Part shown: piece by piece, positions 1-64,000 of the stretch
Position numbering within the stretch: the stretch's first letter is position 1
Layout: every line of letters starts with the position of its first letter
Assembly (NCBI GenBank): GCA_013306675.1
Contig: JABLUY010000001.1
Location: 1 to 64,000, forward strand
From: Thraustochytrium sp. TN22
Lineage: Eukaryota; Sar; Bigyra; Thraustochytrida; Thraustochytriidae
Reading direction: 5' to 3'
Length of the DNA stretch: 64,000 nucleotides
Notes under the pieces: model-generated
Told to the model about the DNA's origin: nothing
Databases searched by the model: none
Seen by the model: only the letters and a program-made list of their open reading frames with translations
Translations under genes and position numbers: made by a program

Positions 1-126
1 CCTCAGCTCAACGTGGAGCCACCTACTACGAATACCACTGACTCGGTGTTAAAAGGTTTCCGAAAGCCTTGGAGGCAAAAGAGAAAGCGAGCGATCGCGC
101 TGCGCGCGCCTGGCGGCGCGGCAAGC

Positions 127-3100
127 ATGCCGGGTCGCGCGTGCGGGTGCGCGCAGCCGCAGCCCAGGCCCACGCGCGAGGGCGCGCTGCCGCAATGCGA
201 CCGCTGTACGCTTTGCTCGTCGCGCGGCAACCTAACCGTGGCGGCGCTCGACCTGGAGGACGCAGAGCTCGACTCGGAGACAGAGGACGACCGCGAACGC
301 CAGGGCGCCTGCGGGCACGGCGATGGGGCAAGCGAGGATCATCCTGCGCTGCAGACGAAGCCTTCTCGAGAGGTCGAGCCCGCACTGCAGCCGAAGGAGC
401 CCTCGCAAGAAGCCGAGCCCGAGTCCAGGCCGCTCATCGCGCAAGAGGCCGCGCCGCTCGCGAGGGAGGCCGCCACAGCCGGCGATGCCACGGCCGATGC
501 CGCCGCGGCAGTCCCGAGCGCTGACGTGCTGCTTCTCCGGGCCTTGGCTGCGCCGTTCAAGTGGCCGGAGACGCTGGTGAACAGGCTACCATCGTTCGCG
601 AACCGCAACAACCCGACCACAATAAGCAAGGACAATTTGGAGGCCATGCAAGAGGCGGTGGGGGCAGTGGCGGCCTTTTTCTATCCCGCCGATCCAGACG
701 CGCTTCTGAGCAAAGTCGCCGCTCCGCGATGTGCGTCGCATCCTTTGCCGCAGGAGGAGACGCCGTGCGGGGCATGTGCGTCCTTTGTGGCGACCTGCGA
801 GGCTCTCGCCAGGGCGACCACAGACGACTCCCTGGAAGCCCGCGTGGGGCGGGCCATCCTTGCGCACAGCCTCTCATGGCGAGAAGTTCGAGCGCACAAG
901 GCGGCTGGTCGGCTCGACATGGACAAGGGTGCTTACAAGAGAGCGAGGCGGGACTTCGAGGGCCTGCTCGAGACGAAGCGGCTATCGCCGTCACACCGGG
1001 CTAGCGGGTCTGCGGACGTGGCCTTCGCTGTGCGCTTCATTCTCAGCCCTGAGTTTGTCGGGTTCTCGACCTGGGCCACGCGTCGTGTGCAGCTCGGCCC
1101 TGGCGAGGCTTACGTCCTGCCACGCGCCGTTCTGCAGGAGAAAAGCGAGCGCGTCTTGCGCGCCTACCAAGAAGCCTGCGTCGCTCAGGACCGCAGGGCG
1201 CTACCCGAGCAGAGCATGCGCGGCATCCTCAGCGCGATCACCAGCTCGAACCTGCGAGCAATCTCCGACCGCGACCACGACGCCAGCCTCGGTCGCGCAA
1301 CTCGCACACTCCGCCGCCTAGTCTCCCGCTTTGCCCGGACTGACGTCGAGCGCGACGCCCTCTCGGCCCGCGTGGACACCGTTCATGCCTTGTCAAGCTC
1401 GACGCTCGCGGTGGACCACATGCGCAAGGCCCACCAAGCCACCTGCGAGACAAGGAACTGTTGCACGTGCAAGTTTCCATTCTGGGTTCTCGCGCAGCTC
1501 CGGTCACTCGTGCTGGCCGACAAGAGCGACTTCGGCGAGGCTGACCGGGTGGACGCCCTGCGATTTCTCACTGACTGTGAACAAGCCTGGAAGCTTTTTC
1601 GTGGGCGGGCTGAGGTGGACGCGAAGCAGAAGGCCGCAGTGGAGGCGCAATTGCAGGCGATGCGCGCTCGTTGCGTGGAGCTTCAAGGTTCGGATGAGGC
1701 CCTCCTCTTCGAGGCGTGGGCACCCGCTGATGCACTTCTGTGCAGGAGCGCGCCCTTGGCAGGAAATGCCGCACGCGTTTTGCCGCGAGGCGTGCGGCTC
1801 CACAGCACCAAAATCGTGACCTTTCGGTTTGACACCTCCACGAAGACAGCGAAGCGCGTGGAACACCACCTTGCATCCATCGTACTCAACGGGGCGCGCC
1901 GTGGGGCCGAGGAAGTGCTTGCAGTCAACGAGGCGCTTCTCTTTGAGCTGTCGCAGCACGAAGATCTCCAGCATATCAAGCAGGTCACCATCGTCACCGA
2001 CGCTCGGTGGGACCAGAGCTCGCTCTTCGTTGTGGGCGCGGGCTTCTTCAGCGGGTACTGTGGCCTTCGCGTGTCCAGGCTTCTGCGATCCTCCAACACG
2101 CGCGAGATGCTCGAGCCGCACTTTGCGCAGGTCGCATCCAAACTGGCAAAGTACAACCGGCACACCCAAGGCGAGCAGCCGTCTGGCGCGGATGTTTTTG
2201 CGGCCCTTGAGGCCGGCGGCGGCCTCCCAGGCACCGTTCTGCACCTCGTCCGCCCGGCATTCGAGGCGGACGTGTGGTCCCGGAAGCTGCGTGCGCTAGC
2301 TCAACTTGGCAACGTGCCCAGCATGGTCCTCGAGGCTGTTTACACGGACGCAAGGATGCCCGCGCCGACCCACGGTACTTCCGCAGTCACCGTCTCTGCG
2401 TCGGTCTGTGCAGGGGGGAGCAGCGCCTCCATGCGGTTTGACCTTGCACAGGGCACGTGCGAGATGCTGGGCGGGTCGACCAAACATGTTGTCCCGCACC
2501 TATTGCCGTGCGAAACCTGCACTGACGACGAAGCCGAGGCGGTAGAGGATGAGGCAAGCCTCGCCGGTCCGGGCCAGGATCGCGCTGTCAATCTCCCGCT
2601 CACACGGTGCACGCTCCTGACAAGCTCGTGCACAACCGCTTCCACACGAAACCAGTTCCGGGTCGAGGAGCAACGAGACCAGCAGGACGAGTCTATGCTC
2701 GTGAGTCGCGAGTCCACGCGGCGCAACGAGGTCGTTGTTGCGGTGCTGCAAGCCAAGGAGCTTCTGGAGACCTTTGATGGCGCGCACGCTGGTGACGCGG
2801 CGCTCGTCCAGCTCGCTGCGGGGCACGAGATGGTGCTGAGCTCGGACCGCGATGTCCCGTTGAGCCATGCCGGCGCCAACCTGACATCTGCTAGCTACTT
2901 CCCGGACTACCTTGCCCTTCGCGAGCAAAGGGTACGCGAGCTGCTCGCCGAGGGCATGCGAAGTCCGGGCTCGATTCTCGCAGAGATGGAGAGGGACTTC
3001 CCGGCCCTTTTCTGCCTGCCTTCTGAGGCGAGCCTCTTGCGCTTCGTGGCACAAACATCTTCGGCACCGCACGCCCAGTCGCGGGCACCGTTGGCATGTC

Positions 3101-3372
3101 CGCAGGACTGCCAGCCACCAGACCAGGTTCCACGTCCACAGATGCACATTTGGCCAGAATCCCAGCCCCAGGCGCATTTCATCCCACCGCCAACGCCTCA
3201 CCTAGGACAGCCGCAGCATCAGCAGCAGGGCCAGTTCCATCACCCCCATCATTACCATCAGCAGGCCCAGCACCAGCAGGTCCAGTTGTTTTCGCCTTTA
3301 CAGCAATTGCAGCAGCAACTTGCTCAAGACCTGCATGCAATCCATCTGCATTTCCAGCAGCAGCAGCAGCGC

Positions 3373-3413
<41 letters not shown>

Positions 3414-3414
3414 A

Positions 3415-3458
<44 letters not shown>

Positions 3459-4264
3459 ACAGCAACAACAGCAACAGCAACAGCAGCAGCAACAGCAGCA
3501 GCAACAGAAACAGCACCACAAGCAGCAGGATGAGGAGCTGGAGAATATAAATGTGGGGGAGCAAGAGCTGCAGCAGGAGGAAAAAGCGAAGCCTCGCAAG
3601 GCTCCAAAGCTGACATGGAAGCAGTTGGACACCATCACCAAACTCATGGCAAAGCTCGTTTCGCATGTGAAGAACTCAGGGAGAACCAAGTTTTTTTCCG
3701 TCAACAGGGAGAGCTTCTTTGTGCCAGTCGCCGAGCTCTACGAGGAAATGCTGCATATTCCGTTACCCATGAGAACGGCCCAGCAGTGGTTTCGAAGAGC
3801 AATCGAAACGAGGACTGCCTTCGGAAAGGCTGTCTGGCAAAATGTCTACAAAGCCTATCGCGATCGACACATTGGCACTCTACTGCCGGATGCCACTTCG
3901 GGCCGTGTCATGAGCGGCACAGTGGGCTTCTTTGACTGGTTCTTCACCCAGAGCGCGTCAAAGTACATCGACCATGAGGGAGAGCGTCTTCGCTTCACCA
4001 TCGAGGGCTTCGCGGTCGTTCAACTGCGCGATCGCCCTAAACGTGAGTCAGCCGTCACCGGCGGCGTGGCCACGCAGCAGCAGCGGCGGGACCTGGATGA
4101 GGACCACCAGCAGAAGCAACCCAGCACCACCACCAGCACCAACACCAGCACCAGCACCAGCAGCTGCAACGCCGCAGCAGCACCAGAAGCACCACCAGCA
4201 CCAGCACCAGCACCATCACCACCACCACTAGCTCCTGCACTAGTTCCAGCAGCACAGCAGCAGC

Positions 4265-4278
<14 letters not shown>
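127..4278 (+). CDS. Large polyglutamine-rich protein, function unknown
   Basis: I do not recognise a family. The frame is open from base 1, so the gene may begin left of the window; the first ATG is at 127 (1383 aa). The N-terminus has Cys pairs (CGCAQ, CDRCTLC) followed by an acidic stretch, then several hundred residues of ordinary complexity with scattered CxxC pairs (for example CCTC near base 1460 and CETC near 2515). A His/Pro/Gln-rich linker leads into about 50 near-continuous glutamines (3355-3508). A compact block follows (bases 3612-4040) beginning TWKQLDTITKLMAKLVSHVK and rich in aromatic residues, which looks like a folded DNA- or protein-binding module. The tail is Thr/Ser/Pro/Gln repeats. 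The TAG stop lies inside a CAG tract. A nuclear regulatory protein or a domesticated mobile-element protein are both possible; neither is shown. Confidence 0.6.
3355..3508 (+). repeat. CAG/CAA tract coding polyglutamine
   Basis: About 50 mixed CAG and CAA codons in frame with the 127-4278 gene. The CAA interruptions would slow slippage compared with a pure CAG run. Confidence 0.9.

Positions 4279-4317
<39 letters not shown>
4255..4317 (+). repeat. CAG tract spanning a stop codon and the next gene's 5' UTR
   Basis: A run of CAG triplets with a single TAG (4276-4278) in register with the repeat. That TAG is the stop codon of the upstream polyQ gene. The run continues for about 12 more CAG units and ends about 35 bp before the start codon of the lipid kinase at 4352. 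Confidence 0.9.
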
Positions 4318-4318
<1 letters not shown>

Positions 4319-4351
4319 GCCTACACCAGCACCAGCACCAGCCGCAAGAGG

Positions 4352-6208
4352 ATGGGCTGCGCGTCGTCGCAGTACTGGGGCGAATGGCCGCGTCCAGAGG
4401 CGCCGGGCGCGCGCGGCAAGAAGGTGGAGATCTTCATGGCCGTGAACCCCGGGTCGGGCGGCCTGCAGGCAAAGCAGCTGGTGGACATGGGCATTCCGCG
4501 GTTCGAGATGGACCTGGGCAAGGGCAGCACGGGCCAGGTGACGATCTTCAGCCTCAAGGACAACGCGGCGCGTGAGAGCCACTTCCAGCGCATGGGCGAG
4601 CTCGCGCGCGACCCCGACCACGTGGACGTGCGCGTGGTGGCCTGCGGCGGGGACGGCACGGTCAAGTGGGTCATCGCGTGCCTGGCCAAGGTGGATGGCC
4701 TGAGCGTGCCCATCGCCATCATCCCGTTCGGCACGGGCAACGACCTGGCGCGCAGCCTGGGCTGGGGCGCGCAGCCGCCCAGCCCGCTGCTGGGCGTCGG
4801 CCTGGCTGCGCTGCGCGACCGCCTGCTCATGATCCACGCCGCGGAGGAGATCCCGCTGGACGTCTGGCTGGTGCGCGTGCGCCTAGAGGAGGGCAACGAC
4901 GCGTTTTTTGAGGAGGTCAAGGACCAGAAGGTGGTCAAGACGCGCGCCGGCGAGCGCGAGATCGAGGAGGTCATGATCAACTACTTCTCCATCGGCGCCG
5001 ACGGCGAGCTAATGTTCGCCTTTGAGCAGAACCGCGGCAAGACGCAATTCGCCAATAAGACCGTCTACGTGCGCAAGGGCATGGCGCAGGCTATCGTGCC
5101 CCCGCAGCGCCTGTCCAAGTTCATCGATTCCGCCTCCTCCGGCCCGGGCGCCGTGCTCACGGACGGCGCAGCGGGGGACGCCAATCCGCCGCCGCAGAAG
5201 CTCGAGTTCAACGACAAGGACCGCATGCTGCTTTTCCTCAACATCCCCAGCTACGGCGCCGGCGCGGATCCGTGGCGTCGCAAGAAGGACCGCGCCGCTG
5301 TGGCGGCTGCGGCCGCGCAGGCCGCCGGCAAGAAGCGCATGAGCCGCTTTCACCCGCAATTCGTCGGCGACCGCGAGGTTGAGGTCATGACGGTCAACCG
5401 CACCTCCGACATTGGACTCTCGCTCACCACGGGCTCCACGCTCGGCCTGCACCGGTTGCGCCAGGGCTCCGAGTTCTTCGTCAAGTTTCGCAAGGGCGCC
5501 GACGTGTACTTTCAGGTCGACGGCGAGGCGCTCAAGGCCAACAAAGCGCATTCCGTCGCCGTCTTGCACGGCTACCAGGTGCGCCTCCTCCGCGCCAGGC
5601 GCGCCAAGGCACAGGCCTTCCCGCAGGGCTACGTCCCGGAACATGCGCCGCCTCCGTACGAGGAGGTCAAAAAGGACCTTGCCGGCGAGCACGTGCCGCC
5701 CGCGCTCGAGCCGCATGACGAGGGTGCCGTTCGCGTCGCCGATGTTGAGGTCGACGAGCAGCTGCGTGAGGAGGCCGAGGCGATTCACGAGAAGGAAGAG
5801 GTCACCGCCGCGCTCGAGGCCAAGGAAGAGGGGGCCGACGAAAACATGGAAATGCTGGTCCCGCGCGAGTCGCGTCTCAGCAACGCAACCATCCTCGAGG
5901 AAGACCTTGAGACTGTTAGGGCGGAGGAAGCCAGCAAGGTGGGCGCGCAGGCCGGCGAGGAGACCAAGGAGGGCGAGGCGGACGAGGTCCTTGCCGCGCA
6001 GTCCGACGCAAACGAGCAAGGGGATGTGCAAAGCACCGCCGACGCAAACGAGGAGGAGGACCTGCAGAGCACGGCCGACGCAAACGAAAGAGACGACCTG
6101 CAGACCACTGCCGAAGCAACTGAGAAGGAGGGGGCGCAGACCACTGTTGGAGGAAATGAGAAGGACGAGGAGCCGCAGACCACTGCCGAGCCCCAACCTT
6201 CCAGCTAG
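4352..6208 (+). CDS. Diacylglycerol kinase family lipid kinase, N-terminally acylated
   Basis: A 618-residue protein with the DAGK catalytic signature. It has a glycine-rich start (VNPGSGG, about residues 31-37), the nucleotide-binding GGDGT at about 99-103 and PFGTGNDLAR at about 125-134, followed by an accessory half containing NYFSIGADGE. Such kinases phosphorylate diacylglycerol or a related lipid with ATP. The protein begins MGCASS, a good N-myristoylation signal with an adjacent palmitoylatable Cys, so membrane attachment is likely. There is no C1 domain. The last 150 residues are acidic and repetitive, with units like STADANE/TTAEATE, and look disordered. The start is only 73 bp after the preceding stop. 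Substrate (diacylglycerol, ceramide or sphingosine) cannot be told from sequence. Confidence 0.85.
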   Translation: MGCASSQYWGEWPRPEAPGARGKKVEIFMAVNPGSGGLQAKQLVDMGIPRFEMDLGKGSTGQVTIFSLKDNAARESHFQRMGELARDPDHVDVRVVACGGDGTVKWVIACLAKVDGLSVPIAIIPFGTGNDLARSLGWGAQPPSPLLGVGLAALRDRLLMIHAAEEIPLDVWLVRVRLEEGNDAFFEEVKDQKVVKTRAGEREIEEVMINYFSIGADGELMFAFEQNRGKTQFANKTVYVRKGMAQAIVPPQRLSKFIDSASSGPGAVLTDGAAGDANPPPQKLEFNDKDRMLLFLNIPSYGAGADPWRRKKDRAAVAAAAAQAAGKKRMSRFHPQFVGDREVEVMTVNRTSDIGLSLTTGSTLGLHRLRQGSEFFVKFRKGADVYFQVDGEALKANKAHSVAVLHGYQVRLLRARRAKAQAFPQGYVPEHAPPPYEEVKKDLAGEHVPPALEPHDEGAVRVADVEVDEQLREEAEAIHEKEEVTAALEAKEEGADENMEMLVPRESRLSNATILEEDLETVRAEEASKVGAQAGEETKEGEADEVLAAQSDANEQGDVQSTADANEEEDLQSTADANERDDLQTTAEATEKEGAQTTVGGNEKDEEPQTTAEPQPSS

Positions 6209-6448
6209 CTCTGAAGCTAGAGTAGCTACTAGAGAGAGAGAGCTAGAGCTAGAGAATAGAGCGCGTTCCCCGTGAAGAACAAAATTGTTGTGCACTGCGG
6301 CCTCATTGCGTCAGAACAGCGAAATCGCGAGATTGTTGGCTCAAACGCAAGGCGCGTGCGGCAAGTGGGGCCTTCTAGGGCAGAGGGCTTCGGAGCTCAA
6401 AGATGTTTTGCTTGCTCGAAATTTTGGAACTTTACCTCCGAGACTCCT
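6209..6448. other. Convergent 3' intergenic stretch
   Basis: 240 bp between two convergent genes. It starts with a purine-rich run of agag/ctag units (about 6210-6262). I see no gene. Confidence 0.6.
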
Positions 6449-7103
6449 CTACTTGAATTTGAACATCTTGTGCATCCGCTTGTTCTTGTGCTTCTTGTGA
6501 GACTTCTTGTGCTTCATGTACTTGAGGTCTCCCTGCGCATAGTATTGCAGACTGGGCGGCGCTCCTGGCGGCGGGGGTGCGTAGTGAACAGACGCGCCAG
6601 GAGGGCCATGAGGAGGGCCGTGCGGAGGGTGGCCGTGCGAGCCAGGGCCCGGAGGGTGGTAAGCCATGCCATAGTGCGGGCCAGGAGGCGGCGGGCTGTT
6701 CTGCACGTAGACGTTGATCGTCTCGTAATCCGGCTGCTGGTACTGGTGGTGATGATGTTGCGGCGGCGGCGGTGGCGGTGGCGCTTGCGCGTAGGCGTAG
6801 GTGCCGGGTGGCGCTCTTGGCGCTGGCACGGGCGCTGGCGTCGTCATGGCAAAACGCGATGGCGAGGTCTGCGCCATGGGTGGCGGGACGGCAGGCCGCG
6901 ACGCGGTTCCAGGCTGCGTCGGCACGGCCGGCACACGGTAGGCGTGCGGCATCGGCGGTGCCGAGGGCGCCGGCACCTCGGTCGGATACATGCTGGGCTT
7001 GGTGCGCTGCGCGTCCTCATCCCTGAATTGCAGCGGCTCCTTGGTTGCCGTCTTGAAGAGATGCTTGCCCAAGCTCGCCGCTCGCTCCGGGTCGAGCTTC
7101 TGC

Positions 7104-7139
<36 letters not shown>

Positions 7140-7279
7140 AAGTCAAGGTGGGTCTGCGGCTGCACGGGCGCTGCTGGCGGCGCCTGGCGCCTCTCCTGCC
7201 CGTGCGTCTCCGGCGCCGCGGCCGTGGGCGACGCGATACTGGGCGTCCATGTGCCCCTGAAGCGGCGCGGCTCCGCCAT
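6449..7279 (-). CDS. Proline/histidine-rich polyQ protein with lysine/histidine-rich C-terminus
   Basis: A 276-residue low-complexity protein of unknown function. It has an N-terminal Pro/Ala-rich part, a polyglutamine tract near residues 48-60, a short ordinary stretch (KLDPERAASLGKHLFKTA), long Pro runs with polyHis, and Tyr/Pro/Gly/His-rich repeats. The end is strongly basic (KYMKHKKSHKKHKNK), like a nuclear localisation or nucleic-acid-binding tail. There are no membrane segments. The ATG at 7279 is the first in frame and is preceded by very GC-rich promoter-type sequence. The composition resembles disordered RNA- or chromatin-associated proteins, but that is inference. Confidence 0.6.
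7102..7140 (-). repeat. CAG (CTG on +) tract
   Basis: About 13 triplets coding the glutamine run of the Pro/His-rich protein. Confidence 0.85.
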
Positions 7280-8244
7280 GGCGGCGAGCGCCTCCTCGCC
7301 GCTCCTCTCCCTCCTCCGCGGCCTTCGCCTCGCCTCGCCGCGCCGCGCCGCGCCGCGCCGCGCCGCGCGCCGCCGCCGCCGCCGACCGCGAGCGTGCGCC
7401 GCGCCAGGCTCGGGGCAGGATCCGGGTCAGATTCGGAGACCTGACCGGACGAGGACTCTGTTTTGCTTTGCCGTTCTGCCGCGCTGCTCGCTATCCGCCC
7501 GTCCGAGCTCAGCGAGCTGCTTCCTGTTCGCTTCCCGCAACGTCAAAGTAACTTGAGAAGAAGCCCGAGTCGATAAGAAAAGATCGTCGCCGCGGCGGGA
7601 CCGGACGCGGGCGTCCCCGCGCATTCGCGCAGTTTGCAGTTCTGCGGCGGCGGAATGCATGCCAAGCCAACCACGCCGCGCCGCCGGCACGAGCGCGAGC
7701 GCGAGCACGCCGGGCAACTCGAGGCGGGCGCATGCGCAGCCCCTGCTGCCGGCGGCCCGGGCTCCACGGCGACGGCTCGGAGCGCGCGCAGGCGAGGCGC
7801 GGTCCGGGGCCGACGGGGTGGTGGCGGCCGGCTTGGAGGCGTACGAGGGGGTCAGCGCTTCGCTTCGAGTTCGGATGGACTCGGAGGCAGCTGTGGAGGT
7901 GGGAGAAGGACTGCGCGGAGGAGGAGAGCCTCGGGGAGGAGGTGCTGATGCGGCACGGTGCGAGGTGCCGCGGCGCACGACGTGGCGTACGATGCGCGGA
8001 GACTCTAGGCTCGCGAAGGCTTGGCGGGATGGGCGTGCGCGAGCTCGCGACGTCGTTGGGAGTTTGTGCCGGAGGACTCGGGTGCATCCGCGTGGTCTTG
8101 GACGAAAGGGAAGCGCCAGGAGCATCTTGGCGCGCGATGCTGCGCAGCTGCGGCCAACGCGGCTGAGGCGGTGGAAGCGAGCTCGGGTGCAAGCCCGGCC
8201 GGCGAAAGGACTTGGTGAGGCCGTGATGACGCGGCGGTCTCATG

Positions 8245-8430
8245 CCAGACGAAGCGAGATGGGACATGGGCGGGCACCCTCTGGCCATTTGCTGCGGCGC
8301 AGAAGCTGCGCGACATGCGGGTAGAGCGTGTCATGTCGCGAACGCTTCGTGCCAGGTGAAACACGACGGGACATGGGCGCACCGGCACACCCGCGCCGTC
8401 CGTTCGCTACGGCGCAGACGCTGCGCGCCA
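8245..8430. repeat. Degenerate direct duplication, period about 105 bp
   Basis: Two diverged copies share the blocks gggacatgggcg and cggcgcaga.gctgcgcg.cat. They are too diverged to be recent. Confidence 0.5.
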
Positions 8431-8483
8431 TACGGCGCGACGGAGAGCTGGATTCAAGTGGAGCATGTCGCCACGCGGCTTAG

Positions 8484-8506
8484 CATGCATGCATGCATGC
8501 ATGCAT
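8484..8506. repeat. ATGC tetranucleotide microsatellite
   Basis: Five to six uninterrupted ATGC units. The unit is palindromic (GCATGC). Confidence 0.85.
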
Positions 8507-9525
8507 AAACAAGGTATGATGACCTTCAGGAGTCGGCGCCCGGACATGAATGGCTGGTCCTCGTGCATCACCTGGCAGCACGAGCACCAATGAACGCGCA
8601 GAGCGACGATGGGCTTGAAATGTCTATAGGCACTGCGCAATCAATGATGACCTCGGCCTGGTGATCACTAAAAGAGGTCTTGGGGTCTGTTGATGGACTG
8701 CGCAGGAAGTCAGTTTCCACTGCTGCGGCACGCACCGGATCTTGTCTCAGGCGAGCTGGGACGGGAGCTCGTGCTGCGCGCGGCTAGCTTCGCACAGCAT
8801 GCCAAACGCTCCGCCGTGGTCACGTCACGCTCGGCGCACTGGAGGGGCGGCCTGGGCACACAAACCGTGGTCACTTCATTCAAAGCCAGAGTGGCGGCTG
8901 CTAAGTTGAAGACGATGCTCTCATGTTGAATGAAGATGATGCTCTTTCTCACTGTAGCTCCCACGGCGCAACAAGTCAGCTCGGCGATGATGCACAATGC
9001 GGCACGGCAGGCTGTCCTCGTCTTCACTTTGGGACTGCTGCCGCCGCATCATCCGCAGCTGACATGCCCACGCCTCGCCCACGCCGCCTCGTCTCGCTTT
9101 GCCGGCGCCGCCTCGCAAGGCGTATCTTCCTTTGCATCTCACAGTCAGTCACTGGCAGGCTCCCACCTCCCCGCAGATGCTGCAGGCCGACCTCCGCTCG
9201 CGGACGCAGTGCGTGCACTGGCACTGCACGCTCGCGCAACCTTCCTCGGCGTCCTGTCCCGGTCGAGCCGCTTTGTCTCGGCTCGGCTCGCCTCAAATCG
9301 CCTCGCCTCGACTGGCATCGTCTGGCATCGTCTGGCGCCGTCCTGCGTTGCCTCGCGTCGCGTCGCCTCGCATTTGATTGCTCTGATTGATTGATTTGTT
9401 GCAACCTGCACCCGGCCGCCGCCTGCTTGGAATAGGCCGGTTGGGCGCGGATAGGGCGCGCATCTGCACGTGTGGCTAAGCAGCGTCGCGCGGTGCGAGC
9501 AGAACGGAGAGAGGTGCGGTCGCGC

Positions 9526-9558
<33 letters not shown>

Positions 9559-9596
9559 AGCGCGGCAGCGCGGAGCAGAGCGGAGCAGCCATCACC

Positions 9597-10493
9597 ATGG
9601 CGGGCGTGGACGCGCTTTCGGAGACGGGCGAGGAGCTGTGCCTGCTGGCGGTGCCCAAGAAGGGGCGCCTGTACGACAAGTGCAACTCGCTGCTGGCGGG
9701 CATCGGGCTGGAGTACAAGCGGGCGCCGCGGCAGGACATCGCCATGTGCCCGTCGATGCCCATCAAGATCGTGTTCCTGCCGGCCAAGGACATCGCGCGC
9801 TTCGTGGGTGAGGGCAACGTGGACATTGGGCTCACGGGCCAGGACATGATCGCGGAGGCGAACGTGGAGGTGAACGAGCTCATCCACACCGGCTTCGGCA
9901 AGTGCCAGCTGGCGCTTCAGGCGCCCATCAAGGACGGCATCAGTGACCCGGCCATGGTCGCTGGCAAGCGCATCGCCACGAGCTTCCCATACCTGACCAA
10001 GAAGTACTTTGACGCGCTCACGCAGGACGGCGCACCAGAGACGCAGATTCGCTCCATCTCCGGTTCCGTGGAGGCCGCCTGTGGGCTCGGGCTCGCCGAC
10101 GCCGTCGTCGACCTCGTCGAGACCGGCACCACCATGAAGGCCGCCGGCCTGGAGATTGTCTCCACCATCATGCGCACCGAGACTGTCGTCATCTCCAACC
10201 CGCACTCCACTCACCTGGAGATCATCGAGACACTGCGCAAGCGCATTGAGGGCTACCTGCTCGCGCTCAAGCACAAGATGATGTACTACAACATCCCCAA
10301 GGACAAGCTCGAGGAGGCCATCAAGATTACGCCCGGCAAGAAGAAGCCCACCATCACGCCGCTCGCGGACGACTCCTGGCTCTCCGTCGGCGCCATGGTT
10401 GCCACCTCCGAGGTCAACAACATCATGGACGACCTCCAAAAGATGGGCGCCACCGACATCTTCGTCGTGGACCTCAACAACTGCCGCGCCTGA
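9597..10493 (+). CDS. HIS1: ATP phosphoribosyltransferase, long form (histidine synthesis, step 1)
   Basis: A 298-residue protein that condenses ATP with PRPP, the committed step of histidine synthesis. The N-terminal half follows the HisG fold, with PKKGRLYDK near residue 20. The family signature is intact at about 155-182, with SGSVEAACGLGLADAVVDLV followed by ETGTTM. The last 90 residues form the ACT-like HisG_C regulatory domain (KKPTITPL...MVATSEVNNIMDDLQKMG). Length and layout match the long, histidine-feedback-sensitive type of fungi and many bacteria. The start has a good context (CACCATGG). There is no organelle presequence, so it is probably cytosolic. A GCG-triplet run lies just upstream (about 9527-9558). 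Confidence 0.95.
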   Translation: MAGVDALSETGEELCLLAVPKKGRLYDKCNSLLAGIGLEYKRAPRQDIAMCPSMPIKIVFLPAKDIARFVGEGNVDIGLTGQDMIAEANVEVNELIHTGFGKCQLALQAPIKDGISDPAMVAGKRIATSFPYLTKKYFDALTQDGAPETQIRSISGSVEAACGLGLADAVVDLVETGTTMKAAGLEIVSTIMRTETVVISNPHSTHLEIIETLRKRIEGYLLALKHKMMYYNIPKDKLEEAIKITPGKKKPTITPLADDSWLSVGAMVATSEVNNIMDDLQKMGATDIFVVDLNNCRA

Positions 10494-10812
10494 GCGCCGT
10501 CCCAGAACGCTCGCTAACCTTTTCCATGCCATGTGATTGATTCATTGCTGTCCGTGACTTGCGTGCAGGACACGCACGGAGAGGTCTGCTTGCAGTTCGT
10601 CCACCCTCGTCCCTTTTAGATTGTGTGTGTATGTGTTACTACGGGCCACCCTTTTCTTGCTGCACGGAGCGGTCAACGGAGGGAGGAGCTCCGTACACGT
10701 GCCGGCCGGCAGGCACTTGCGAGGCTGGCGGAGCACATGGTCAGCGCAAGCAAGGCCACAGCAGCACACAAGGTCGCGCGGCGTCGACCCTTACGCTTCA
10801 CAGCGTTGACCC
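10494..10812. other. Convergent 3' intergenic stretch
   Basis: 319 bp between convergent genes. The right end carries a 22-bp tandem duplication that runs into the neighbouring stop codon. Otherwise I see nothing distinctive. Confidence 0.5.
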
Positions 10813-10825
10813 TTACGCCTCGCGG
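10782..10825. repeat. 22-bp tandem duplication over a stop codon
   Basis: Copies 10782-10803 and 10804-10825 match at 18 of 22 positions. The second copy contains the last codons and stop of the 10813-11553 gene. Confidence 0.75.
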
Positions 10826-11553
10826 CCGTCAGTGAGCTGAGGGCGCTCGCCTTCTACGTGCTCCAGCAGCTTGTGATCGCGCGGGTCGCCCATGACGTAG
10901 AGCACGATCATAATGATGAAGCAAAGAATGATGACGGCCTCCGGCCACGAGAACCTGCCGTACTTGGTCGTATCGGGCGCCTCCACAAACGAATCGGGAG
11001 CAGCCGTGCCCACCTCCGCGGCAGCCTCCTCCTCCTCCTCCTCCTCTTCGGCGGCCTCGGCGTCCGTCTCCTCGTCCAGACCCTCCTCCTCTTCCTCCTC
11101 GGCGCCGGTCTCCTCCTTGGCCACTTCCTCATCCTCTTGCGTATCCTCGTGCACGTCGGACTCCGGCAGCTGCTGCTGCATGAACTGGGTCTCCTCGTCG
11201 TTCGGACCGACCATGTCCACGGAGGCAGCGCCGGACTCGAGCTCCTCCTCCTCGTCGTCGCCGTCGTCCTCCGCCGCCGCCACGCGCGAGCGGCTCTTGC
11301 TGCGCTCCCGGCGCCCGGCCTTGGCCGTGGCCGGCGTGCGCGCCGCCCGGCCCTCCCTGGCAGCGCTCTTGGCGGGCTTGGCTGGCGTCTTGGCAGCCGC
11401 CGGCTTGGTCTTGGCGGCGCTCGCCGCCGCTCGCTGCATCGCCTGCTCCGCCAGCGACAGCTTGGGCGCCGCCGCGGCTGGCGCAGGCGTCGCGACCTTG
11501 GACTTCTTGGCCGACTTGGCCTTGTTCATCGCCTCCTCCGCCAGCGAAGGCAT
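10813..11553 (-). CDS. Tail-anchored acidic membrane protein
   Basis: A 246-residue protein of unknown function. The N-terminal third is basic and Ala/Lys-rich with a repeated SLAE(E/Q)AM element (near residues 3-9 and about 32-38). The middle is strongly acidic with runs of glutamate. A single hydrophobic segment near the C-terminus (EAVIILCFIIMIVLYVMG, about 205-222) is followed by only 24 residues, the layout of a tail-anchored ER or mitochondrial outer-membrane protein. I used the ATG at 11553; the frame stays open upstream through a CAG tract to 11838, but that part is Gly/Arg filler. Family not recognised. Confidence 0.65.
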   Translation of the reverse strand: MPSLAEEAMNKAKSAKKSKVATPAPAAAAPKLSLAEQAMQRAAASAAKTKPAAAKTPAKPAKSAAREGRAARTPATAKAGRRERSKSRSRVAAAEDDGDDEEEELESGAASVDMVGPNDEETQFMQQQLPESDVHEDTQEDEEVAKEETGAEEEEEEGLDEETDAEAAEEEEEEEEAAAEVGTAAPDSFVEAPDTTKYGRFSWPEAVIILCFIIMIVLYVMGDPRDHKLLEHVEGERPQLTDGREA

Positions 11554-11561
11554 GGCGGCTG

Positions 11562-11562
11562 C

Positions 11563-11620
<58 letters not shown>

Positions 11621-11621
11621 G
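11562..11621 (-). repeat. CAG tract just upstream of a start codon
   Basis: About 19-20 CAG triplets (CTG on the plus strand) immediately 5' of the tail-anchored protein start. It is either 5' UTR or, with an upstream start, polyglutamine. Confidence 0.85.
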
Positions 11622-12356
11622 GTTCTACGCGCCGCGCCCTGCCGTCGCGCGCGCGTCCAAGCGTCGTCCACTGGCCACGCCGCGCTGCCGGCGGTTGCAC
11701 GTGACAGGCGCTGGCCTCGCTGCCGCACCGCCGCAAGCGCCCGCGCCCGAGCCGCCGAGGCTGGCGCCGCCGCCCCGGACCGCCTGAGCCGCCGCCTGAG
11801 CCGCCGCCGCCGCCGCGCCGCCCGAGCCGCCGCCGCAAGCGCGAGCGAGAGGCGTTTGATTCACGATTGGCGCCACGATCCCGGAGAACTCTCGGAAGAA
11901 GCCTCAGGCTGCACCAGTGACGGGACGGAGGACTTTGCTAACGACCAAGCTGGCCGTCTCAGGCCGTGGCCGTGGCCGATGAGAGCATGTACACTGCCAA
12001 TGCGTACAGGCTGGCTGACCCGCCGTGGCGAAGGCACGGATGGCGCCTGCCAGTGGTGATTGCATTCGCTCATGGGCGGAGCGCACTTTGACCTGGGCCA
12101 GCTTGGTGGACCGGACCTGGCACTCGGTTGGAGGGCCGCGGCATTGCGATGTTGCAAGAATGCTACCACAAGGGGGTCCTGTGCGTCTTGGCATCCTTTC
12201 GTGGCAGCCTCGTTCATACATCTCGGCGCCGTTCTATGTGTGGACCTTGGTCACGCGCCCTTCCGTATCTTCAAGTGACCGCGAGCACCTACGTGGAGGA
12301 GTATGCATCCAAACACATATCCCAATCCCATCGCCCTAGACGGAGTTTAATCAGGA
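11622..12356. other. Intergenic stretch left of the transposon
   Basis: GC-rich promoter-type DNA to about 11850 (CCGCC and GAGCCGCC units), then ordinary-complexity DNA with only short frames. The 45-bp duplication starts at 12316. Confidence 0.45.
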
Positions 12357-12405
12357 TAGCCATATCCCAATCCCATCGCCCTAGACGGAGTTTAATCAGG
12401 ATAGC
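12316..12405. repeat. Perfect 45-bp tandem duplication at the transposon left end
   Basis: Two identical 45-bp copies (12316-12360 and 12361-12405) followed by the first 5 bases of a third. Each copy carries the terminal-repeat motif ATATCCCAATC and a TTAA. Confidence 0.95.
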
Positions 12406-14711
12406 CATATTATCCCTAGTAAATCGGCTCTCCTGCTTGCGCTCGACTGACCTGTTGCTATCATGATTCTAATCATTTTTGGAACTTTCAACTACTGGGT
12501 TTGTATGGAAGCGTAAAGTGTTGGTCACTTCCGACTGGCCTGTGCGGATGCTGAGGCCAACTTGGGCTGCATCAAGGGCACGATGGACTCGTGCTGAGGC
12601 TGCTGCGAGAGGATCTTGAACTATGGCTTGATGGGGTGTCGGTGTAGCTGGCTTGGGCTACGTGGTCGTTCCTGCTCTGCGCTGTAGGGGTACCGGACGA
12701 GGCACTGGCGCTGCTCGAATCGACATGATCGAGGCAAATGGGCGAAGGTGTTCCGTTGACGTTTGTCTTGCGCTTCTTGAAGCCTTCGTGAGGCTCGACG
12801 CGCACGCGCGTGTGCCACTTGGAAAAGCAGGTTGTGCGTTCATTCTTTCTCATGAACACGTGCAGAGGCACACCGCAGATGGTGCAACGACGGTGCGTTT
12901 GCTTGCCGCAGATGACGCAGAGCCGCTTGGCGGGAATCCTCTTGTTGTTGGCGTTGAAGGATGCCTTTCCCGCTGCCTCTGAGTCATGTTGCAGTGCGGC
13001 ATCGAGGCGGATGTCGCGGGCTTGGCCGTGGTTGAAGAACTTCTGCAACTCGGGGGTTCGCTTGCGCTTACCGGCGGTCACGAGGTCCCTCGCCGCTTCC
13101 CTGGTGAGCCCAGTGGGCTTGGGCATGCTTGGCTGCATGTTGAACTCCACCTGCGCCGTATCGAGCTGCCTGCTCCTGTAGACGTGACGGACCATGTCGA
13201 CAGTGAGGCGGAACGAGACAGTGCTGAGCGCTTCAGAGCGGTTCACCTTGTCGCGGAGGGCCTTTAGCCCGTCGCTGTCTTCGAGGTTGCTCTTCCTCGC
13301 AGCCTGTAAGTAGCGGTAGACCACGATGGCGTTGACAACGAGCTGCTTGTACGTGCGCAACGCGATGTTCTGGTCGCAGCTCAGATTCATGCACTGCGTG
13401 TTGGTGATCTGCTCCACGTACTGTGTGCTTCCGTCGACGCCGCCCTTTGCGACGTTGTATAGCTCCTGCGGTAAGCACTTGATGACATGCACGGGCCGCA
13501 TGGGCCCCTTCAGAGCGACAAGCTTGCGCATGGCGCGCCACAGCCGGAAGTGCGAGCTCAGCACCGCCCCCTCCTCCTCGCCGAAGATGGCAGGTGGCTT
13601 GGGCGGCGCACCCGCTGTCGATGCTCTGGTGCGCCCATGTCGTGAGCTTGTCCGCCCACGGTTTCAGAGCGCGCTCCATGGCGAGCCGGGCGTCCGGAGG
13701 CACTTCAACGAGGCAGGCGTACAAACACGAACTCGTGCTGGCAGCAACGTAGAGCACGTGATCGATTTGGAGGACCACAGCTTGGTGCAAGACTTGCGCG
13801 CGGTGCTCGGCAGGTATGGCCTTCCACCAAGTCTCGTCCCCCACGTGTTCATCTGGGTGCTCACGATACGTGCGTCTACCGCGCCTCCAGGCGCGACGCG
13901 CGTCTTGATCTCGACGCTGCATAGTACTGACGATGCGTCGCACTCCGCGCCTGGAAGCCGGACGCGAGCGACTCCATCCGGCGAGACTGCGAGCCCCGGA
14001 ACGGTCTTGTGCTGAATGAGGCCGACCTCGAACATGCACTCGCACCACGCGTCGGTTCGTCGACCAACGCAAGTATGTCTTCGAAGTCTTGCTGCGCAGC
14101 GGCCTCAGCACGAGCATCCTCGTCGCCAAGCTCCTCTCCTTCTTCGTCTTCGTCCCCTGTGTCCCGCTTGTCCAGGGGCACGAACTCGCTGTCGCTGTCG
14201 CTGTCGCTGTCGTCCTCCACGCGGTGGTTAGGCCTCGCCGATGCCATGATGTCGCAGTGCGGGCCCGACTCCACGTCCAAGCGCTGCGGCAGGGGCGTGC
14301 GAGCTGAGAGCAGGCACAAGGCACCCGCCAGGGCCGCCTGCAGCCGCGCGCCGCAGCGCCTGCGGCTCCAGCGCGCTCCGCGACGAAGTCGCGCGCGAGC
14401 TCCCCCCAAAGCCGCTCTGGGCGAACTGCCGAGCTCATCTCATCCTAACCACCACGCCTTCGGCCAAAATGAATAGGGGGCAGGAGCCTTGGGTCGCTTC
14501 GAGTGGGCCTCTTCAAGCTCGGCCCCATCGCTGCGTTTTTGATCGAATGCGGAACTAACTTCGCCAGACTCTAGGCCACTTTTTTGGAGCAAATCGGGAG
14601 TAAAGTACCCTCTTAATACGCTTTAGTGCCCCCTGTGCCGGGCGTCACCGAGGGACCCCCGCGTGGTAGGCGGATACGAGTAAGCATAGAGGTGTGATTG
14701 GGATATAGCTA
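12357..14711 (-). mobile_element. Decayed DNA transposon, PiggyBac-like C-terminus plus YqaJ-type nuclease
   Basis: About 2.35 kb bounded by imperfect inverted repeats (12357-12379 and 14689-14711, 19 of 23 matches, core ATATCCCAATC). Read on the minus strand, the coding remains are: an acidic N-terminus; a YqaJ/lambda-exonuclease-like core (VSPDG then SVEIKTR, the Asp...Glu-x-Lys pattern, and later AQVLHQAVVLQIDH); then a block with AKGGVDGS and NAIVVYRYL like the C-terminal part of PiggyBac transposases; and a Cys/His cluster (CVICGKQTHRRC...CGVPLHV...CFSKWHT) like the PiggyBac C-terminal finger. The parts lie in at least three frames, so the gene is not functional as it stands. No clear target-site duplication is visible. 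Confidence 0.65.
12572..14240 (-). pseudogene. Broken transposase/nuclease gene inside the element
   Basis: This is the coding relic of the element, split over at least three frames. The upstream section (about 13660-14240) carries the acidic leader and nuclease-like core. The downstream section (about 12572-13560) carries the PiggyBac-like GGVD block and Cys-rich finger and ends in a Ser/Thr-rich tail. The N-terminal two thirds of a normal PiggyBac catalytic domain are not apparent. The nuclease may therefore replace them in this family, or two genes may have been joined. Confidence 0.55.
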
Positions 14712-14757
14712 CTCACCAAGAATGCCTGCGCCCCAAAGAAGCTGCCGCAACATTAGA

Positions 14758-14822
14758 TCCAGCTTCGTGGTGCTTGTGGTCAGGGGCGATGTTAGCGCTG
14801 TGACCCCACGCACGAAGCTGGA
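14758..14822. repeat. Inverted repeat, 12-bp perfect stem
   Basis: TCCAGCTTCGTG at 14758-14769 and its exact reverse complement at 14811-14822, with partly complementary loop sequences (gtggtca and tgaccccac). It could fold into a long hairpin in DNA or RNA. Confidence 0.7.
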
Positions 14823-15118
14823 GTTCTTGCACACAAACTGCTTTTGTACGTGGCGCCATCACACTAGATCGGCTTCTAACATCTGATTGATTTTACCAGT
14901 AGGCCAAGATGAGCAAGGTTGACTCTCGCGGGTACGCTGACAGTGAATGCTTCGATCGCAGTCCGTGCACAATCGGCGAGCAAAAGATACCGTGCACGAC
15001 TCGCTGTCCGCTCTTACAATCTTTATCTTCGCACCGGTGACCGGCGGCGCCGTCTCAGGCAGCGCCTCTGCAGTGGCAGGCAGACAAGCCTTGCCTCGCC
15101 TTGCCTCTGGCCCCGCGC

Positions 15119-15229
15119 TCGTCTCGTTTCGTCTCGTCTCGTCTCGTCTCGTCTCGTCTCGTCTCGTGTCGTTTCGTCTCGTCTCGTCTCGTCTCGGCTC
15201 GGCTCGGCTCGACTCGACTCGACTCGAGT
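15119..15229. repeat. CTCGT/CTCGG/CTCGA pentanucleotide array upstream of the reductase
   Basis: About 20 pentamers that change in blocks from CTCGT to CTCGG to CTCGA, ending about 55 bp before the start codon. Confidence 0.85.
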
Positions 15230-15284
15230 CTCGGCCGCGCGCGCTGGTGCTCGTGCTGCTCGCCATCATCAGGCCGCTCGTACA

Positions 15285-16355
15285 ATGAGCGAGACGGCGA
15301 CCAAGGTCTGCGTGACGGGCTGCACGGGCTTTCTAGGCAGCTGGACGGTGAAGCTGGCGCTGGATGCGGGCTTCGAGGTGCACGGCACGACGCGCAGCGG
15401 CCACAAGACGGAGTTCCTGCAGCAGCTGCCCGGTGCCGATGAGCGGCTCAGGCTGTTCTCGGGCTGCGACCTGATGAAGCAAGGGTCCTTCGACGAGGCG
15501 ATCGAGGGCTGCTCAGTGGTGCTGCACACGGCATCGCCCTTCTTCGTGGAGTCCGGCGACGCGGGCTACGACAAGCTCGTGCGCCCGGCCGTGGATGGCA
15601 CGCGCAACGTGCTGGAGGCCTGCAAGCGCTTCGGCGTGGAAAAGGTCGTGCTCACGTCCTCGACCGCCGCTGTCTACATCAACTACGGCGCCAAATCGGC
15701 CGATCACGTCTTCTCTGAGGAGGACTGGTCCGACGAGGCGGCCATGGAGGAGAAGAAGAACTTCTACTGCTTGTCCAAGACCAAGGCGGAGAAGCTCGCC
15801 TGGGAGCTGGCCGGTGAAGATGATTGCCCGTTCAAGCTGGCCACCATGAACCCGACCTATATCTTTGGCCCGCAGCTTCCGGGGCAGCCCCACCTCAACA
15901 CGAGCTGCCAGACCGTCAACACCTACTTCCACACACCCAAGATCAGGCAGCTGTCCATGACCGTGGTCGACGTGCGCGACGTCGCTCGCGCGCACGTGCT
16001 GGCCGCGCAGCAAGACCGCTCCTGGGCCGGTTGGGGTCACCGATTCCTCCTCATCGCTGAGGCACCCATGCTCGAGGACGTCTTTGAGACTCTGCGCACC
16101 TCGGACAAGGTCCCGGAGGACCGCAAGAAGCAGCTGCCCACCGAGAAGGACCCTGAAATCCCGGCGCCCGTTGCTGGCCCCCCGCCTCCCGCTGTCATCA
16201 AGTTCGACGTTGAGATTAGCATCCGTGGGCCGGACCAGGGCGGTCTCGGTCTCGGCTCTTATATCTCGCTGCGGGAGATGCTCGAGGCCACATATGAGAG
16301 CCTCGTTGCAAACGGCCTGGACGACTCTGGCAAGTACACTCTGCCGACCGAGTAG
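15285..16355 (+). CDS. NAD(P)-dependent extended SDR reductase (dihydroflavonol/cinnamoyl-CoA reductase-like)
   Basis: A 356-residue extended short-chain dehydrogenase. The N-terminal Rossmann motif is TGCTGFLGSW (about residues 11-20). The catalytic Tyr-Lys pair is in NFYCLSKTKAEK, and MNPTYIFGP follows, as in dihydroflavonol-4-reductase and cinnamoyl-CoA reductase relatives. In most protists these act on aldehydes or ketones rather than flavonoids, so the substrate is open. There is no targeting signal. The start ATG at 15285 (MSETATKVCVTGC) fits the family N-terminus; the frame is open upstream only through the pentamer repeat. A candidate AATAAA lies in the 3' region near 16442. Confidence 0.88.
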   Translation: MSETATKVCVTGCTGFLGSWTVKLALDAGFEVHGTTRSGHKTEFLQQLPGADERLRLFSGCDLMKQGSFDEAIEGCSVVLHTASPFFVESGDAGYDKLVRPAVDGTRNVLEACKRFGVEKVVLTSSTAAVYINYGAKSADHVFSEEDWSDEAAMEEKKNFYCLSKTKAEKLAWELAGEDDCPFKLATMNPTYIFGPQLPGQPHLNTSCQTVNTYFHTPKIRQLSMTVVDVRDVARAHVLAAQQDRSWAGWGHRFLLIAEAPMLEDVFETLRTSDKVPEDRKKQLPTEKDPEIPAPVAGPPPPAVIKFDVEISIRGPDQGGLGLGSYISLREMLEATYESLVANGLDDSGKYTLPTE

Positions 16356-16787
16356 ACATTTCCCCCACAAGTAAAGCCAACACACAAGCGGGGCTGACAT
16401 GGTCATCACACCAAAATCACCATTTTCTCACTTTTGCGCCAAATAAATGGGCGCCAAATGGTCTGAAGAAGGAGCCACCGCGAAGGTCCGACAAACGCCG
16501 AGCAAGACGCCAAGGGAGAGGCAATGCGCATTCTACTGTGCAGACCTTACCCACACCAACACAATCCTGGCACCAAGCGAAGGAGGAACCGCCGCAACGG
16601 CCGAGCTAGACGCCGCCAAAAAGGAAGGAAGCGCGCTCCTCACTTACTGTGTGCAGGCAGGCCTTCTCCACATCACCATCATGACATTGTCATCGTCAAA
16701 GGAGCCGCCGCGACGGCCGAGGAAAAATGAAATGTGCTCTACTAACTGTGTGGTGTAAACAAAGCCTCCCCACCCCCCTTCCTAGCA
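16356..16787. other. Convergent intergenic stretch filled by diverged tandem repeats
   Basis: 432 bp between the reductase and the giant gene. Most is occupied by the roughly 110-bp repeats at 16471-16821. I see no gene. Confidence 0.6.
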
Positions 16788-16821
16788 TCAGGGAAGCTTA
16801 AAAGAGCCGCCGCGACGGCCC
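16471..16821. repeat. Diverged tandem repeats, period about 103-119 bp, reaching into the BLTP2 gene end
   Basis: Four copies of the element GGAGCCGCCGCGACGGCC begin near 16471, 16582, 16701 and 16804. A second shared block (ctactgtgtg...gccttctccaca-like) follows the first three. The fourth copy encodes the last codons of the giant gene (RRGGSF), so the other copies look like decayed duplicates of its 3' end. Confidence 0.7.
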
Positions 16822-19800
16822 GACGACCGCCGGCTACGTGAAGAAGTCGCGTTCGGGTCAGCACCGCCTGGGTCGCCGGCCGCCACCGACATCTCCGAGT
16901 CCTGCGATGGCGACGACGAAGACGGAAACGAACGTGCACCAGACGCGAGATCGGCTGGTGCCGTCGCCGGACTTGTCACCGGCTGCGGCTCAAGCTGTTG
17001 GTGTTGCGACAGCGGCTGTGCCTGTGGCTGCGCGTCTGCAGGGCCTGCGGCATGCCCTGTGTGCTCCGCCGCGTCAGGAGACCGTACGAGACCTGCAGCC
17101 TGTGCCATGGACGCGGCGGAGAAGGTGTTGAGGAACTTGAGATTTGGTGGTCTGATGGAATGCATGCGTGGCCCGCCATGGTCGCGCGCGCCCTTGTTGG
17201 CGGCGGCCGCAGCCGCTGCGGCCTCCTGCCGCTTCTCTTGCTCCTGCGCCTCGCGAATCATGTTGCGCTCCCGCGCGCGGGCACCAGTCGCGCCCGTAAA
17301 GACCAGCGACTTGAGCAGGCTTCGCGTCATGCGCTGGCGCAGGTACGCGAAGAACTTCTGCCACGTGAGCACCTTGAAGTTAAGGACCACCGCCGGGCAC
17401 TCGGCGCGCTTGTTGGTAATCTTGCCCAGCAGGTAAGGGAAGCCCTGCGCGGCGACAGAAATGTACAGGTCAGAGGTGCGCAAGTAGCGCAGGTAGACTA
17501 GGTCAATCAGCTCGCCCGAGTACATGCGGATCGTGTTGGAATCCAGCAAGCCCATGGCCGACGCGCGCCGCTTCGACAGCAGGTAGCGCTTGGCTCGGTT
17601 CAGCGTCAAGAACCGTTCGTACTGAGCCGGGTCGCTCAGCAGCTCAGACGGGATCCCCTCGCTTCCCATCATGTGCGAATCCGGCCGCATTGCGCCCAGG
17701 GCCAGGCTGTCCGGGTGGTCGTCGTACGACCGCGCCCGTGCCGTGCCACCACTGCCCGCGTAAGTGCCGCCTGCGCCAGTGCCTGCGCCTGCGCCTGCGC
17801 CTGGGCCTGCGCCTGGGCCGGCGCCGCCGCCACTGCCTGCACCGGCGGCCGCGCCGCGCCGAGGGGCGTGGCTGGCCATCACCTTGCGCGCGCTATCAGA
17901 GATTTCCTCAAAGCCCCCGCGCAACTTCTCGTCCTGCAGTATCCGAAGGATGCCGTCTCCAAGTACGTCGCGTCGGCAAAAGGGGCGCATCGCTGCGATC
18001 CACTCCGCCGACGCCACGTTCGGCGTCATATACCGGCTGCGGCGCCCGCTGAGGTCCGGCGAAAACGTGTATGTCACCGTGCGCAGCGTTGCGGATTGGG
18101 TCCCCGCCGGTATGGCGGTCAGGACCGGCAGCTGCACGACCATGTCCAATGCGTGCTTGGGAGCGCTGGGGTCCTGCGAAAAGTCGAGCAGCACCACGTC
18201 GCGCAGGTCCACCGTACCGCGCGGCGGCAGCCGCAGCCTACATTCAAGGTCTGTCCGGTAGTACTCGAGCACCACGAAGCGCGCATCAGCCTCGCCAGCA
18301 CGCGCGATGCGCAGCTGGCAGTAATTGCGCCGCACACGGCCCGCGGCCCAGGAAATGTCCTTGCGGCCACGCTTCAAAATAAACCCCGAACGGAGGATGC
18401 GCTGTGCCGCTACAGCCGCCTCCGCCTCGATCGTTCGCTCCGTCGACGCTGTTCGTGAGCGCGTACGCCGAGCAACACCGGCAGGCAAGCTCAGCGGCGG
18501 CACCACAGCATCTGACACGTGCTGCTCAGGGCCCACGGCCGGGCCGATGCCAAGGTCCGCTGCGTTCCGTCCCGAGTTGTAGCCGTCCGCGCCAACCGGG
18601 CTCGGCGCGGACGAGGATGCCCCCGACGCGGTACCGCTTCCCGCGCCGGTCACACCGTTGCTGACGGCCGTGGCAGTGCCAACGGCAGCGGCGGCGCCCG
18701 CCGCCAGGCCGCCGCCCGAAGAGGCCGAGCCCGTGGACGCCGTGGACGCAGTCGCCGTGCTGACCTTGGGGATGCCGGGCGGCATCTTGCCCGGCTTAAC
18801 CATGGGCGAGCGCGGCGCGGCCGGCTTGACGATGGTGGCGTCGTCGTCCAGGTCGTCGTCCGCCTCCGACTGAAAGAATCGCAGGAGGAAGGAAGCCGCA
18901 TCGTACGTGACGTGCACCGCGAGCCGGTACGATGGCGCGCCGGGGTAAATGAGCACCTGCAGCATCTCGTACACGTTCACTTTGTAGTCACCCACCACGA
19001 AGTGGGGCCGCGTGCGCGCGTCCACGCGCAAGATTGGGACGCGCGCCGGGTCGTTCGAGCCCGAGCTCACCACGTAGCCACGCAAGATGTCGCGGAACTC
19101 ACTCTCATACTGCATTGTGTCCGTAAGTCGCAGGTCGCCGAGCGAGATCTGCACGCGCGTCGACCCGTCATCCGAGAACGTGTGGGACCCGCGCAGGTTT
19201 GCCAGCTGCATGTGCACGCGGTCATACTCCAGCTTGCCGTGCTCGCGGCGCGGCGTTCCAGCCGCACCGCCGTCTTCGACGAGCTTGATGGTCGCCTTGC
19301 CCACTGAGTAAATCAGCTCCGACTCGCGCACCTTGCGTTCCTCCGAGCGCAGCCCCAGCACGCGCTCTGCAATCTTCTGAAGAACGCTAAAGGTGTTGCT
19401 CGCAGACATGAGCTCGGCTTCCGCCTCCGACAGCAGCTGTTGCGACGAGACGATCGAGTCACGCCGGACGCGCCCGGACGAGTGGCTCCCGACCGAGGCC
19501 GTCGAACCGGTGTTGCCCTTGTGCCGCGGCCGCAGCTGCGATGAGATCTTCCCGTAGAACGTCTGGCCACGCTTCACGCCCGTCGCCAGCGACGACCGCG
19601 AGTTCGCACGGGCCGGGCGCATGGAATTGGCCATCGTCATGCTGCCCCCCGCCTGCAGCAACGGGTCCGCTGTCCCACGCGGCGTTGTCACGTGGCCGCT
19701 GCCAGTGCGCCGGTGCGCCGGCGGACGGTCTCGAGCCGAGTCATCCTGCGACCGGCCCGACCCTGGGCCTTGCTGGTCAAGGATGCCGGCCGCCGCCATG

Positions 19801-22800
19801 GCCGCAGCCAGTGCCGCCCCGCTCGGCAGCTCCAGAGACCGCGACCGCACGTGCTTGCGCATCGGCCCAGGTCGATCCCAAGAAGGGCCGTCTGCCGACG
19901 CGTTCGCAGATGCCGACGCCGACGCCAGCACCGCAGTCGCGGTCGCACTCGTCCCTGCCGAGGTCGCACCAAGGTGCTCAGGGCTCGCCCGGCCCACGGA
20001 CGCCGCGTCACTCACGGAGTCCCGCTCGCTCAGGACCAGATCATCATCGCCAGCATCGTCGTCATCGTCGAGGATCGCATCGTCGCTCAACAACAGCAGC
20101 TGGTGGTGCGATCCACGCTGCGATTGACTCGCCTCCGATACGCTGTCCACCTCCTCATCCACCTCTAGCTCGCCGAACTCCTCATCCCAGTCATTCGTGA
20201 AATGGCGCATCGAGCCGGCCCGCCGCTCGTCGGGCACGTTCACCTTCTTGAGGAGTGCCGTGTAGTCCGGCGACGGCATGACCAGCAGCAGCTTGCGGAT
20301 GACGCCGAGAATGTCAAAGAATGCGCGCGAGTCCAGATTAATGTCCAGATGCGCCATCTCCAGGAGAAACTTGCCACGCGGCACGCGCGCGTCGCTTGGC
20401 GAGAACTGTCGCACCTGCTCCTCCAGCGTCGGAGGCACGATGGCGTAGGTCACCTCGCGGATCGTAAAGTCCATGCGCTCCAAAGCGGGCCGGTGATCCG
20501 GCGTCGCACGGCCCTTGCCGGACCCACCGAAGGTGTTGAAGTTCCGCCGGTGCGCCGAGGAGCTCTGCAGAATCAGGTCTTGAGCCTCGTCCGCGCCCTC
20601 GTCAAAGCAGAACGCGTAGTCCTCCAAGGTATCCGTGAAGCACAGCGTCTCGTAGTCCTTGCGCAGACTCAGCCACGCCGTGCACTTATCGCGCCGCTCC
20701 TCGGCGCCCTCCGACGTGAGCGTGAACACCTGCGCGCCGGTCACGCTCACGTCCGTCTCCTTGCGGATCATCTCGAACCCTGGCATCGGCTCGCCTGTCA
20801 CGCGCTCGAAGCACTGCAGCACGCTCTTGAAGGTACGCACCGTCGCCTGCTCGCCCGTCACCAAGGCCGCGTCGGCGCCAGCGCGCAAGAAGACCTGGCC
20901 CCAACGCAACTTCACCAGATACTCCAGGCCGCCCAGCGGGTCTGGCTCCGAGTCCGAGGCCTCCCCGCCCGCCTCATCGCGGTCCGCACCATCGCCGAAC
21001 GAGACCTCGTCCTCCTGCTCGCCCTCCTCCAGCAGCGAGCCCTGGGCCTCCGCCACGGCCCGCGCGCCCGCCTCCGGGCTGAGGCCAGCCACCACGGCCG
21101 CGTCCTGCCGCGCCGACTCCTCGTCGTGGACCCAGTGCTCCGCGTAGGCAATTGGCGTTCGGTACGTCCTGCGTGACTGCGACCGGTCACTCTTGCGCAG
21201 CAGCTCTGCCATGAAGTTGCTGGGCGCCATCTCCGGCGCAAAGGAGTCCTCAAAGTCTACCAGCGGCCCGAAGAAATGCCCGTCGAACTGCTGCTTGCGC
21301 TCCTGCAGCTCCTGGTCCTGCTCCGCGACCGAATGCGCCGCGCCTACGGAGCAGGACACCGCCGACCTCACCGAGTTCAGATCGTCCTCGCCGGCGGTTC
21401 CGCGGGAGGTTCCCGCGGCCGCACCTGCCCCGCCACGCGCGCCAGCTGCCGAGGGGGACCGCGCGCCCGGGGCCTCCGGCGATAAGATTGTGCCCGGCGA
21501 TAGCGCTGCAGCGCGCAGTGCCTCCTCGTGCATGCGCTCGTCAACCTTGGCCTGTTGACGATAGCCAAACATGACGCTGCCAATGACCATGAAGATCGCG
21601 TCTCGGATGCTGATGCCCCAACGCACACGAGCCTCGTCGATGGAGATGGTGAAGACTCGCTCTTCCTCCTCCTCCTCCTCCGCCGCCTGCTGGCCCGCGT
21701 TGGAGGAGGCCGGCGACCGAGCGCCCGGACCCAACTCCTCGCCCGGCTTCATTGTGGCCTGCATCTGCTGCCACTGACCCGCCGTGAGCATGATGGCCGG
21801 CGTCAGGACCCACGGTTCCGACGCCGGGAAGCCGTGCGCCGGGTTGTCGGCGCCGGCCGCCGCATTCATGGCGCTAAGCACTGCGGCAGGCGGCGGCGGA
21901 AAGGTGCTCCAGAATCGCCACCCGCAGCCTGTGGCGTCCATGTAGGTGCGCTCCTCCATGAGGATGGCAGACTCCGAGACGGATCGATACGGCATGGCGC
22001 GCGGCACGAAGTGACTCTGCACTTTTGAGCACTGCACGAGGAGCGCGTGCTGCGCCCACGCCGGCGGCTCGCCGCACGGTGGTGCCCACGTCGCACTTCG
22101 GCCCGCAGGCCGCACGTACTCTATGCGCGTTACGACGGAGTCTGCCGCCACGAAGAGCGCCGCCTCGGATCGAGGCTCCTCCCACCACAGCACCCGTGGT
22201 CGATCTGCCAAGATGCCGATGCGGAGCCGCGTTAGGAGCCGCGCGAAGGACGCCTTCTCCGGCGGCGTGCGCGAGGGGCCCGGCGGCGCAAAGGACCGTC
22301 GGATGTCGCAGATGATGGGCCACGCCTCCCAGCACAGCGTCAGCGTCGGGTAGAGGAACTCGAAGTCCTCGTCCTCATCCACCTCGTCCTCCGTCTCCTC
22401 CTCCATCGTCGTTGCCGTGCGCGTTTCGCCCAGTGACGAGGCATCTGTGTCCGCAGCCGCCCTGGCCGGGTTCGTCGGATCCAGGACGGCGGCCGGGTTC
22501 AAACTGTCCCTGGACTCGAGCCGAGTGCGGTTCGCTGAGACCGAGAGCGCCGCGCCGAGCTCGAACTTCAGCCCGAGGTCCAGGCCGTCCGAGCGAAACG
22601 GCGCGTACATGTCGTCGATGTTCCATGGCCGCGCGTCCGGGCCGTGCACGAGCTGCACGTAGTGGTCCATCGTAGAGGATCGGCCCCACCGGAAGGAGAC
22701 TTGCAGCCGCGTGCGCGGCACGGTGAGCAGCGTTGTGTGCATGACGCGGCCGCCGCGGTCGTCGCGAATTGCGCTAATGACAAGCTGGTTACTCATGAGC

Positions 22801-25800
22801 TCCCACTCGCGGCCGGCCGGCGGCGCCACGCCCTCGCCTGCGCCGCCTTGGCTAGAGCTATCCACGCTGTGGGTGTGCGCATCTTCGCCAAAGTCGTGAT
22901 CCGCCGCCGAGGACGTCCCGCTCGGCTTGCGCGAGAGCACAGAGCCCTGTCGCGAGACCGGCACGAAGAAGCTCGTCCAGTCCATGACGTCGCGCGCCGA
23001 GTTCTCTGACGTAAGCGAGCGGTTCTGGCTGCGTCGCTTTGTGAGATGCCTAAGCGTGTTCTCCTGGTTGCCGGCGGTCCCCGGACTCCGCGTGCTGCGT
23101 GTTTTGCGTGCGAGCCGCTTGCTGCGCCCTGCGCGCGGTCGTTCGTTGATCTCGCGAAGATTGCGCAGCTTGAGCGCGTTTCCGGAGATGAGAAGGCCCG
23201 TGTCGCCGTGCCACGGCGACAGCGTGAGCAGGCGCACGCTCGCGCGGTTCGCCGTCACGTTGAGCATACCGTGGCACATGTACCGCAGCTTGTCCCAGAA
23301 TGGCAGCTTGGGCGACCGCGAGTCCGAGGATGACGGAAGCATGCGCGAGAAAGCAGCGTCGAAGGCGTTGAGCGTCGCCGTCAGACAGTCGCCGTACGCT
23401 ACGTTGAGCTGCGCGCAGCTCACGTCCACGTCATAATACAGCTTGAGCGGCACCGACACGCGCGGTAGGTTCCGGAATATGACACCGAACGGGTGGCTCG
23501 ACATGCTGCTCATCATGTCCTGCGCCTCAAGCGCCACATCACGAGCAAATACCGACGGGAACGCCTCGCATAGAACAACGTCCCCCGAAGACGTGCAGGA
23601 CGGCGTGCCGCGCAGCTCCGCGAGTACGATGGAGCACGGCCGTGCCACGGAGAGCGACCACGCCTCCACGAGCGGGCGCCGGTGGTTGCGCAGCTGGAAT
23701 TCAAAGTGCTCCACATCCAACTGCTGCACACGCGCGCCAATCACAAAGGAGAACCCGTGCGCGTGCGCGGCGCGCGCCATGACTTCGCTCGAGCAGTCGT
23801 CCAGTGCCCACACGAGATCCAGGAGCGATTCCTTGGAATGCTCCACGCTGTCCCACTCGAGCGTCACGGCCGGATTTTTCAGGCTAAAGTAGCCTACGTG
23901 GTTTGACGTCGGCCCGCGTCCGTGTCCGGTATTCGGCGCGTACTTCTCCAGGCGCGGGTTCTCTTTGAAGGCGGCTTCGTTGTGCAGAAAGCGCATGACA
24001 AGGTCGTCCACCTGCAGTTGGACCCGGACCATGTACCTGGACGTTCGCTTGCCGCCGCCGCCGCCGCCGTCGCCGCCGCCGCCGCCGCCGCCCTCCACGG
24101 GCGGGGGGGCCGGCGTAGACTCGCCAGGGGACGAAGGCGACCACGCACCCGAGACCGGGGACCCTGCAGCAAGCCCGGACCTCGGCGTCGGTGGTGCGAA
24201 GGGATTCTCTTCAGGCCGCAAGTCCGAAACAGGGCTGTCCTCGCTCTGGCGAGGCGCACGAGGCTGGTGCTGTGCCTGGGCGGAAGACACGCCACTGCGC
24301 CGCAATGCGAGGTCGCGGAGGCCCTGGCGGATGGCCTTGCGCTGTTGCAGCACAGCCTGCAGTGCGCTGCCAAATTCGATGCCAATGCCCTGCGTCACTT
24401 GCACCTGATAAAGCTTGAGGTCCGCCACGATAGTGGCCGGCGACAGGTGCATGGCGCTCATGTCCAGGTCGAAAGCGACCTTGCTGCACTTGAAAACGGG
24501 CTGAAAGGAACCCGTCGCGTTCACCGCCGCAGAGCGCGCCACAGACAGCGACGGCTTGCGCAGCCGCAACCGGTATGGTCTGTCGGCAGATCGCTCCATA
24601 CCGAGCTCTGGCAGAACGAGCCGAATGGCATGCCGAACATTTGTAAGGCCCTCCACCGCGTGCACGGTTACAGCAACCTTCTTGAGTGACACCGTCACGT
24701 GCAGCTTCTCGAGGAGCGCGGCCACGAGCGCACCTTCGCCGCTCCGCGCACTGCCGCTCCGCCTCGCGGTGCTCCCGGGCCTGGTGGCAGCTGAGTCCCG
24801 TGCCCTTGACGACGACAAGGGGCGCCCCGCGTTCGAGGAGGGCCGCTCCAGGTCCAGGTCCTGCTGCAGCTGCAGCTGCGATCGAAAGCACCGAGCGAAC
24901 TCGTTGGAATATTCGTGCGATAGCGCGACCAGGCGCAGCACGGTAGCGCCGTACAGGCTCGCGCGAAAGCCCGGGTCGGACCCCTGGACCTTGGCCGAGC
25001 AGACGCGCGGCGCGGAGGCGCCCTTCTCCCAGTGCAAGCGCGTTGCGAGCGAAATCGCGCCTGGGAGCTGCACGAGGCGCGCGCGGCGCTTCGATTCGTC
25101 CAAGTCGGCAGCGTCCACGGGGATCTTTGGCGCCCACTGCGCGAGTGCGCTCGTCTTGTGACGAGCCTCGCGCAGTGAGAAAATCTGCCACAGGTTTGCA
25201 GGCCCCATGGTGATGTCCACAGCCGCCAGGCCCCGCTGCGCGCCGTGCGCTGACTTGGGCGCCGCGGACGCCCCACCCTTGCGCGCCTGCCGCACCACGT
25301 GGGCACTGAGGGCCGGGGGCACGGCGTGGTCCAGGCGGACCTCGACACCGAGTTTCTGTACATCGACGCTCACACCTGTCGACGTGAGATTCGTCGACCG
25401 CGCCGTGGGCCGGCGCGAGCTCATGGGCACAAGCGGCAGCACGGAAGCGCTTGCGTTCGCGATGTCGACCTTGACGCGCACAGTGCGCGTCGATGAGACA
25501 CCTAGGACCTCGGGAACCCACGGGGAGAAGAGCAGTCCGCCCCGGCCCGCGCGCTTGCGGCCCGGCGGCGCGGTCGCCCCAGCCTTGTCCCCGGAGCCAG
25601 TTCCGCTGCCGGCCGTCGACGAGTCGTAGCGGCGATGCGGCTTCAGGCGCGTCTTCCAAGGTTTTGGAGGGGCGTCTTGCTCCTCATACTCGTCCTCATC
25701 ATCTTCCTCGTCATCTTCCTGAAGCTGCGAGAAGGCGCTGCGCAGGCTAGCGAGCGACTCTAGGACGCTCACGCTGAGCTGAGCGTCGGGCTGCCGAAGT

Positions 25801-28800
25801 TCGAGTTCGACCCGCACCGTCGTGTCGTGATGGTGCTCGCTTCTCGCCGCATACGTACGGTCGCTCACGAGCGCCGTGTCCAGCCAGGACCCGGGCAGCA
25901 CCACAGCGGCGTTGTATGGCTCGCCGCACAGGGTGCACTTGGCGTCCACTGCGGTGTTGTGGTTGCTACATGCGGGGCAGTCCCAGGAGCGACCGGGCGC
26001 CTCGTCTTTCGCCCTGGGTGCCGTCTGCTGCTCGGTGGGCTCGTCGGCTCCAGACCCAGCCTTGGCGCTCTCTCCGCTGCTCCCATTGCTGCTGCTGCTG
26101 ACCTTTGGCGCAACGTCGTCGAGCTCTGTGCTCAGGTCGGACCGCTTGAGCTGTGCCGGGTCGTGGACGTTGCCCTGGGCCACGTCCGCGTCGACGCTCA
26201 CCGCGAGACGCACATCCCTGGACCGGAAGAGGGAGTGCTTTCGCGCCTCGCTTAGGAGCACGAGATCGCCGGTGCCACGCACAGCAAGTTGGTTTGCGGC
26301 GATACTCTCGAACGAGACGGGCATGAGGAAGGCTGTAAGGTGCTGCAGGCGAGTCTCTGCGGCGATGCTACGGGAGATCACCTTCTTGCCCTCGTCGCCC
26401 ACGGACGTGACGTGCTGCGCGGTCTTGAGCTGCGCCTCAAACTGACAGTGCACCGCCGCGCCGCCCCCGGTTGCGTTCTGTGCCCTCTCACCCTGGGCCG
26501 CGAAGAGCACGGTCCCAACGCGGACATCGCAAGCAGCTGGCAGGTACCGAAGAAGCATGCGCAGCAGGTACTCCGGCCGTTTGTAGGCCGGAAGCGCAGA
26601 CTCTGTCGCGCCAGCAGCACCCGCAAAAGGCCCGCCCGCCCGCACTTGCCGCACGTGGTCCTCACCTTCATTGTCCTCACTGCTGCTGCTGGAGCTCTCC
26701 TCTTCGTCTTCATTGTCGCCATGGTCGCCGTTGGCGGCGGGGTCCGGACGTGAGTGCCGGGAGGCTCCACCTCGGCGGTCGTTCCAAAAGGGATCGTCGT
26801 CTTCGTCCGCCACGACCGGTTCGGAAGAGCCGCGGCGGTCATCGTTGGGCGCCGCGCTCTCACGGTGCGTGGCCCGCGAGGAGCGCCCCCCGTTGGCGTT
26901 GCTCGAAGCGCGCGCGTCAGCCTCGCTCCCGGCGGGCATCTTGCAGACAGCGCAAATCGCGTCCAAGGGCTGGTTGTAAAAGCGACAGCGCTCGCACTCC
27001 CAGCCCGCGGAGTCAATAGACATCTCGCTTCCGGCCGTGTCGCCGGAGAGTTCCGAGACAGCGCGCGAGCGGTGCTTCTCGCGACGCTCCAGCTCAATTC
27101 GACGCTCCGCCGAGAGCGTGGCGAGCTCCTCCTCAGCTGCGATGGTCTCGGGCGGCCGTTGCGAGCGGTCATCGCCGCTCTGGAGGTGGGCGAGTTGAGA
27201 CTCCTCTTGCAAGCCGGCCACAACGCGTAATGCGTTCACGAGGCTGTGCGAAGAGAGCACATCCATCTCAGCTGCCCATAGGGTGACAAGGTCCAAGACG
27301 AAGGTCTGCCCTCGTGCCGGCAGGCGCGATGCAGGGCCAGCGCACGTACACACCTCGTCCGCGACGCGATCGCTGTGCTCCGCGGTGCGGCCGAGGCCCA
27401 CGCCAATGCAGAGACCGGCCATGTGGAAGAAGGGCGTGGCTTGCAGCTCGCTGCCGACGTCTACCTGAAAGTGCGCCACGGTGAGGCGCGCCTCTGCGAC
27501 GGCCTCCACGGTAGACGGCGGAGAGTCCGTCGACGACCTCTGCTGTGCGTCGCGCTCGCGCTCGCGTCTGACAGCGCCGTGCCGCTTGCTGCAGGAGAGC
27601 AGCAGGCCGCGCGTCTGCATGTCAAAATTCACGTCACTCGAGATGAAGCGTAGGTCGACGCGGTCCACCTCGATGACGAGGAAGCCGCTGACCCAGAGGA
27701 CGCGGCCGAGGAGCTTTTGCTGCCGCGCGAGTCGCTTCGCGCGCGCCTCCGCGGCGGCGCCCTCCGACTCGGGGCCAGACCGCGCCGCCTCCCTGGCGCC
27801 AGACGGCACGCCGCTCGCCGACGGACCCGGCGCCCCCGCCGAGGCCAAGCCGGCGGCCGAGCTTGCGGCGGGCCCCGCGGCGGGTCCGCCCGAGGCGCGA
27901 CGCGCGCTCGCAGCCAGCAGCGCCTGCAGCAGCGTGTGCAGCACGCTGACCCGCACGCCACTCACGAGAAGGGTCAGAAGCGGACGCGTGGAGCCGTGAA
28001 AGTCGTGCATGGCACGGGAGGTGAATTGCAGCGAGACCTCCTCGACCTCAAAAATGGGCACGTCCGCCAGGTACACGACGACGCCCTCGATGCGGCGGCG
28101 GAGCAGATCGATGCTGCTAATCTCTGCGCGTGTGTCGAGTCCTAGCGCCTGGCGCGCCACCAGGTTTATGCCGGTGCAGAGGAGTGAGGCGAGCGTGCCC
28201 GGGCGCGCCAGCACGACGCCCGTTATAACAATGAGCAAAATGGGCGCCAGAAAAGCGGGCAGCGGGAGGCCAATGAGGCGGCAGCCGAGGCTGAGCAGTA
28301 TGGACAGCAGAGTGTAGATGGCGACGACGCCCAGCAGCGCGATGGTTGGCGCGGACACGGCCCAGGGCCCGCCCGCAACGTCCGCCGCACGGTGCGCAGC
28401 GCGCGCAGCGGCCTCCGCCGAGCCCTGACGAGGGCGGCCACGAGAGCCGACGGAACCTGCCGAGCTCAGCGTGGACGAGGAGAAGGAGGATCCGTGGCGC
28501 AGGCCGCTCGACCAGGAGCCATCGCGCGAGGCGCGGCCGCTGCTATCCAGGCTCCGGCTCATGGACAGCTCCCTGGCGAGGCGCGAGCCGTCGCCGCGGC
28601 GCCGGAAGAGGCTCGGCACGGAGCTGCTAGCGACCGAGGGCGACACGGACGTTGGGATGGACTGCAGGTCATCGTCCTGCAGCAGCCTCTGCGAGGTGGG
28701 CCTCCACGCGCTCCACAGTCCGCTGTTGCCGGGCGCCTGCGTCCACAGAGGCTGATCCGCGCCCTCCTCCTCCTCATCGTCGCCCTCCAGTCCCCCGTGC

Positions 28801-29006
28801 ACTGCGCCGCCTACTTCCTCGCCCGCGTTCCCGCCGCGCGCCAGCGCCCCTCGCCGCGCGTCCCGCGCCGCCCGCTCGCCTTGCTCGCCGCCCGCGTCCT
28901 GGCTTCCCCTCCCGCCGCGGAACCAGCCGCGCGACCCGGTCGACGACGCCGTCGACGACGCGCTCGCCGTGCGCGCGCGCCGCCGCCCCGCGCGCGGGCT
29001 CAGCAT
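16788..29006 (-). CDS. Giant bridge-like lipid transfer protein (FMP27/Hobbit/SABRE, BLTP2 family) with zinc fingers and PH-like domain
   Basis: A 4072-residue protein in one uninterrupted exon. After a Ser/Arg-rich leader, a hydrophobic anchor at about residues 219-266 precedes the long beta-rich body, as in BLTP2 proteins that bridge ER and plasma membrane and move lipids along a groove. Family marks are LPFWDKLRYMCHG near 1900 (the FMP27 GFWDK motif), HGPDARPWNIDD near 2120 and WEAWPIICDIRRSF near 2225. Unusual additions are two RanBP2-type zinc fingers (CERCRFYNQPLDAICAVC near 670 and CPACSNHNTAVDAKCTLC near 1010) and a PH-like segment near 3538-3680 (GFILKRGRK...EWIAAM). Long acidic and Ser/Gly/Ala linkers explain the great length. 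I used the ATG at 29006; the frame is open further but lacks an ATG. Confidence 0.85.
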   Translation of the reverse strand: MLSPRAGRRRARTASASSTASSTGSRGWFRGGRGSQDAGGEQGERAARDARRGALARGGNAGEEVGGAVHGGLEGDDEEEEGADQPLWTQAPGNSGLWSAWRPTSQRLLQDDDLQSIPTSVSPSVASSSVPSLFRRRGDGSRLARELSMSRSLDSSGRASRDGSWSSGLRHGSSFSSSTLSSAGSVGSRGRPRQGSAEAAARAAHRAADVAGGPWAVSAPTIALLGVVAIYTLLSILLSLGCRLIGLPLPAFLAPILLIVITGVVLARPGTLASLLCTGINLVARQALGLDTRAEISSIDLLRRRIEGVVVYLADVPIFEVEEVSLQFTSRAMHDFHGSTRPLLTLLVSGVRVSVLHTLLQALLAASARRASGGPAAGPAASSAAGLASAGAPGPSASGVPSGAREAARSGPESEGAAAEARAKRLARQQKLLGRVLWVSGFLVIEVDRVDLRFISSDVNFDMQTRGLLLSCSKRHGAVRRERERDAQQRSSTDSPPSTVEAVAEARLTVAHFQVDVGSELQATPFFHMAGLCIGVGLGRTAEHSDRVADEVCTCAGPASRLPARGQTFVLDLVTLWAAEMDVLSSHSLVNALRVVAGLQEESQLAHLQSGDDRSQRPPETIAAEEELATLSAERRIELERREKHRSRAVSELSGDTAGSEMSIDSAGWECERCRFYNQPLDAICAVCKMPAGSEADARASSNANGGRSSRATHRESAAPNDDRRGSSEPVVADEDDDPFWNDRRGGASRHSRPDPAANGDHGDNEDEEESSSSSSEDNEGEDHVRQVRAGGPFAGAAGATESALPAYKRPEYLLRMLLRYLPAACDVRVGTVLFAAQGERAQNATGGGAAVHCQFEAQLKTAQHVTSVGDEGKKVISRSIAAETRLQHLTAFLMPVSFESIAANQLAVRGTGDLVLLSEARKHSLFRSRDVRLAVSVDADVAQGNVHDPAQLKRSDLSTELDDVAPKVSSSSNGSSGESAKAGSGADEPTEQQTAPRAKDEAPGRSWDCPACSNHNTAVDAKCTLCGEPYNAAVVLPGSWLDTALVSDRTYAARSEHHHDTTVRVELELRQPDAQLSVSVLESLASLRSAFSQLQEDDEEDDEDEYEEQDAPPKPWKTRLKPHRRYDSSTAGSGTGSGDKAGATAPPGRKRAGRGGLLFSPWVPEVLGVSSTRTVRVKVDIANASASVLPLVPMSSRRPTARSTNLTSTGVSVDVQKLGVEVRLDHAVPPALSAHVVRQARKGGASAAPKSAHGAQRGLAAVDITMGPANLWQIFSLREARHKTSALAQWAPKIPVDAADLDESKRRARLVQLPGAISLATRLHWEKGASAPRVCSAKVQGSDPGFRASLYGATVLRLVALSHEYSNEFARCFRSQLQLQQDLDLERPSSNAGRPLSSSRARDSAATRPGSTARRSGSARSGEGALVAALLEKLHVTVSLKKVAVTVHAVEGLTNVRHAIRLVLPELGMERSADRPYRLRLRKPSLSVARSAAVNATGSFQPVFKCSKVAFDLDMSAMHLSPATIVADLKLYQVQVTQGIGIEFGSALQAVLQQRKAIRQGLRDLALRRSGVSSAQAQHQPRAPRQSEDSPVSDLRPEENPFAPPTPRSGLAAGSPVSGAWSPSSPGESTPAPPPVEGGGGGGGDGGGGGGKRTSRYMVRVQLQVDDLVMRFLHNEAAFKENPRLEKYAPNTGHGRGPTSNHVGYFSLKNPAVTLEWDSVEHSKESLLDLVWALDDCSSEVMARAAHAHGFSFVIGARVQQLDVEHFEFQLRNHRRPLVEAWSLSVARPCSIVLAELRGTPSCTSSGDVVLCEAFPSVFARDVALEAQDMMSSMSSHPFGVIFRNLPRVSVPLKLYYDVDVSCAQLNVAYGDCLTATLNAFDAAFSRMLPSSSDSRSPKLPFWDKLRYMCHGMLNVTANRASVRLLTLSPWHGDTGLLISGNALKLRNLREINERPRAGRSKRLARKTRSTRSPGTAGNQENTLRHLTKRRSQNRSLTSENSARDVMDWTSFFVPVSRQGSVLSRKPSGTSSAADHDFGEDAHTHSVDSSSQGGAGEGVAPPAGREWELMSNQLVISAIRDDRGGRVMHTTLLTVPRTRLQVSFRWGRSSTMDHYVQLVHGPDARPWNIDDMYAPFRSDGLDLGLKFELGAALSVSANRTRLESRDSLNPAAVLDPTNPARAAADTDASSLGETRTATTMEEETEDEVDEDEDFEFLYPTLTLCWEAWPIICDIRRSFAPPGPSRTPPEKASFARLLTRLRIGILADRPRVLWWEEPRSEAALFVAADSVVTRIEYVRPAGRSATWAPPCGEPPAWAQHALLVQCSKVQSHFVPRAMPYRSVSESAILMEERTYMDATGCGWRFWSTFPPPPAAVLSAMNAAAGADNPAHGFPASEPWVLTPAIMLTAGQWQQMQATMKPGEELGPGARSPASSNAGQQAAEEEEEEERVFTISIDEARVRWGISIRDAIFMVIGSVMFGYRQQAKVDERMHEEALRAAALSPGTILSPEAPGARSPSAAGARGGAGAAAGTSRGTAGEDDLNSVRSAVSCSVGAAHSVAEQDQELQERKQQFDGHFFGPLVDFEDSFAPEMAPSNFMAELLRKSDRSQSRRTYRTPIAYAEHWVHDEESARQDAAVVAGLSPEAGARAVAEAQGSLLEEGEQEDEVSFGDGADRDEAGGEASDSEPDPLGGLEYLVKLRWGQVFLRAGADAALVTGEQATVRTFKSVLQCFERVTGEPMPGFEMIRKETDVSVTGAQVFTLTSEGAEERRDKCTAWLSLRKDYETLCFTDTLEDYAFCFDEGADEAQDLILQSSSAHRRNFNTFGGSGKGRATPDHRPALERMDFTIREVTYAIVPPTLEEQVRQFSPSDARVPRGKFLLEMAHLDINLDSRAFFDILGVIRKLLLVMPSPDYTALLKKVNVPDERRAGSMRHFTNDWDEEFGELEVDEEVDSVSEASQSQRGSHHQLLLLSDDAILDDDDDAGDDDLVLSERDSVSDAASVGRASPEHLGATSAGTSATATAVLASASASANASADGPSWDRPGPMRKHVRSRSLELPSGAALAAAMAAAGILDQQGPGSGRSQDDSARDRPPAHRRTGSGHVTTPRGTADPLLQAGGSMTMANSMRPARANSRSSLATGVKRGQTFYGKISSQLRPRHKGNTGSTASVGSHSSGRVRRDSIVSSQQLLSEAEAELMSASNTFSVLQKIAERVLGLRSEERKVRESELIYSVGKATIKLVEDGGAAGTPRREHGKLEYDRVHMQLANLRGSHTFSDDGSTRVQISLGDLRLTDTMQYESEFRDILRGYVVSSGSNDPARVPILRVDARTRPHFVVGDYKVNVYEMLQVLIYPGAPSYRLAVHVTYDAASFLLRFFQSEADDDLDDDATIVKPAAPRSPMVKPGKMPPGIPKVSTATASTASTGSASSGGGLAAGAAAAVGTATAVSNGVTGAGSGTASGASSSAPSPVGADGYNSGRNAADLGIGPAVGPEQHVSDAVVPPLSLPAGVARRTRSRTASTERTIEAEAAVAAQRILRSGFILKRGRKDISWAAGRVRRNYCQLRIARAGEADARFVVLEYYRTDLECRLRLPPRGTVDLRDVVLLDFSQDPSAPKHALDMVVQLPVLTAIPAGTQSATLRTVTYTFSPDLSGRRSRYMTPNVASAEWIAAMRPFCRRDVLGDGILRILQDEKLRGGFEEISDSARKVMASHAPRRGAAAGAGSGGGAGPGAGPGAGAGAGTGAGGTYAGSGGTARARSYDDHPDSLALGAMRPDSHMMGSEGIPSELLSDPAQYERFLTLNRAKRYLLSKRRASAMGLLDSNTIRMYSGELIDLVYLRYLRTSDLYISVAAQGFPYLLGKITNKRAECPAVVLNFKVLTWQKFFAYLRQRMTRSLLKSLVFTGATGARARERNMIREAQEQEKRQEAAAAAAAANKGARDHGGPRMHSIRPPNLKFLNTFSAASMAQAAGLVRSPDAAEHTGHAAGPADAQPQAQPLSQHQQLEPQPVTSPATAPADLASGARSFPSSSSPSQDSEMSVAAGDPGGADPNATSSRSRRSSGRRGGSFKLP

Positions 29007-29012
29007 CGCGCC

Positions 29013-29043
<31 letters not shown>

Positions 29044-30900
29044 GGGCTTGCTTGGGTTCGGGCTCTGCCGCCGCCGCGCAGCCGCCGCCGCGCTCGTTCA
29101 AAATTCAAAAACTCAACAGCCGCCCGGCCCCGCGCGCCGCCGCCGCGCCGCGCGGCCTCGCGCCGCGCCGCGCCCGCGCCGCGCCGCCGCCGCGCAGCCG
29201 CGCCGCGCCGGGCTGCTGGCTCGCGGGCGCCCAGCCAGACCAGCTCGGAGCAGTACTGCTCCTCCTCCTCCTACTCCTACTACTACTACCCGCCGCCGCC
29301 GCCGCACTGCGTGCAGTGCCAGTGCAGCGGCGAGCCGCGCCGGCCGCCGGCGGGTCGCCGCGGACTGCGGTCGCGCGCGGCGCGGCCACTGCAGTGGCCG
29401 GCGCGGCGCCCGGCGGGTCGCTCGCGCGCAGTCGCGGCGCGTCCGACGGCGGGCGCTGCGCGGCCGAGGCGCCGATGCTGGGCGGCGGCGTGGCCTGCCG
29501 CCCCGCGCAGGCAGGGCGCAAGCAAGGCCCATCTGGGAATGGCCGGGCCGTCTTGCGGTCGGTGAGGGGCTGACTGACTGTGCAGGATGCTGGCTGGCAT
29601 GCAGTGGGACCCTCAGGCGAGGCCCTGTGCTCTGGCGCTTGGCGGCATTCGCAGCCCTGCCAGTGGGTGTTGAAGCGCGCATGCGTGACGTGCAGGTGGA
29701 GGCCTGGTCTCATAAAAGGCACCTGGTGTCGTGAAAAGCACCTGGTATCGTGAAAGGCACCTGGCATCGTATACTTAGTATCGTGCAAGGCACTGTTTTG
29801 GGTGTGGCGTCCAAGCCAAGCTCGCACGCAGTTTGAGCGCTCCCCTTTACGCCTCTCGCCGAATGCCAAATCAGAAAGCGCGAACTCAGCTTGTGCACGT
29901 TGCGTCCGTGCGGTTTGAAGCGTCCGTGCAATAGCTGACCGCCTAGTGAGCGCACTGGAAACCACTCCACGAAGACATTCCCCTCATAGCCCCATTGTAG
30001 GCACCGCCGCACGTCTCCCACGCCACTATTTCCTCTCTTCGTACAGCTTGAGCGAAGCATTCGAGTTCCAGACAGCAGCAGGTTTGCACCCGAGAGGCCG
30101 CGAAAACATGCTCACGAGAACATCGTTCGCTTGGACTCGCGTGGCCGTCGGCCTATGGGTTCTTCGGTTGTCCGTATAGCGAGCCTGCTGGGGTTACCTC
30201 TGTCCCAGCTCAACCCAAGTACGCTGCACAGTCTCGAGCGCGGGGCTCCTTCGACTCCCCTGGCGCAGCAGCTTGGCGGAACGCCAGACGCCAGAGCGGC
30301 CGAGCGCTCTCACAGCCAGACTCTTCTCTTTGCGCGCCACAGCACGCTTGGCGAACGCGCGTTCGACACCGAGAAAGCAAGAGACAGAGAGCAAGCGATG
30401 CGCCTACATCTCTCTCTTATTAGTCCTACCAAGCTCTAGGTATGCCATGAAAAGCCAGCCAGCGTCACGCCGTCACGGAGCTGGCTGGCTAGCTAGCTAG
30501 CGCTCTGTGAGCTCGATTTTCCCAGTGACGAGTTGGCAGTGCCGCCAGTCAGCGCTGCGTAGCTGGGAGACAAGGGCTCGAGCCAGCTGCACTTCCACTG
30601 CACGCTCAAGGGGTACGCGTGATGGTAGCTGGCCATGGCAGTCCAGCACGGGGCACTGGGGGCAGCAAACCAACTGAAACCAACGAGAGCGCTCGCGGCG
30701 CTCATCAATCCCGCGCCACAGCAGCGTGGCGCTGGCGCCCGAGCGCGCGAGCGCGCCCGCCTGCCCGCCCGCCTGCCCGGCCTGCCTGCCTGCGCGCCTG
30801 CCTCAGGCTGCTGCCTGCCTGCGCGCCAGAAGGCACGACGCCGCGCTTGGGCTGCACCACCGAAGCTGACTCCACAGGACGCGGGCGAGAGTCACAGCCG
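29007..30900. other. Gene-poor intergenic region
   Basis: 1.9 kb between the divergent giant gene and the sulfatase. It contains a GC-rich promoter part (to about 29560), a 19-20 bp tandem repeat (29714-29771), GGCT/CTAG units at about 30478-30502 and CTGCC-type units at about 30757-30826. Frames are short or low complexity; no gene is supported. Confidence 0.5.
29714..29771. repeat. 19-20 bp tandem repeat, three copies
   Basis: Three adjacent copies of AAAGGCACCTGGTATCGTG with one or two changes each. A partial fourth block (tagtatcgtgcaaggca) follows. Confidence 0.8.
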
Positions 30901-32847
30901 ATGGCCAGGATGCCGTCACTGGCAGCGGCGCAGCGTCGCGGCCAGCAGCGCGGTGCAAGGCGGCGGTCCGGGCTCTGCGCAGCGCTGGCAGCCGTGGCGG
31001 CTGTTTGCAGCGGCCTCCTCGCGCCCGCGGAGGGTCGCAAGCCTCACATCGTGCTGGCGCTCGCGGACGATCTCGGCTTCTACGACCTTGGTTACCAGAG
31101 CGACGGCAAGGTGCACACGCCGGTGCTCGATGAGCTGGCGCTGGGCGGGATACGTCTGGACAGGCTTTACATGGCGCGATTCTGCGCGCCATCGCGCACG
31201 ATGATCCTCGCCGGCCTGCATCCGCACCGCCACGGTCAGCAGACCGATTTGAATATGAACCCGGTCTCTCGCGTGCCGTGCGGCCTGCAGGAGGAGTACC
31301 AGACGCTGCCCGAGGTGCTGGGTGCACATGGTTACGTGTCGCACGGCTTCGGAAAGTGGCATTTAGGCCACAGCGCTGCCAAATTCACGCCCACACGGCG
31401 CGGCTTCGACACCTACCTCGGGTTCTACTCGAGTAGCGCTGACTTGATGGGCGACAACATCCTGCTCGAGGAGATGTGCACCTGCCCGGTGGCGAACGCC
31501 TTCCAGACTTCCTACGTGAGCTGCAAGGCCTCTCAGCATACGGTATGCGTAGAGGCGCCGCAGCTGATTAACGATACGAGCACGGAGCCTGTTCCGCGAC
31601 GGAGCCGCGTGCGCCGCTCGGACATCGAGTACCTGGACACCTTTTTCGCAGACGAGGCCGCTCGCGTCATTGCGAGCCACGACCCAGAGATTCCACTCTT
31701 CTTGTACCTCTCCTGGGCGTCGCCGCATGCGCCCACCGAGAGTCCACAGGCGATGCAGGACCTGAACCAGGCGCTCCTCGCGGCGCTGCCCGCGCCCAGA
31801 TCCTGCGTGGAGTCGCTTCGCATCGCGTACGCTGGCATGGTGACCGCGATGGACCAAGCCACGGGCGTGGTGGTGGACGCACTCAAGGCCGCAGACATGT
31901 GGAAGGACACCATTTTCATCTTCGCCTCTGACAATGGCGGCCATGACGAGACGAAGAACCCAGGGAACTGCGGCACGAGCAAGAGCCACATGATCAGGTC
32001 TGGGCGCAACTACCCTCTGCGCGGGGGCAAGTTCACGTCCTGGGAGGGCGGCATCCGCGTCCCTGGCTTTGTGTACGCAGCTAGCGCGGAGTGGGTGCCC
32101 GAGGATCGCCGCGGTGCCGTGTGGACCGGACTCATGTCGGGCGTCGACATGGCGAGCTCCATTTTTGGCGCCATCGGTATCGAGCGGCCCAAGACTTTTG
32201 GCCAGAACGGGATGAACGTGTGGGCGGAGCTCATCGCCGACAGCGCCTCGCCGCGCCTTGAGGTGCCCGTGAGCATCTTCAAGCAGGCCGGGCGTTACAC
32301 CTTTCTCTACTACGACGCAGAGCACGCCCGCCTTTTGAAGTGGATTCAAGGCTACCCGGGCAAAATACCGACGGTGGGCTACATGGGTAAGAATCGCAAC
32401 GCGCCCAAGTCCGCGGCGAGCGGAGACTTTATCCTTGCACCGGAGGGCCTGGGGCGGTCCGACGCAGTCTACAATGCCACGGTTGTGAAGGCCGCGACGG
32501 AGGAGGACTGGCCCACGTGTTGGCGTAAGCTGTGTATCTTCGACGTGACGAGCGACCCGAGCGAGCTGAAGGACCTGAGCCGCGACTACGATGCTGTGTC
32601 CAAGCCGCTGCGTCGGGCCATCAAGAAAGCCCTGGCCAGCCACCAGCGGCGCGTCGTCCGCTTTGACAAATCTGATCTCTGCTTCCCAGGTCAGCCTGAC
32701 GTCCAGCGCCTGATGAAGAACAAGTATGTGACCGACCCCTACGCAGTGACCGCCGCTCGCGCGTGCAATCTCATGCACCCCTGGCTCAGCGACGACATCG
32801 CCGTCGGCAAGCTGGCCGACATTGCTGCCCACTGCAACGCGCTCTGA
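30901..32847 (+). CDS. Secreted arylsulfatase (type I, arylsulfatase B-like)
   Basis: A 648-residue sulfatase that should hydrolyse sulfate esters. A hydrophobic signal segment lies at about residues 23-45. Metal-ligand aspartates are in ADDLG (about 55-59). The active-site signature CAPSRTMILAG starts at Cys95, the residue matured to formylglycine, and GKWHLGH follows at about 151-157. The Cys-type site requires a formylglycine-generating enzyme and is the usual eukaryotic form. The sequence around GFGKWHLG and the later DNGG resemble N-acetylgalactosamine-4-sulfatases, so a sulfated polysaccharide is a likely substrate. I chose the ATG at 30901 because it puts the signal segment near the start; the frame stays open upstream through repeats. 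Confidence 0.9.
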   Translation: MARMPSLAAAQRRGQQRGARRRSGLCAALAAVAAVCSGLLAPAEGRKPHIVLALADDLGFYDLGYQSDGKVHTPVLDELALGGIRLDRLYMARFCAPSRTMILAGLHPHRHGQQTDLNMNPVSRVPCGLQEEYQTLPEVLGAHGYVSHGFGKWHLGHSAAKFTPTRRGFDTYLGFYSSSADLMGDNILLEEMCTCPVANAFQTSYVSCKASQHTVCVEAPQLINDTSTEPVPRRSRVRRSDIEYLDTFFADEAARVIASHDPEIPLFLYLSWASPHAPTESPQAMQDLNQALLAALPAPRSCVESLRIAYAGMVTAMDQATGVVVDALKAADMWKDTIFIFASDNGGHDETKNPGNCGTSKSHMIRSGRNYPLRGGKFTSWEGGIRVPGFVYAASAEWVPEDRRGAVWTGLMSGVDMASSIFGAIGIERPKTFGQNGMNVWAELIADSASPRLEVPVSIFKQAGRYTFLYYDAEHARLLKWIQGYPGKIPTVGYMGKNRNAPKSAASGDFILAPEGLGRSDAVYNATVVKAATEEDWPTCWRKLCIFDVTSDPSELKDLSRDYDAVSKPLRRAIKKALASHQRRVVRFDKSDLCFPGQPDVQRLMKNKYVTDPYAVTAARACNLMHPWLSDDIAVGKLADIAAHCNAL

Positions 32848-33132
32848 TGGCGATCTGTCTTCCAATCTATATTCATGTGATCACAGCCCCCCCCGAAGCT
32901 GCTGCGCAGGGTTTGTTGCAGATGTCAAGTAACAAGGTACAGGTCAGTACTGGTGGTCCCACTCGAGAGGCTGGGCCTAGGACATGTGGCTCACGTCCCC
33001 TGCGAGAGGGCCAGAGTCCCGGCGGCGGCCAGAACCCCGCCCGCGCAGGACCTGCGCTTCGGTGGCGACGGCAGCATCCTTTCGGCGACGACGCAAGGGC
33101 GCGGTGCAAGCCTCGCCCCTCCCGCGGCGAGC

Positions 33133-34140
33133 ATGCTGAGCCGCACGTGGACCCGCAGCAGCAGCCGGCTGGGCGCGCTGAGCGGCGCGGCATGGCGGGC
33201 GCCAACACGGCGCGCCGGTACGGGCGGCGGGTCTGGTGCAGGAGCCGCTGCGAGACGCAAGGGCACGGCGAGCGCTGCAAGCGGCGGCGGCGGCAGCGGC
33301 GAGGCGACGCCTACGCGCCGGCAGCTGCGTGTGATGGCCATGCACGCGGCCATCCCCATGGTGGGCTTCGGGTGCATGGATAACCTGGTGATGATCCACG
33401 CCGGCGAGGCGCTCGACCTGACGCTCGGCGTCGCCTTTGGGCTGTCCACGCTCACTGCCGCGGGCTTTGGCCAGTGCGTGAGCGACGTGGCTGGTATCAC
33501 GTGCGGCGGTGTCGTGGACGCGGCCGTGGCGCGGCTCAACCTGCCGCACCACCACATGACCGAGGCCCAGTTGGACATGCGCGTGGCGCGCGTGTGGCGC
33601 ACGGTGGGCGGCTGCTTGGGCGTACTGACGGGCTGTCTGCTGGGCATGACGGTGCTCCTTTTCAAGGACACCACGGCGGCGGACCGCATGAAGCGCGCGA
33701 ACGAGCTCACCACCATCTTCCGTAGTGTCATGCAGGACGGCCACAAGCTTGTGCACGCAGAGCGTGCTACGCTCTGGCTCGTGGATCGCGAGCAGGGCGA
33801 CCTTTGGAGCAAGGTTGCCACCGGCGAGAAGGACGAGATTCGTGTGCGAAAGCACGCTGGCCTCGTGGGCTGGGCCGTGCAGCACGGCGAGGCCGTGCGC
33901 GTGGACGACGTGTACCAGGACGCCCGGTTCAACCCGGAGGTGGACCGGCGCACGGGCTTCCGCACGCGCTCGTCGCTGGTCGTGCCCATCACCTCGGCCG
34001 AAGGCGAGGTGATTGGCGCCATCCAGATCATCAACAAGGATCAGAAGGAGGGCGGTGTCTTTACCGAGACCGACGAGCGCATGGCACTCATGCTCAGCCA
34101 GCACGTGGCGACCTTCATCGAGGTTGTCGAGAATCGCTGA
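33133..34140 (+). CDS. TMEM65 domain fused to a cyclic-nucleotide-type GAF domain
   Basis: A 335-residue protein in two parts. After an Arg/Ser-rich presequence-like leader (1-60), residues about 65-178 match TMEM65 (GFGCMDNLVMIHAGEALDL, then GQCVSDVAGITCG). TMEM65 is an inner mitochondrial membrane protein linked to Na+/Ca2+ exchange. Residues about 188-330 are a GAF domain ending NKDQKEGGVFTETDE (301-315). This is a perfect NKxnFx3DE motif, the mark of cyclic-nucleotide-binding GAF domains in phosphodiesterases and adenylyl cyclases. The fusion suggests ligand control of a mitochondrial ion function; that is inference. The start at 33133 gives a plausible targeting sequence. Confidence 0.88.
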   Translation: MLSRTWTRSSSRLGALSGAAWRAPTRRAGTGGGSGAGAAARRKGTASAASGGGGSGEATPTRRQLRVMAMHAAIPMVGFGCMDNLVMIHAGEALDLTLGVAFGLSTLTAAGFGQCVSDVAGITCGGVVDAAVARLNLPHHHMTEAQLDMRVARVWRTVGGCLGVLTGCLLGMTVLLFKDTTAADRMKRANELTTIFRSVMQDGHKLVHAERATLWLVDREQGDLWSKVATGEKDEIRVRKHAGLVGWAVQHGEAVRVDDVYQDARFNPEVDRRTGFRTRSSLVVPITSAEGEVIGAIQIINKDQKEGGVFTETDERMALMLSQHVATFIEVVENR

Positions 34141-34528
34141 GAAAGTCGAGGGCCGGGAACATGTACTCTGCTACCACCCACGACTCGGAAGATAAGAGCA
34201 AAGATCTCAACATGCCGCGCTTGGTGTTGCGAAGAAGGAAGAGCTTAATTCTACGTCAGGCGTGCCAGGCGGGGCGGGCTGGTGATGTCGAGGGCGGGTG
34301 CGCTGGCTGCGAGGCGAAGCGCCAGCGAGCGAGCGAGCGAGCAAGCGAGCTTGCCGATGGAGGTGTCGAACGAGCAGACGAGCCAACGAACGATCGATCG
34401 AGCGGGCGAACGAGCGAACGAACGTCGTGGATGTTTGCTCAATTCGATTCTCAGGTCGAGGCTGTCAGAGACGACTACCTACCACATCAGAAAAGAAAAC
34501 AATTGTTGAAACAAAGTAGCCTTCATGG
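34141..34528. other. Convergent intergenic stretch with GAGC/GAAC tetranucleotides
   Basis: 388 bp between convergent genes. The block 34321-34430 is made of GAGC, GAAC and GATC units. I see no gene. Confidence 0.55.
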
Positions 34529-35221
34529 TCAGGGACTGACGCGCGTGAGCTGCCATGCATGCTTGGGTCCTTCGCGCACGAGCCTGGAAGCCGTGCCGGC
34601 GGGCGGATCCTCGAGTTTGTTGTCTGAAGTCTCAATAAGCTTATCCTCCTGCGCGTGATTCTGCGAGAGGTCAAGGTACTTGACGTAGGTGGGCCACAGG
34701 AGAAGGAGAACGAAGGCATCTGGAGGCGCGAGAATTTCGCCCTCGCCGTTGTCAGCGCGGCCACCCTTGGGGACGCCGTCCGGCGCGAGCGTTTCGAAGT
34801 CGTCCACGTCGTCTGGGAGCGGCGTGCGCGGCTCGGGCCAGTAGAATTGCTCGCGGGCTTTGTCGGAGAGCTCGCGCCATTGGCGCACGCGGAGCGCCGC
34901 AAGGTCCTCGTCGCCGGGGTCCGCGCCGACGGCTTGTAGTGCGCCGGCGATGCGGTACTGCTCCTTGGACTCGGAGAACCACCACACCAGCTCGCCGTAC
35001 TCGCTCTTGCGCGCGTGGCCCACCTTCTCCGCGTGGGCGTTGGTGATGAAGCGCATCGCCTTGCGTCCCTCCCGTTCCCAAAAGCCGCGGAAGACTACCG
35101 TGCGATTGTGCGGCCTACCGTTCGCGTCTACAGTCGCCAGCTGCACGAAGTTGCCGCCGTAGACGCGCCGCGACTTGGAGATGCTTGTGTGGATTCGCTC
35201 GCCCCATGCGGCGAGCGTCAT
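34529..35221 (-). CDS. Pyridoxamine-phosphate-oxidase-like FMN-binding protein (Alr4036/PPOX2 type)
   Basis: A 230-residue protein with a split-barrel flavin-binding domain. Key pattern: FVQLATVDANGRPHNRTVVF near residues 25-45, then RFITNAHAEKVG and ELVWWFSESKEQYRI, then a C-terminal part with QFYWPEPRTPLP and FVLLLLWPTYVKYLDL. This fits the Alr4036-type family, whose members bind FMN but whose substrate is usually unknown. A true PNPO is encoded separately 3 kb away, so this is not the B6 enzyme. I used the ATG at 35221 (MTLAAWGERI). The frame is open 24 codons upstream in a Ser/Gly repeat but has no ATG there. Confidence 0.82.
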   Translation of the reverse strand: MTLAAWGERIHTSISKSRRVYGGNFVQLATVDANGRPHNRTVVFRGFWEREGRKAMRFITNAHAEKVGHARKSEYGELVWWFSESKEQYRIAGALQAVGADPGDEDLAALRVRQWRELSDKAREQFYWPEPRTPLPDDVDDFETLAPDGVPKGGRADNGEGEILAPPDAFVLLLLWPTYVKYLDLSQNHAQEDKLIETSDNKLEDPPAGTASRLVREGPKHAWQLTRVSP

Positions 35222-35750
35222 TTCGTCGCTGCCGCTGCCGCTGCTGCTGCCGCTGCCGCTGTCGCTGCAGCAACGCACTGCACTGCACTGCACCGCGCCG
35301 CGCCACGCCGCGCCACGCCACGCGAGCCCTTCCGCCTCGCCTCGCCTCGCCTCGCCTCGCCTCGCCTCGCTCGCGTTCTTGGTTTGGTCCTGCTGTACAA
35401 GGAAGACCCTCTCACAGTCTCACTGACTCACTGACCTCGAAAAGACAGAGGCTCAGGCACGAGGAGCCGTGGCGCATCTTTGGGACGCATAACTTAGTGG
35501 GGCACAGAGAGAGAGAGAGCTCGGCGCGGCGACAGAGCGAGAGAGAGAGAGAGAGCTTGGCGAATTGCACTTCTCAGTCAGTCAGAGTCTGAGTCAGGCT
35601 ACAAGCGCAGTGTAGCGCAGTCGGCGTCCGCTCCGAGTCAGGGCGTTTGTCTTCAATGTCTTGGCCTGTCGTGCCGAGTCGTGTCGTGCCCAGACGGCGC
35701 CGCGCCGCGGCCTCGGCGCTCATCGGCGGCGCTCACCGTCAACAAATGGT
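35222..35750. other. Intergenic stretch with promoter-side pentamers
   Basis: 529 bp upstream of the PPOX-like gene. It contains CTG/CCG triplets, CTGCA repeats (35271-35293), GCCAC and CTCGC pentamers (35300-35371) and AG dinucleotide runs (about 35509-35557). Confidence 0.55.
35334..35371. repeat. CGCCT (CTCGC) pentanucleotide array
   Basis: About seven perfect pentamers, roughly 115-150 bp upstream of the PPOX-like start codon. Confidence 0.9.
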
Positions 35751-37626
35751 TCAGGACCTGACTGTGAGCGCGCGGAGAAGCTTGCCGATACACAAGACGG
35801 AGATAAGGGTACCCGAGATGGCGAGCGGGGTGACGTAAGGCTTCAGGGGCGCGAGCTTGCTGGGGTAGATATAAGCGTCGACCTCGGTGAAGGTGACGAA
35901 GAGTTTGTCCTCCTTGATCTCGACCTCGATGCTCGGGTTGAGCACGGAGACGAGGCGCAGGATGGTGTCGTGAATCCAAGCGATGCGCCGGTACACGTTT
36001 GCGTCGCGGCGCATGCGCAGCGGGCTGTCCAGGTAGATCGGGTTGATCGCCGGGAGCGAAGAGGCGAAGGGAAGGCGCAGCGTGGAGAAGCGGTGCGAGA
36101 AGGAGGCAAAGGGAGGCGCCCCGAGCGGGCTCTCCGCGAGATCAAAGGCTAGGACGTCAATGTCGGCGTTGAGCTTGGCGAAGGCATCGTGCAGGTTGGC
36201 CACGCGCTCGTTGTCCTCGTCATCGGTGCGGCCCCAGAGCTCTTCGAACTCAATGTACTTGAGCACGGAGCGCGGGTTGAGCGGGTCGATCATGACTTCG
36301 GCGATGGCCTTGATGTCCATTCCGTAGAGCTGGAAGCAGCCGGGAAAGACGGTGGTGGCGAAGTCCCCGATGCGGTCATCGGAGCTCTTGAGCAGGAGAC
36401 TGTGGTTGCTGCGCCTGACCTGGTCGTCGCGCAGATGCTTGTACTCGCCGCTGAAGGCGGAGATGACCTCGAGCACCTTGCTGTGCCGGTAGAACTGCGG
36501 GTCCTCTTCACGCATAAGCTGCAGCCAGCCGAAAAACTCCCCAAACTGGTACAGCGTTGTGACCTTGGCATCGTAGGCGCTACATGAGCGCACGCAGACG
36601 CCAGCCTCGCACTCGGGGCTGTGCTTCTCCTTCTGGAAGAAGCCGATGCTGGCGATGACCTTGAGGCGTTTCATGAGCTCGATGCCCGTGTCGGTGACCT
36701 TGTACATGGCGATGATGCCGTACATGTAGCTGTCATTGGTGCTCAGGTACGGGAGAAGCATGGGCTCGCCGAGGACCTTGAGCTCGCTGCTGCTTGCCGA
36801 GTGCTCCGCGTTGGACATCTTCTTGAAGGTTTCTTCGAGGGCAGTCTGGAAGGCGCTGCGGAAGCACGAGGCCTTCTCCTCGAGGCTGAGGCCGGAGTGG
36901 GTGAGCAGCCTCGAATTGGCGCCGTCGGGCACGTCGGCGCTGTCGCCTAGCTTGCTTAGGACTTGTCCACAAAAGAAGCTGTTCATGTCACCTGCGAAGT
37001 CGAGGTGGCACTCGTTGCTCCAGCAAAGCACCACCAGGTCATGGACGCCCTTGATGTAGAAGCTTTGGTCCGGCCGCTTTCGCATGACCTCCGACGCCAG
37101 CGGCTCGGTCGTGCAGCAGTTGAGAATGAGCAGCCGCAGGCGCTCGATCTGCGCCAGCAGGCTGGCCATGACGCGCAGGTCTGGGATGACGTTGGACCCG
37201 AAGTTGATGCCATCTTCCGTGCCATGGCCCGCGAAGATGATGGCGGCGTACTGGTCATGATCGCCGCGCTTCAGAAAGGTCTCCCACTTGCATTCCGCCG
37301 CGAAGACCACGCCCTTGGCATCCGCCTCGCGCAAGAAAGCGGCCCACGCCTCGGTCTTCATGTTGATATCCTCTTCGTTGGGCCGCAGCTCGGCCAGCTC
37401 GGGCCGCACGCTGCAGGCCACGGATACGAACTCGCGCCGCAGAACCTTCCTCTCGTCCTTGGAGTGCTGCTTGAGCGCCACGAACAGCCAGCGGTCCTCG
37501 CCCCCCTCGCGCTCCTCGCGCCGCGCGCCCTCCTCGGCCGCGCCGCGCTCCTCGGGCGTGCCCTGGGCGCCCGGCGCGCTCGCGGCGGCGCCAGCGCCGG
37601 CATCCAAAGCCCCGCCGCCCGGATCC

Positions 37627-37662
<36 letters not shown>

Positions 37663-37700
37663 TGCGCCGGGGCGCGCTCGCCGCGCTCGCCGCCCGCCAT
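35751..37700 (-). CDS. Membrane-anchored caspase/CHAT-like protein
   Basis: A 649-residue protein. After a Gly/Ala/Glu-rich leader comes a caspase-fold core. A His in IIFAGHGTEDG (His159) and a Cys in LLILNCCTTEP (Cys195/196) form the usual clan CD pair, followed by VVLCWSNECHLDFAGDM and FRSAFQTALEE, typical of CHAT- and caspase-like domains. About 300 further residues (EIMKRLKVI..., FGEFFGWLQLM) look folded but are not recognised. A hydrophobic segment near residues 625-643, with a short basic tail, suggests C-terminal membrane anchoring. Substrate specificity is unknown. The ATG at 37700 is the first giving this frame. Its first codons overlap, antisense, an alternative upstream start of the neighbouring PNPO gene. 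Confidence 0.75.
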
Positions 37701-38000
37701 GCCGCCCGCCGCGCCGCCGCGCCGCTGCGCGTCTGCCGCGCGCGCGGGCCGGAGAACGTCGCGAGCCTGGGGCCGAGCATGGCGAGGGCGATGACGATGG
37801 GGATGAAGGCGGCGGCGTCCGGGCCGCCGGCGCAGACCGCCTCGGGCTTGGGCTCGGGCTTGGGCTGGGGCGCGGGCCTGGGCGCGGGGCGGGCGCGCGG
37901 GCTCCGGAGCGCGGCAGGCGCGGGCGGGCGGCGCCTCCGCGGCAGCCTCGGCGGCCTCGTCGAGGGCGGCGCGGCGCTGCAGCAGCAGGGACGCAGGGCC

Positions 38001-38687
38001 ATGAGCGGCGAGGCGGACGCGGCGAGCGGCCGCCGGCTGTACGAGCTGCGCGAGAGCTACTCGGACGCGGACGGCATCTCGGACGCGTACCTGGAGCACG
38101 AGCCGCTGGAGATCTTTGAGCTCTGGCTCGAGGACGCGCGCAAGGCGGGCGTCAAGGAGCCCAACGCGGTCAGCGTGAGCACCTGCGTGGACAACCGCCC
38201 GTCCTCGCGCGTCGTGCTGCTCAAGTCCTTTGACGAGCGCGGCTTCGTCTGGTTCACCAACTACGACTCGCGCAAGGGCAAGGAGATTGCCGCCAACCCC
38301 CACGCGGCCATGCTCTTCTTCTGGGTTGAGCTTGAGCGCAGTGTGCGCATTGAGGGCCGCGTCGAGCGCACCGAGCCGGAGGTCTCCGACGCCTACTTCG
38401 CCGAGCGCCCGCGCGGCTCGCAGCTCGGCGCGCTTGCCAGCGACCAGAGCCAGCCCATCGAGTCGCGCCAGGCCCTCGACGCCAAGAAGGACGCCCTCTT
38501 CGCCAAGTACATGGACGGCGACGCCAAGGACGAGCCCATCAAGCGCCCCGACCACTGGGGCGGCTACCGCCTCATTCCCGAGCGCGTCGAGTTCTGGAAG
38601 GGCCGCTCCTCCCGCGTCCACGACCGCCTCCTCTTTGAGCGCGACGGCAGCAGCGACGGCTGGAAGCGCTCACGCCTGCAGCCTTGA
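38001..38687 (+). CDS. PNPO: Pyridoxamine/pyridoxine 5'-phosphate oxidase
   Basis: A 228-residue FMN enzyme that oxidises PNP or PMP to pyridoxal 5'-phosphate, the last step of the vitamin B6 salvage route. The substrate/FMN-site pattern RVVLLKSFDERGFVWFTNY is present, and the C-terminal PNPO signature VEFWKGRSSRVHDR is complete. Length equals that of yeast and bacterial enzymes from this ATG (MSGEADAASG). The frame is open to an ATG at 37662, which would add an Arg/Ala-rich, mitochondrial-type leader but would lie inside the start of the divergent caspase-like gene. I prefer 38001 but cannot exclude the longer form. Confidence 0.92.
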   Translation: MSGEADAASGRRLYELRESYSDADGISDAYLEHEPLEIFELWLEDARKAGVKEPNAVSVSTCVDNRPSSRVVLLKSFDERGFVWFTNYDSRKGKEIAANPHAAMLFFWVELERSVRIEGRVERTEPEVSDAYFAERPRGSQLGALASDQSQPIESRQALDAKKDALFAKYMDGDAKDEPIKRPDHWGGYRLIPERVEFWKGRSSRVHDRLLFERDGSSDGWKRSRLQP

Positions 38688-39202
38688 TGCATGCCATGCA
38701 GAACTCTCAACTAGCTAGCTGGCTAGGTAGCTAGCCCGGAGGATAATCCCTGGGGGCCACGCCGCCACTGGCCGGCCTGCAGGCACGTGCCACCTCTCCA
38801 CTAAGTTAATAAAAACGTTAGTCGAAGCACGAGGAGCCGCGTTCGTCTTGTTGCTGATTGGACCAGAGCTTGCTTGCTCTGCGGCGCGCTGCTCGGTGTG
38901 CCTCTCTCTCTCTCTCTCTGCGATGAGATCACCAAGCATCGAATCTAGTCGCCCCGTGCGTGCCAGTGCCAGCCACCTCTCCTCTCTGCCTGCAGGGCGC
39001 TGCACAGCCCCGCTGCAGCACTGGAGCAAAAGTCCAAGTCCCGCGCCTCCTCGCTCAGGCGCACCGCTCGGGTCGCCCGCGGCGCCGCAGGCCCGGCCCC
39101 AGGGCATCCGTCCTCGCCAGCGCCTGCGCTTCGCCGCGCTTCGCCGTGCCGCGCCGCGCTTCGCCGCGCCGCGCCGCGCCGCGCGAAGGCGCTTGTGGCA
39201 CC
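38688..39202. other. Intergenic stretch upstream of the METTL7-like gene
   Basis: 515 bp with CTAG/GGCT units at 38710-38735, a short CT run at about 38900-38918 and GCCGC/TTCGC pentamers ending just before the next start. Confidence 0.5.
39130..39185. repeat. CGCCG/CGCTT pentamers before the METTL7-like start
   Basis: Alternating TTCGC and GCCGC pentamers that end about 18 bp before the ATG at 39203. Confidence 0.8.
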
Positions 39203-40093
39203 ATGGGCGTCATGGCGCGGCCCGGGTTCGGGCACGCGCGCAAGCTGGAGCAGGAGATGGTGGCGGAGAGCTTCTTCATGGGCGCGCTGAACCTGTTCGT
39301 CCCGCTCGTGGTGTTCCCGATGATGCTGATCGCGGCCTTCTTCAAGTTCCTGCCGCTCATCGTGGTGTACTTTGTCGGCACGGCCTTTGTCGGGTTCTGG
39401 GTCGCGGCCGGCAGCGTCGACCGCCAGCAGTGGTTCGAGGGGCTGAGCCGGCCCTCGCTGGAGGACTTTGCGGACAAGTCGCAGGCCGCCGTGCGCGCAC
39501 AGCTGCTGCTCGGCCTGCGCGGCAAGGTGCTGGAGCTGGCGCCCGGCAGCGGCTTCCGCCTCGCCAAGTACTACGCCGGACCCAAGAACAAGGTGACCGA
39601 GGTGACGCTCGTCGAGCCCCACGAGACCGTGCGCAAGGTGGCCGAGCACCGCGCCTTGCTCGCGCGCCAGACGCACGGTCTCGTCAGCACTGTCATTGGC
39701 GACAAGTCCATCGACGAGGTCGTGCAGGCGGTCCTGAACAAGGACGGCGAGGCCTCGTACGAGGTTGTGGTGTGCTACGCCTTTTTGGACCGCGTCACGG
39801 ACCTGTCCGCTCAGCTGGAGCTTATCTACAAGGTGCTCAAGCCAGGTGGCACGCTTATTTTCATGGAGAACGAGGCGTACGAGGGCGGCATTGGCAAGCT
39901 TCTGCAGACAGTCTTCGCGCGCCCGTACCGCGCGCTGACGAACGGCGCCGACTGCCGGCGCCATATCGTGGACGCAATCAAGGCGCAGCCCGGCTGGGAC
40001 GTCTCCGTCACCTCACTGGTGGCCTCAGAGATTGATGTCATCTCCAACCTGCAGCTCGGCTACGCCGTCAAGTCCGACAAAAAGGATCAGTGA
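39203..40093 (+). CDS. Membrane-bound class I methyltransferase (METTL7-like)
   Basis: A 296-residue protein. The N-terminus carries two hydrophobic segments (about 27-48 and 50-69), and a SAM-dependent methyltransferase fold follows. Motif I is VLELAPGSGFRL (about 109-120), the post-I acidic position is in VTLVEPHETV, and LKPGGTLIFMENEAYEG matches the motif III area. This layout resembles METTL7/TMT1 thiol methyltransferases of ER and lipid droplets and some plant membrane methyltransferases. The substrate is not fixed by sequence. The start context is CACCATGGG. Confidence 0.8.
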   Translation: MGVMARPGFGHARKLEQEMVAESFFMGALNLFVPLVVFPMMLIAAFFKFLPLIVVYFVGTAFVGFWVAAGSVDRQQWFEGLSRPSLEDFADKSQAAVRAQLLLGLRGKVLELAPGSGFRLAKYYAGPKNKVTEVTLVEPHETVRKVAEHRALLARQTHGLVSTVIGDKSIDEVVQAVLNKDGEASYEVVVCYAFLDRVTDLSAQLELIYKVLKPGGTLIFMENEAYEGGIGKLLQTVFARPYRALTNGADCRRHIVDAIKAQPGWDVSVTSLVASEIDVISNLQLGYAVKSDKKDQ

Positions 40094-40308
40094 GGGTATC
40101 CGAGTCATTGACAATTCTAAAAAGTGCGTTTGTGTCAAGGGACCCGATTTTTCGTGTGACTTTGCGTTTGTGTACTCACTTCGAGAGTACAAGTCAACTG
40201 GAGTGGTCACATCAAAAAGAAAGGACGCGTGCGTCCGTCTTATTATTTTGCGTGTCTGTTGCTATTTTACGCATGACACGGACGAGTCGTGCGGCGGGTG
40301 CGACTGCA

Positions 40309-41389
40309 TTAGTCCTGGTGATGACGCTGCTGTTGCTGTTGTTGCTGCTGCTGATAGCGCAGGTAGGCCTGCTGCGCCTGACGGCGGTCGTCCAGACGCA
40401 TTGCCTGCGTGCCAATTTTGGCCGCCGCGTAGACGGAGCCGGCCGCTGCCGAGTAGAGCCCAACCAGATAGGTGGCGACAATGGAGGTGGCCGCGATAGA
40501 CGCCAGCACGAAGAAAACGAGCGCGAGCAGGAAACTGGGCTGATACATGGAGACGACTCCCCAGAGGTAGTAGTAGAAACCGATGAGCGCGCCAATGAGG
40601 CCAACGGTGAAGTTGAGCAGCATGTTAATGAGCACGCGGAGCGCGAACTCAATGAGCGACTCGTCGCGACCCATGGAGCCAATAGACATAAAGATGAGGT
40701 CGTACCAGGAGGAGCGCTTGGCAAATTCGCGGCCGCCAGCAAATTGCGCCCAGAAGAGATCACGCACCTCCTGCACGCCGTACTCGCTGAAGAGGCCAAC
40801 CGACTGCTTGGCCTCGGACGTGATGGAGGCGAACTCGGCCTGCGTGGCCGCGAGCTGCTTCTCGGCATGCTTGAGATGCTCGTAGTTCTCCGCGCAAGCA
40901 TCATCGCACGAGAACCAGCCCTTGCTCTCATAGTACGCGCGCTGCCACATGTAGACCTCGCGCTCCGCGGCCTCGAGCCGCTTGTAGTCGATGCGCGACA
41001 GGATGCGTGAGTACGACTCCTGCTGCTCGCTGGAGACCTGGAAACCGGTGGCAAAGACCACGAGAACCAAGCCGAAGAGCCACATTCCGGTGGTCACCTT
41101 GTTGCGCCTGCGCCCGCCTCGCGACTCACGTTAGTAAACCGTGACCTTGCCGCGCGCGCAAAGACTTGCCCGGCATCGCCTCGTCTCGCCTCTCCTCGCT
41201 TTACGCCGCGCTGCGCCGCGCCACGCCACGCCGCAAGGGGTCGAGCACGTACTTGGCAAACCCGACGCCGGCCGAGATCATGACGGTGGAGATGTCCGGG
41301 AGCGGCGGCAGCTGCTGCGCCTCGTCGGGCCGCCGCAGCACGCGGGCATCGTGCTGCTGGCGCCGCCACGCCTCCTGCTGAGCGTCCAT
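40309..41389 (-). CDS. Spliced multi-pass membrane protein, unknown family (2 exons)
   Basis: I join exon 1 (41253-41389) to exon 2 (40309-41107), giving 311 residues in frame. The 145-nt intron has donor GTACGT, a perfect TACTAAC branch site at 41130-41136 and acceptor GGCGCAG. Exon 1 gives a Gln/Arg-rich leader and ISTVMISAGVGFA. Exon 2 starts RNKVTTGMWLFGLVLVVFATGF, a first membrane segment. A middle domain with CDDAC follows, then three close hydrophobic segments (NMLLNFTVGLIGALIGFYYY, FLLALVFFVLASIAATSIVA and VGLYSAAAGSV) and a polyGln/His tail. Without splicing, exon 2 could start at the ATG at 41085. The function is unknown; an ER or Golgi membrane protein is plausible. Confidence 0.65.
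41108..41252 (-). other. Intron (spliced membrane protein)
   Basis: 145 nt, GTACGT...TACTAAC...GCAG, filled with GCCGC and CTCGC pentamers. The splice keeps the reading frame. Confidence 0.7.
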
Positions 41390-41491
41390 CGCGCCTCCTG
41401 GCCCCGCTCTACGCCGCGCCGCGCCGCGCCGCGCGCCGCGCTCGCAGTTCGCGAACTGCGCGTTGCGGCGGCGGCACCAGCAGCTGCGGCC
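41390..41491. promoter_or_regulatory. 102-bp bidirectional promoter with GCCGC pentamers
   Basis: This is the only DNA between the start codons of two divergent genes. It carries (GCCGC)n at about 41409-41436. Confidence 0.5.
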
Positions 41492-41608
41492 ATGGAGGCC
41501 GCCCTCGCGAGCGCGGCGCGGCGCGCGGCGCGCGGCCTGCCGGCACGCCTCGGCCGCCGCCCGCGCTGGGCCAGCTCCTCGGCGCCGGGCTCGGGCGCGA
41601 GCTCCAGC

Positions 41609-41647
<39 letters not shown>

Positions 41648-42139
41648 CCGTCGACGACGACCACAGCCACGACCACGACCACGACCAGCAGCGCAAGCGC
41701 TGCGTCTTCACGCCCGACGGGCGGCGGCGGCGGCGGCTCGACAGGCAGGCTCAAGGGCGCGCTGCTGTCGCTGGGCGACCTGGCGCTGGGTGTGGCGCTG
41801 GGCGCGGTCACGGCGGGCGCGCTCAACTTCGTGCTAGACTACCCGGAACCAGTGGACATGATGTGGCGCGAGGCGCTGCACAACGAGCGCACCAAGCACG
41901 TCTTTGGCGACGGTCTGCAGCGCGGTATGCTCTGGGACGGCGCAATCACGGAGTGGCAGGCCAGCATCACGCTGCCGGTTTACGGCTCTCTCGGCTCTGG
42001 CACGGTCTATGGACGCTTCTTGCGCCGGCCAGATGGCGGCTGGGAGCCCATTCTGGTCGCAGCAAACCGCGCCGGCTCGCAGTACGCCATATACGAGAAG
42101 AGCGGGCCCCTTCGACCCAAGGCAGGCTCCGCAAGCTGA
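41492..42139 (+). CDS. Coa1/Tim21-like mitochondrial inner-membrane protein
   Basis: A 215-residue protein. It has an Arg/Ala-rich presequence-like N-terminus, a Ser/Thr/Pro low-complexity linker coded by a 6-bp repeat, and one membrane segment (LALGVALGAVTAGALNFVL, about 94-112). The C-terminal domain has HVFGDGLQRGMLWDG, then SITLPVYGSLGSGTVYGRF and WEPILVAA, the Coa1-type pattern of a short helix and a beta sheet facing the intermembrane space. Coa1 and Tim21 proteins act in cytochrome oxidase assembly or coupling of import to respiratory complexes. The assignment is by pattern only and moderate. Confidence 0.6.
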
Positions 42140-42381
42140 TCTGGCAAAGAGCTTACAAAGAGGCGTAATGGCGCAACTCTATCACTTTGATCAGAATACG
42201 TTGACTGAACAGCCAGCAAGGCACAGCTCCGGCTATCCAGGCTCAGCCCCGGCTCGCTCGCTCGCTCGCTTCGTTTCTAGTCTGCCTGCCTGCCTGCCTG
42301 CCTGCCTGCTTTTTTTGCCTGCTTGCGTTTTTCTACTTTCGTGTGTTTTGTTTTGCGTACACCGGGACCTCAACCTCCTGC
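42140..42381. other. Convergent intergenic stretch with CTGC tetranucleotides
   Basis: 242 bp. It holds GCTC units (42253-42270) and a TGCC array (42281-42309), then T-rich DNA. Confidence 0.55.
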
Positions 42382-43140
42382 TCAAGAGTTGTCCTCGTCC
42401 TCGGGGGATGCAGCAGCACCGGGGTCGTCGCCCCCATCATTGCCACCTGCGTCCGGGCCGCGGAGGTTGTCTAATGCCTGCTGCGTCTTTCGCAGCGCCT
42501 GGTTGGACTTCTTCAGGTTCTCCGTGAGCACCTGGACATCAGACTTGGACTCGCGCAGGCTGGTGCCGGCCTTCCAGAGGCTCTTCTTGGCGAGCGTGAG
42601 CTCCTGCGTGAGGTTGTAGACCTTGTTGCCGAGGAGCTCGACAGAGTGCATAAGCGTGGCGCGCTCCTTGATGTTCTTGTCGAGCAGGGCCTGGTACTCG
42701 CGGTTGTTGATGACGCGGTCCATGAGGAAGCGCATGGTGACATTGAACTGCTTCTCCATGAGACGCGAGGACTCCGTGCAGTTGCGCGTGATGTCGCGCA
42801 GGTCCTGCTTGGACGCGAGCACCTCATACTGCAGCGCCTTGAGCTGGACCTGCTGGCTGAGCAGCTCTTCGGAGATGAGCGAGGACTTGTCCCTCAGCTT
42901 GCCGACCCGCGTGCGCTCCTCGCGCTGCTGCTCCAGCAGCGTCTCCTTCTCCACGCCGATCTCCACCAGCTGCTGCCTGCTCTGCAGCAGCTGCTGCTTG
43001 GTTGTGAGCAGCTCGTCGTGCAGGCCCTTGCTCAGCTGCACCAGCGTGAGGCAGAACGACCCGGTGATGAGCAGGAGCGCCACGAACCACACCATGCCCA
43101 CGCCGCTGCGCTCCGCGCCGCTGCCGCGCGCCGCCGCCAT
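42382..43140 (-). CDS. Type II membrane protein with long coiled coil
   Basis: 252 residues. A short basic N-terminus precedes one membrane segment (MVWFVALLLITGSFCLTLVQL, about 16-36). A nearly continuous heptad-type coiled coil follows (about 37-225; Leu/Glu/Gln/Lys-rich), with potential N-glycosylation sites (NCTESS, NVTMRF), then an acidic Gly/Asp tail. Layout and length resemble Golgi or ER single-pass tethers or matrix proteins such as the GOLM1 type, but no family motif is certain. GCCGC pentamers and very GC-rich DNA precede the start. Confidence 0.7.
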   Translation of the reverse strand: MAAARGSGAERSGVGMVWFVALLLITGSFCLTLVQLSKGLHDELLTTKQQLLQSRQQLVEIGVEKETLLEQQREERTRVGKLRDKSSLISEELLSQQVQLKALQYEVLASKQDLRDITRNCTESSRLMEKQFNVTMRFLMDRVINNREYQALLDKNIKERATLMHSVELLGNKVYNLTQELTLAKKSLWKAGTSLRESKSDVQVLTENLKKSNQALRKTQQALDNLRGPDAGGNDGGDDPGAAASPEDEDNS

Positions 43141-44261
43141 GGTCGCTCCCGCGCGCCGCCGCGCGCCGCGCGCCCGCCCGCCTGCCCCAGGCGCCGCTTT
43201 GACAACGGGCGCGTCCCGCTCGCGTCACGCCGCCGCCGCCGCCGCTCGCCGGCCGCAGCGCCGATGCGCGCCGCCGCCGCGCCGCTGCCGCGCCGCGCCC
43301 CGTCGGGTGCCGGCGGTCTCCTCCGCGCGCGCGCGCTCTGCCGCGCCGCGCCGCGCCGCGCCGCGCGCGCCGCCGCCGATTCGAGCGATCGCGAGCGAGA
43401 CATGAAAGCCGACCGCGGACATGCCGCTGCCGTGGATTAGTCACGCCCACTGCGATTTTCCCGCCCCGCGGGGGCACGCGGGGCCTGCGCAGGCTTGCCG
43501 CCACGGTCTGCCTGCCGGGCCGAGACGGGCCCTGCCTGCGCGGCGCGCGCCAGTGCGCCGTCCGTGGTCAGGCAGGCTCGCCGCTCGCCGCCGCTGCGCT
43601 CGCTCGTCTTGTACCTAGCTAGCTTAACGTAACGTTATGTCGCGTGCATGGGAGAGCCTCTGAACGAACAAGGCAGACTGCGAGCAACGTCACAAGACAA
43701 GGTGACCGACTGCGAGACCAGTGACTGGCTGTGGAAGGACGCAGGCGACGCGGACAAAGTCGCTCGATAGAGACAGGCAGAGTCGCGACACGCTTTTTTC
43801 GTGTGGTTCGTTGTTGTGGACGATAAGAAATGGAGTTGCTTGAGTTTGTTTGTTTGGTTGGTTTGGTTGGATAAGTCACAGGACCTCGCAGCGAGCGAGC
43901 GTAGGCGGGATCGGGCCTCGAGGAAGAATGTGGTGGTCATGAGGCTCGTCGGCGCTGACGCTAGCTGGCAGGCAAAGAGCAGAGGGCAGGTTCTTGCATC
44001 ACGACGTCAGCAGGCGGCACAGCAGCAGCTTCGTTGGGATCGTGCGAACGGTGACGAGCAGCCGGCGGGCAGCGACAAGCGGCGCGCGGGCAGCACGCAA
44101 GCCAGGCGGTTAGTTAGCACGAGAACGTGGCGCGGCTGGCTGGCTGGCTGGCTGGCTAGCTGGCTGGCTGGCTGGCTGGCTTGGCCAGGCGCAAGCAGGC
44201 GGGCTTGGCAGCATTTTGGTGAGGGGAAAACGGGCGTGGAGCACCAAATGTCTGCCGGCGC
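43141..44261. other. Gene-poor intergenic region
   Basis: 1.1 kb. It contains GCCGC pentamers (about 43340-43370) on the promoter side of the coiled-coil gene and a GGCT array at 44136-44182. Short frames show no domain. Confidence 0.5.
44136..44182. repeat. GGCT tetranucleotide array
   Basis: About 11 units with one CTAG interruption. Confidence 0.9.
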
Positions 44262-45440
44262 TTAGGCCTGGTTGAGCGCCGCGAGAGGCGGGGGCGGGAC
44301 AGAGCCGGGCATGGCCGTCGGGAGCTCGGCGGCGTCCATCATGTCGTCGTCGTCGTAGTCCTCGTTGTCGGTGTCAGAGCGCGTGCGCTGGTTGCGCTCA
44401 CGGCGGCGCGCCACGGAGGCGCGCGCCCACTGCTTGATCTTGATGGGGCACTTGGAGCTCGGGTGGTCGCCCGGGCAGTGCTTGCAGCCAATCTTGCGGC
44501 AGCGGTTGAGGCGATGGCGGCGGCCGCAGCGGTCGCACGGACGGTTCGGGCACTTGGCGGCGACCTTGCCGCAGTTGACACCAATGTCCTTGCAAAAGGG
44601 GCAGGCGCTGGCCTTGCGGAAGGCGCTGTAGCGGGACTTGTTCTCGCGCTTGGCAACCTGCGCCTTGTGCGTGCCGACACGCGTCCGCTTGGACGCGCCG
44701 CTGACCTCGGACATGGAGCTGATGATGCTGCTGGTAGTGCTGGTCATGCTGGACATGCTCATGCTGCGCTGCATGAGCTCCTTGGCGGCGGAGGACCCAC
44801 CCGAGAGCGTCGAGCCGGCGTCCGTGGCGGCCTCGGCGGCAGCGCCGGCGCCGGTGGCAATCTCGTCGCGGCTGAGCGCGGCTCGCGCCAGCGTCGACAT
44901 GAAGCCGGGGCTGGTCTTTTTGGAGTCGTCCATGAGGCCGCCCATGTGCATCAGGGGCACTTGGATGATCTTGTCGGCGGGCTTCGCGGCGTTCTGCGTC
45001 TTTTGCAGCTGCAGCTGCAGCTGCAGCGACGGCAGCGAGGAAAGGAGAGCGGAGGCCGTCTGCTGCGCCTTCTGCTGCGCCGTGGTCTGCGGCATGAAGA
45101 GAGACTGCGATTGCAACTGTGATTGCGGCTGCTGCTGCTGCTGCTGCTGCAGAAACGAGGGCTGCTGCGCCTGAAAGCTGGTTGAGAACGGGAGCGCAAG
45201 CGGCGGCTGCGGCAGCAGCTGCTGCTGCTGCGGCGGCGGCGGCGGGAGGATGCTGCCGTCCGTGGCACGCTCCTGCGAGCGCATCTTGAGCAGGCCCTGG
45301 AGGACCTCAACGGCGCGCAGCTCGGGCGCTGTCAGGGACTCTGCATGCTGCAGCACACTGGAGAAGTCCACAGGGACGGTGTCATCGGCGCCGCCGTAGA
45401 AAGCGGAGGACGCGCGCGGCGTCGCCTCGGAGGCCATCAT
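44262..45440 (-). CDS. Gln-rich protein with C-terminal cysteine-rich zinc-binding region
   Basis: 392 residues, function unknown. The N-terminal half is Gln/Leu/Pro-rich with several short polyQ runs; Ser/Thr/Met stretches follow. Residues about 277-330 hold a dense Cys/His set: CPFCKDIGVNCG, CPNRPCDRCGRRHRLNRC and CKHCPGDHPSSKC, consistent with two or three zinc knuckles. Flanking basic patches (KRTRVGTHKAQVAKRENK, RRRERNQR) suggest nucleic-acid binding and nuclear location. The acidic tail is Asp-rich. The start is the double-Met ATG at 45440; the upstream frame is low complexity. Confidence 0.7.
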   Translation of the reverse strand: MMASEATPRASSAFYGGADDTVPVDFSSVLQHAESLTAPELRAVEVLQGLLKMRSQERATDGSILPPPPPQQQQLLPQPPLALPFSTSFQAQQPSFLQQQQQQQPQSQLQSQSLFMPQTTAQQKAQQTASALLSSLPSLQLQLQLQKTQNAAKPADKIIQVPLMHMGGLMDDSKKTSPGFMSTLARAALSRDEIATGAGAAAEAATDAGSTLSGGSSAAKELMQRSMSMSSMTSTTSSIISSMSEVSGASKRTRVGTHKAQVAKRENKSRYSAFRKASACPFCKDIGVNCGKVAAKCPNRPCDRCGRRHRLNRCRKIGCKHCPGDHPSSKCPIKIKQWARASVARRRERNQRTRSDTDNEDYDDDDMMDAAELPTAMPGSVPPPPLAALNQA

Positions 45441-47274
45441 GCTTGAGGCGGGTTTGTTCGTGCTCGCTCGCTTGCGCGGCTTGCTTGGTTTGCGGCTGGG
45501 CTCGCTCGAGGTTGCAGGTCTGCACGGGGCTGGCTGGCTGGCTGGCTGGCTGGCTGCCCGCCCGCCCGCCCGGCCTGGCCTGGTGCCTGCACGGTGAGGG
45601 GCTGCGCAAGGCCGCTGGGCCACAGAGCCCACGCCCAGGCCGTCCTAGCGTTTCTCCCAGCCGCGCCTACGGAGCCTATCCGTTGCCCTTGCCGGGGGCC
45701 GGAGGAAACGGCGAACGGATAGCCCCTTGTTGGCGAGCGCCCTCTCCGACTTGCGCGTCGAGTAGCGGCTCGAGCAAAGCAGTGGCAGCTGCTGCAGGGC
45801 CTCTGTGCCGGCCAACTAGTTAGGTCCCTCGCGCTGGGCCCATCAACGGACCTGGCTGCCTGGGACTCGCGGCGATAACCTCCTGCATGCTTCCAGGCTT
45901 CCGATAAGGGTGCGGTGGCGCCCCGCACGTTTCTGCCGTGCTCTGAGGAACGGCCAGGCGGCGAGCGGAGGAGCACTGTGGCGAGCCGCGGGCCCGGCCG
46001 TGGCGAGCGAGCGAGCGGGTCGAAGAGCGAGCGAAAAATGCGAGCGAGCGAGCGAACTTGAAAACGAGCAGGCAGGAGAAAATAGGCGGGAAAGCGAGCG
46101 ACGAAAGCGAGCGACTTCGAGGAGGTGTTGGAGTGCTGGCTGGCGAGCTGCTAGCTTAGCCAGAGCTAGCCCGCGCCGTCCCAGATCACGTGGGTGATGA
46201 AACTCCTGCCGTCGCGCCGCGCGAGCTCCCTGTTATCGAGGTGCAATCCCATCCCCTGCAGCACGAACTGCCCGCCGATGATGGCGGCCACTCTGCCGCT
46301 GCAGTGCAGTGCAGGTAGTGTGATGCATGCGCGGACCGCCGACCACGGCTGCTGCCGGCGCTGACGGCCCGGCGCTGGATGAATGAATGACTTTTTTCGT
46401 GGCCGCGACGTGGCCGCCGCGGCTCGATTCTCAGGAGCACCGAGCGGCCAGGCGCCCCGGGCTCTGCGCCTCGTGGCCGCGCGTGGCGAGCGAGCGCCGC
46501 GAACGGGCCCACGGACTCGAAGCGCGAGCCCACCTTCCCCGCGCCGCAGAAACCGCCCGCCGAGCTCAGGAGGCTCGGTCCGCGCGTGAGTCAGGCCAAA
46601 CAACTTGCGAGAAGATGACACCGAGCCCGGGCTGCCGGGCTGCATCTGCAGGAAGAACGAGGTCGCGTCAGGCTCGCGCGGGCTCGCGCGGGGGAGCCCA
46701 GAGACGTTGGACGATGCTTGCGAGTGATGAGAGGGATGGTGATCGGCGCGGCCGCAGCGGCGGCCCGGGTTGCGCGCCGTCACCGCCATGCACATGTGCT
46801 CGCGCACACGCCGGTGCGCAGTCCGTGGCCGCTCCCGATCGCCCGGGTCCCGCGGGAGCGCGGCGGCGGGGCACTGGAACTGCACTGGCACGGCATCCAC
46901 GAGGCGGACAACGGGCACGGGCTCACGGCGCTTGCTCGTTGCCCGCCATGACAAGGGCCCACAGACGCTGAGCCGGCAGCGAGGTCCGCTGAGCCGGCGG
47001 CGAGGTCCGCTGCACCAGGCTCGCGCCGGCAGGTAGGTGAGCTAGGTAGATAGGTAGGTAGGTAGGTGGAGACGGCATGAGCAGAGCACTAGCCGGTGAA
47101 CGCGAGGGCTCCAGGACAGCGAGAGGAGAGGCACGCTGCGCTAACCGGCCTTGCGAGCCGCTGGGCCGGTACGAGGACGCCGGGACCTAGGTCCTAGGCG
47201 TTGGGCTTGACGCGGCCGAGCCCGAGGCGCCCGCTTGCGCGCGTCTCTTCCTGCCTTGACTGCCTGCCTGCCTA

Positions 47275-47325
<51 letters not shown>

Positions 47326-47485
47326 ACCGGCCCGCTCAGGGGCCGGCTCACCTCGCGTCGACGGCGTACTTGCGTCGCTTGGGCCAGCCAGGCCTCGGAT
47401 GCCAAGAACCCGCCGCCGGGCTAGCTGCTAGCGTCGCCGACCGGCTTGGTGGTCAGCAAGTAGCTCGCTCCCTCGCCTCTTCACC
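45441..47485. other. Gene-poor intergenic region rich in tetranucleotides
   Basis: 2.0 kb. It contains a GGCT array (45531-45556), GAGC units (46001-46060), TAGG units (about 47040-47066) and a CTGC array (47258-47328). A frame at 46166-46954 on the minus strand has no domain and biased composition. No gene is supported. Confidence 0.5.
47258..47328. repeat. CTGC tetranucleotide array
   Basis: About 17 units with CTAC variants near both ends, about 160 bp upstream of the WAVE-like start codon. Confidence 0.9.
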
Positions 47486-48469
47486 ATGCCGCTCGTCACG
47501 CGGGAGGTGGCGCCCTGGTACGAGCTGGTGGCCGCAGAGCAGGCCGAACGCAGGGCTCGTTCGCACGAACAGGGTACGCAGACCGCGGACAAGCGGCTCG
47601 CGGGCGCCGCGCTCGTCGCGGGCGAGCTCGACAAGTATTGCGAATCGCCGGAGCAGGTCCTGCGCGGGCTCAACGCGCAACGCCTGGTGGGGCTCGTCAA
47701 GCAACTCGGCCAGCTCGCCGCGCACGCCGCCGACCTGCTCGAGGGCGTGGACCGCGAGGCCGCACAGCTGGCCGCCAAGGTCGACGCTGTCGGTGCTCGC
47801 GTGCAAGGGGCCCAGGCCCGCCTCGGGGAGTGGGAGCATCAGGTCAGTGCCAGCGCCGATTCCGCCTTTGACATTTTCGCGCGTGCTGCGGCGGGCCCGG
47901 CGGATCCCACGGCAGATCCCACCACCCGTAGAGCAGCTTGGTCAGTGCCGCGCACTACTACGAGCCCGCTCGCGCTATGCACGCGCGACGCCTCGCTGCA
48001 AGCGCTCTACGAGGCCGCAGCGCCGCCCCCGGACCTCGCTTCCCTGGACCGCTTCGCCACGGATGGCGTGTCGTGCTTGCGCAAGTACACTGACCCCTTC
48101 AGCGTTGGAGACGAAGAAGACTTTGCGGAGGAGGTCACCAGGCCGGTTGCCGACCTGCGCCCGAATGAGTTCGCCGTCGTTCGGCCGCCAGCGCTCGAGG
48201 TGGTCACGGCCGCTGCGGACGACGACGCATCCGATGGCTTTAGCCACCCCTTCGCGGGCGCTTCAGATGAGGAAGACAACAATGGCGTGGACGACGGCAA
48301 CGACGACGACGACGACGACGACGATGATGATGATGATAATGATGCGGGCGACGACGGCCTCAATGACACGGGCTTCTTGCCCTCACCCCGGTCCCCGCCC
48401 AGGTCGCCCACCGTGGGCAGTGGCCGCAGCGCGCTACTGGCGGCTATTCGTGCCGCGAAGCGCTCGTGA
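47486..48469 (+). CDS. WAVE/SCAR-like actin nucleation-promoting factor
   Basis: 327 residues. The protein begins MPLVTREV, as animal and amoebal WAVE proteins begin MPLVKR. Residues about 45-115 form a helical region (RLVGLVKQLGQLAAHAADLLEGVDREAAQL) like the SCAR homology domain that binds the Abi/HSPC300 bundle of the WAVE complex. The middle is Pro-poor and acidic, with an Asp run (about 270-285). The last 16 residues, GRSALLAAIRAAKRS, fit a WH2 actin-binding motif. No central or acidic Arp2/3-binding segment follows the WH2, which is unusual because in WAVE it is C-terminal. The C-terminus may be truncated, or the upstream acidic region may substitute. Confidence 0.75.
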   Translation: MPLVTREVAPWYELVAAEQAERRARSHEQGTQTADKRLAGAALVAGELDKYCESPEQVLRGLNAQRLVGLVKQLGQLAAHAADLLEGVDREAAQLAAKVDAVGARVQGAQARLGEWEHQVSASADSAFDIFARAAAGPADPTADPTTRRAAWSVPRTTTSPLALCTRDASLQALYEAAAPPPDLASLDRFATDGVSCLRKYTDPFSVGDEEDFAEEVTRPVADLRPNEFAVVRPPALEVVTAAADDDASDGFSHPFAGASDEEDNNGVDDGNDDDDDDDDDDDDNDAGDDGLNDTGFLPSPRSPPRSPTVGSGRSALLAAIRAAKRS

Positions 48470-48710
48470 CTGACTGTGATTACACATACCTGAAAGCAAG
48501 CAAACACCTGAACGCAAGCAAACAACAATGTGCACTTGATGACACGTACCGTGCCGTGTGCGGGCGCTCTTGTATTCAATGCCGAGTAGGTCGAGAAGAG
48601 AACTATGTTTCTGACTTTTAAAGAGGGAGAGAGAGCCTGAGGGGGGAGAGAGAGAGAGGCGAACAGAGGGCCTCAGCGGCCAGCCAAGTCTTGCAAACTA
48701 AATGTTTTAC
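48470..48710. other. Convergent intergenic stretch
   Basis: 241 bp with GAGA-rich DNA at 48622-48660. I see no gene. Confidence 0.55.
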
Positions 48711-49340
48711 TCAGGACGAGAACCACTCGTTGGCGCTGCCCTTGTAATTGTAGACTTTGCCGAAGCCAAGGTTTTTGGCGTGCATGGCGGCGTTGCCAGC
48801 GCGCACGCCGGAGCGGCAGCTAAAGACGAGCGCGCGGTCCCCGTTGTCGCGCGTCGGCAGGCGCTCGCCAAAGGCATCCTCAAACTCCTCCGGGTTCATG
48901 GACAGCACGTTCTCCTGGCCAAGAATCAACCCGAGCGGCACGTTGATGGCCTCGGCGCCCTTCCAGTTGAGCGTGCCCGTGGCCCGAACCTCGTCCGGCT
49001 CACGCACGTCGATGAGCAGCACGCTGTCGTCCTCGAGGCCGCGCTTGAGGTCCGCGATGCTCATCACCTCCGGGTCCGAGCTGGCGCTGGCGAAGCCGCG
49101 CGCGCGGGTCGTGCGCGTCACGACGCGCTGCTGCGCCGCGAGCTGGCGCTGGCCCACGAGCGCCGGCAGCGTCGCCAGCGCGCGCGCACCTTCGGGCGCC
49201 ACCACGCCGCCCAGCGCCAGCAGGCCCACACGCGCCGTCTGCTGCACAAGCGCCGGCCGCGCGCCGACGCGGGCCGGCGCGGCCGCCGCCACCATCGCGA
49301 GCATCCCTACGCGCTGCAGCATCGTGCCCGCGCTCACCAT
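48711..49340 (-). CDS. Single-domain rhodanese, probably mitochondrial
   Basis: 209 residues. The first 85 residues are Ala/Val/Arg-rich and presequence-like. The rest is one rhodanese domain: SIADLKRGLEDDSVLLIDVREPDE, NVPLGLIL, and the active-site loop CRSGVRA with catalytic Cys near residue 175. It ends in NYKGSANEW, the usual closing pattern (YNYKGSANEWF in eukaryotic members). Such enzymes carry sulfur from thiosulfate or persulfides to acceptors such as cyanide or glutathione. The CRSGVR loop has the six-residue length of sulfurtransferases rather than Cdc25-like phosphatases. Confidence 0.9.
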   Translation of the reverse strand: MVSAGTMLQRVGMLAMVAAAAPARVGARPALVQQTARVGLLALGGVVAPEGARALATLPALVGQRQLAAQQRVVTRTTRARGFASASSDPEVMSIADLKRGLEDDSVLLIDVREPDEVRATGTLNWKGAEAINVPLGLILGQENVLSMNPEEFEDAFGERLPTRDNGDRALVFSCRSGVRAGNAAMHAKNLGFGKVYNYKGSANEWFSS

Positions 49341-49607
49341 TCACCGCTCCGCGCAGCAAAGGATCGTCGCTTGATCACTGATCGATTTCTGGATTGCTCG
49401 GCTCGGCGCGAGCCGACTCGGAGTCGCCCATAATGCCGGCCGGGACGATCCGGGACGAAGAAGTGAGGAAGGCGATACCGCGCAGGGGGGGTGGGCACCG
49501 GCCGTCGTGGCCGCCGCCGCCGAGGGCCCGCCGCCAGAACAGAGCGAGGCGTAGGCAAGACAGACACAAGGGAGCATACCGAATAGCCACAAGCCTGATT
49601 TCAATAT

Positions 49608-50456
49608 TTACTTGCGGAACGGCCGCCGGGGGGGCGGGTCGCGGATCTTGCGAGCCTCCGCGGCACGGCCGCGGACCACACGGCGATGCACGGCGCAGCC
49701 AACGCAGTACTGCATCTTCAGGTACATCTTGGGCACCTGGTAGTTCTCGTAGGCTGTGCAGAGCGAGCGGTCGCGCGTCAGTATGATGCTCTCCTATGAC
49801 GGTGAACATCGTCGAACCGTTGACCATGTGCAGCTTGTACGTACCAGAGGCCTCACGGATGTCGCGCATGGAGGAGCTGTCCACCATGTTGCGGACCTGG
49901 AAGCGCTTCACGGCCTTGTCCTTGGGCGGGCGCGAGCCGCAGCCATCGCACACAATCGAGACACCCTCGCTGCCGCGACCCTTCCTGTGATGATGCATTC
50001 GATCAGCGTCGCTTCGTCAGTCCTTCGTCCCTCGAGCAGTCTTCACCCAACGGTGGCAGTGGCGCAGCAGCAGGCCAGGCATGCATGTGGCAGCGGCAGC
50101 GGCGCAGCGGCGGCGGCAGCGGCAGCGTATCGGCAGTAACGAGAGGCGCCGAGTCCCGAGCTCGAACCCGAGGACGCCGGCGACGGCGCCGGCGACGGCG
50201 CCCACCACGCCGCGGTTGTCCCGCGCGTCCTCCCCGCTCGCCTCGCCTCGCGCCTGGCGGCCCTCCTCCGCCCGCGTCGCGTCGCGTCGCGTCGCGTCGC
50301 GTCGCGTCGCGTCGCGCAGCGGCCTCCCCGCCATCGTCCTCCTCCTCCTCCTCCTCCTCCTCCCGCCGCCCGTGCCCGCCGCCCGCGGGCGCGCGTGGCG
50401 GCGGCGGCGCCGCGCACGTACCGGTTGCGGCCGTGGTTGCGGCGCTTGACCGTCAT
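49608..50456 (-). CDS. RPS26: 40S ribosomal protein S26 (eS26), three exons
   Basis: Splicing exons 50422-50456, 49845-49984 and 49608-49753 gives exactly 107 codons including the stop (106 aa). The product begins MTVKRRNHGRNRKGRG. It has the zinc-site cysteines CDGCG and CVGCAVH, and PKDKAVKRF and RRVVRGRAAEARK in family order. Human eS26 is 115 aa. It sits at the mRNA exit of the small subunit. Intron 1 (437 nt) and intron 2 (91 nt) both have GTACGT donors, CACAG acceptors and ACTGAC branch-like motifs. The gene is divergent from the nuclease-ligase gene, with 639 bp between starts. Confidence 0.95.
49754..49844 (-). other. RPS26 intron 2
   Basis: 91 nt, donor GTACGT, branch-like ATACTGAC about 25 nt before the acceptor CTGCACAG. 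Removing it restores the eS26 protein pattern. Confidence 0.9.
49985..50421 (-). other. RPS26 intron 1
   Basis: 437 nt, donor GTACGT, branch-like GGACTGAC and acceptor ATCACAG. It contains a GCGTC pentamer array (50276-50321 on plus) and CTC triplets. Confidence 0.9.
50276..50321. repeat. GCGTC pentanucleotide array inside RPS26 intron 1
   Basis: About nine perfect GTCGC units. Confidence 0.92.
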
Positions 50457-51095
50457 CCTGCCGGCGTCCGAGTCCTCCTCCGCGCGCGCGAGCTGGCTGC
50501 CGCTTTGGAGCGCCCCGCCGCAATGCCTGGCTGCCCGCGCCGCTCCCTGCTTTCCCCCTCTCTCTCTGTGGCCAGCCGCGCCGCGCCTGCTCGCGCGCCT
50601 TCCGCGCGCGCGCGCACCGGACCCGGCCGCGCGCGCGCCGCGGCCCACGCGCGCCGCCCGGGTCCGCTGCGGCCGCCGCTACCCTAACCCTGCCGCGGGG
50701 AACGCGGGGGAGGAACGGGGCGGAACGGGGGTTGGGCCGGAAGGGCGGCGGAGAAGAGGCCTAACGGGGCGACACCGCAGGTGCGGGGGGGCTGTGGAGA
50801 GCTGTGGAGGACTGAGGCGGCGGGGAAGGAGGCGAGGCGAGGGCGGCGAGGAGGGCGGCGGCAACTGGCCGGACAGCGGCGGGGAAGGAGCTGCGCGGCG
50901 AGGACTCGGCGGCGGCGGAGGCGGAGACGGAGGCCATGCGCCTCCTGCTCCCCGTCCTCGTGCCGGCTCCGTCGCCAAGCGCAAGCCGCGGCCGGAGCGA
51001 GGCCGAGGCGCCCGAGGCTCAAGAACCAGGAACCCGAGCGACTACTACACTCTCCGTCTGCAGGCAGGGGCCGCGCCGAGGCAAACGTGGAGCAG
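50457..51095. promoter_or_regulatory. Bidirectional region between RPS26 and the nuclease-ligase gene
   Basis: 639 bp, very GC-rich. It contains CCCTAACCCT at 50682-50691, a telomere-like telo-box motif that in plants marks ribosomal-protein promoters. The right part is GGCG/GAGG-rich. Confidence 0.45.
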
Positions 51096-54000
51096 ATGAA
51101 CGCGACGGGCAAGGCGCACGTGGTGCCGGGCACATGGTGCCTGGTGGACTACTTCAGGCCGCTGGAGGCGATCCGGGCAGAGGTGACGCCGCTGCTGCCG
51201 GACGGCGCGGCGCGGCGCGGCGCGGGCAGGAAGCGACCATGGGGCGTGCCGGCGGCGCCGCCGCCCTCTTCGGCGCCCGGGACAACCGGAGCGGCGCCGC
51301 CGGTGCCGCCAAAGGAGGACGCGGGCAAGGACGCCGACGCGGAGGGCGACGCGGAGCTACCGCCCTTTGTCTACTTTCTCTCCCATTTTCACGGAGATCA
51401 GTACGTGCACAGCGTGCGTGCGCGGGCGCGCGCCGCGCCGCGCCGCGCCGCGCCGCGCCGCGCTCTGCTCGGCAGCTAGCTAGCTTGCAAACTAACTCCC
51501 TCACGCACGCACGCACGCGCGCACGCACGCACATTCGCACGCACAGCTACTCCGGACTCTCTGACCAATGGAGCAACGGCGTCGTGCACTGCTCGCACAT
51601 CACGGCAGATCTGCTCACACAGGTCATGGGCGTGCGCGCCGACCTCGTGCAGGCGCACCCGTTTGATGAGGAGATCGCCTTCGAGGGATTCTCCGTGACG
51701 CTCCTGGACGCCAATCACGCGCCGGGGTCGGCGCTGCTGCTCGTCCGTCGGCACGAGGACGACGCGCTCTTCTTGCACTGCGGCGACATGCGCTACGCGC
51801 CGCGCATGCAGGAGTACCCGGCGTTGCAGCGCGTGCGCGGCCGCCTCGACACGGTCTTTCTGGACTCCACCTACGCCAACCCCAAGCACGTCTTCCCGAC
51901 GCAAGATGAGTCCATCGCCAAGGCTGCGGCCGAGGCCAAGGCCTTCGTGGAGGCCGATCCAACTGCCAAGACTCTGGTCATGGTCTCTGCCTACACCATC
52001 GGCAAGGAGCGCATCGTCTTTGGCGTCGCCGAGACGCTCGGCGTCAACCGCGTCTTTGCCTCTGAGCGCAAGCGCAAGGTGCTGCGCTGCCTACGCCTGC
52101 CCGCGGCGCGCGCCGCCATGCTCAGCGAGGATTCCGCCAGCCCGGTGCACATTTGCCGCATGGGTGCCGTCGGCGACCTCTGGCCCTACTTCCAGCCCAA
52201 CTTCGCAGCCATCCAGACCTATCTGGACAAGGTTCGTGAGCAGACCGGCACTCGCTTCGACCGCGTTATCGCATTCATCCCCACTGGCTGGGCCGACTCC
52301 TCCAACTGGAACAAGCTCAACCGCTCCAAGGTCAACGACGAGGGCAACTTCATGGTCAATCTCATCCCGTACTCGGAGCACTCGAACTTCCCCGAGCTTG
52401 AGGCTTTTGTAGGCTTTCTGCGTCCGCGCGAGATTTACCCAACCGTCTTCTCCAACCCGGCGCACCAGCGCAAGATCGTGCACCTCTTTCGCCACCAGAT
52501 TGACCAGAGCCGCGCCAAGCGCAAGTTCCTCGCCGCCTTTGGTGCCGCTGGCTCATCTAGCGATCTCTTGGCCGTCAAACCCGAGCCCAAGGTCGCCAAA
52601 CCCGAGCCCAAAGCCGCCAAGGAGGCCGCCACGGAGAGTGTCAAGGAGACTGTCAAGGAAGAAGCTACAACCGGCAACCCCAGCACGAGCAGCACGAGCA
52701 GCACGAGCAGCGACGACGATGTGGTCGTCGTCCTCGACGACTCTGACGATACAGGCACGGTCACGGACGCTTGGGCGTGCGCAGCGTGCACGTTTCGAAA
52801 CGAGGCGCCCAGGGCTCTCGCCTGCGAAATGTGCGGGACAGCGCGCGAGCTCCGGCTGTCCCATACGGCAAAGACGGCGGTGAAAAGGGCTAGCGGCAAG
52901 AAGGGCGCCACCGCCAAGACATCCAAGTCGGCGTCACCAGACTTTAAGAAGGCAGGCCGCGAACGTTCGCTGCTGAGCTTCTTCGGTTCCAAGGCGGCAG
53001 CGTCCGCGGCGTCAGGAAAGGAGGCGAAGGCGGCCACGCCGAACAAGGTGGCAAGGTCTGCGTCGCCAAAGGGGGAGGAGACAAAGGCTGCAAGGCCCTT
53101 CAAGTCGGAGGCGGTATCGAAGAGGCTCACGGAAGACACCAATTCGCCTTCCAATGGAACAATCGCATCGTCTTCTTCGCCACCACCATCATCATCACCG
53201 TCGTCGACGACGACGAAGACAACCATTGGAGGGTCGTCCGCGCCTAAAAGCGCGCCCGAACCCCTGCCCGAGCTGGACACCGAGGTGGCGGTCTTCGCGC
53301 CGCCAGCGCCGCGCACGGCCGACAGCGTCCCGTTCGCTGTGTTGATCGAGGCGCTGCGCCTGACGTCGAGCACGACGAAGCGGCTCCAAAAGCACCGGGT
53401 GCTGGTGAACGCCTTTAGATGCGGCCTGCGCGCGACGCGCGAGCCGGAGGCGCTGGCCAAGCTGCTCTTCCTAGCCATGGGTCGCATCGCGAACGAGTAC
53501 GAGGGCGTTGAGCTTTCCGTGGGCGGCAGCACGGTGTCGGAGGCGATCCGCGACGCGACGGGCGCCACCAAGGCGCAGCTGAGCAAGCTGTACAAGGAGA
53601 CGGGTGATCTGGGCGACGTGGCCTTCCGCTGCAAGTCGAGCCAGCGCACGCTCTTCGGCGTGCAGCCCACGCCGCTGTCGGTCTCGGACGTCTTCGACAC
53701 GATGGTCCAGATGAGCAGTGAGAAGGGCGCCGGCTCCAAGCTGCGACGCAAGGACCTCGTCCTGAGGCTGCTGCGGCGCTGCAGCGGCGAGGAAACGCGA
53801 TATCTGGTGCGCATGCTCATCCGCAACCTACGTATCGGCGCGAGCGAGGCGTCCATTGTGGACGCCTTCGCCGAGGCTACCTTTTGGGATGACGGCACGG
53901 CCTCGGCAAAGTGCGAGGCCCTCGCGGCGGCGCTCGTGCGCACGCGCGCGGCCTTCAACTGCGCACCCGACGTGCACCGTTTCGTACGTGGGCTCGTGGA

Positions 54001-55351
54001 GGGCGGCCTCGAGGGCGTCGAGCGCGCCTGCGCCATGTCGCCTGGTCTTCCGGTGCGGCCTATGCTCGCCAACGTGTGCCACGGCGTGGAGGAGTTCATG
54101 GACGCCTTCGAGGGCCGCGGCGCCTTCACGTGCGAGTTCAAGTACGACGGCCAGCGCGTGCAGGTACACGGGCTCGCGGATGGCAGCTTCCGCATCTTCA
54201 GCCGCCACTGCCGCGAGTGTACGAGTGGGTTCCCGGAGGTGGCCTCCATCCTGCGCGAGGCACGCAGGTCCGGGCCGGATGGCGCGGCCGTCACCTTCAT
54301 CTTGGATGCCGAGGTGGTGGCCGTCGACCGCTCCGGCAACGGCGACAAGGTCGGCCCGGACGGCACCGAGGGTCTGCGGATCCTCCCATTCCAGACGCTA
54401 AGCACGCGCGCGCGCAAGAACGAGGACGGTGTCGAGGCGGACGCCAAGGTGAGCGTCTGCGTGTTTGCCTTCGACCTGCTCGCGCTGGGCGGCGACTCGA
54501 TGCTGTCGCGGCCCCTGCGCGAGCGCCGCGCGGCTCTGACCGAGGCCTTTGCGGTGCTGCCGGGCCGCTTCGCGCTGGTGCAGTCGCAAGACTTTGACCC
54601 AGTGAGCGGCGAGAATCGCGAGGCAGAGGTCGCGTCCATGATGCAGCTCATGCAGCGTGCGCTTCACAACAGCTGCGAAGGGCTCATGGCCAAGCTTCTG
54701 GACGACGCCTCGGCCACCTATCAGCCCAACTACCGAAGCAGCGTGTGGCTCAAGCTCAAGCAGGACTACATCACGGACCAAGACGCCGGCGACCAGCTCG
54801 AGGGCGGCGGCCTCGGCGATACCATCGACCTGGTGCCGATTGGCGCCTGGCACGGCAACGGTCGCAAGGCCAAGTGGTGGTCGCCTTTTCTGCTGGCGTG
54901 CTGGGATCCCGACGAGGAGGTCTTTCGCGTGGTGTCCAAATGCATGTCCGGCTTCACCGATGCATTTTATGCTTCACAGAACGAGTTCTACGAGGGCTTT
55001 GAGGGCGCGCCGCCGGCGGGAGCAAATCAGGACGACCAAGACGAGGACGAAGACGACGAGCGCCTGCCGCGCACGCTCACCCACAAGCCGGTCGATTACG
55101 ACTCGAATCACAGCCCCAGCGTCTGGTTCCGCGCCTGCCAGGTCTGGGAGATTCGCGCCGCTGAGCTCACTCTCTCGGAGAACGCCACCGCCGCGCGCGG
55201 CTGCATCCCGGACGGCGAGGGCGGCTTCCTCGAGCGAGGCCTCTCGCTGCGCTTTCCGCGCTTCATTCGCGTTCGCGAGGACAAGCGGCCCGAGGATGCC
55301 ACCACTCCTGCGCAGCTCGTCGACATGTTCCTTGGCCAGACGCGCCGCTGA
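51096..55351 (+). CDS. SNM1/Artemis-type nuclease fused to ATP-dependent DNA ligase (LIG6-like), two exons
   Basis: Exons 51096-51400 and 51547-55351 code 1369 residues. Exon 1 ends and exon 2 begins so that the split codon completes HFHGDHYSGL (97-106), the metallo-beta-lactamase metal motif. LLDANHAPGS and a beta-CASP/DRMBL region (VMVSAYTIGKER, NLIPYSEHSNF) follow, as in SNM1/Pso2 interstrand-crosslink nucleases. A linker holds a RanBP2-type zinc finger (CAACTFRNEAPRALACEMC, about 510-532) and SLLSFF, a PCNA-box-like motif (about 576). From about 690 comes a full ligase I-type ligase: EFKYDGQRVQVH with the adenylated Lys near 966, LDAEVVAVD, FAFDLL, SCEGLMAK and VWLKLKQDY. Plant DNA ligase 6 has the same nuclease-ligase order. 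Confidence 0.92.
51401..51546 (+). other. Intron of the nuclease-ligase gene
   Basis: 146 nt, donor GTACGT, branch AACTAAC at about 51489-51495, acceptor GCACAG. It contains (GCCGC)n at 51429-51464 and CGCA units. Splicing restores the metal-binding HxHxDH. Confidence 0.92.
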
Positions 55352-55386
55352 TTGACACGACATCTTCCTCGGCCAGATGCGCCTCT
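55321..55386. repeat. Tandem duplication of the ligase gene's last codons
   Basis: 55321-55349 and 55358-55386 match at 25 of 29 positions. The first copy encodes the C-terminal DMFLGQTRR. The second lies past the stop and reaches the end of the convergent lpxK gene. Confidence 0.85.
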
Positions 55387-56473
55387 ATGGTAGATTTCGC
55401 TCGGTCTCGCCGCCATTGCCGAAGCGACCTTCTTCGTGCGCATTGCACAACCGCCATAGTGCGTTAAGAGGCTCGTCGTTGGGGTCGCATCCTGCGAGCT
55501 GCAGCTCTGCGCGCAGCACGAAGAGGCGGCCCGGCGCGAAGGTGTCCGAGAAGGCTGTCGGGTCCCGCGCGTGATCCTTGGCCGTCGTCACGACGAGTGC
55601 CCCGGCGCGGTCCGCGTGTTCGCGGACCGCGCTAAGCTCCGCTCGCGAGAAGCGGTGATGGTCGCCGTAGACAACGGGCTCCACGCGGGCCTTTGGAAAG
55701 ACCTCGCGAACCATCGCTTCGAAGGCGGCCGGGCAGCCAATACCGGAGAGGCAAACGACCGCGGCCGGCGCGGGGCTCGGGACCGGCCCACGTGCCCGCA
55801 TACGCGAGGTGAAGAAGAGCGCACGCGGCGCGAGGGCCCGCAGCTCTCGCTCGAGCGCCTGCCTTGTTGGTGCGGGAAGCAGCTGAGCGTGGTGTAGGAC
55901 GACAGCATCAGCACGCGCGAGGCCGCGCGCCCAAGGCTCGCGCAGGGCGCCGTAGGGCAGCACGTGCGCGTAGGCGCCAGAACACCCCTGAAGTGCATTG
56001 ACCATGACGATGTTCACGTCCCTTGTGATTTGCAAGTGTTGCAGACCGTCGTCGAGCAGCACCGTGTGCACTTGCGGGTGTCGCTCGAGCGCGGCGCGAC
56101 CGAGGCGGGCGCGCTTCGAGCCGGCCACCACCGTGGCGCCGGGCAGGGCCTCGCGCAGCTCATGCTCCTCATCGCCGCCATAGCCGCGCGTGAGGACGAT
56201 GCAGCCGGTACCGACGCCGGCGCCGAGACGCCGGCCCAGGAGCTGCACCATGGGCGTTTTGCCCGTCCCGCCCACGGACAAGTTACCCACGCTAATCGTG
56301 CGCGACACGGGCAGGGTGGTGGCAAGCCCTGGAATTCGGGCGTAGGCCTGCTCGCGGCAGAACGCGACGCCCGACCAGACCAGGGAGAGACCGTGCAATA
56401 GCGGCCGCGCAAGCCACGGCCAGGGCGCAGCGCCATGCACGCGGAGCTCGACCGCGCGACGGATCGCCGCCAT
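55385..56473 (-). CDS. lpxK: Tetraacyldisaccharide 4'-kinase (LpxK)
   Basis: 362 residues. LpxK phosphorylates the 4' position of the lipid A disaccharide precursor. The P-loop GNLSVGGTGKTP lies at about 63-74, then RGYGG, the DDGLQH motif (141-146, catalytic-base region) and GDHHRF (270-275) in family order. The N-terminal hydrophobic helix (LLHGLSLVWSGVAF) that docks on the membrane is present. Lipid A genes occur in plants and some algae with mitochondrial or plastid locations, so a eukaryotic copy has precedent. The N-terminus could serve as a presequence. The start lies only 18 bp after the stop of the upstream same-strand gene, and the stop lies 33 bp from the convergent ligase gene. 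Confidence 0.93.
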   Translation of the reverse strand: MAAIRRAVELRVHGAAPWPWLARPLLHGLSLVWSGVAFCREQAYARIPGLATTLPVSRTISVGNLSVGGTGKTPMVQLLGRRLGAGVGTGCIVLTRGYGGDEEHELREALPGATVVAGSKRARLGRAALERHPQVHTVLLDDGLQHLQITRDVNIVMVNALQGCSGAYAHVLPYGALREPWARGLARADAVVLHHAQLLPAPTRQALERELRALAPRALFFTSRMRARGPVPSPAPAAVVCLSGIGCPAAFEAMVREVFPKARVEPVVYGDHHRFSRAELSAVREHADRAGALVVTTAKDHARDPTAFSDTFAPGRLFVLRAELQLAGCDPNDEPLNALWRLCNAHEEGRFGNGGETERNLP

Positions 56474-56491
56474 GCTCAGGAGTGTCAGGTG

Positions 56492-57335
56492 CTAGCGATA
56501 CAGCACGTCGGAACGCAGCAGGTACTTGACGCCGGCGCGCACGTTGGCGCCCTCGTGCAAGAGGCAGCGGTCGCCGTGCCAGTGCAGCAGGCCGAGGCCC
56601 TGCTGCGGCGGCACGCGGAGCGCCTCCTTGGTGCCGGTGTTGCCGCTGTAAAACACGGTCTCGCCCCCCTCGAGGTCCTGGTCGTTCAGGTAGAAGAGCA
56701 GCGTGAATTCGGACCACGCCTGAAGATCCTCCTCGAAGTTGGACTCGTCAATATGCTTGCCGAAGCGTTGACCTGGCGCGTACCGGTACAGGCGGATGTT
56801 GGGCGAGCAGCCCACGGCCTGGCGCCCGTCAATCTCGGGCGGCACCACGGCGCGCAGTCGCTGGAAGATGGTCGCCGCGATCTCGGGACTATGCACGCTG
56901 ATGCGGCCGTTGTCGCGGTGCGCGTAGCCCGCGCTGGCAGCCTGCTTGGCGGCTTCAAAGCCGCGTGCCTCGCCCCAGGCGATCCACGCGGCGCACTCCT
57001 CCTCGGTCAGGCACCGCGGCACCGCGAAGATAAAGTCACGCAGCACGGCGTACCGCTCCAGCTCAAGCTTGGCCACTGTGAACGCCGCGTACAGCTCCTG
57101 CTCTTGGTTTTCCTCGTCCTCCTGCTTCTCGTGCTCCTGCCGGTCGGCCCCGGCGTCCTCGAGTGGCGGCAGCAGCGGCTGCGCCACGACCTTGAGCTTG
57201 AGGTCTGGCGAGCGGCCGTCCAGCAACGCCTTGCGGACGCCGGCGCCGCCCTCGCCGCCGCCCTCGCCGGCGCCGGGGCCTGTCTTCTTCTTCTTCTTCT
57301 TGCTGCCGGCGCCGCTCGGGGACTCCTGCTGCTGC

Positions 57336-57369
<34 letters not shown>

Positions 57370-57394
57370 TCTTGCTGTGCGCCTTCTTGGCCAT
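56492..57394 (-). CDS. 2-oxoglutarate/Fe(II) dioxygenase, prolyl 4-hydroxylase type
   Basis: 300 residues. After a Lys/Gln-rich N-terminus (about 1-50; polyQ then polyLys), the catalytic domain covers about 115-300. Iron ligands are HID (His214, Asp216) and His280, and Lys290 sits where P4H enzymes bind 2-oxoglutarate. Supporting motifs are LYRYAPGQRFGKHID, LLFYLND, GGETVFY and HEGANVRAGVKYLLRSDVLY. It probably hydroxylates a protein or small substrate in cytosol or nucleus; there is no signal peptide. The start at 57394 is the first ATG (MAKKAHSKK). Tandem with lpxK, 18 bp apart. Confidence 0.88.
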
Positions 57395-57693
57395 GGCGAG
57401 CGTCTGCACGCCGCCCACGCCCGGTCGACCGATCGGGAGCGGCGGGCGCGACCGCCTGGCTGCAGCGCGTGCCTCGCGGTGCTCGCCTCACCGCGCCTCA
57501 CCGCGCCTAACCGCGCCGCGCCGCGCCGCGCGGGCGTGTGTGTCTGTTCCTGCGCGGTGCGGTCGGTCGTTCAACTTGGAGGTCTGGCGGAGTTTCCCCC
57601 ACGAGGTGGAGGGCGTGGACGCCGCCAAGGAGGCCGCCAAATTCATCAGTGTCATGAGTCAAATCGTGCAGGTTTGGCAGTAGGCCTAGCTAC
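57395..57693. other. Intergenic stretch upstream of the dioxygenase
   Basis: 299 bp between two minus-strand genes, with CTCACCGCG and GCCGC units at about 57482-57530, presumably promoter. Confidence 0.5.
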
Positions 57694-58789
57694 TTATGCG
57701 TCGGTCGTGGCTGGCGCAGCGGCGGCGTCCTCGGCCTCGGGCTTGGCAGGCGCAGCCTCAGTCGTGGCAGGTGCAGCCTCGGCAGCCTCGGTCGTGCCCG
57801 CGGCCGGGTCCGGGTCCGGGGCTGGGTCCTCGCCGTCAGCGAGGAGATGCGCGGGAGGCTCATCCTCCATGTGATATCCGTACTGCGCGTAGTAGGCCTT
57901 CCAAGCCTTCCACTGCTCGCGCGTGTACTTTTGACCGTTCGCGCCCATTTGCTGCTGCTGCTGCTGCTGCTGGGCGTCCGCCGTCTGAGCCCCTGCAGGC
58001 TGCATGGACTCTTGCGGCGCCTGCGCCTGCGACGGATTTGCGGCCGCGGCGTACGAGTACTGAGTTTGCCAGTTGCCATAGCCATACTGCTGCGCAGGGG
58101 CGCCATAGGCGCCGTACGCAGATGCGGCGCCGTAGCCGCCGCTTGCCGCAGCGCCATAGCCCGCGGCGCCGTAGCCACCGCCGGGCGCTGCGCCGTAACC
58201 CCCCGAGGCAGAGGTCCCGAGGACGCGCTCGATCTCAGCGCGCGCGGCTGCGCACTGCTGCGGCGTGCCGCTGATGTACACAATTCGCTGGCCGGGGCGC
58301 GCTGGGTCTGACTGGTTGGGCACCTGGACGCGAGCGCCAGAGCGGCCCTCAATGCCGGAGATGGTGGCGCCGCGTTTGCCGATGATGAGGCCGGCCTGGT
58401 CGTGTGAGACGGACATCTCTTCCTGTATGGCGGCGCCGCCGCCGTGGCCATAAAAGCCACCGTTGCTATGGCCGCCCGCAGGGCTGTTCCCACCACTGCG
58501 GCCGCCGCCCGGGCCGTCGTCGTCGGCCTCGGCAGCAACAGCCTCGATCTCGGCCTTGGCAGCCTTGAAGTCTTCCTCGGAGTCGGCATAGACGGAGATG
58601 GTCCGGTGCTGCGGGTTCTGGTAGTCCGGCTCGCGCGGGACATCGATCTTGGTGCGCGTGCGCTCCTCAATGCCCCTCACGGTGAGCCCGCGGCGGCCAA
58701 TAACCCTGCCGGCGGCCTCGTTGTGCACCACGATCTCGAAGCGCTCCCGACCGGCGCGCGGGCCGCCAGCGCCAGCGCCGCCAGCGCCA

Positions 58790-58825
<36 letters not shown>

Positions 58826-59625
58826 CCGTGCCCGTGCCCGCGGTCGCGAAAGCGCGGCGGTTGGTCCTCGCGCTCCGCGAGCAGCTCGTGCACGAGCGTC
58901 TCGGCGCGGTCGACAGCCTCCTTGGAGCCGCGGATCTGCACCTGGCGCATGGGCTCCGAGAAGTCTGGCGGGTCGTCGATGGACACATGCGCGCCGCTGC
59001 GGTCCTTGAGCTCGCGGATCTTCTCGCCGTTGCGGCCAATGATGGCGCCAACGAGCTCGCGCTTGATCAGAATGGACCGCGTCTCCAGATTGGGGTCGTT
59101 GAAGCCGTGCTGCGCATTGCGCACGGTGATCTGCCACTCGCCCGTATCGGTCTTGCTCTCGTCCACGAGCGCCGGGTCCGACAGGATGTTGCGCACGAGG
59201 TCCTCGGCCTTTTTCACCTGCTCCTCGCGGTCGCCCAAGATCAGCACGTGCAGGTCCTCCGGGTCGTCCTGCGACGGGTCCTCCTTGTTGGCACCGCGCC
59301 CCTTAAGCGCGATGGTGGTCCCGCTCTCAGCCTCCACACGCTTGCGCGTGGCGTTCTCCTTCCCGTAGATGAGCTTGGCGAAGTCCACCTCCTTGAACTT
59401 GGTGATGGGGATGTACACCTTCTTGCGCATCTGCACGCGCGTGGCCGCCGCCGCCGCCGCCGCCGTCGCTGCGTCCACTGGCGCGCTGGCGAGCGCCGCC
59501 TTGGGCGCGCCCCCATTCAGCCGCGCCGCGATGCGCCGCGCCCGCTCCGCCGGCGACAGCTTCGCCAGGGGCTCCTCGCCCGCGCCCGCGCCCTCCTCGT
59601 CGAACCGCGACCGCTTCGCGCTCAT
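57694..59625 (-). CDS. Four-KH-domain RNA/ssDNA-binding protein (FUBP/KSRP-like)
   Basis: 643 residues. KH1 (about 68-148) is of the SF1/BBP type (KKVYIPITKFKEVDFAKLIYG...DLHVLILGD) but lacks a clear GxxG loop. KH2 (183-250, GAIIGRNGEKI), KH3 (294-365, GRVIGRRGLTV) and KH4 (400-470, GLIIGKRGATI) have intact loops. Gly-rich and Gly/Tyr/Ala-rich linkers separate them. The C-terminal part has YTREQWKAWKAYYAQYGY, like the Tyr-rich motif of FUSE-binding proteins, and ends in Ala/Thr/Pro/Glu repeats. It likely acts in transcription or mRNA processing. The start is the ATG at 59625 (MSAKRSRFDEEG). Upstream lies the 62-bp minisatellite. Confidence 0.9.
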
Positions 59626-60508
59626 CCTGCCGCCGCCGCCGCGCGCGCGCGCCAGCGCCAGCGACCGACCGACCGAGGTTAGTGACCTGCCCAGGTCGAG
59701 TCGCTCTCCACGTTGGACAAGCCTGACTCGGAGGAGGACGAGGACGCGCACTGGCAGGATTCGCAGGAGACCATCTTCGAGCTCCAGGTCGCGGCCAGCC
59801 GGAGGACGCGCACGGGCAGGACTCGCAGGAGACCATTTTCGAGCTCCAGGTCGCGGCCAGCCGGAGGACGCGCACGGGCAGGACTCGCAGGAGACCATCT
59901 TCGAGCTCCAGGTCGCGGCCAGCCGGAGGACGCGCACGGGCAGGACTCGCAGGAGACCATCTTCGAGCTCCAGGTCGCGGCCAGCCGGAGGACGCGCACG
60001 GGCAGGACTCGCAGGAGACCATCTTCGAGCTCCAGGTCGCGGCCAGCCGGAGGACGCGCACTGGCAGGACTCGCAGGAGGCCATCTTCGAGCTCCAGGTC
60101 GCGGTCAGCCGGAGGACGCGCACTGGCAGACTCGCAGGAAACTGTATTCGAGCTCCAGGTCGCGGCCAGCCACGGCCCGAGCATGCTCGTGCCGCCTGCG
60201 AGACGGCCAAGGAGCGACGCAAGCACGGCAAAAGCCCCGACGCGAGCTCGCCTCGTTGAGATCAATGTGATCAAGCAGGGCCAAGGTGGTGGGCACGGCG
60301 CGGCCCAGGCTGCGACGGTGCGCGCGCTGGTGCTTGACAGCGAGTTGCTTGACAGCGAGGCGCTCGCTGTGAGACAGGATGGAGCGCCTGCCTCCTCCCT
60401 CGCGCGCGAGCCGTGGGCTCGTTGATGAGGATGAGCGTGAACTTGGTGTACATAACGTCTAACAACACGTGGCAGGCGCAGCCAATGGCTCGGGCGTGAA
60501 CCTCAAGC
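59626..60508. other. Promoter region of the KH gene and 3' flank of LTO1
   Basis: 883 bp, half of it the 62-bp minisatellite; the rest is ordinary. Long frames across the repeat exist on both strands only because the unit lacks stops. Confidence 0.6.
59745..60165. repeat. 62-bp minisatellite, about seven copies
   Basis: Copies start (at TCGCAGG) at 59761, 59823, 59885, 59947, 60009, 60071 and 60132. The inner copies are almost identical and the outer ones drift. 62 is not a multiple of 3, which argues against coding. Confidence 0.95.
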
Positions 60509-61294
60509 TCAAAAGGAGAGCGAGGCGGCGTTGAGGGCAGCAGGGCCTTGGCCGTCGCCCGCGCTAGCAGGCGGCGCCACGGAGGTGCCGTCAGCGAGTG
60601 GGGGCGTGATGTCGAGCGTGAGGCCGAGCCGCGCCTCGAGAACCTTGAACTTGGCACGGATGCGCAGGAGCAGCGCGTGCACGTCGTCGTCAAAGGGCTG
60701 GCCGAGCGGAAAGGACCGCAGCAAGCCGTCGAGCGCGTCGAGCGCGTCCGCCACGCTCTGCTTGTCGAGCCGGGCGAAGATGCCGTCGAGCGCCGCGCTG
60801 CGTGCGCTGGCACCGTCGCGATCGCCGGCGTTCAGGAGCGCAGCGGCGAGCGGGCCGGCCGGATCGCGCAGCACCTCGCGCAGCGTCTCCACGACGCCGC
60901 GGTAGAAGCCGAGCTCGAGGCCGAACTCGGCGCCCTTGCGCCTGCCGGTCTCGCGCGCCTGCGCCTGCTCGCGCTCGGCGCCAATCAGACGGCCCTCGCG
61001 GCGGCCCTGCTCCACGAGGTCGGCCTCCATGTCCAGCAGCGCGTCCCAGTCGCCCAGGTCGGCCGCGCCGCTGTGCGCGCGCGGCAGCTCGTGGTCCTCG
61101 TGGCGCCGCGCGCCACGCGCGCCATGAGCGCCATGCGCACCACTTGCGCCGGTCTCGGCCGCCGCGGCGGGGGCCGCGGCCGCGGCCGGGGACTCCTGGC
61201 CACCCTCGTCGTCCTCGCCCAGCGCCCAGGGCCCGTCGGAGTCGCCCTCGGACTCGGCCATGGCGCTTTGGCGAGGCTCTGCCATTCCTGCCAT
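60509..61294 (-). CDS. LTO1-like protein (Yae1/Lto1 deca-GX3 family)
   Basis: 261 residues. The diagnostic part is DWDALLDMEADLVEQGRREG followed by RLIGAEREQAQARETGRRKGAEFGLELGFYRG, a series of glycines every four residues as in Yae1/Lto1 proteins. In yeast and human the Lto1-Yae1 complex is an adaptor that helps insert Fe-S clusters into the ribosome-recycling ATPase ABCE1/Rli1. The C-terminal half is helical. It lacks the typical short C-terminal Trp tail of Lto1, ending ...NAASLSF. The N-terminus is Ala/Gly-rich. Start options are 61294, 61285 or 61261. It is divergent from the next gene with 102 bp between starts. Confidence 0.75.
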   Translation of the reverse strand: MAGMAEPRQSAMAESEGDSDGPWALGEDDEGGQESPAAAAAPAAAAETGASGAHGAHGARGARRHEDHELPRAHSGAADLGDWDALLDMEADLVEQGRREGRLIGAEREQAQARETGRRKGAEFGLELGFYRGVVETLREVLRDPAGPLAAALLNAGDRDGASARSAALDGIFARLDKQSVADALDALDGLLRSFPLGQPFDDDVHALLLRIRAKFKVLEARLGLTLDITPPLADGTSVAPPASAGDGQGPAALNAASLSF

Positions 61295-61396
61295 CACCAA
61301 TGCATCAGGGACCAAGGCAGCCTCGCGCGTCGCGCAGAACTCCTTGCCTGGCGCGGCGAGGCAGAGCTGCTGCTGCAGGGGGGCGGGGAGAGGGTG
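61295..61396. promoter_or_regulatory. 102-bp bidirectional promoter
   Basis: All the DNA between the divergent LTO1-like and membrane-protein start codons. No TATA box is evident. Confidence 0.45.
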
Positions 61397-62335
61397 ATGG
61401 GGCCCGCGATGCCGCCCGCCAAGTGGGCCCGCCGCCTGGCCGGCCTGCGGTGGCAGACGCACGGGTTGAGCGGCGTCGGGGCCCTGGTTCTGGGTGCGGC
61501 GCACACGAGGGCGGCGCTGCGCGGCGACCTGGACGCGCTCACGGACCCGGATCTGGTTGGCGTGTACCTGGCGTGCGCATTCGTGAACGCGGCGTCCGGC
61601 CTGCGCATCGCCAAGCTGGCGCCCGGCGAGATGCAGTCGTCCTTCCAGCTGGCGTCGGTGCTGCAGCTGGGCCTCGTCTGGTTCGCCGCGCGCTTCTGGT
61701 ACGCGGAGCGCACCGCGGGCAGGCCCGAGATCACGCCAGTGCCAGCCGACGTGGTGGCGGCCGGCCTGCGCTCTCTGGATGTTGCTTTTGCCACGACGAT
61801 TGTGGGCACCATTGGAGGCATCGCGACCTTGGCCTACGTGCGCGTCGCGGCGCTCTACGACCGCGCAGTGGCGACATCGGTGCTGGCCGGCTGTCTCAGC
61901 CTCGCGCTTCTGGCGGGCTACCCGCTGCAGCTGGCGCTCAGCCACGATGAGTGGTACACTTGCGTGCTGCACGAGTACCCGGCGCAGCGCGCGGGCTTTG
62001 TGCGCTACGTGTACGTGCCAGCCACCTTTAGCTTCGCGGCCATGATGTTTGGCGCCACGCTGCTGAACCGCAAGGTCGTGACGGCCGCCACCTTTGGCGC
62101 CGTCTTCGTGGGCCTCATATTCGCCACGCTCGTGGCCACCGTGCTCACGCAAGAGGTGCACATCCCGGTCGTCAGCACGCAAAAGCTCATTATCGTCTGC
62201 CCCGCTTCGCAAGGAGGGGCTTCCAACGTTACGGCACTCGAGCAGCTCTCGGACCTGCTCGACACGAGCAGCCTCGCCCAGCGCGTGCTACGCCTCATCG
62301 GCGCCGCGCCCAGCAGCGCATGTGGTCCGTCCTGA
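61397..62335 (+). CDS. Multi-pass membrane protein, unknown family
   Basis: 312 residues with about six to seven hydrophobic segments, among them SGVGALVLGAAHTRA, LASVLQLGLVWFAARFW, VAFATTIVGTIGGIATLAYV, VLAGCLSLALLAGY, VPATFSFAAMMFGATLL and ATFGAVFVGLIFATLVATVL. A loop with HDEWYTCVLHEYPAQ separates two groups. The basic N-terminus (PPAKWARRLAGLRWQ) follows the positive-inside rule. The C-terminal 70 residues are soluble. I recognise no family motif. Confidence 0.75.
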   Translation: MGPAMPPAKWARRLAGLRWQTHGLSGVGALVLGAAHTRAALRGDLDALTDPDLVGVYLACAFVNAASGLRIAKLAPGEMQSSFQLASVLQLGLVWFAARFWYAERTAGRPEITPVPADVVAAGLRSLDVAFATTIVGTIGGIATLAYVRVAALYDRAVATSVLAGCLSLALLAGYPLQLALSHDEWYTCVLHEYPAQRAGFVRYVYVPATFSFAAMMFGATLLNRKVVTAATFGAVFVGLIFATLVATVLTQEVHIPVVSTQKLIIVCPASQGGASNVTALEQLSDLLDTSSLAQRVLRLIGAAPSSACGPS

Positions 62336-62434
62336 GGCCAGGCCGGCCGGGCAACATGGACTTTGAAAGACCTGATTTCTGATCCGAACCGCCAGCGGCA
62401 CGCGCACATGTGCCCACGGCAGGACCCCGGCAGC

Positions 62435-63157
62435 TCATGCGCCCGGACGCGAGCGAACTTCGGCCTGCAGACGATCAATGGACACTGGCGCGCCCTCCGG
62501 CGTGAGCATGTCCAGCTCTGTAACTATCCACTCGTTGCGCTGTGTGTCGCGCACCGCCTGTGCTTTGACCGTGTACCTGTTGGACACCACCTCGGTGCCA
62601 AAGTCGAAGCTGGCGGCGTTGGCGCTGAATTGGCCTTGTACTGATCCCTTGAGTCCGAGCGAGGGCGCGCCCAGACGCGCCTGCAGCTGGCTCACAGCCG
62701 CCTTGACGGCGCGGTGCTGGCGCGGCTGGTAGTAGCGCACGAACCAGTAGCCGCCGCCCAGCCCAATACTGGCGCCCAGCACCAGCGACACGCCCAGCTG
62801 CATGAGCATGTCGCGCGGCTCGCGCCGCTGCATCCCCTTGGCCAGCTGCTCCGCGTCGTGCTTGCGCTGCTGCTCCAGCGCCTTCTCGCGCCACTCCGCG
62901 AAGTACTCCTCAGCGCCCAGCAGCTTGCCGCCCATGATGAGCGCGACGGCCATCGCCGACGCGCGGAAGAACTTCCACACCGGCAGCGGTGGGCCCTCGT
63001 CCATCGCCTCCTGCCTCGCGCGCGCCTGCGCCGCCTGCTGTGCCGCCTGCTGCCGCTGCGCCATGTCGCGGGTCACCACGCGCGGCTGGTACCCGGGCCC
63101 ATCCGGCGCGCGCCGCCGCGCCGCCGCGGCCAGCCCGCGCACGCCGCGCGGCATCAT
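62435..63157 (-). CDS. Mitochondrial-type two-pass membrane protein, Coa1/Tim21-like C-terminus possible
   Basis: 240 residues. A basic Arg/Ala leader and Gln/Ala-rich stretch precede two hydrophobic segments (ASAMAVALIMGGKLLG and LGVSLVLGASIGLGGGYWF), separated by a charged helix. The C-terminal 90 residues (LKGSVQGQFSANAASFDFGTEV...YTVKAQAVRD...WIVTELDM) form a small beta-rich domain resembling the Tim21/Coa1 type. It is possibly an inner-membrane assembly or import factor; this is tentative. The start is one of two adjacent ATGs (63157 or 63154). Hexanucleotide repeats lie upstream. Confidence 0.65.
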   Translation of the reverse strand: MMPRGVRGLAAAARRRAPDGPGYQPRVVTRDMAQRQQAAQQAAQARARQEAMDEGPPLPVWKFFRASAMAVALIMGGKLLGAEEYFAEWREKALEQQRKHDAEQLAKGMQRREPRDMLMQLGVSLVLGASIGLGGGYWFVRYYQPRQHRAVKAAVSQLQARLGAPSLGLKGSVQGQFSANAASFDFGTEVVSNRYTVKAQAVRDTQRNEWIVTELDMLTPEGAPVSIDRLQAEVRSRPGA

Positions 63158-63894
63158 CCTCCTCCGCCCCGCTCGCGCCGCGACCTCGCGCTTGGCTTTC
63201 TGCTTTTGCTTTTGCCTTTGCTTTTGCTTTTGCGTTTGCTTTGGCGCCGGTGGCGGGCGACCACTGCGACCTCGCCTACAGTCACAGTGCCAGTGCCAGT
63301 GCAGTGTGGCCACCACCACTGCGTACCTGTTGACCTCACAGACAACCTTGGGCTCGAGCTGGAGCTGGAGCTGGAGCTGGAGCTGGAGCTCGACACTGGC
63401 TTGGCATCGACTTCGACAGCGGCATCGGCATCGGCATCGGCGTCGTTTTGGGCTTGAGCTCGAGCTCGGGCTCCTCGAGCGGGACGTGGACCTCGACATG
63501 GCGAACCTGACCGACGCCGTCATTCGGCTCTCCCTTTATCAAGCAAGAGTTGCTGGCTTTGCAAAGTGCGAAGGTCAAGGTAAGCGTAGAAGCTTGCCAG
63601 GGCTGATCAATGCACGCCATGGGCGAGGCTGAATCTCTTTGCGTGCAAATGTGCACCAAGCCCAGGACATGTCGTAGAGCTCAAAATTTTCTTTGAATGA
63701 ATGACGCAGCTCTCTTGGCGGAGCTCTAAAAGCTAGAGATTGCGCCCTGGAAGGCGGCGAGCGCGGCAAGAGCGGCGCGTGCAGTGCTGGGCATTGTCGC
63801 AAGCGGAAGTGAATTGAGGCGCAGTACAGTGAAAGCTTCACAGGTACTCGGGTTCTGGGCGCCAGATGGCGGGCTGACAGCCGATCGCCTCAAA
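63158..63894. other. Intergenic stretch with hexanucleotide repeats
   Basis: 737 bp upstream of the 62435-63157 gene. It has CTTTTG units at 63186-63242, GAGCTG units at 63353-63395 and GGCATC units at 63400-63443. No gene is seen. Confidence 0.55.
63186..63443. repeat. Cluster of three hexanucleotide repeats
   Basis: CTTTTG, GAGCTG and GGCATC arrays close together, the first starting about 30 bp upstream of a start codon. Confidence 0.85.
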
Positions 63895-64000
63895 TTAAGG
63901 AGAGTTCGCGGTGAGGACCGGAAGGGAGCCACCCAAATCCTGGTCGTCATCCGCAGCCGGGTCGTCATCCGCAACCTGGTCGCCATCCGCAACCTGGTCG
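63895..64000 (-). CDS. Possible 3' end of a gene running past the right edge (acidic repeats)
   Basis: On the minus strand a frame enters from the window edge and reads repeats of DQVADDD/DPAADDD, then DLGGSLPVLTANSP and TAA. The 18-bp unit is a multiple of three and codes an acidic six-residue repeat, like the acidic repetitive tails of other proteins here. It is too short to be sure. Confidence 0.35.
   Translation of the reverse strand, partial: DQVADGDQVADDDPAADDDQDLGGSLPVLTANSP
63940..64000. repeat. 18-bp tandem repeat at the window edge
   Basis: Three copies (63940, 63958, 63976) with 1-2 changes, and a fourth cut by the window end. Confidence 0.9.

Follow-up and report, generated by a model that had tools for sequence, protein, structure and literature searches.

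A TMEM65 core joined to a small-ligand-type GAF domain in Thraustochytrium sp. TN22

TMEM65 was reportedly put forward as a mitochondrial Na+/Ca2+ exchanger by Zhang et al. 2025. According to PMC3994636, human TMEM65 resides in the inner membrane, has a presequence that is cleaved off and three putative membrane regions, and has its N-terminus in the matrix and its C-terminus perhaps in the intermembrane space. The purified protein shows Na+/Ca2+ exchange and has been reported as a homodimer, and many non-animal TMEM65 orthologs carry an EF-hand (PMC13254257). It is debated whether TMEM65 is the exchanger itself or acts with NCLX, which is said to have an exchange activity of its own in an article that cites a paper where TMEM65 regulates NCLX (PMC12874050). 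In animals, PKA and PDE2A act on NCLX, and it is by this route that cyclic AMP tunes mitochondrial Na+/Ca2+ exchange (PMC13373242). The fusion described here bears on how TMEM65 is regulated.

The gene lies in a 64,000-nucleotide stretch of contig JABLUY010000001.1 (the window) and encodes a TMEM65 core followed by a GAF domain. Like human and mouse TMEM65, the window protein has a PF10507 match (129 bits) and an arginine-rich N-terminus, and like the EF-hand TMEM65 proteins of non-animals (C139 and L043 below), its core is joined to a sensor domain. In those proteins, however, the sensor is an N-terminal Ca2+ EF-hand, whereas in the window protein it is a C-terminal GAF. The GAF domain has the aligned pocket positions of CyaB2 (1ykd), but two GAF domains drive a cyclase in CyaB2, while the window protein has a single GAF placed after a membrane domain. 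It also shares its fold and sequence matches with the regulatory GAF domains of PDE2, PDE5, and PDE10, among which PDE5 GAF-A has the full NKxnFx3DE motif, although those domains regulate a phosphodiesterase catalytic domain. We know of no animal TMEM65 that carries a GAF domain. TMEM65 with an EF-hand is known in print, whereas no paper with both "TMEM65" and "GAF domain" was found in the literature searched, which covered the TMEM65 papers in part, and the word "GAF" is absent from the main text of PMC13254257.

TMEM65 and GAF domains on one reading frame

The preliminary description of this DNA had placed a TMEM65 core and a GAF domain in one polypeptide, together with a complete NKxnFx3DE motif. 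A Pfam profile search of the window protein bore this out, with PF10507 (E value, 7.9e-38; 129.2 bits against a cutoff of 25) and PF01590 (E value, 1.2e-19; 71.6 bits against a cutoff of 22.4) matching in that order on the same frame, and the motif was found exactly as first written (Table 1). On translation, the frame runs for 335 codons without an in-frame stop, starting at the first in-frame ATG past the upstream stop at 32878. G+C at third codon positions continues without a break across the junction, at 0.907 for the TMEM65 part, 1.0 for the linker, and 0.855 for the GAF domain. A count of three frequent 5' splice words (GTAAG, GTGAG, and GTATG) gave a single occurrence in the frame, at 33478 within the TMEM65 domain, and none in the linker.

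Table 1. Features of the TMEM65-GAF gene and of its TMEM65 paralogs (window positions unless a contig is named)
Feature	Position	Strand	Remarks
Whole TMEM65-GAF fusion gene	33133..34140	+	335 aa; no intron seen; stop codon 34138-34140
N-terminal tail, residues 1-57	33133..33303	+	9 K/R; zero acidic residues in first 55
TMEM65 domain, residues 72-178	33346..33666	+	PF10507 positions 2-108 of 109
Linker, residues 179-190 (12 residues)	33667..33702	+	Between TMEM65 and GAF matches
GAF domain, residues 191-327	33703..34113	+	PF01590; model pLDDT 61-93 by block of ten
GAF lid segment VYQDARFNPEVDRRTGFRTRS, residues 260-280	33910..33972	+	16 of its residues missing in C58
NKxnFx3DE motif NKDQKEGGVFTETDE, residues 301-315	34033..34077	+	
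C58 TMEM65-GAF gene, 411 aa	contig C58, locus L002:1162-2394	+	TMEM65 E 4e-39; GAF E 9.6e-9
C139 EF-hand-TMEM65 gene, 399 aa	contig C139, locus L001:1207-2403	-	Canonical EF-hand loop before TMEM65

Long spurious frames abound in this GC-rich window: across its six reading frames, 26 stretches run for at least 395 codons without a stop, compared with a mean of 1.2 in 20 first-order Markov sequences simulated at the length of the window. Some of these frames run antisense to the TMEM65-GAF gene, and the claim of a fusion is therefore carried by the profile matches and not by frame length. The abundance of spurious frames would be in keeping with an artifact in which two adjacent genes were joined via a missed intron, a frame error, or an assembly error. 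Against such an artifact stand the frame without an in-frame stop, the high third-position G+C throughout both domains and the linker, and the linker free of the three splice words. Furthermore, an independent paralog on another contig, C58, has the same domain order and the same ungapped spacing, with 41 residues separating GCLLGM, in the last helix of TMEM65, from HAE of the GAF domain in both proteins, which makes a gene-joining accident very unlikely. The artifact, which we regard as extremely improbable, was rejected on the grounds of this paralog and the uninterrupted linker. Since both profile matches fall in one frame and the C58 paralog repeats the arrangement, the fusion gene is taken to be real: a TMEM65 core is physically linked to a GAF domain of the small-ligand type, and the fusion occurs twice in the genome.

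Downstream of the gene, two pyridoxamine-phosphate-oxidase-like genes of different subfamilies lie close together, at 34529-35293 on the minus strand and at 36963-38687 on the plus strand. A 956-codon frame at 35751-38621 on the minus strand has no Pfam match at E values up to 0.001, and, in its 5' part, it runs antisense to the second of the oxidase frames.

The TMEM65 core, its paralogs, and the spread of the fusion

The organism's own genome (37.9 Mb in 453 contigs) was searched with profiles without regard to introns, and three TMEM65 matches were found, namely the window gene, C58, and C139. In the C139 protein, the EF-hand_1 match scores exactly at its cutoff, and by eye an EF-like loop is also present after the TMEM65 domain, where Pfam reports none. 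The window protein has no EF-hand among its Pfam matches at E values up to 1. In the TMEM65 part, it is 48% identical to C58 and 43% identical to C139, and the comparison with C58 shows an architecture that has lasted through long divergence. The inner branches of the trees were mostly unresolved (10 of 12 in the GAF tree of 15 rows and both of the 2 in the TMEM65 tree of 5 rows), and the tree paths from the window TMEM65 to C139 (2.07) and to C58 (2.13) place the two equally near, so that it is the shared order and spacing, and not the trees, that argue for a single fusion before duplication. Also considered and set aside was the idea that C58 and C139 have an N-terminal region in common that is left over from an EF-hand ancestor: the likeness is weak, with its score reached in 14 of 1,000 shuffles. 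No likeness shows between C58 and L043 (452 of 1,000), while C139 and L043 are clearly alike (0 of 1,000).

The fusion was sought in prokaryote and viral collections and, among eukaryotes, in the organism's own genome. Two TMEM65 loci (L043 and L044) were confirmed among 105 pattern matches in the prokaryote contigs. PF10507 was present in 1 of 398 sampled genomes of the phylum of L044, that one being the seed itself, and in 0 of 14 control genomes; TMEM65 thus seems to be very rare among the sampled prokaryotes. In the viral collection, none of the pattern matches was confirmed, whether for the TMEM65 alignment (0 of 61), the whole protein (0 of 3), or the GAF alignment (0 of 49). A bacterial or viral origin of the fusion was rejected, as the prokaryote and viral scans yielded zero TMEM65-GAF fusions. 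L043 is an EF-hand-TMEM65 gene on a contig with sparse long open reading frames that is filed under a Verrucomicrobiaceae metagenome-assembled genome (MAG); in our judgment, the contig looks eukaryotic and is a probable contamination of the bacterial MAG. L044 (positions 2965-3300) comes from a gammaproteobacterial MAG and encodes a bare TMEM65 protein of 111 residues; open reading frames upstream of it resemble ftsA and ftsZ.

Across five TMEM65 sequences (window, C58, C139, L043, and L044), 24 columns are invariant. The window protein alone deviates at six columns where the other four, all of them non-animal sequences, agree; these include N to Q at 114 and P to V at 174. In the same comparison, such lone departures number 2 in C58, 0 in C139, 8 in L043, and 10 in L044. 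Given its six departures, transport by the window TMEM65 may be altered or lost.

The N-terminal tail, which is rich in arginine and has its first acidic residue at 57, has its best hydrophobic moment (0.43) at residues 24-41 and is compatible with a mitochondrial presequence. Bases 17-171, within this GC-rich tail, are 69% identical to a stretch of contig C46 (88754-88904, minus strand), a likeness that probably reflects simple composition. Hydropathy gives a clear peak at the third membrane segment only, and the charges of the tail and loops are mixed, so that topology is not decided by a positive-inside reading. A PDB search with the C139 TMEM65 domain gave no match at E values up to 10. 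The structure model used was built from a five-row alignment (mean pLDDT, 63.9; a single-sequence model reached only 42.3). Its TMEM65 part is of low confidence (pLDDT of 39-56 by block), and it places the linker within one long helix covering model residues 90-152, that is, protein residues 144-206, with pLDDT below 50 at 171-180.

The GAF pocket and its candidate ligands

By sequence, the solved structures closest to the window GAF are the CyaB2 GAF domains, then PDE5, with 4mcw next. By fold, the best match is 4mcw, an HD-GYP protein and c-di-GMP phosphodiesterase, tied with PDE2 and PDE10. NCBIfam returned NifA only, at 20.8 bits, far below its cutoff of 528.85. When the pocket was checked for ligand contacts, the lid and pocket positions were found to be kept in the window copy: T213, V228, and D271 align with T293, I308, and D356 of CyaB2, and the lid offers contacts at D271, T274, and T278, with V228 as the hydrophobic residue beneath the base. 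T278 falls at what we take to be a PDE2 contact position. D271 and T274 occupy the positions of D356 and N359 in CyaB2 GAF-B, two residues named in docking (PMC4411481). These lid features are not specific to cyclic-nucleotide GAF domains, as the 4mcw lid is similar and has the same D/T/T, although 4mcw lacks the last E of the motif. Read by eye, the full NKxnFx3DE is present in 5 of the 11 readable rows of the GAF alignment, the other 4 of its 15 rows being incomplete there.

The GAF domain of C58 retains NK..F..DE but is without 16 lid residues, including the counterparts of D271, T274, and T278. The architecture can therefore persist without a closed cyclic-nucleotide pocket, and the loss of the lid favors a ligand-free role for the C58 copy. 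The preliminary description had taken the motif to mark GAF domains that bind cAMP or cGMP. This stood as plausible, given the kinship with CyaB2 and PDE5 and the kept lid and pocket, but not as proof, given the similar lid of 4mcw and the presence of the motif in C58. With CyaB2 and PDE5 as the nearest sequences, the pocket and lid in place, and cyclase and phosphodiesterase domains elsewhere in the genome, a cyclic nucleotide is a plausible ligand, and the window GAF would most likely read cAMP or cGMP. The C58 GAF, with its motif kept and its lid cut, is a natural control for the pocket.

Other roles for the GAF domain were weighed against this one. It may act mainly as a dimerization or scaffold module, holding a TMEM65 dimer together or binding a partner with no need of a ligand. 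GAF domains have been shown to promote dimerization (PMC10865986), TMEM65 itself is reported to form homodimers (PMC13254257), and C58 keeps both the fusion and its spacing without the lid residues that bear the ligand-contact positions. We nevertheless consider such a role unlikely for the window copy, which retains the full lid, pocket, and motif despite only 48% identity to C58 in TMEM65, where decay would be expected if no ligand were bound. Binding of another small molecule, such as a metabolite, heme, or a redox ligand, as in many bacterial GAF domains, would fit the range of ligands known for the family (PMC4411481) and the top fold match to 4mcw. It would also fit the one relative found among 72,556 plasmid records at E values up to 1e-5, a Nostoc plasmid protein that is annotated as ABC-type and shares 33% identity. 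However, sequence similarity is led by the CyaB2 and PDE5 GAF domains, with 4mcw after them, and in the viral collection the lid DNA pattern is borne by a single contig, whose tandem-GAF protein resembles a nucleotide cyclase; we judge a different ligand to be distinctly unlikely.

The GAF domain might instead sense Na+, the driving ion of the exchanger, with feedback or gating by cytosolic Na+. This was suggested by Cann 2007, reportedly concerned with CyaB1/CyaB2, and by the kinship of the window GAF to CyaB2. A Na+ site is not readable from sequence, and the kept CyaB2 nucleotide pocket points to a nucleotide; Na+ sensing is in our estimate improbable.

Possible gating of TMEM65 by its GAF domain

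Of the readings weighed, a nucleotide-gated mitochondrial TMEM65-GAF exchanger of the inner membrane, with the C-terminal GAF as its regulator, offers the best explanation, and we hold it tentatively. The arginine-rich, acid-free N-terminus would import the protein into mitochondria, and the last membrane helix would continue into the GAF domain. If the orientation of human TMEM65 is kept, the GAF probably faces the intermembrane space, where it would be open to small cytosolic solutes. The TMEM65 cores would form homodimers and the GAF domains would pair along with them. The lid would close when a small ligand binds (cAMP or cGMP most likely), and the helix leading into the last membrane helix would shift, thereby raising or lowering Na+/Ca2+ exchange. 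The short linker and the single modeled helix at 144-206 point to a way in which paired GAF domains could act on a TMEM65 dimer, by twisting or clamping its last membrane helices. On the same orientation, the EF-hand of C139 would lie on the N-terminal (matrix) side and the GAF on the opposite side of the inner membrane, so that the organism would have a TMEM65-borne sensor of a different kind on each side.

A more far-reaching version, which we consider somewhat doubtful, is a directly ligand-gated exchanger in which cytosolic cAMP or cGMP (or Na+) binds a GAF dimer in the intermembrane space and sets the rate of Ca2+ export without a kinase. The EF-hand TMEM65 of the same genome would read matrix Ca2+, from which it would follow that the family diversified by sensor swaps, and C58 would be an unregulated or dominant partner.

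The preliminary description had proposed a direct link between a cyclic nucleotide and mitochondrial ion balance in one polypeptide. The physical fusion stood, having been found twice, and a cyclic nucleotide is plausible as its ligand on sequence grounds. The location and the tie to mitochondrial Na+/Ca2+ exchange we infer from the TMEM65 family, whose own role is debated against that of NCLX. If the proposed gating is true, a TMEM65 core can be controlled from its C-terminal end by a built-in sensor of the nucleotide type, and adding or removing the GAF domain would provide a ready tool for testing it. It would also point to protists having evolved a direct control of mitochondrial Ca2+ export by second messengers.

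The genome also encodes the machinery that would surround such a protein: MCU domains were found at three places, one of them with an internal stop codon, and domain matches numbered 25 for Na_Ca_ex, 21 for cyclase, and 14 for class I phosphodiesterase. Contigs C77 (L005) and C22 (L006) encode tandem-GAF proteins with no other Pfam domain in the parts searched, which are possibly stand-alone nucleotide receptors. On contig C37, the same GAF match occurs with identical scores on opposite strands (6709-7122, minus, and 93358-93771, plus), reflecting either a large inverted duplication or an assembly fold-back. One frame of 3044 codons encodes a polyunsaturated fatty acid synthase of the PfaA type (2539.7 bits with its frame neighbors), which is typical of thraustochytrids (labyrinthulomycetes).
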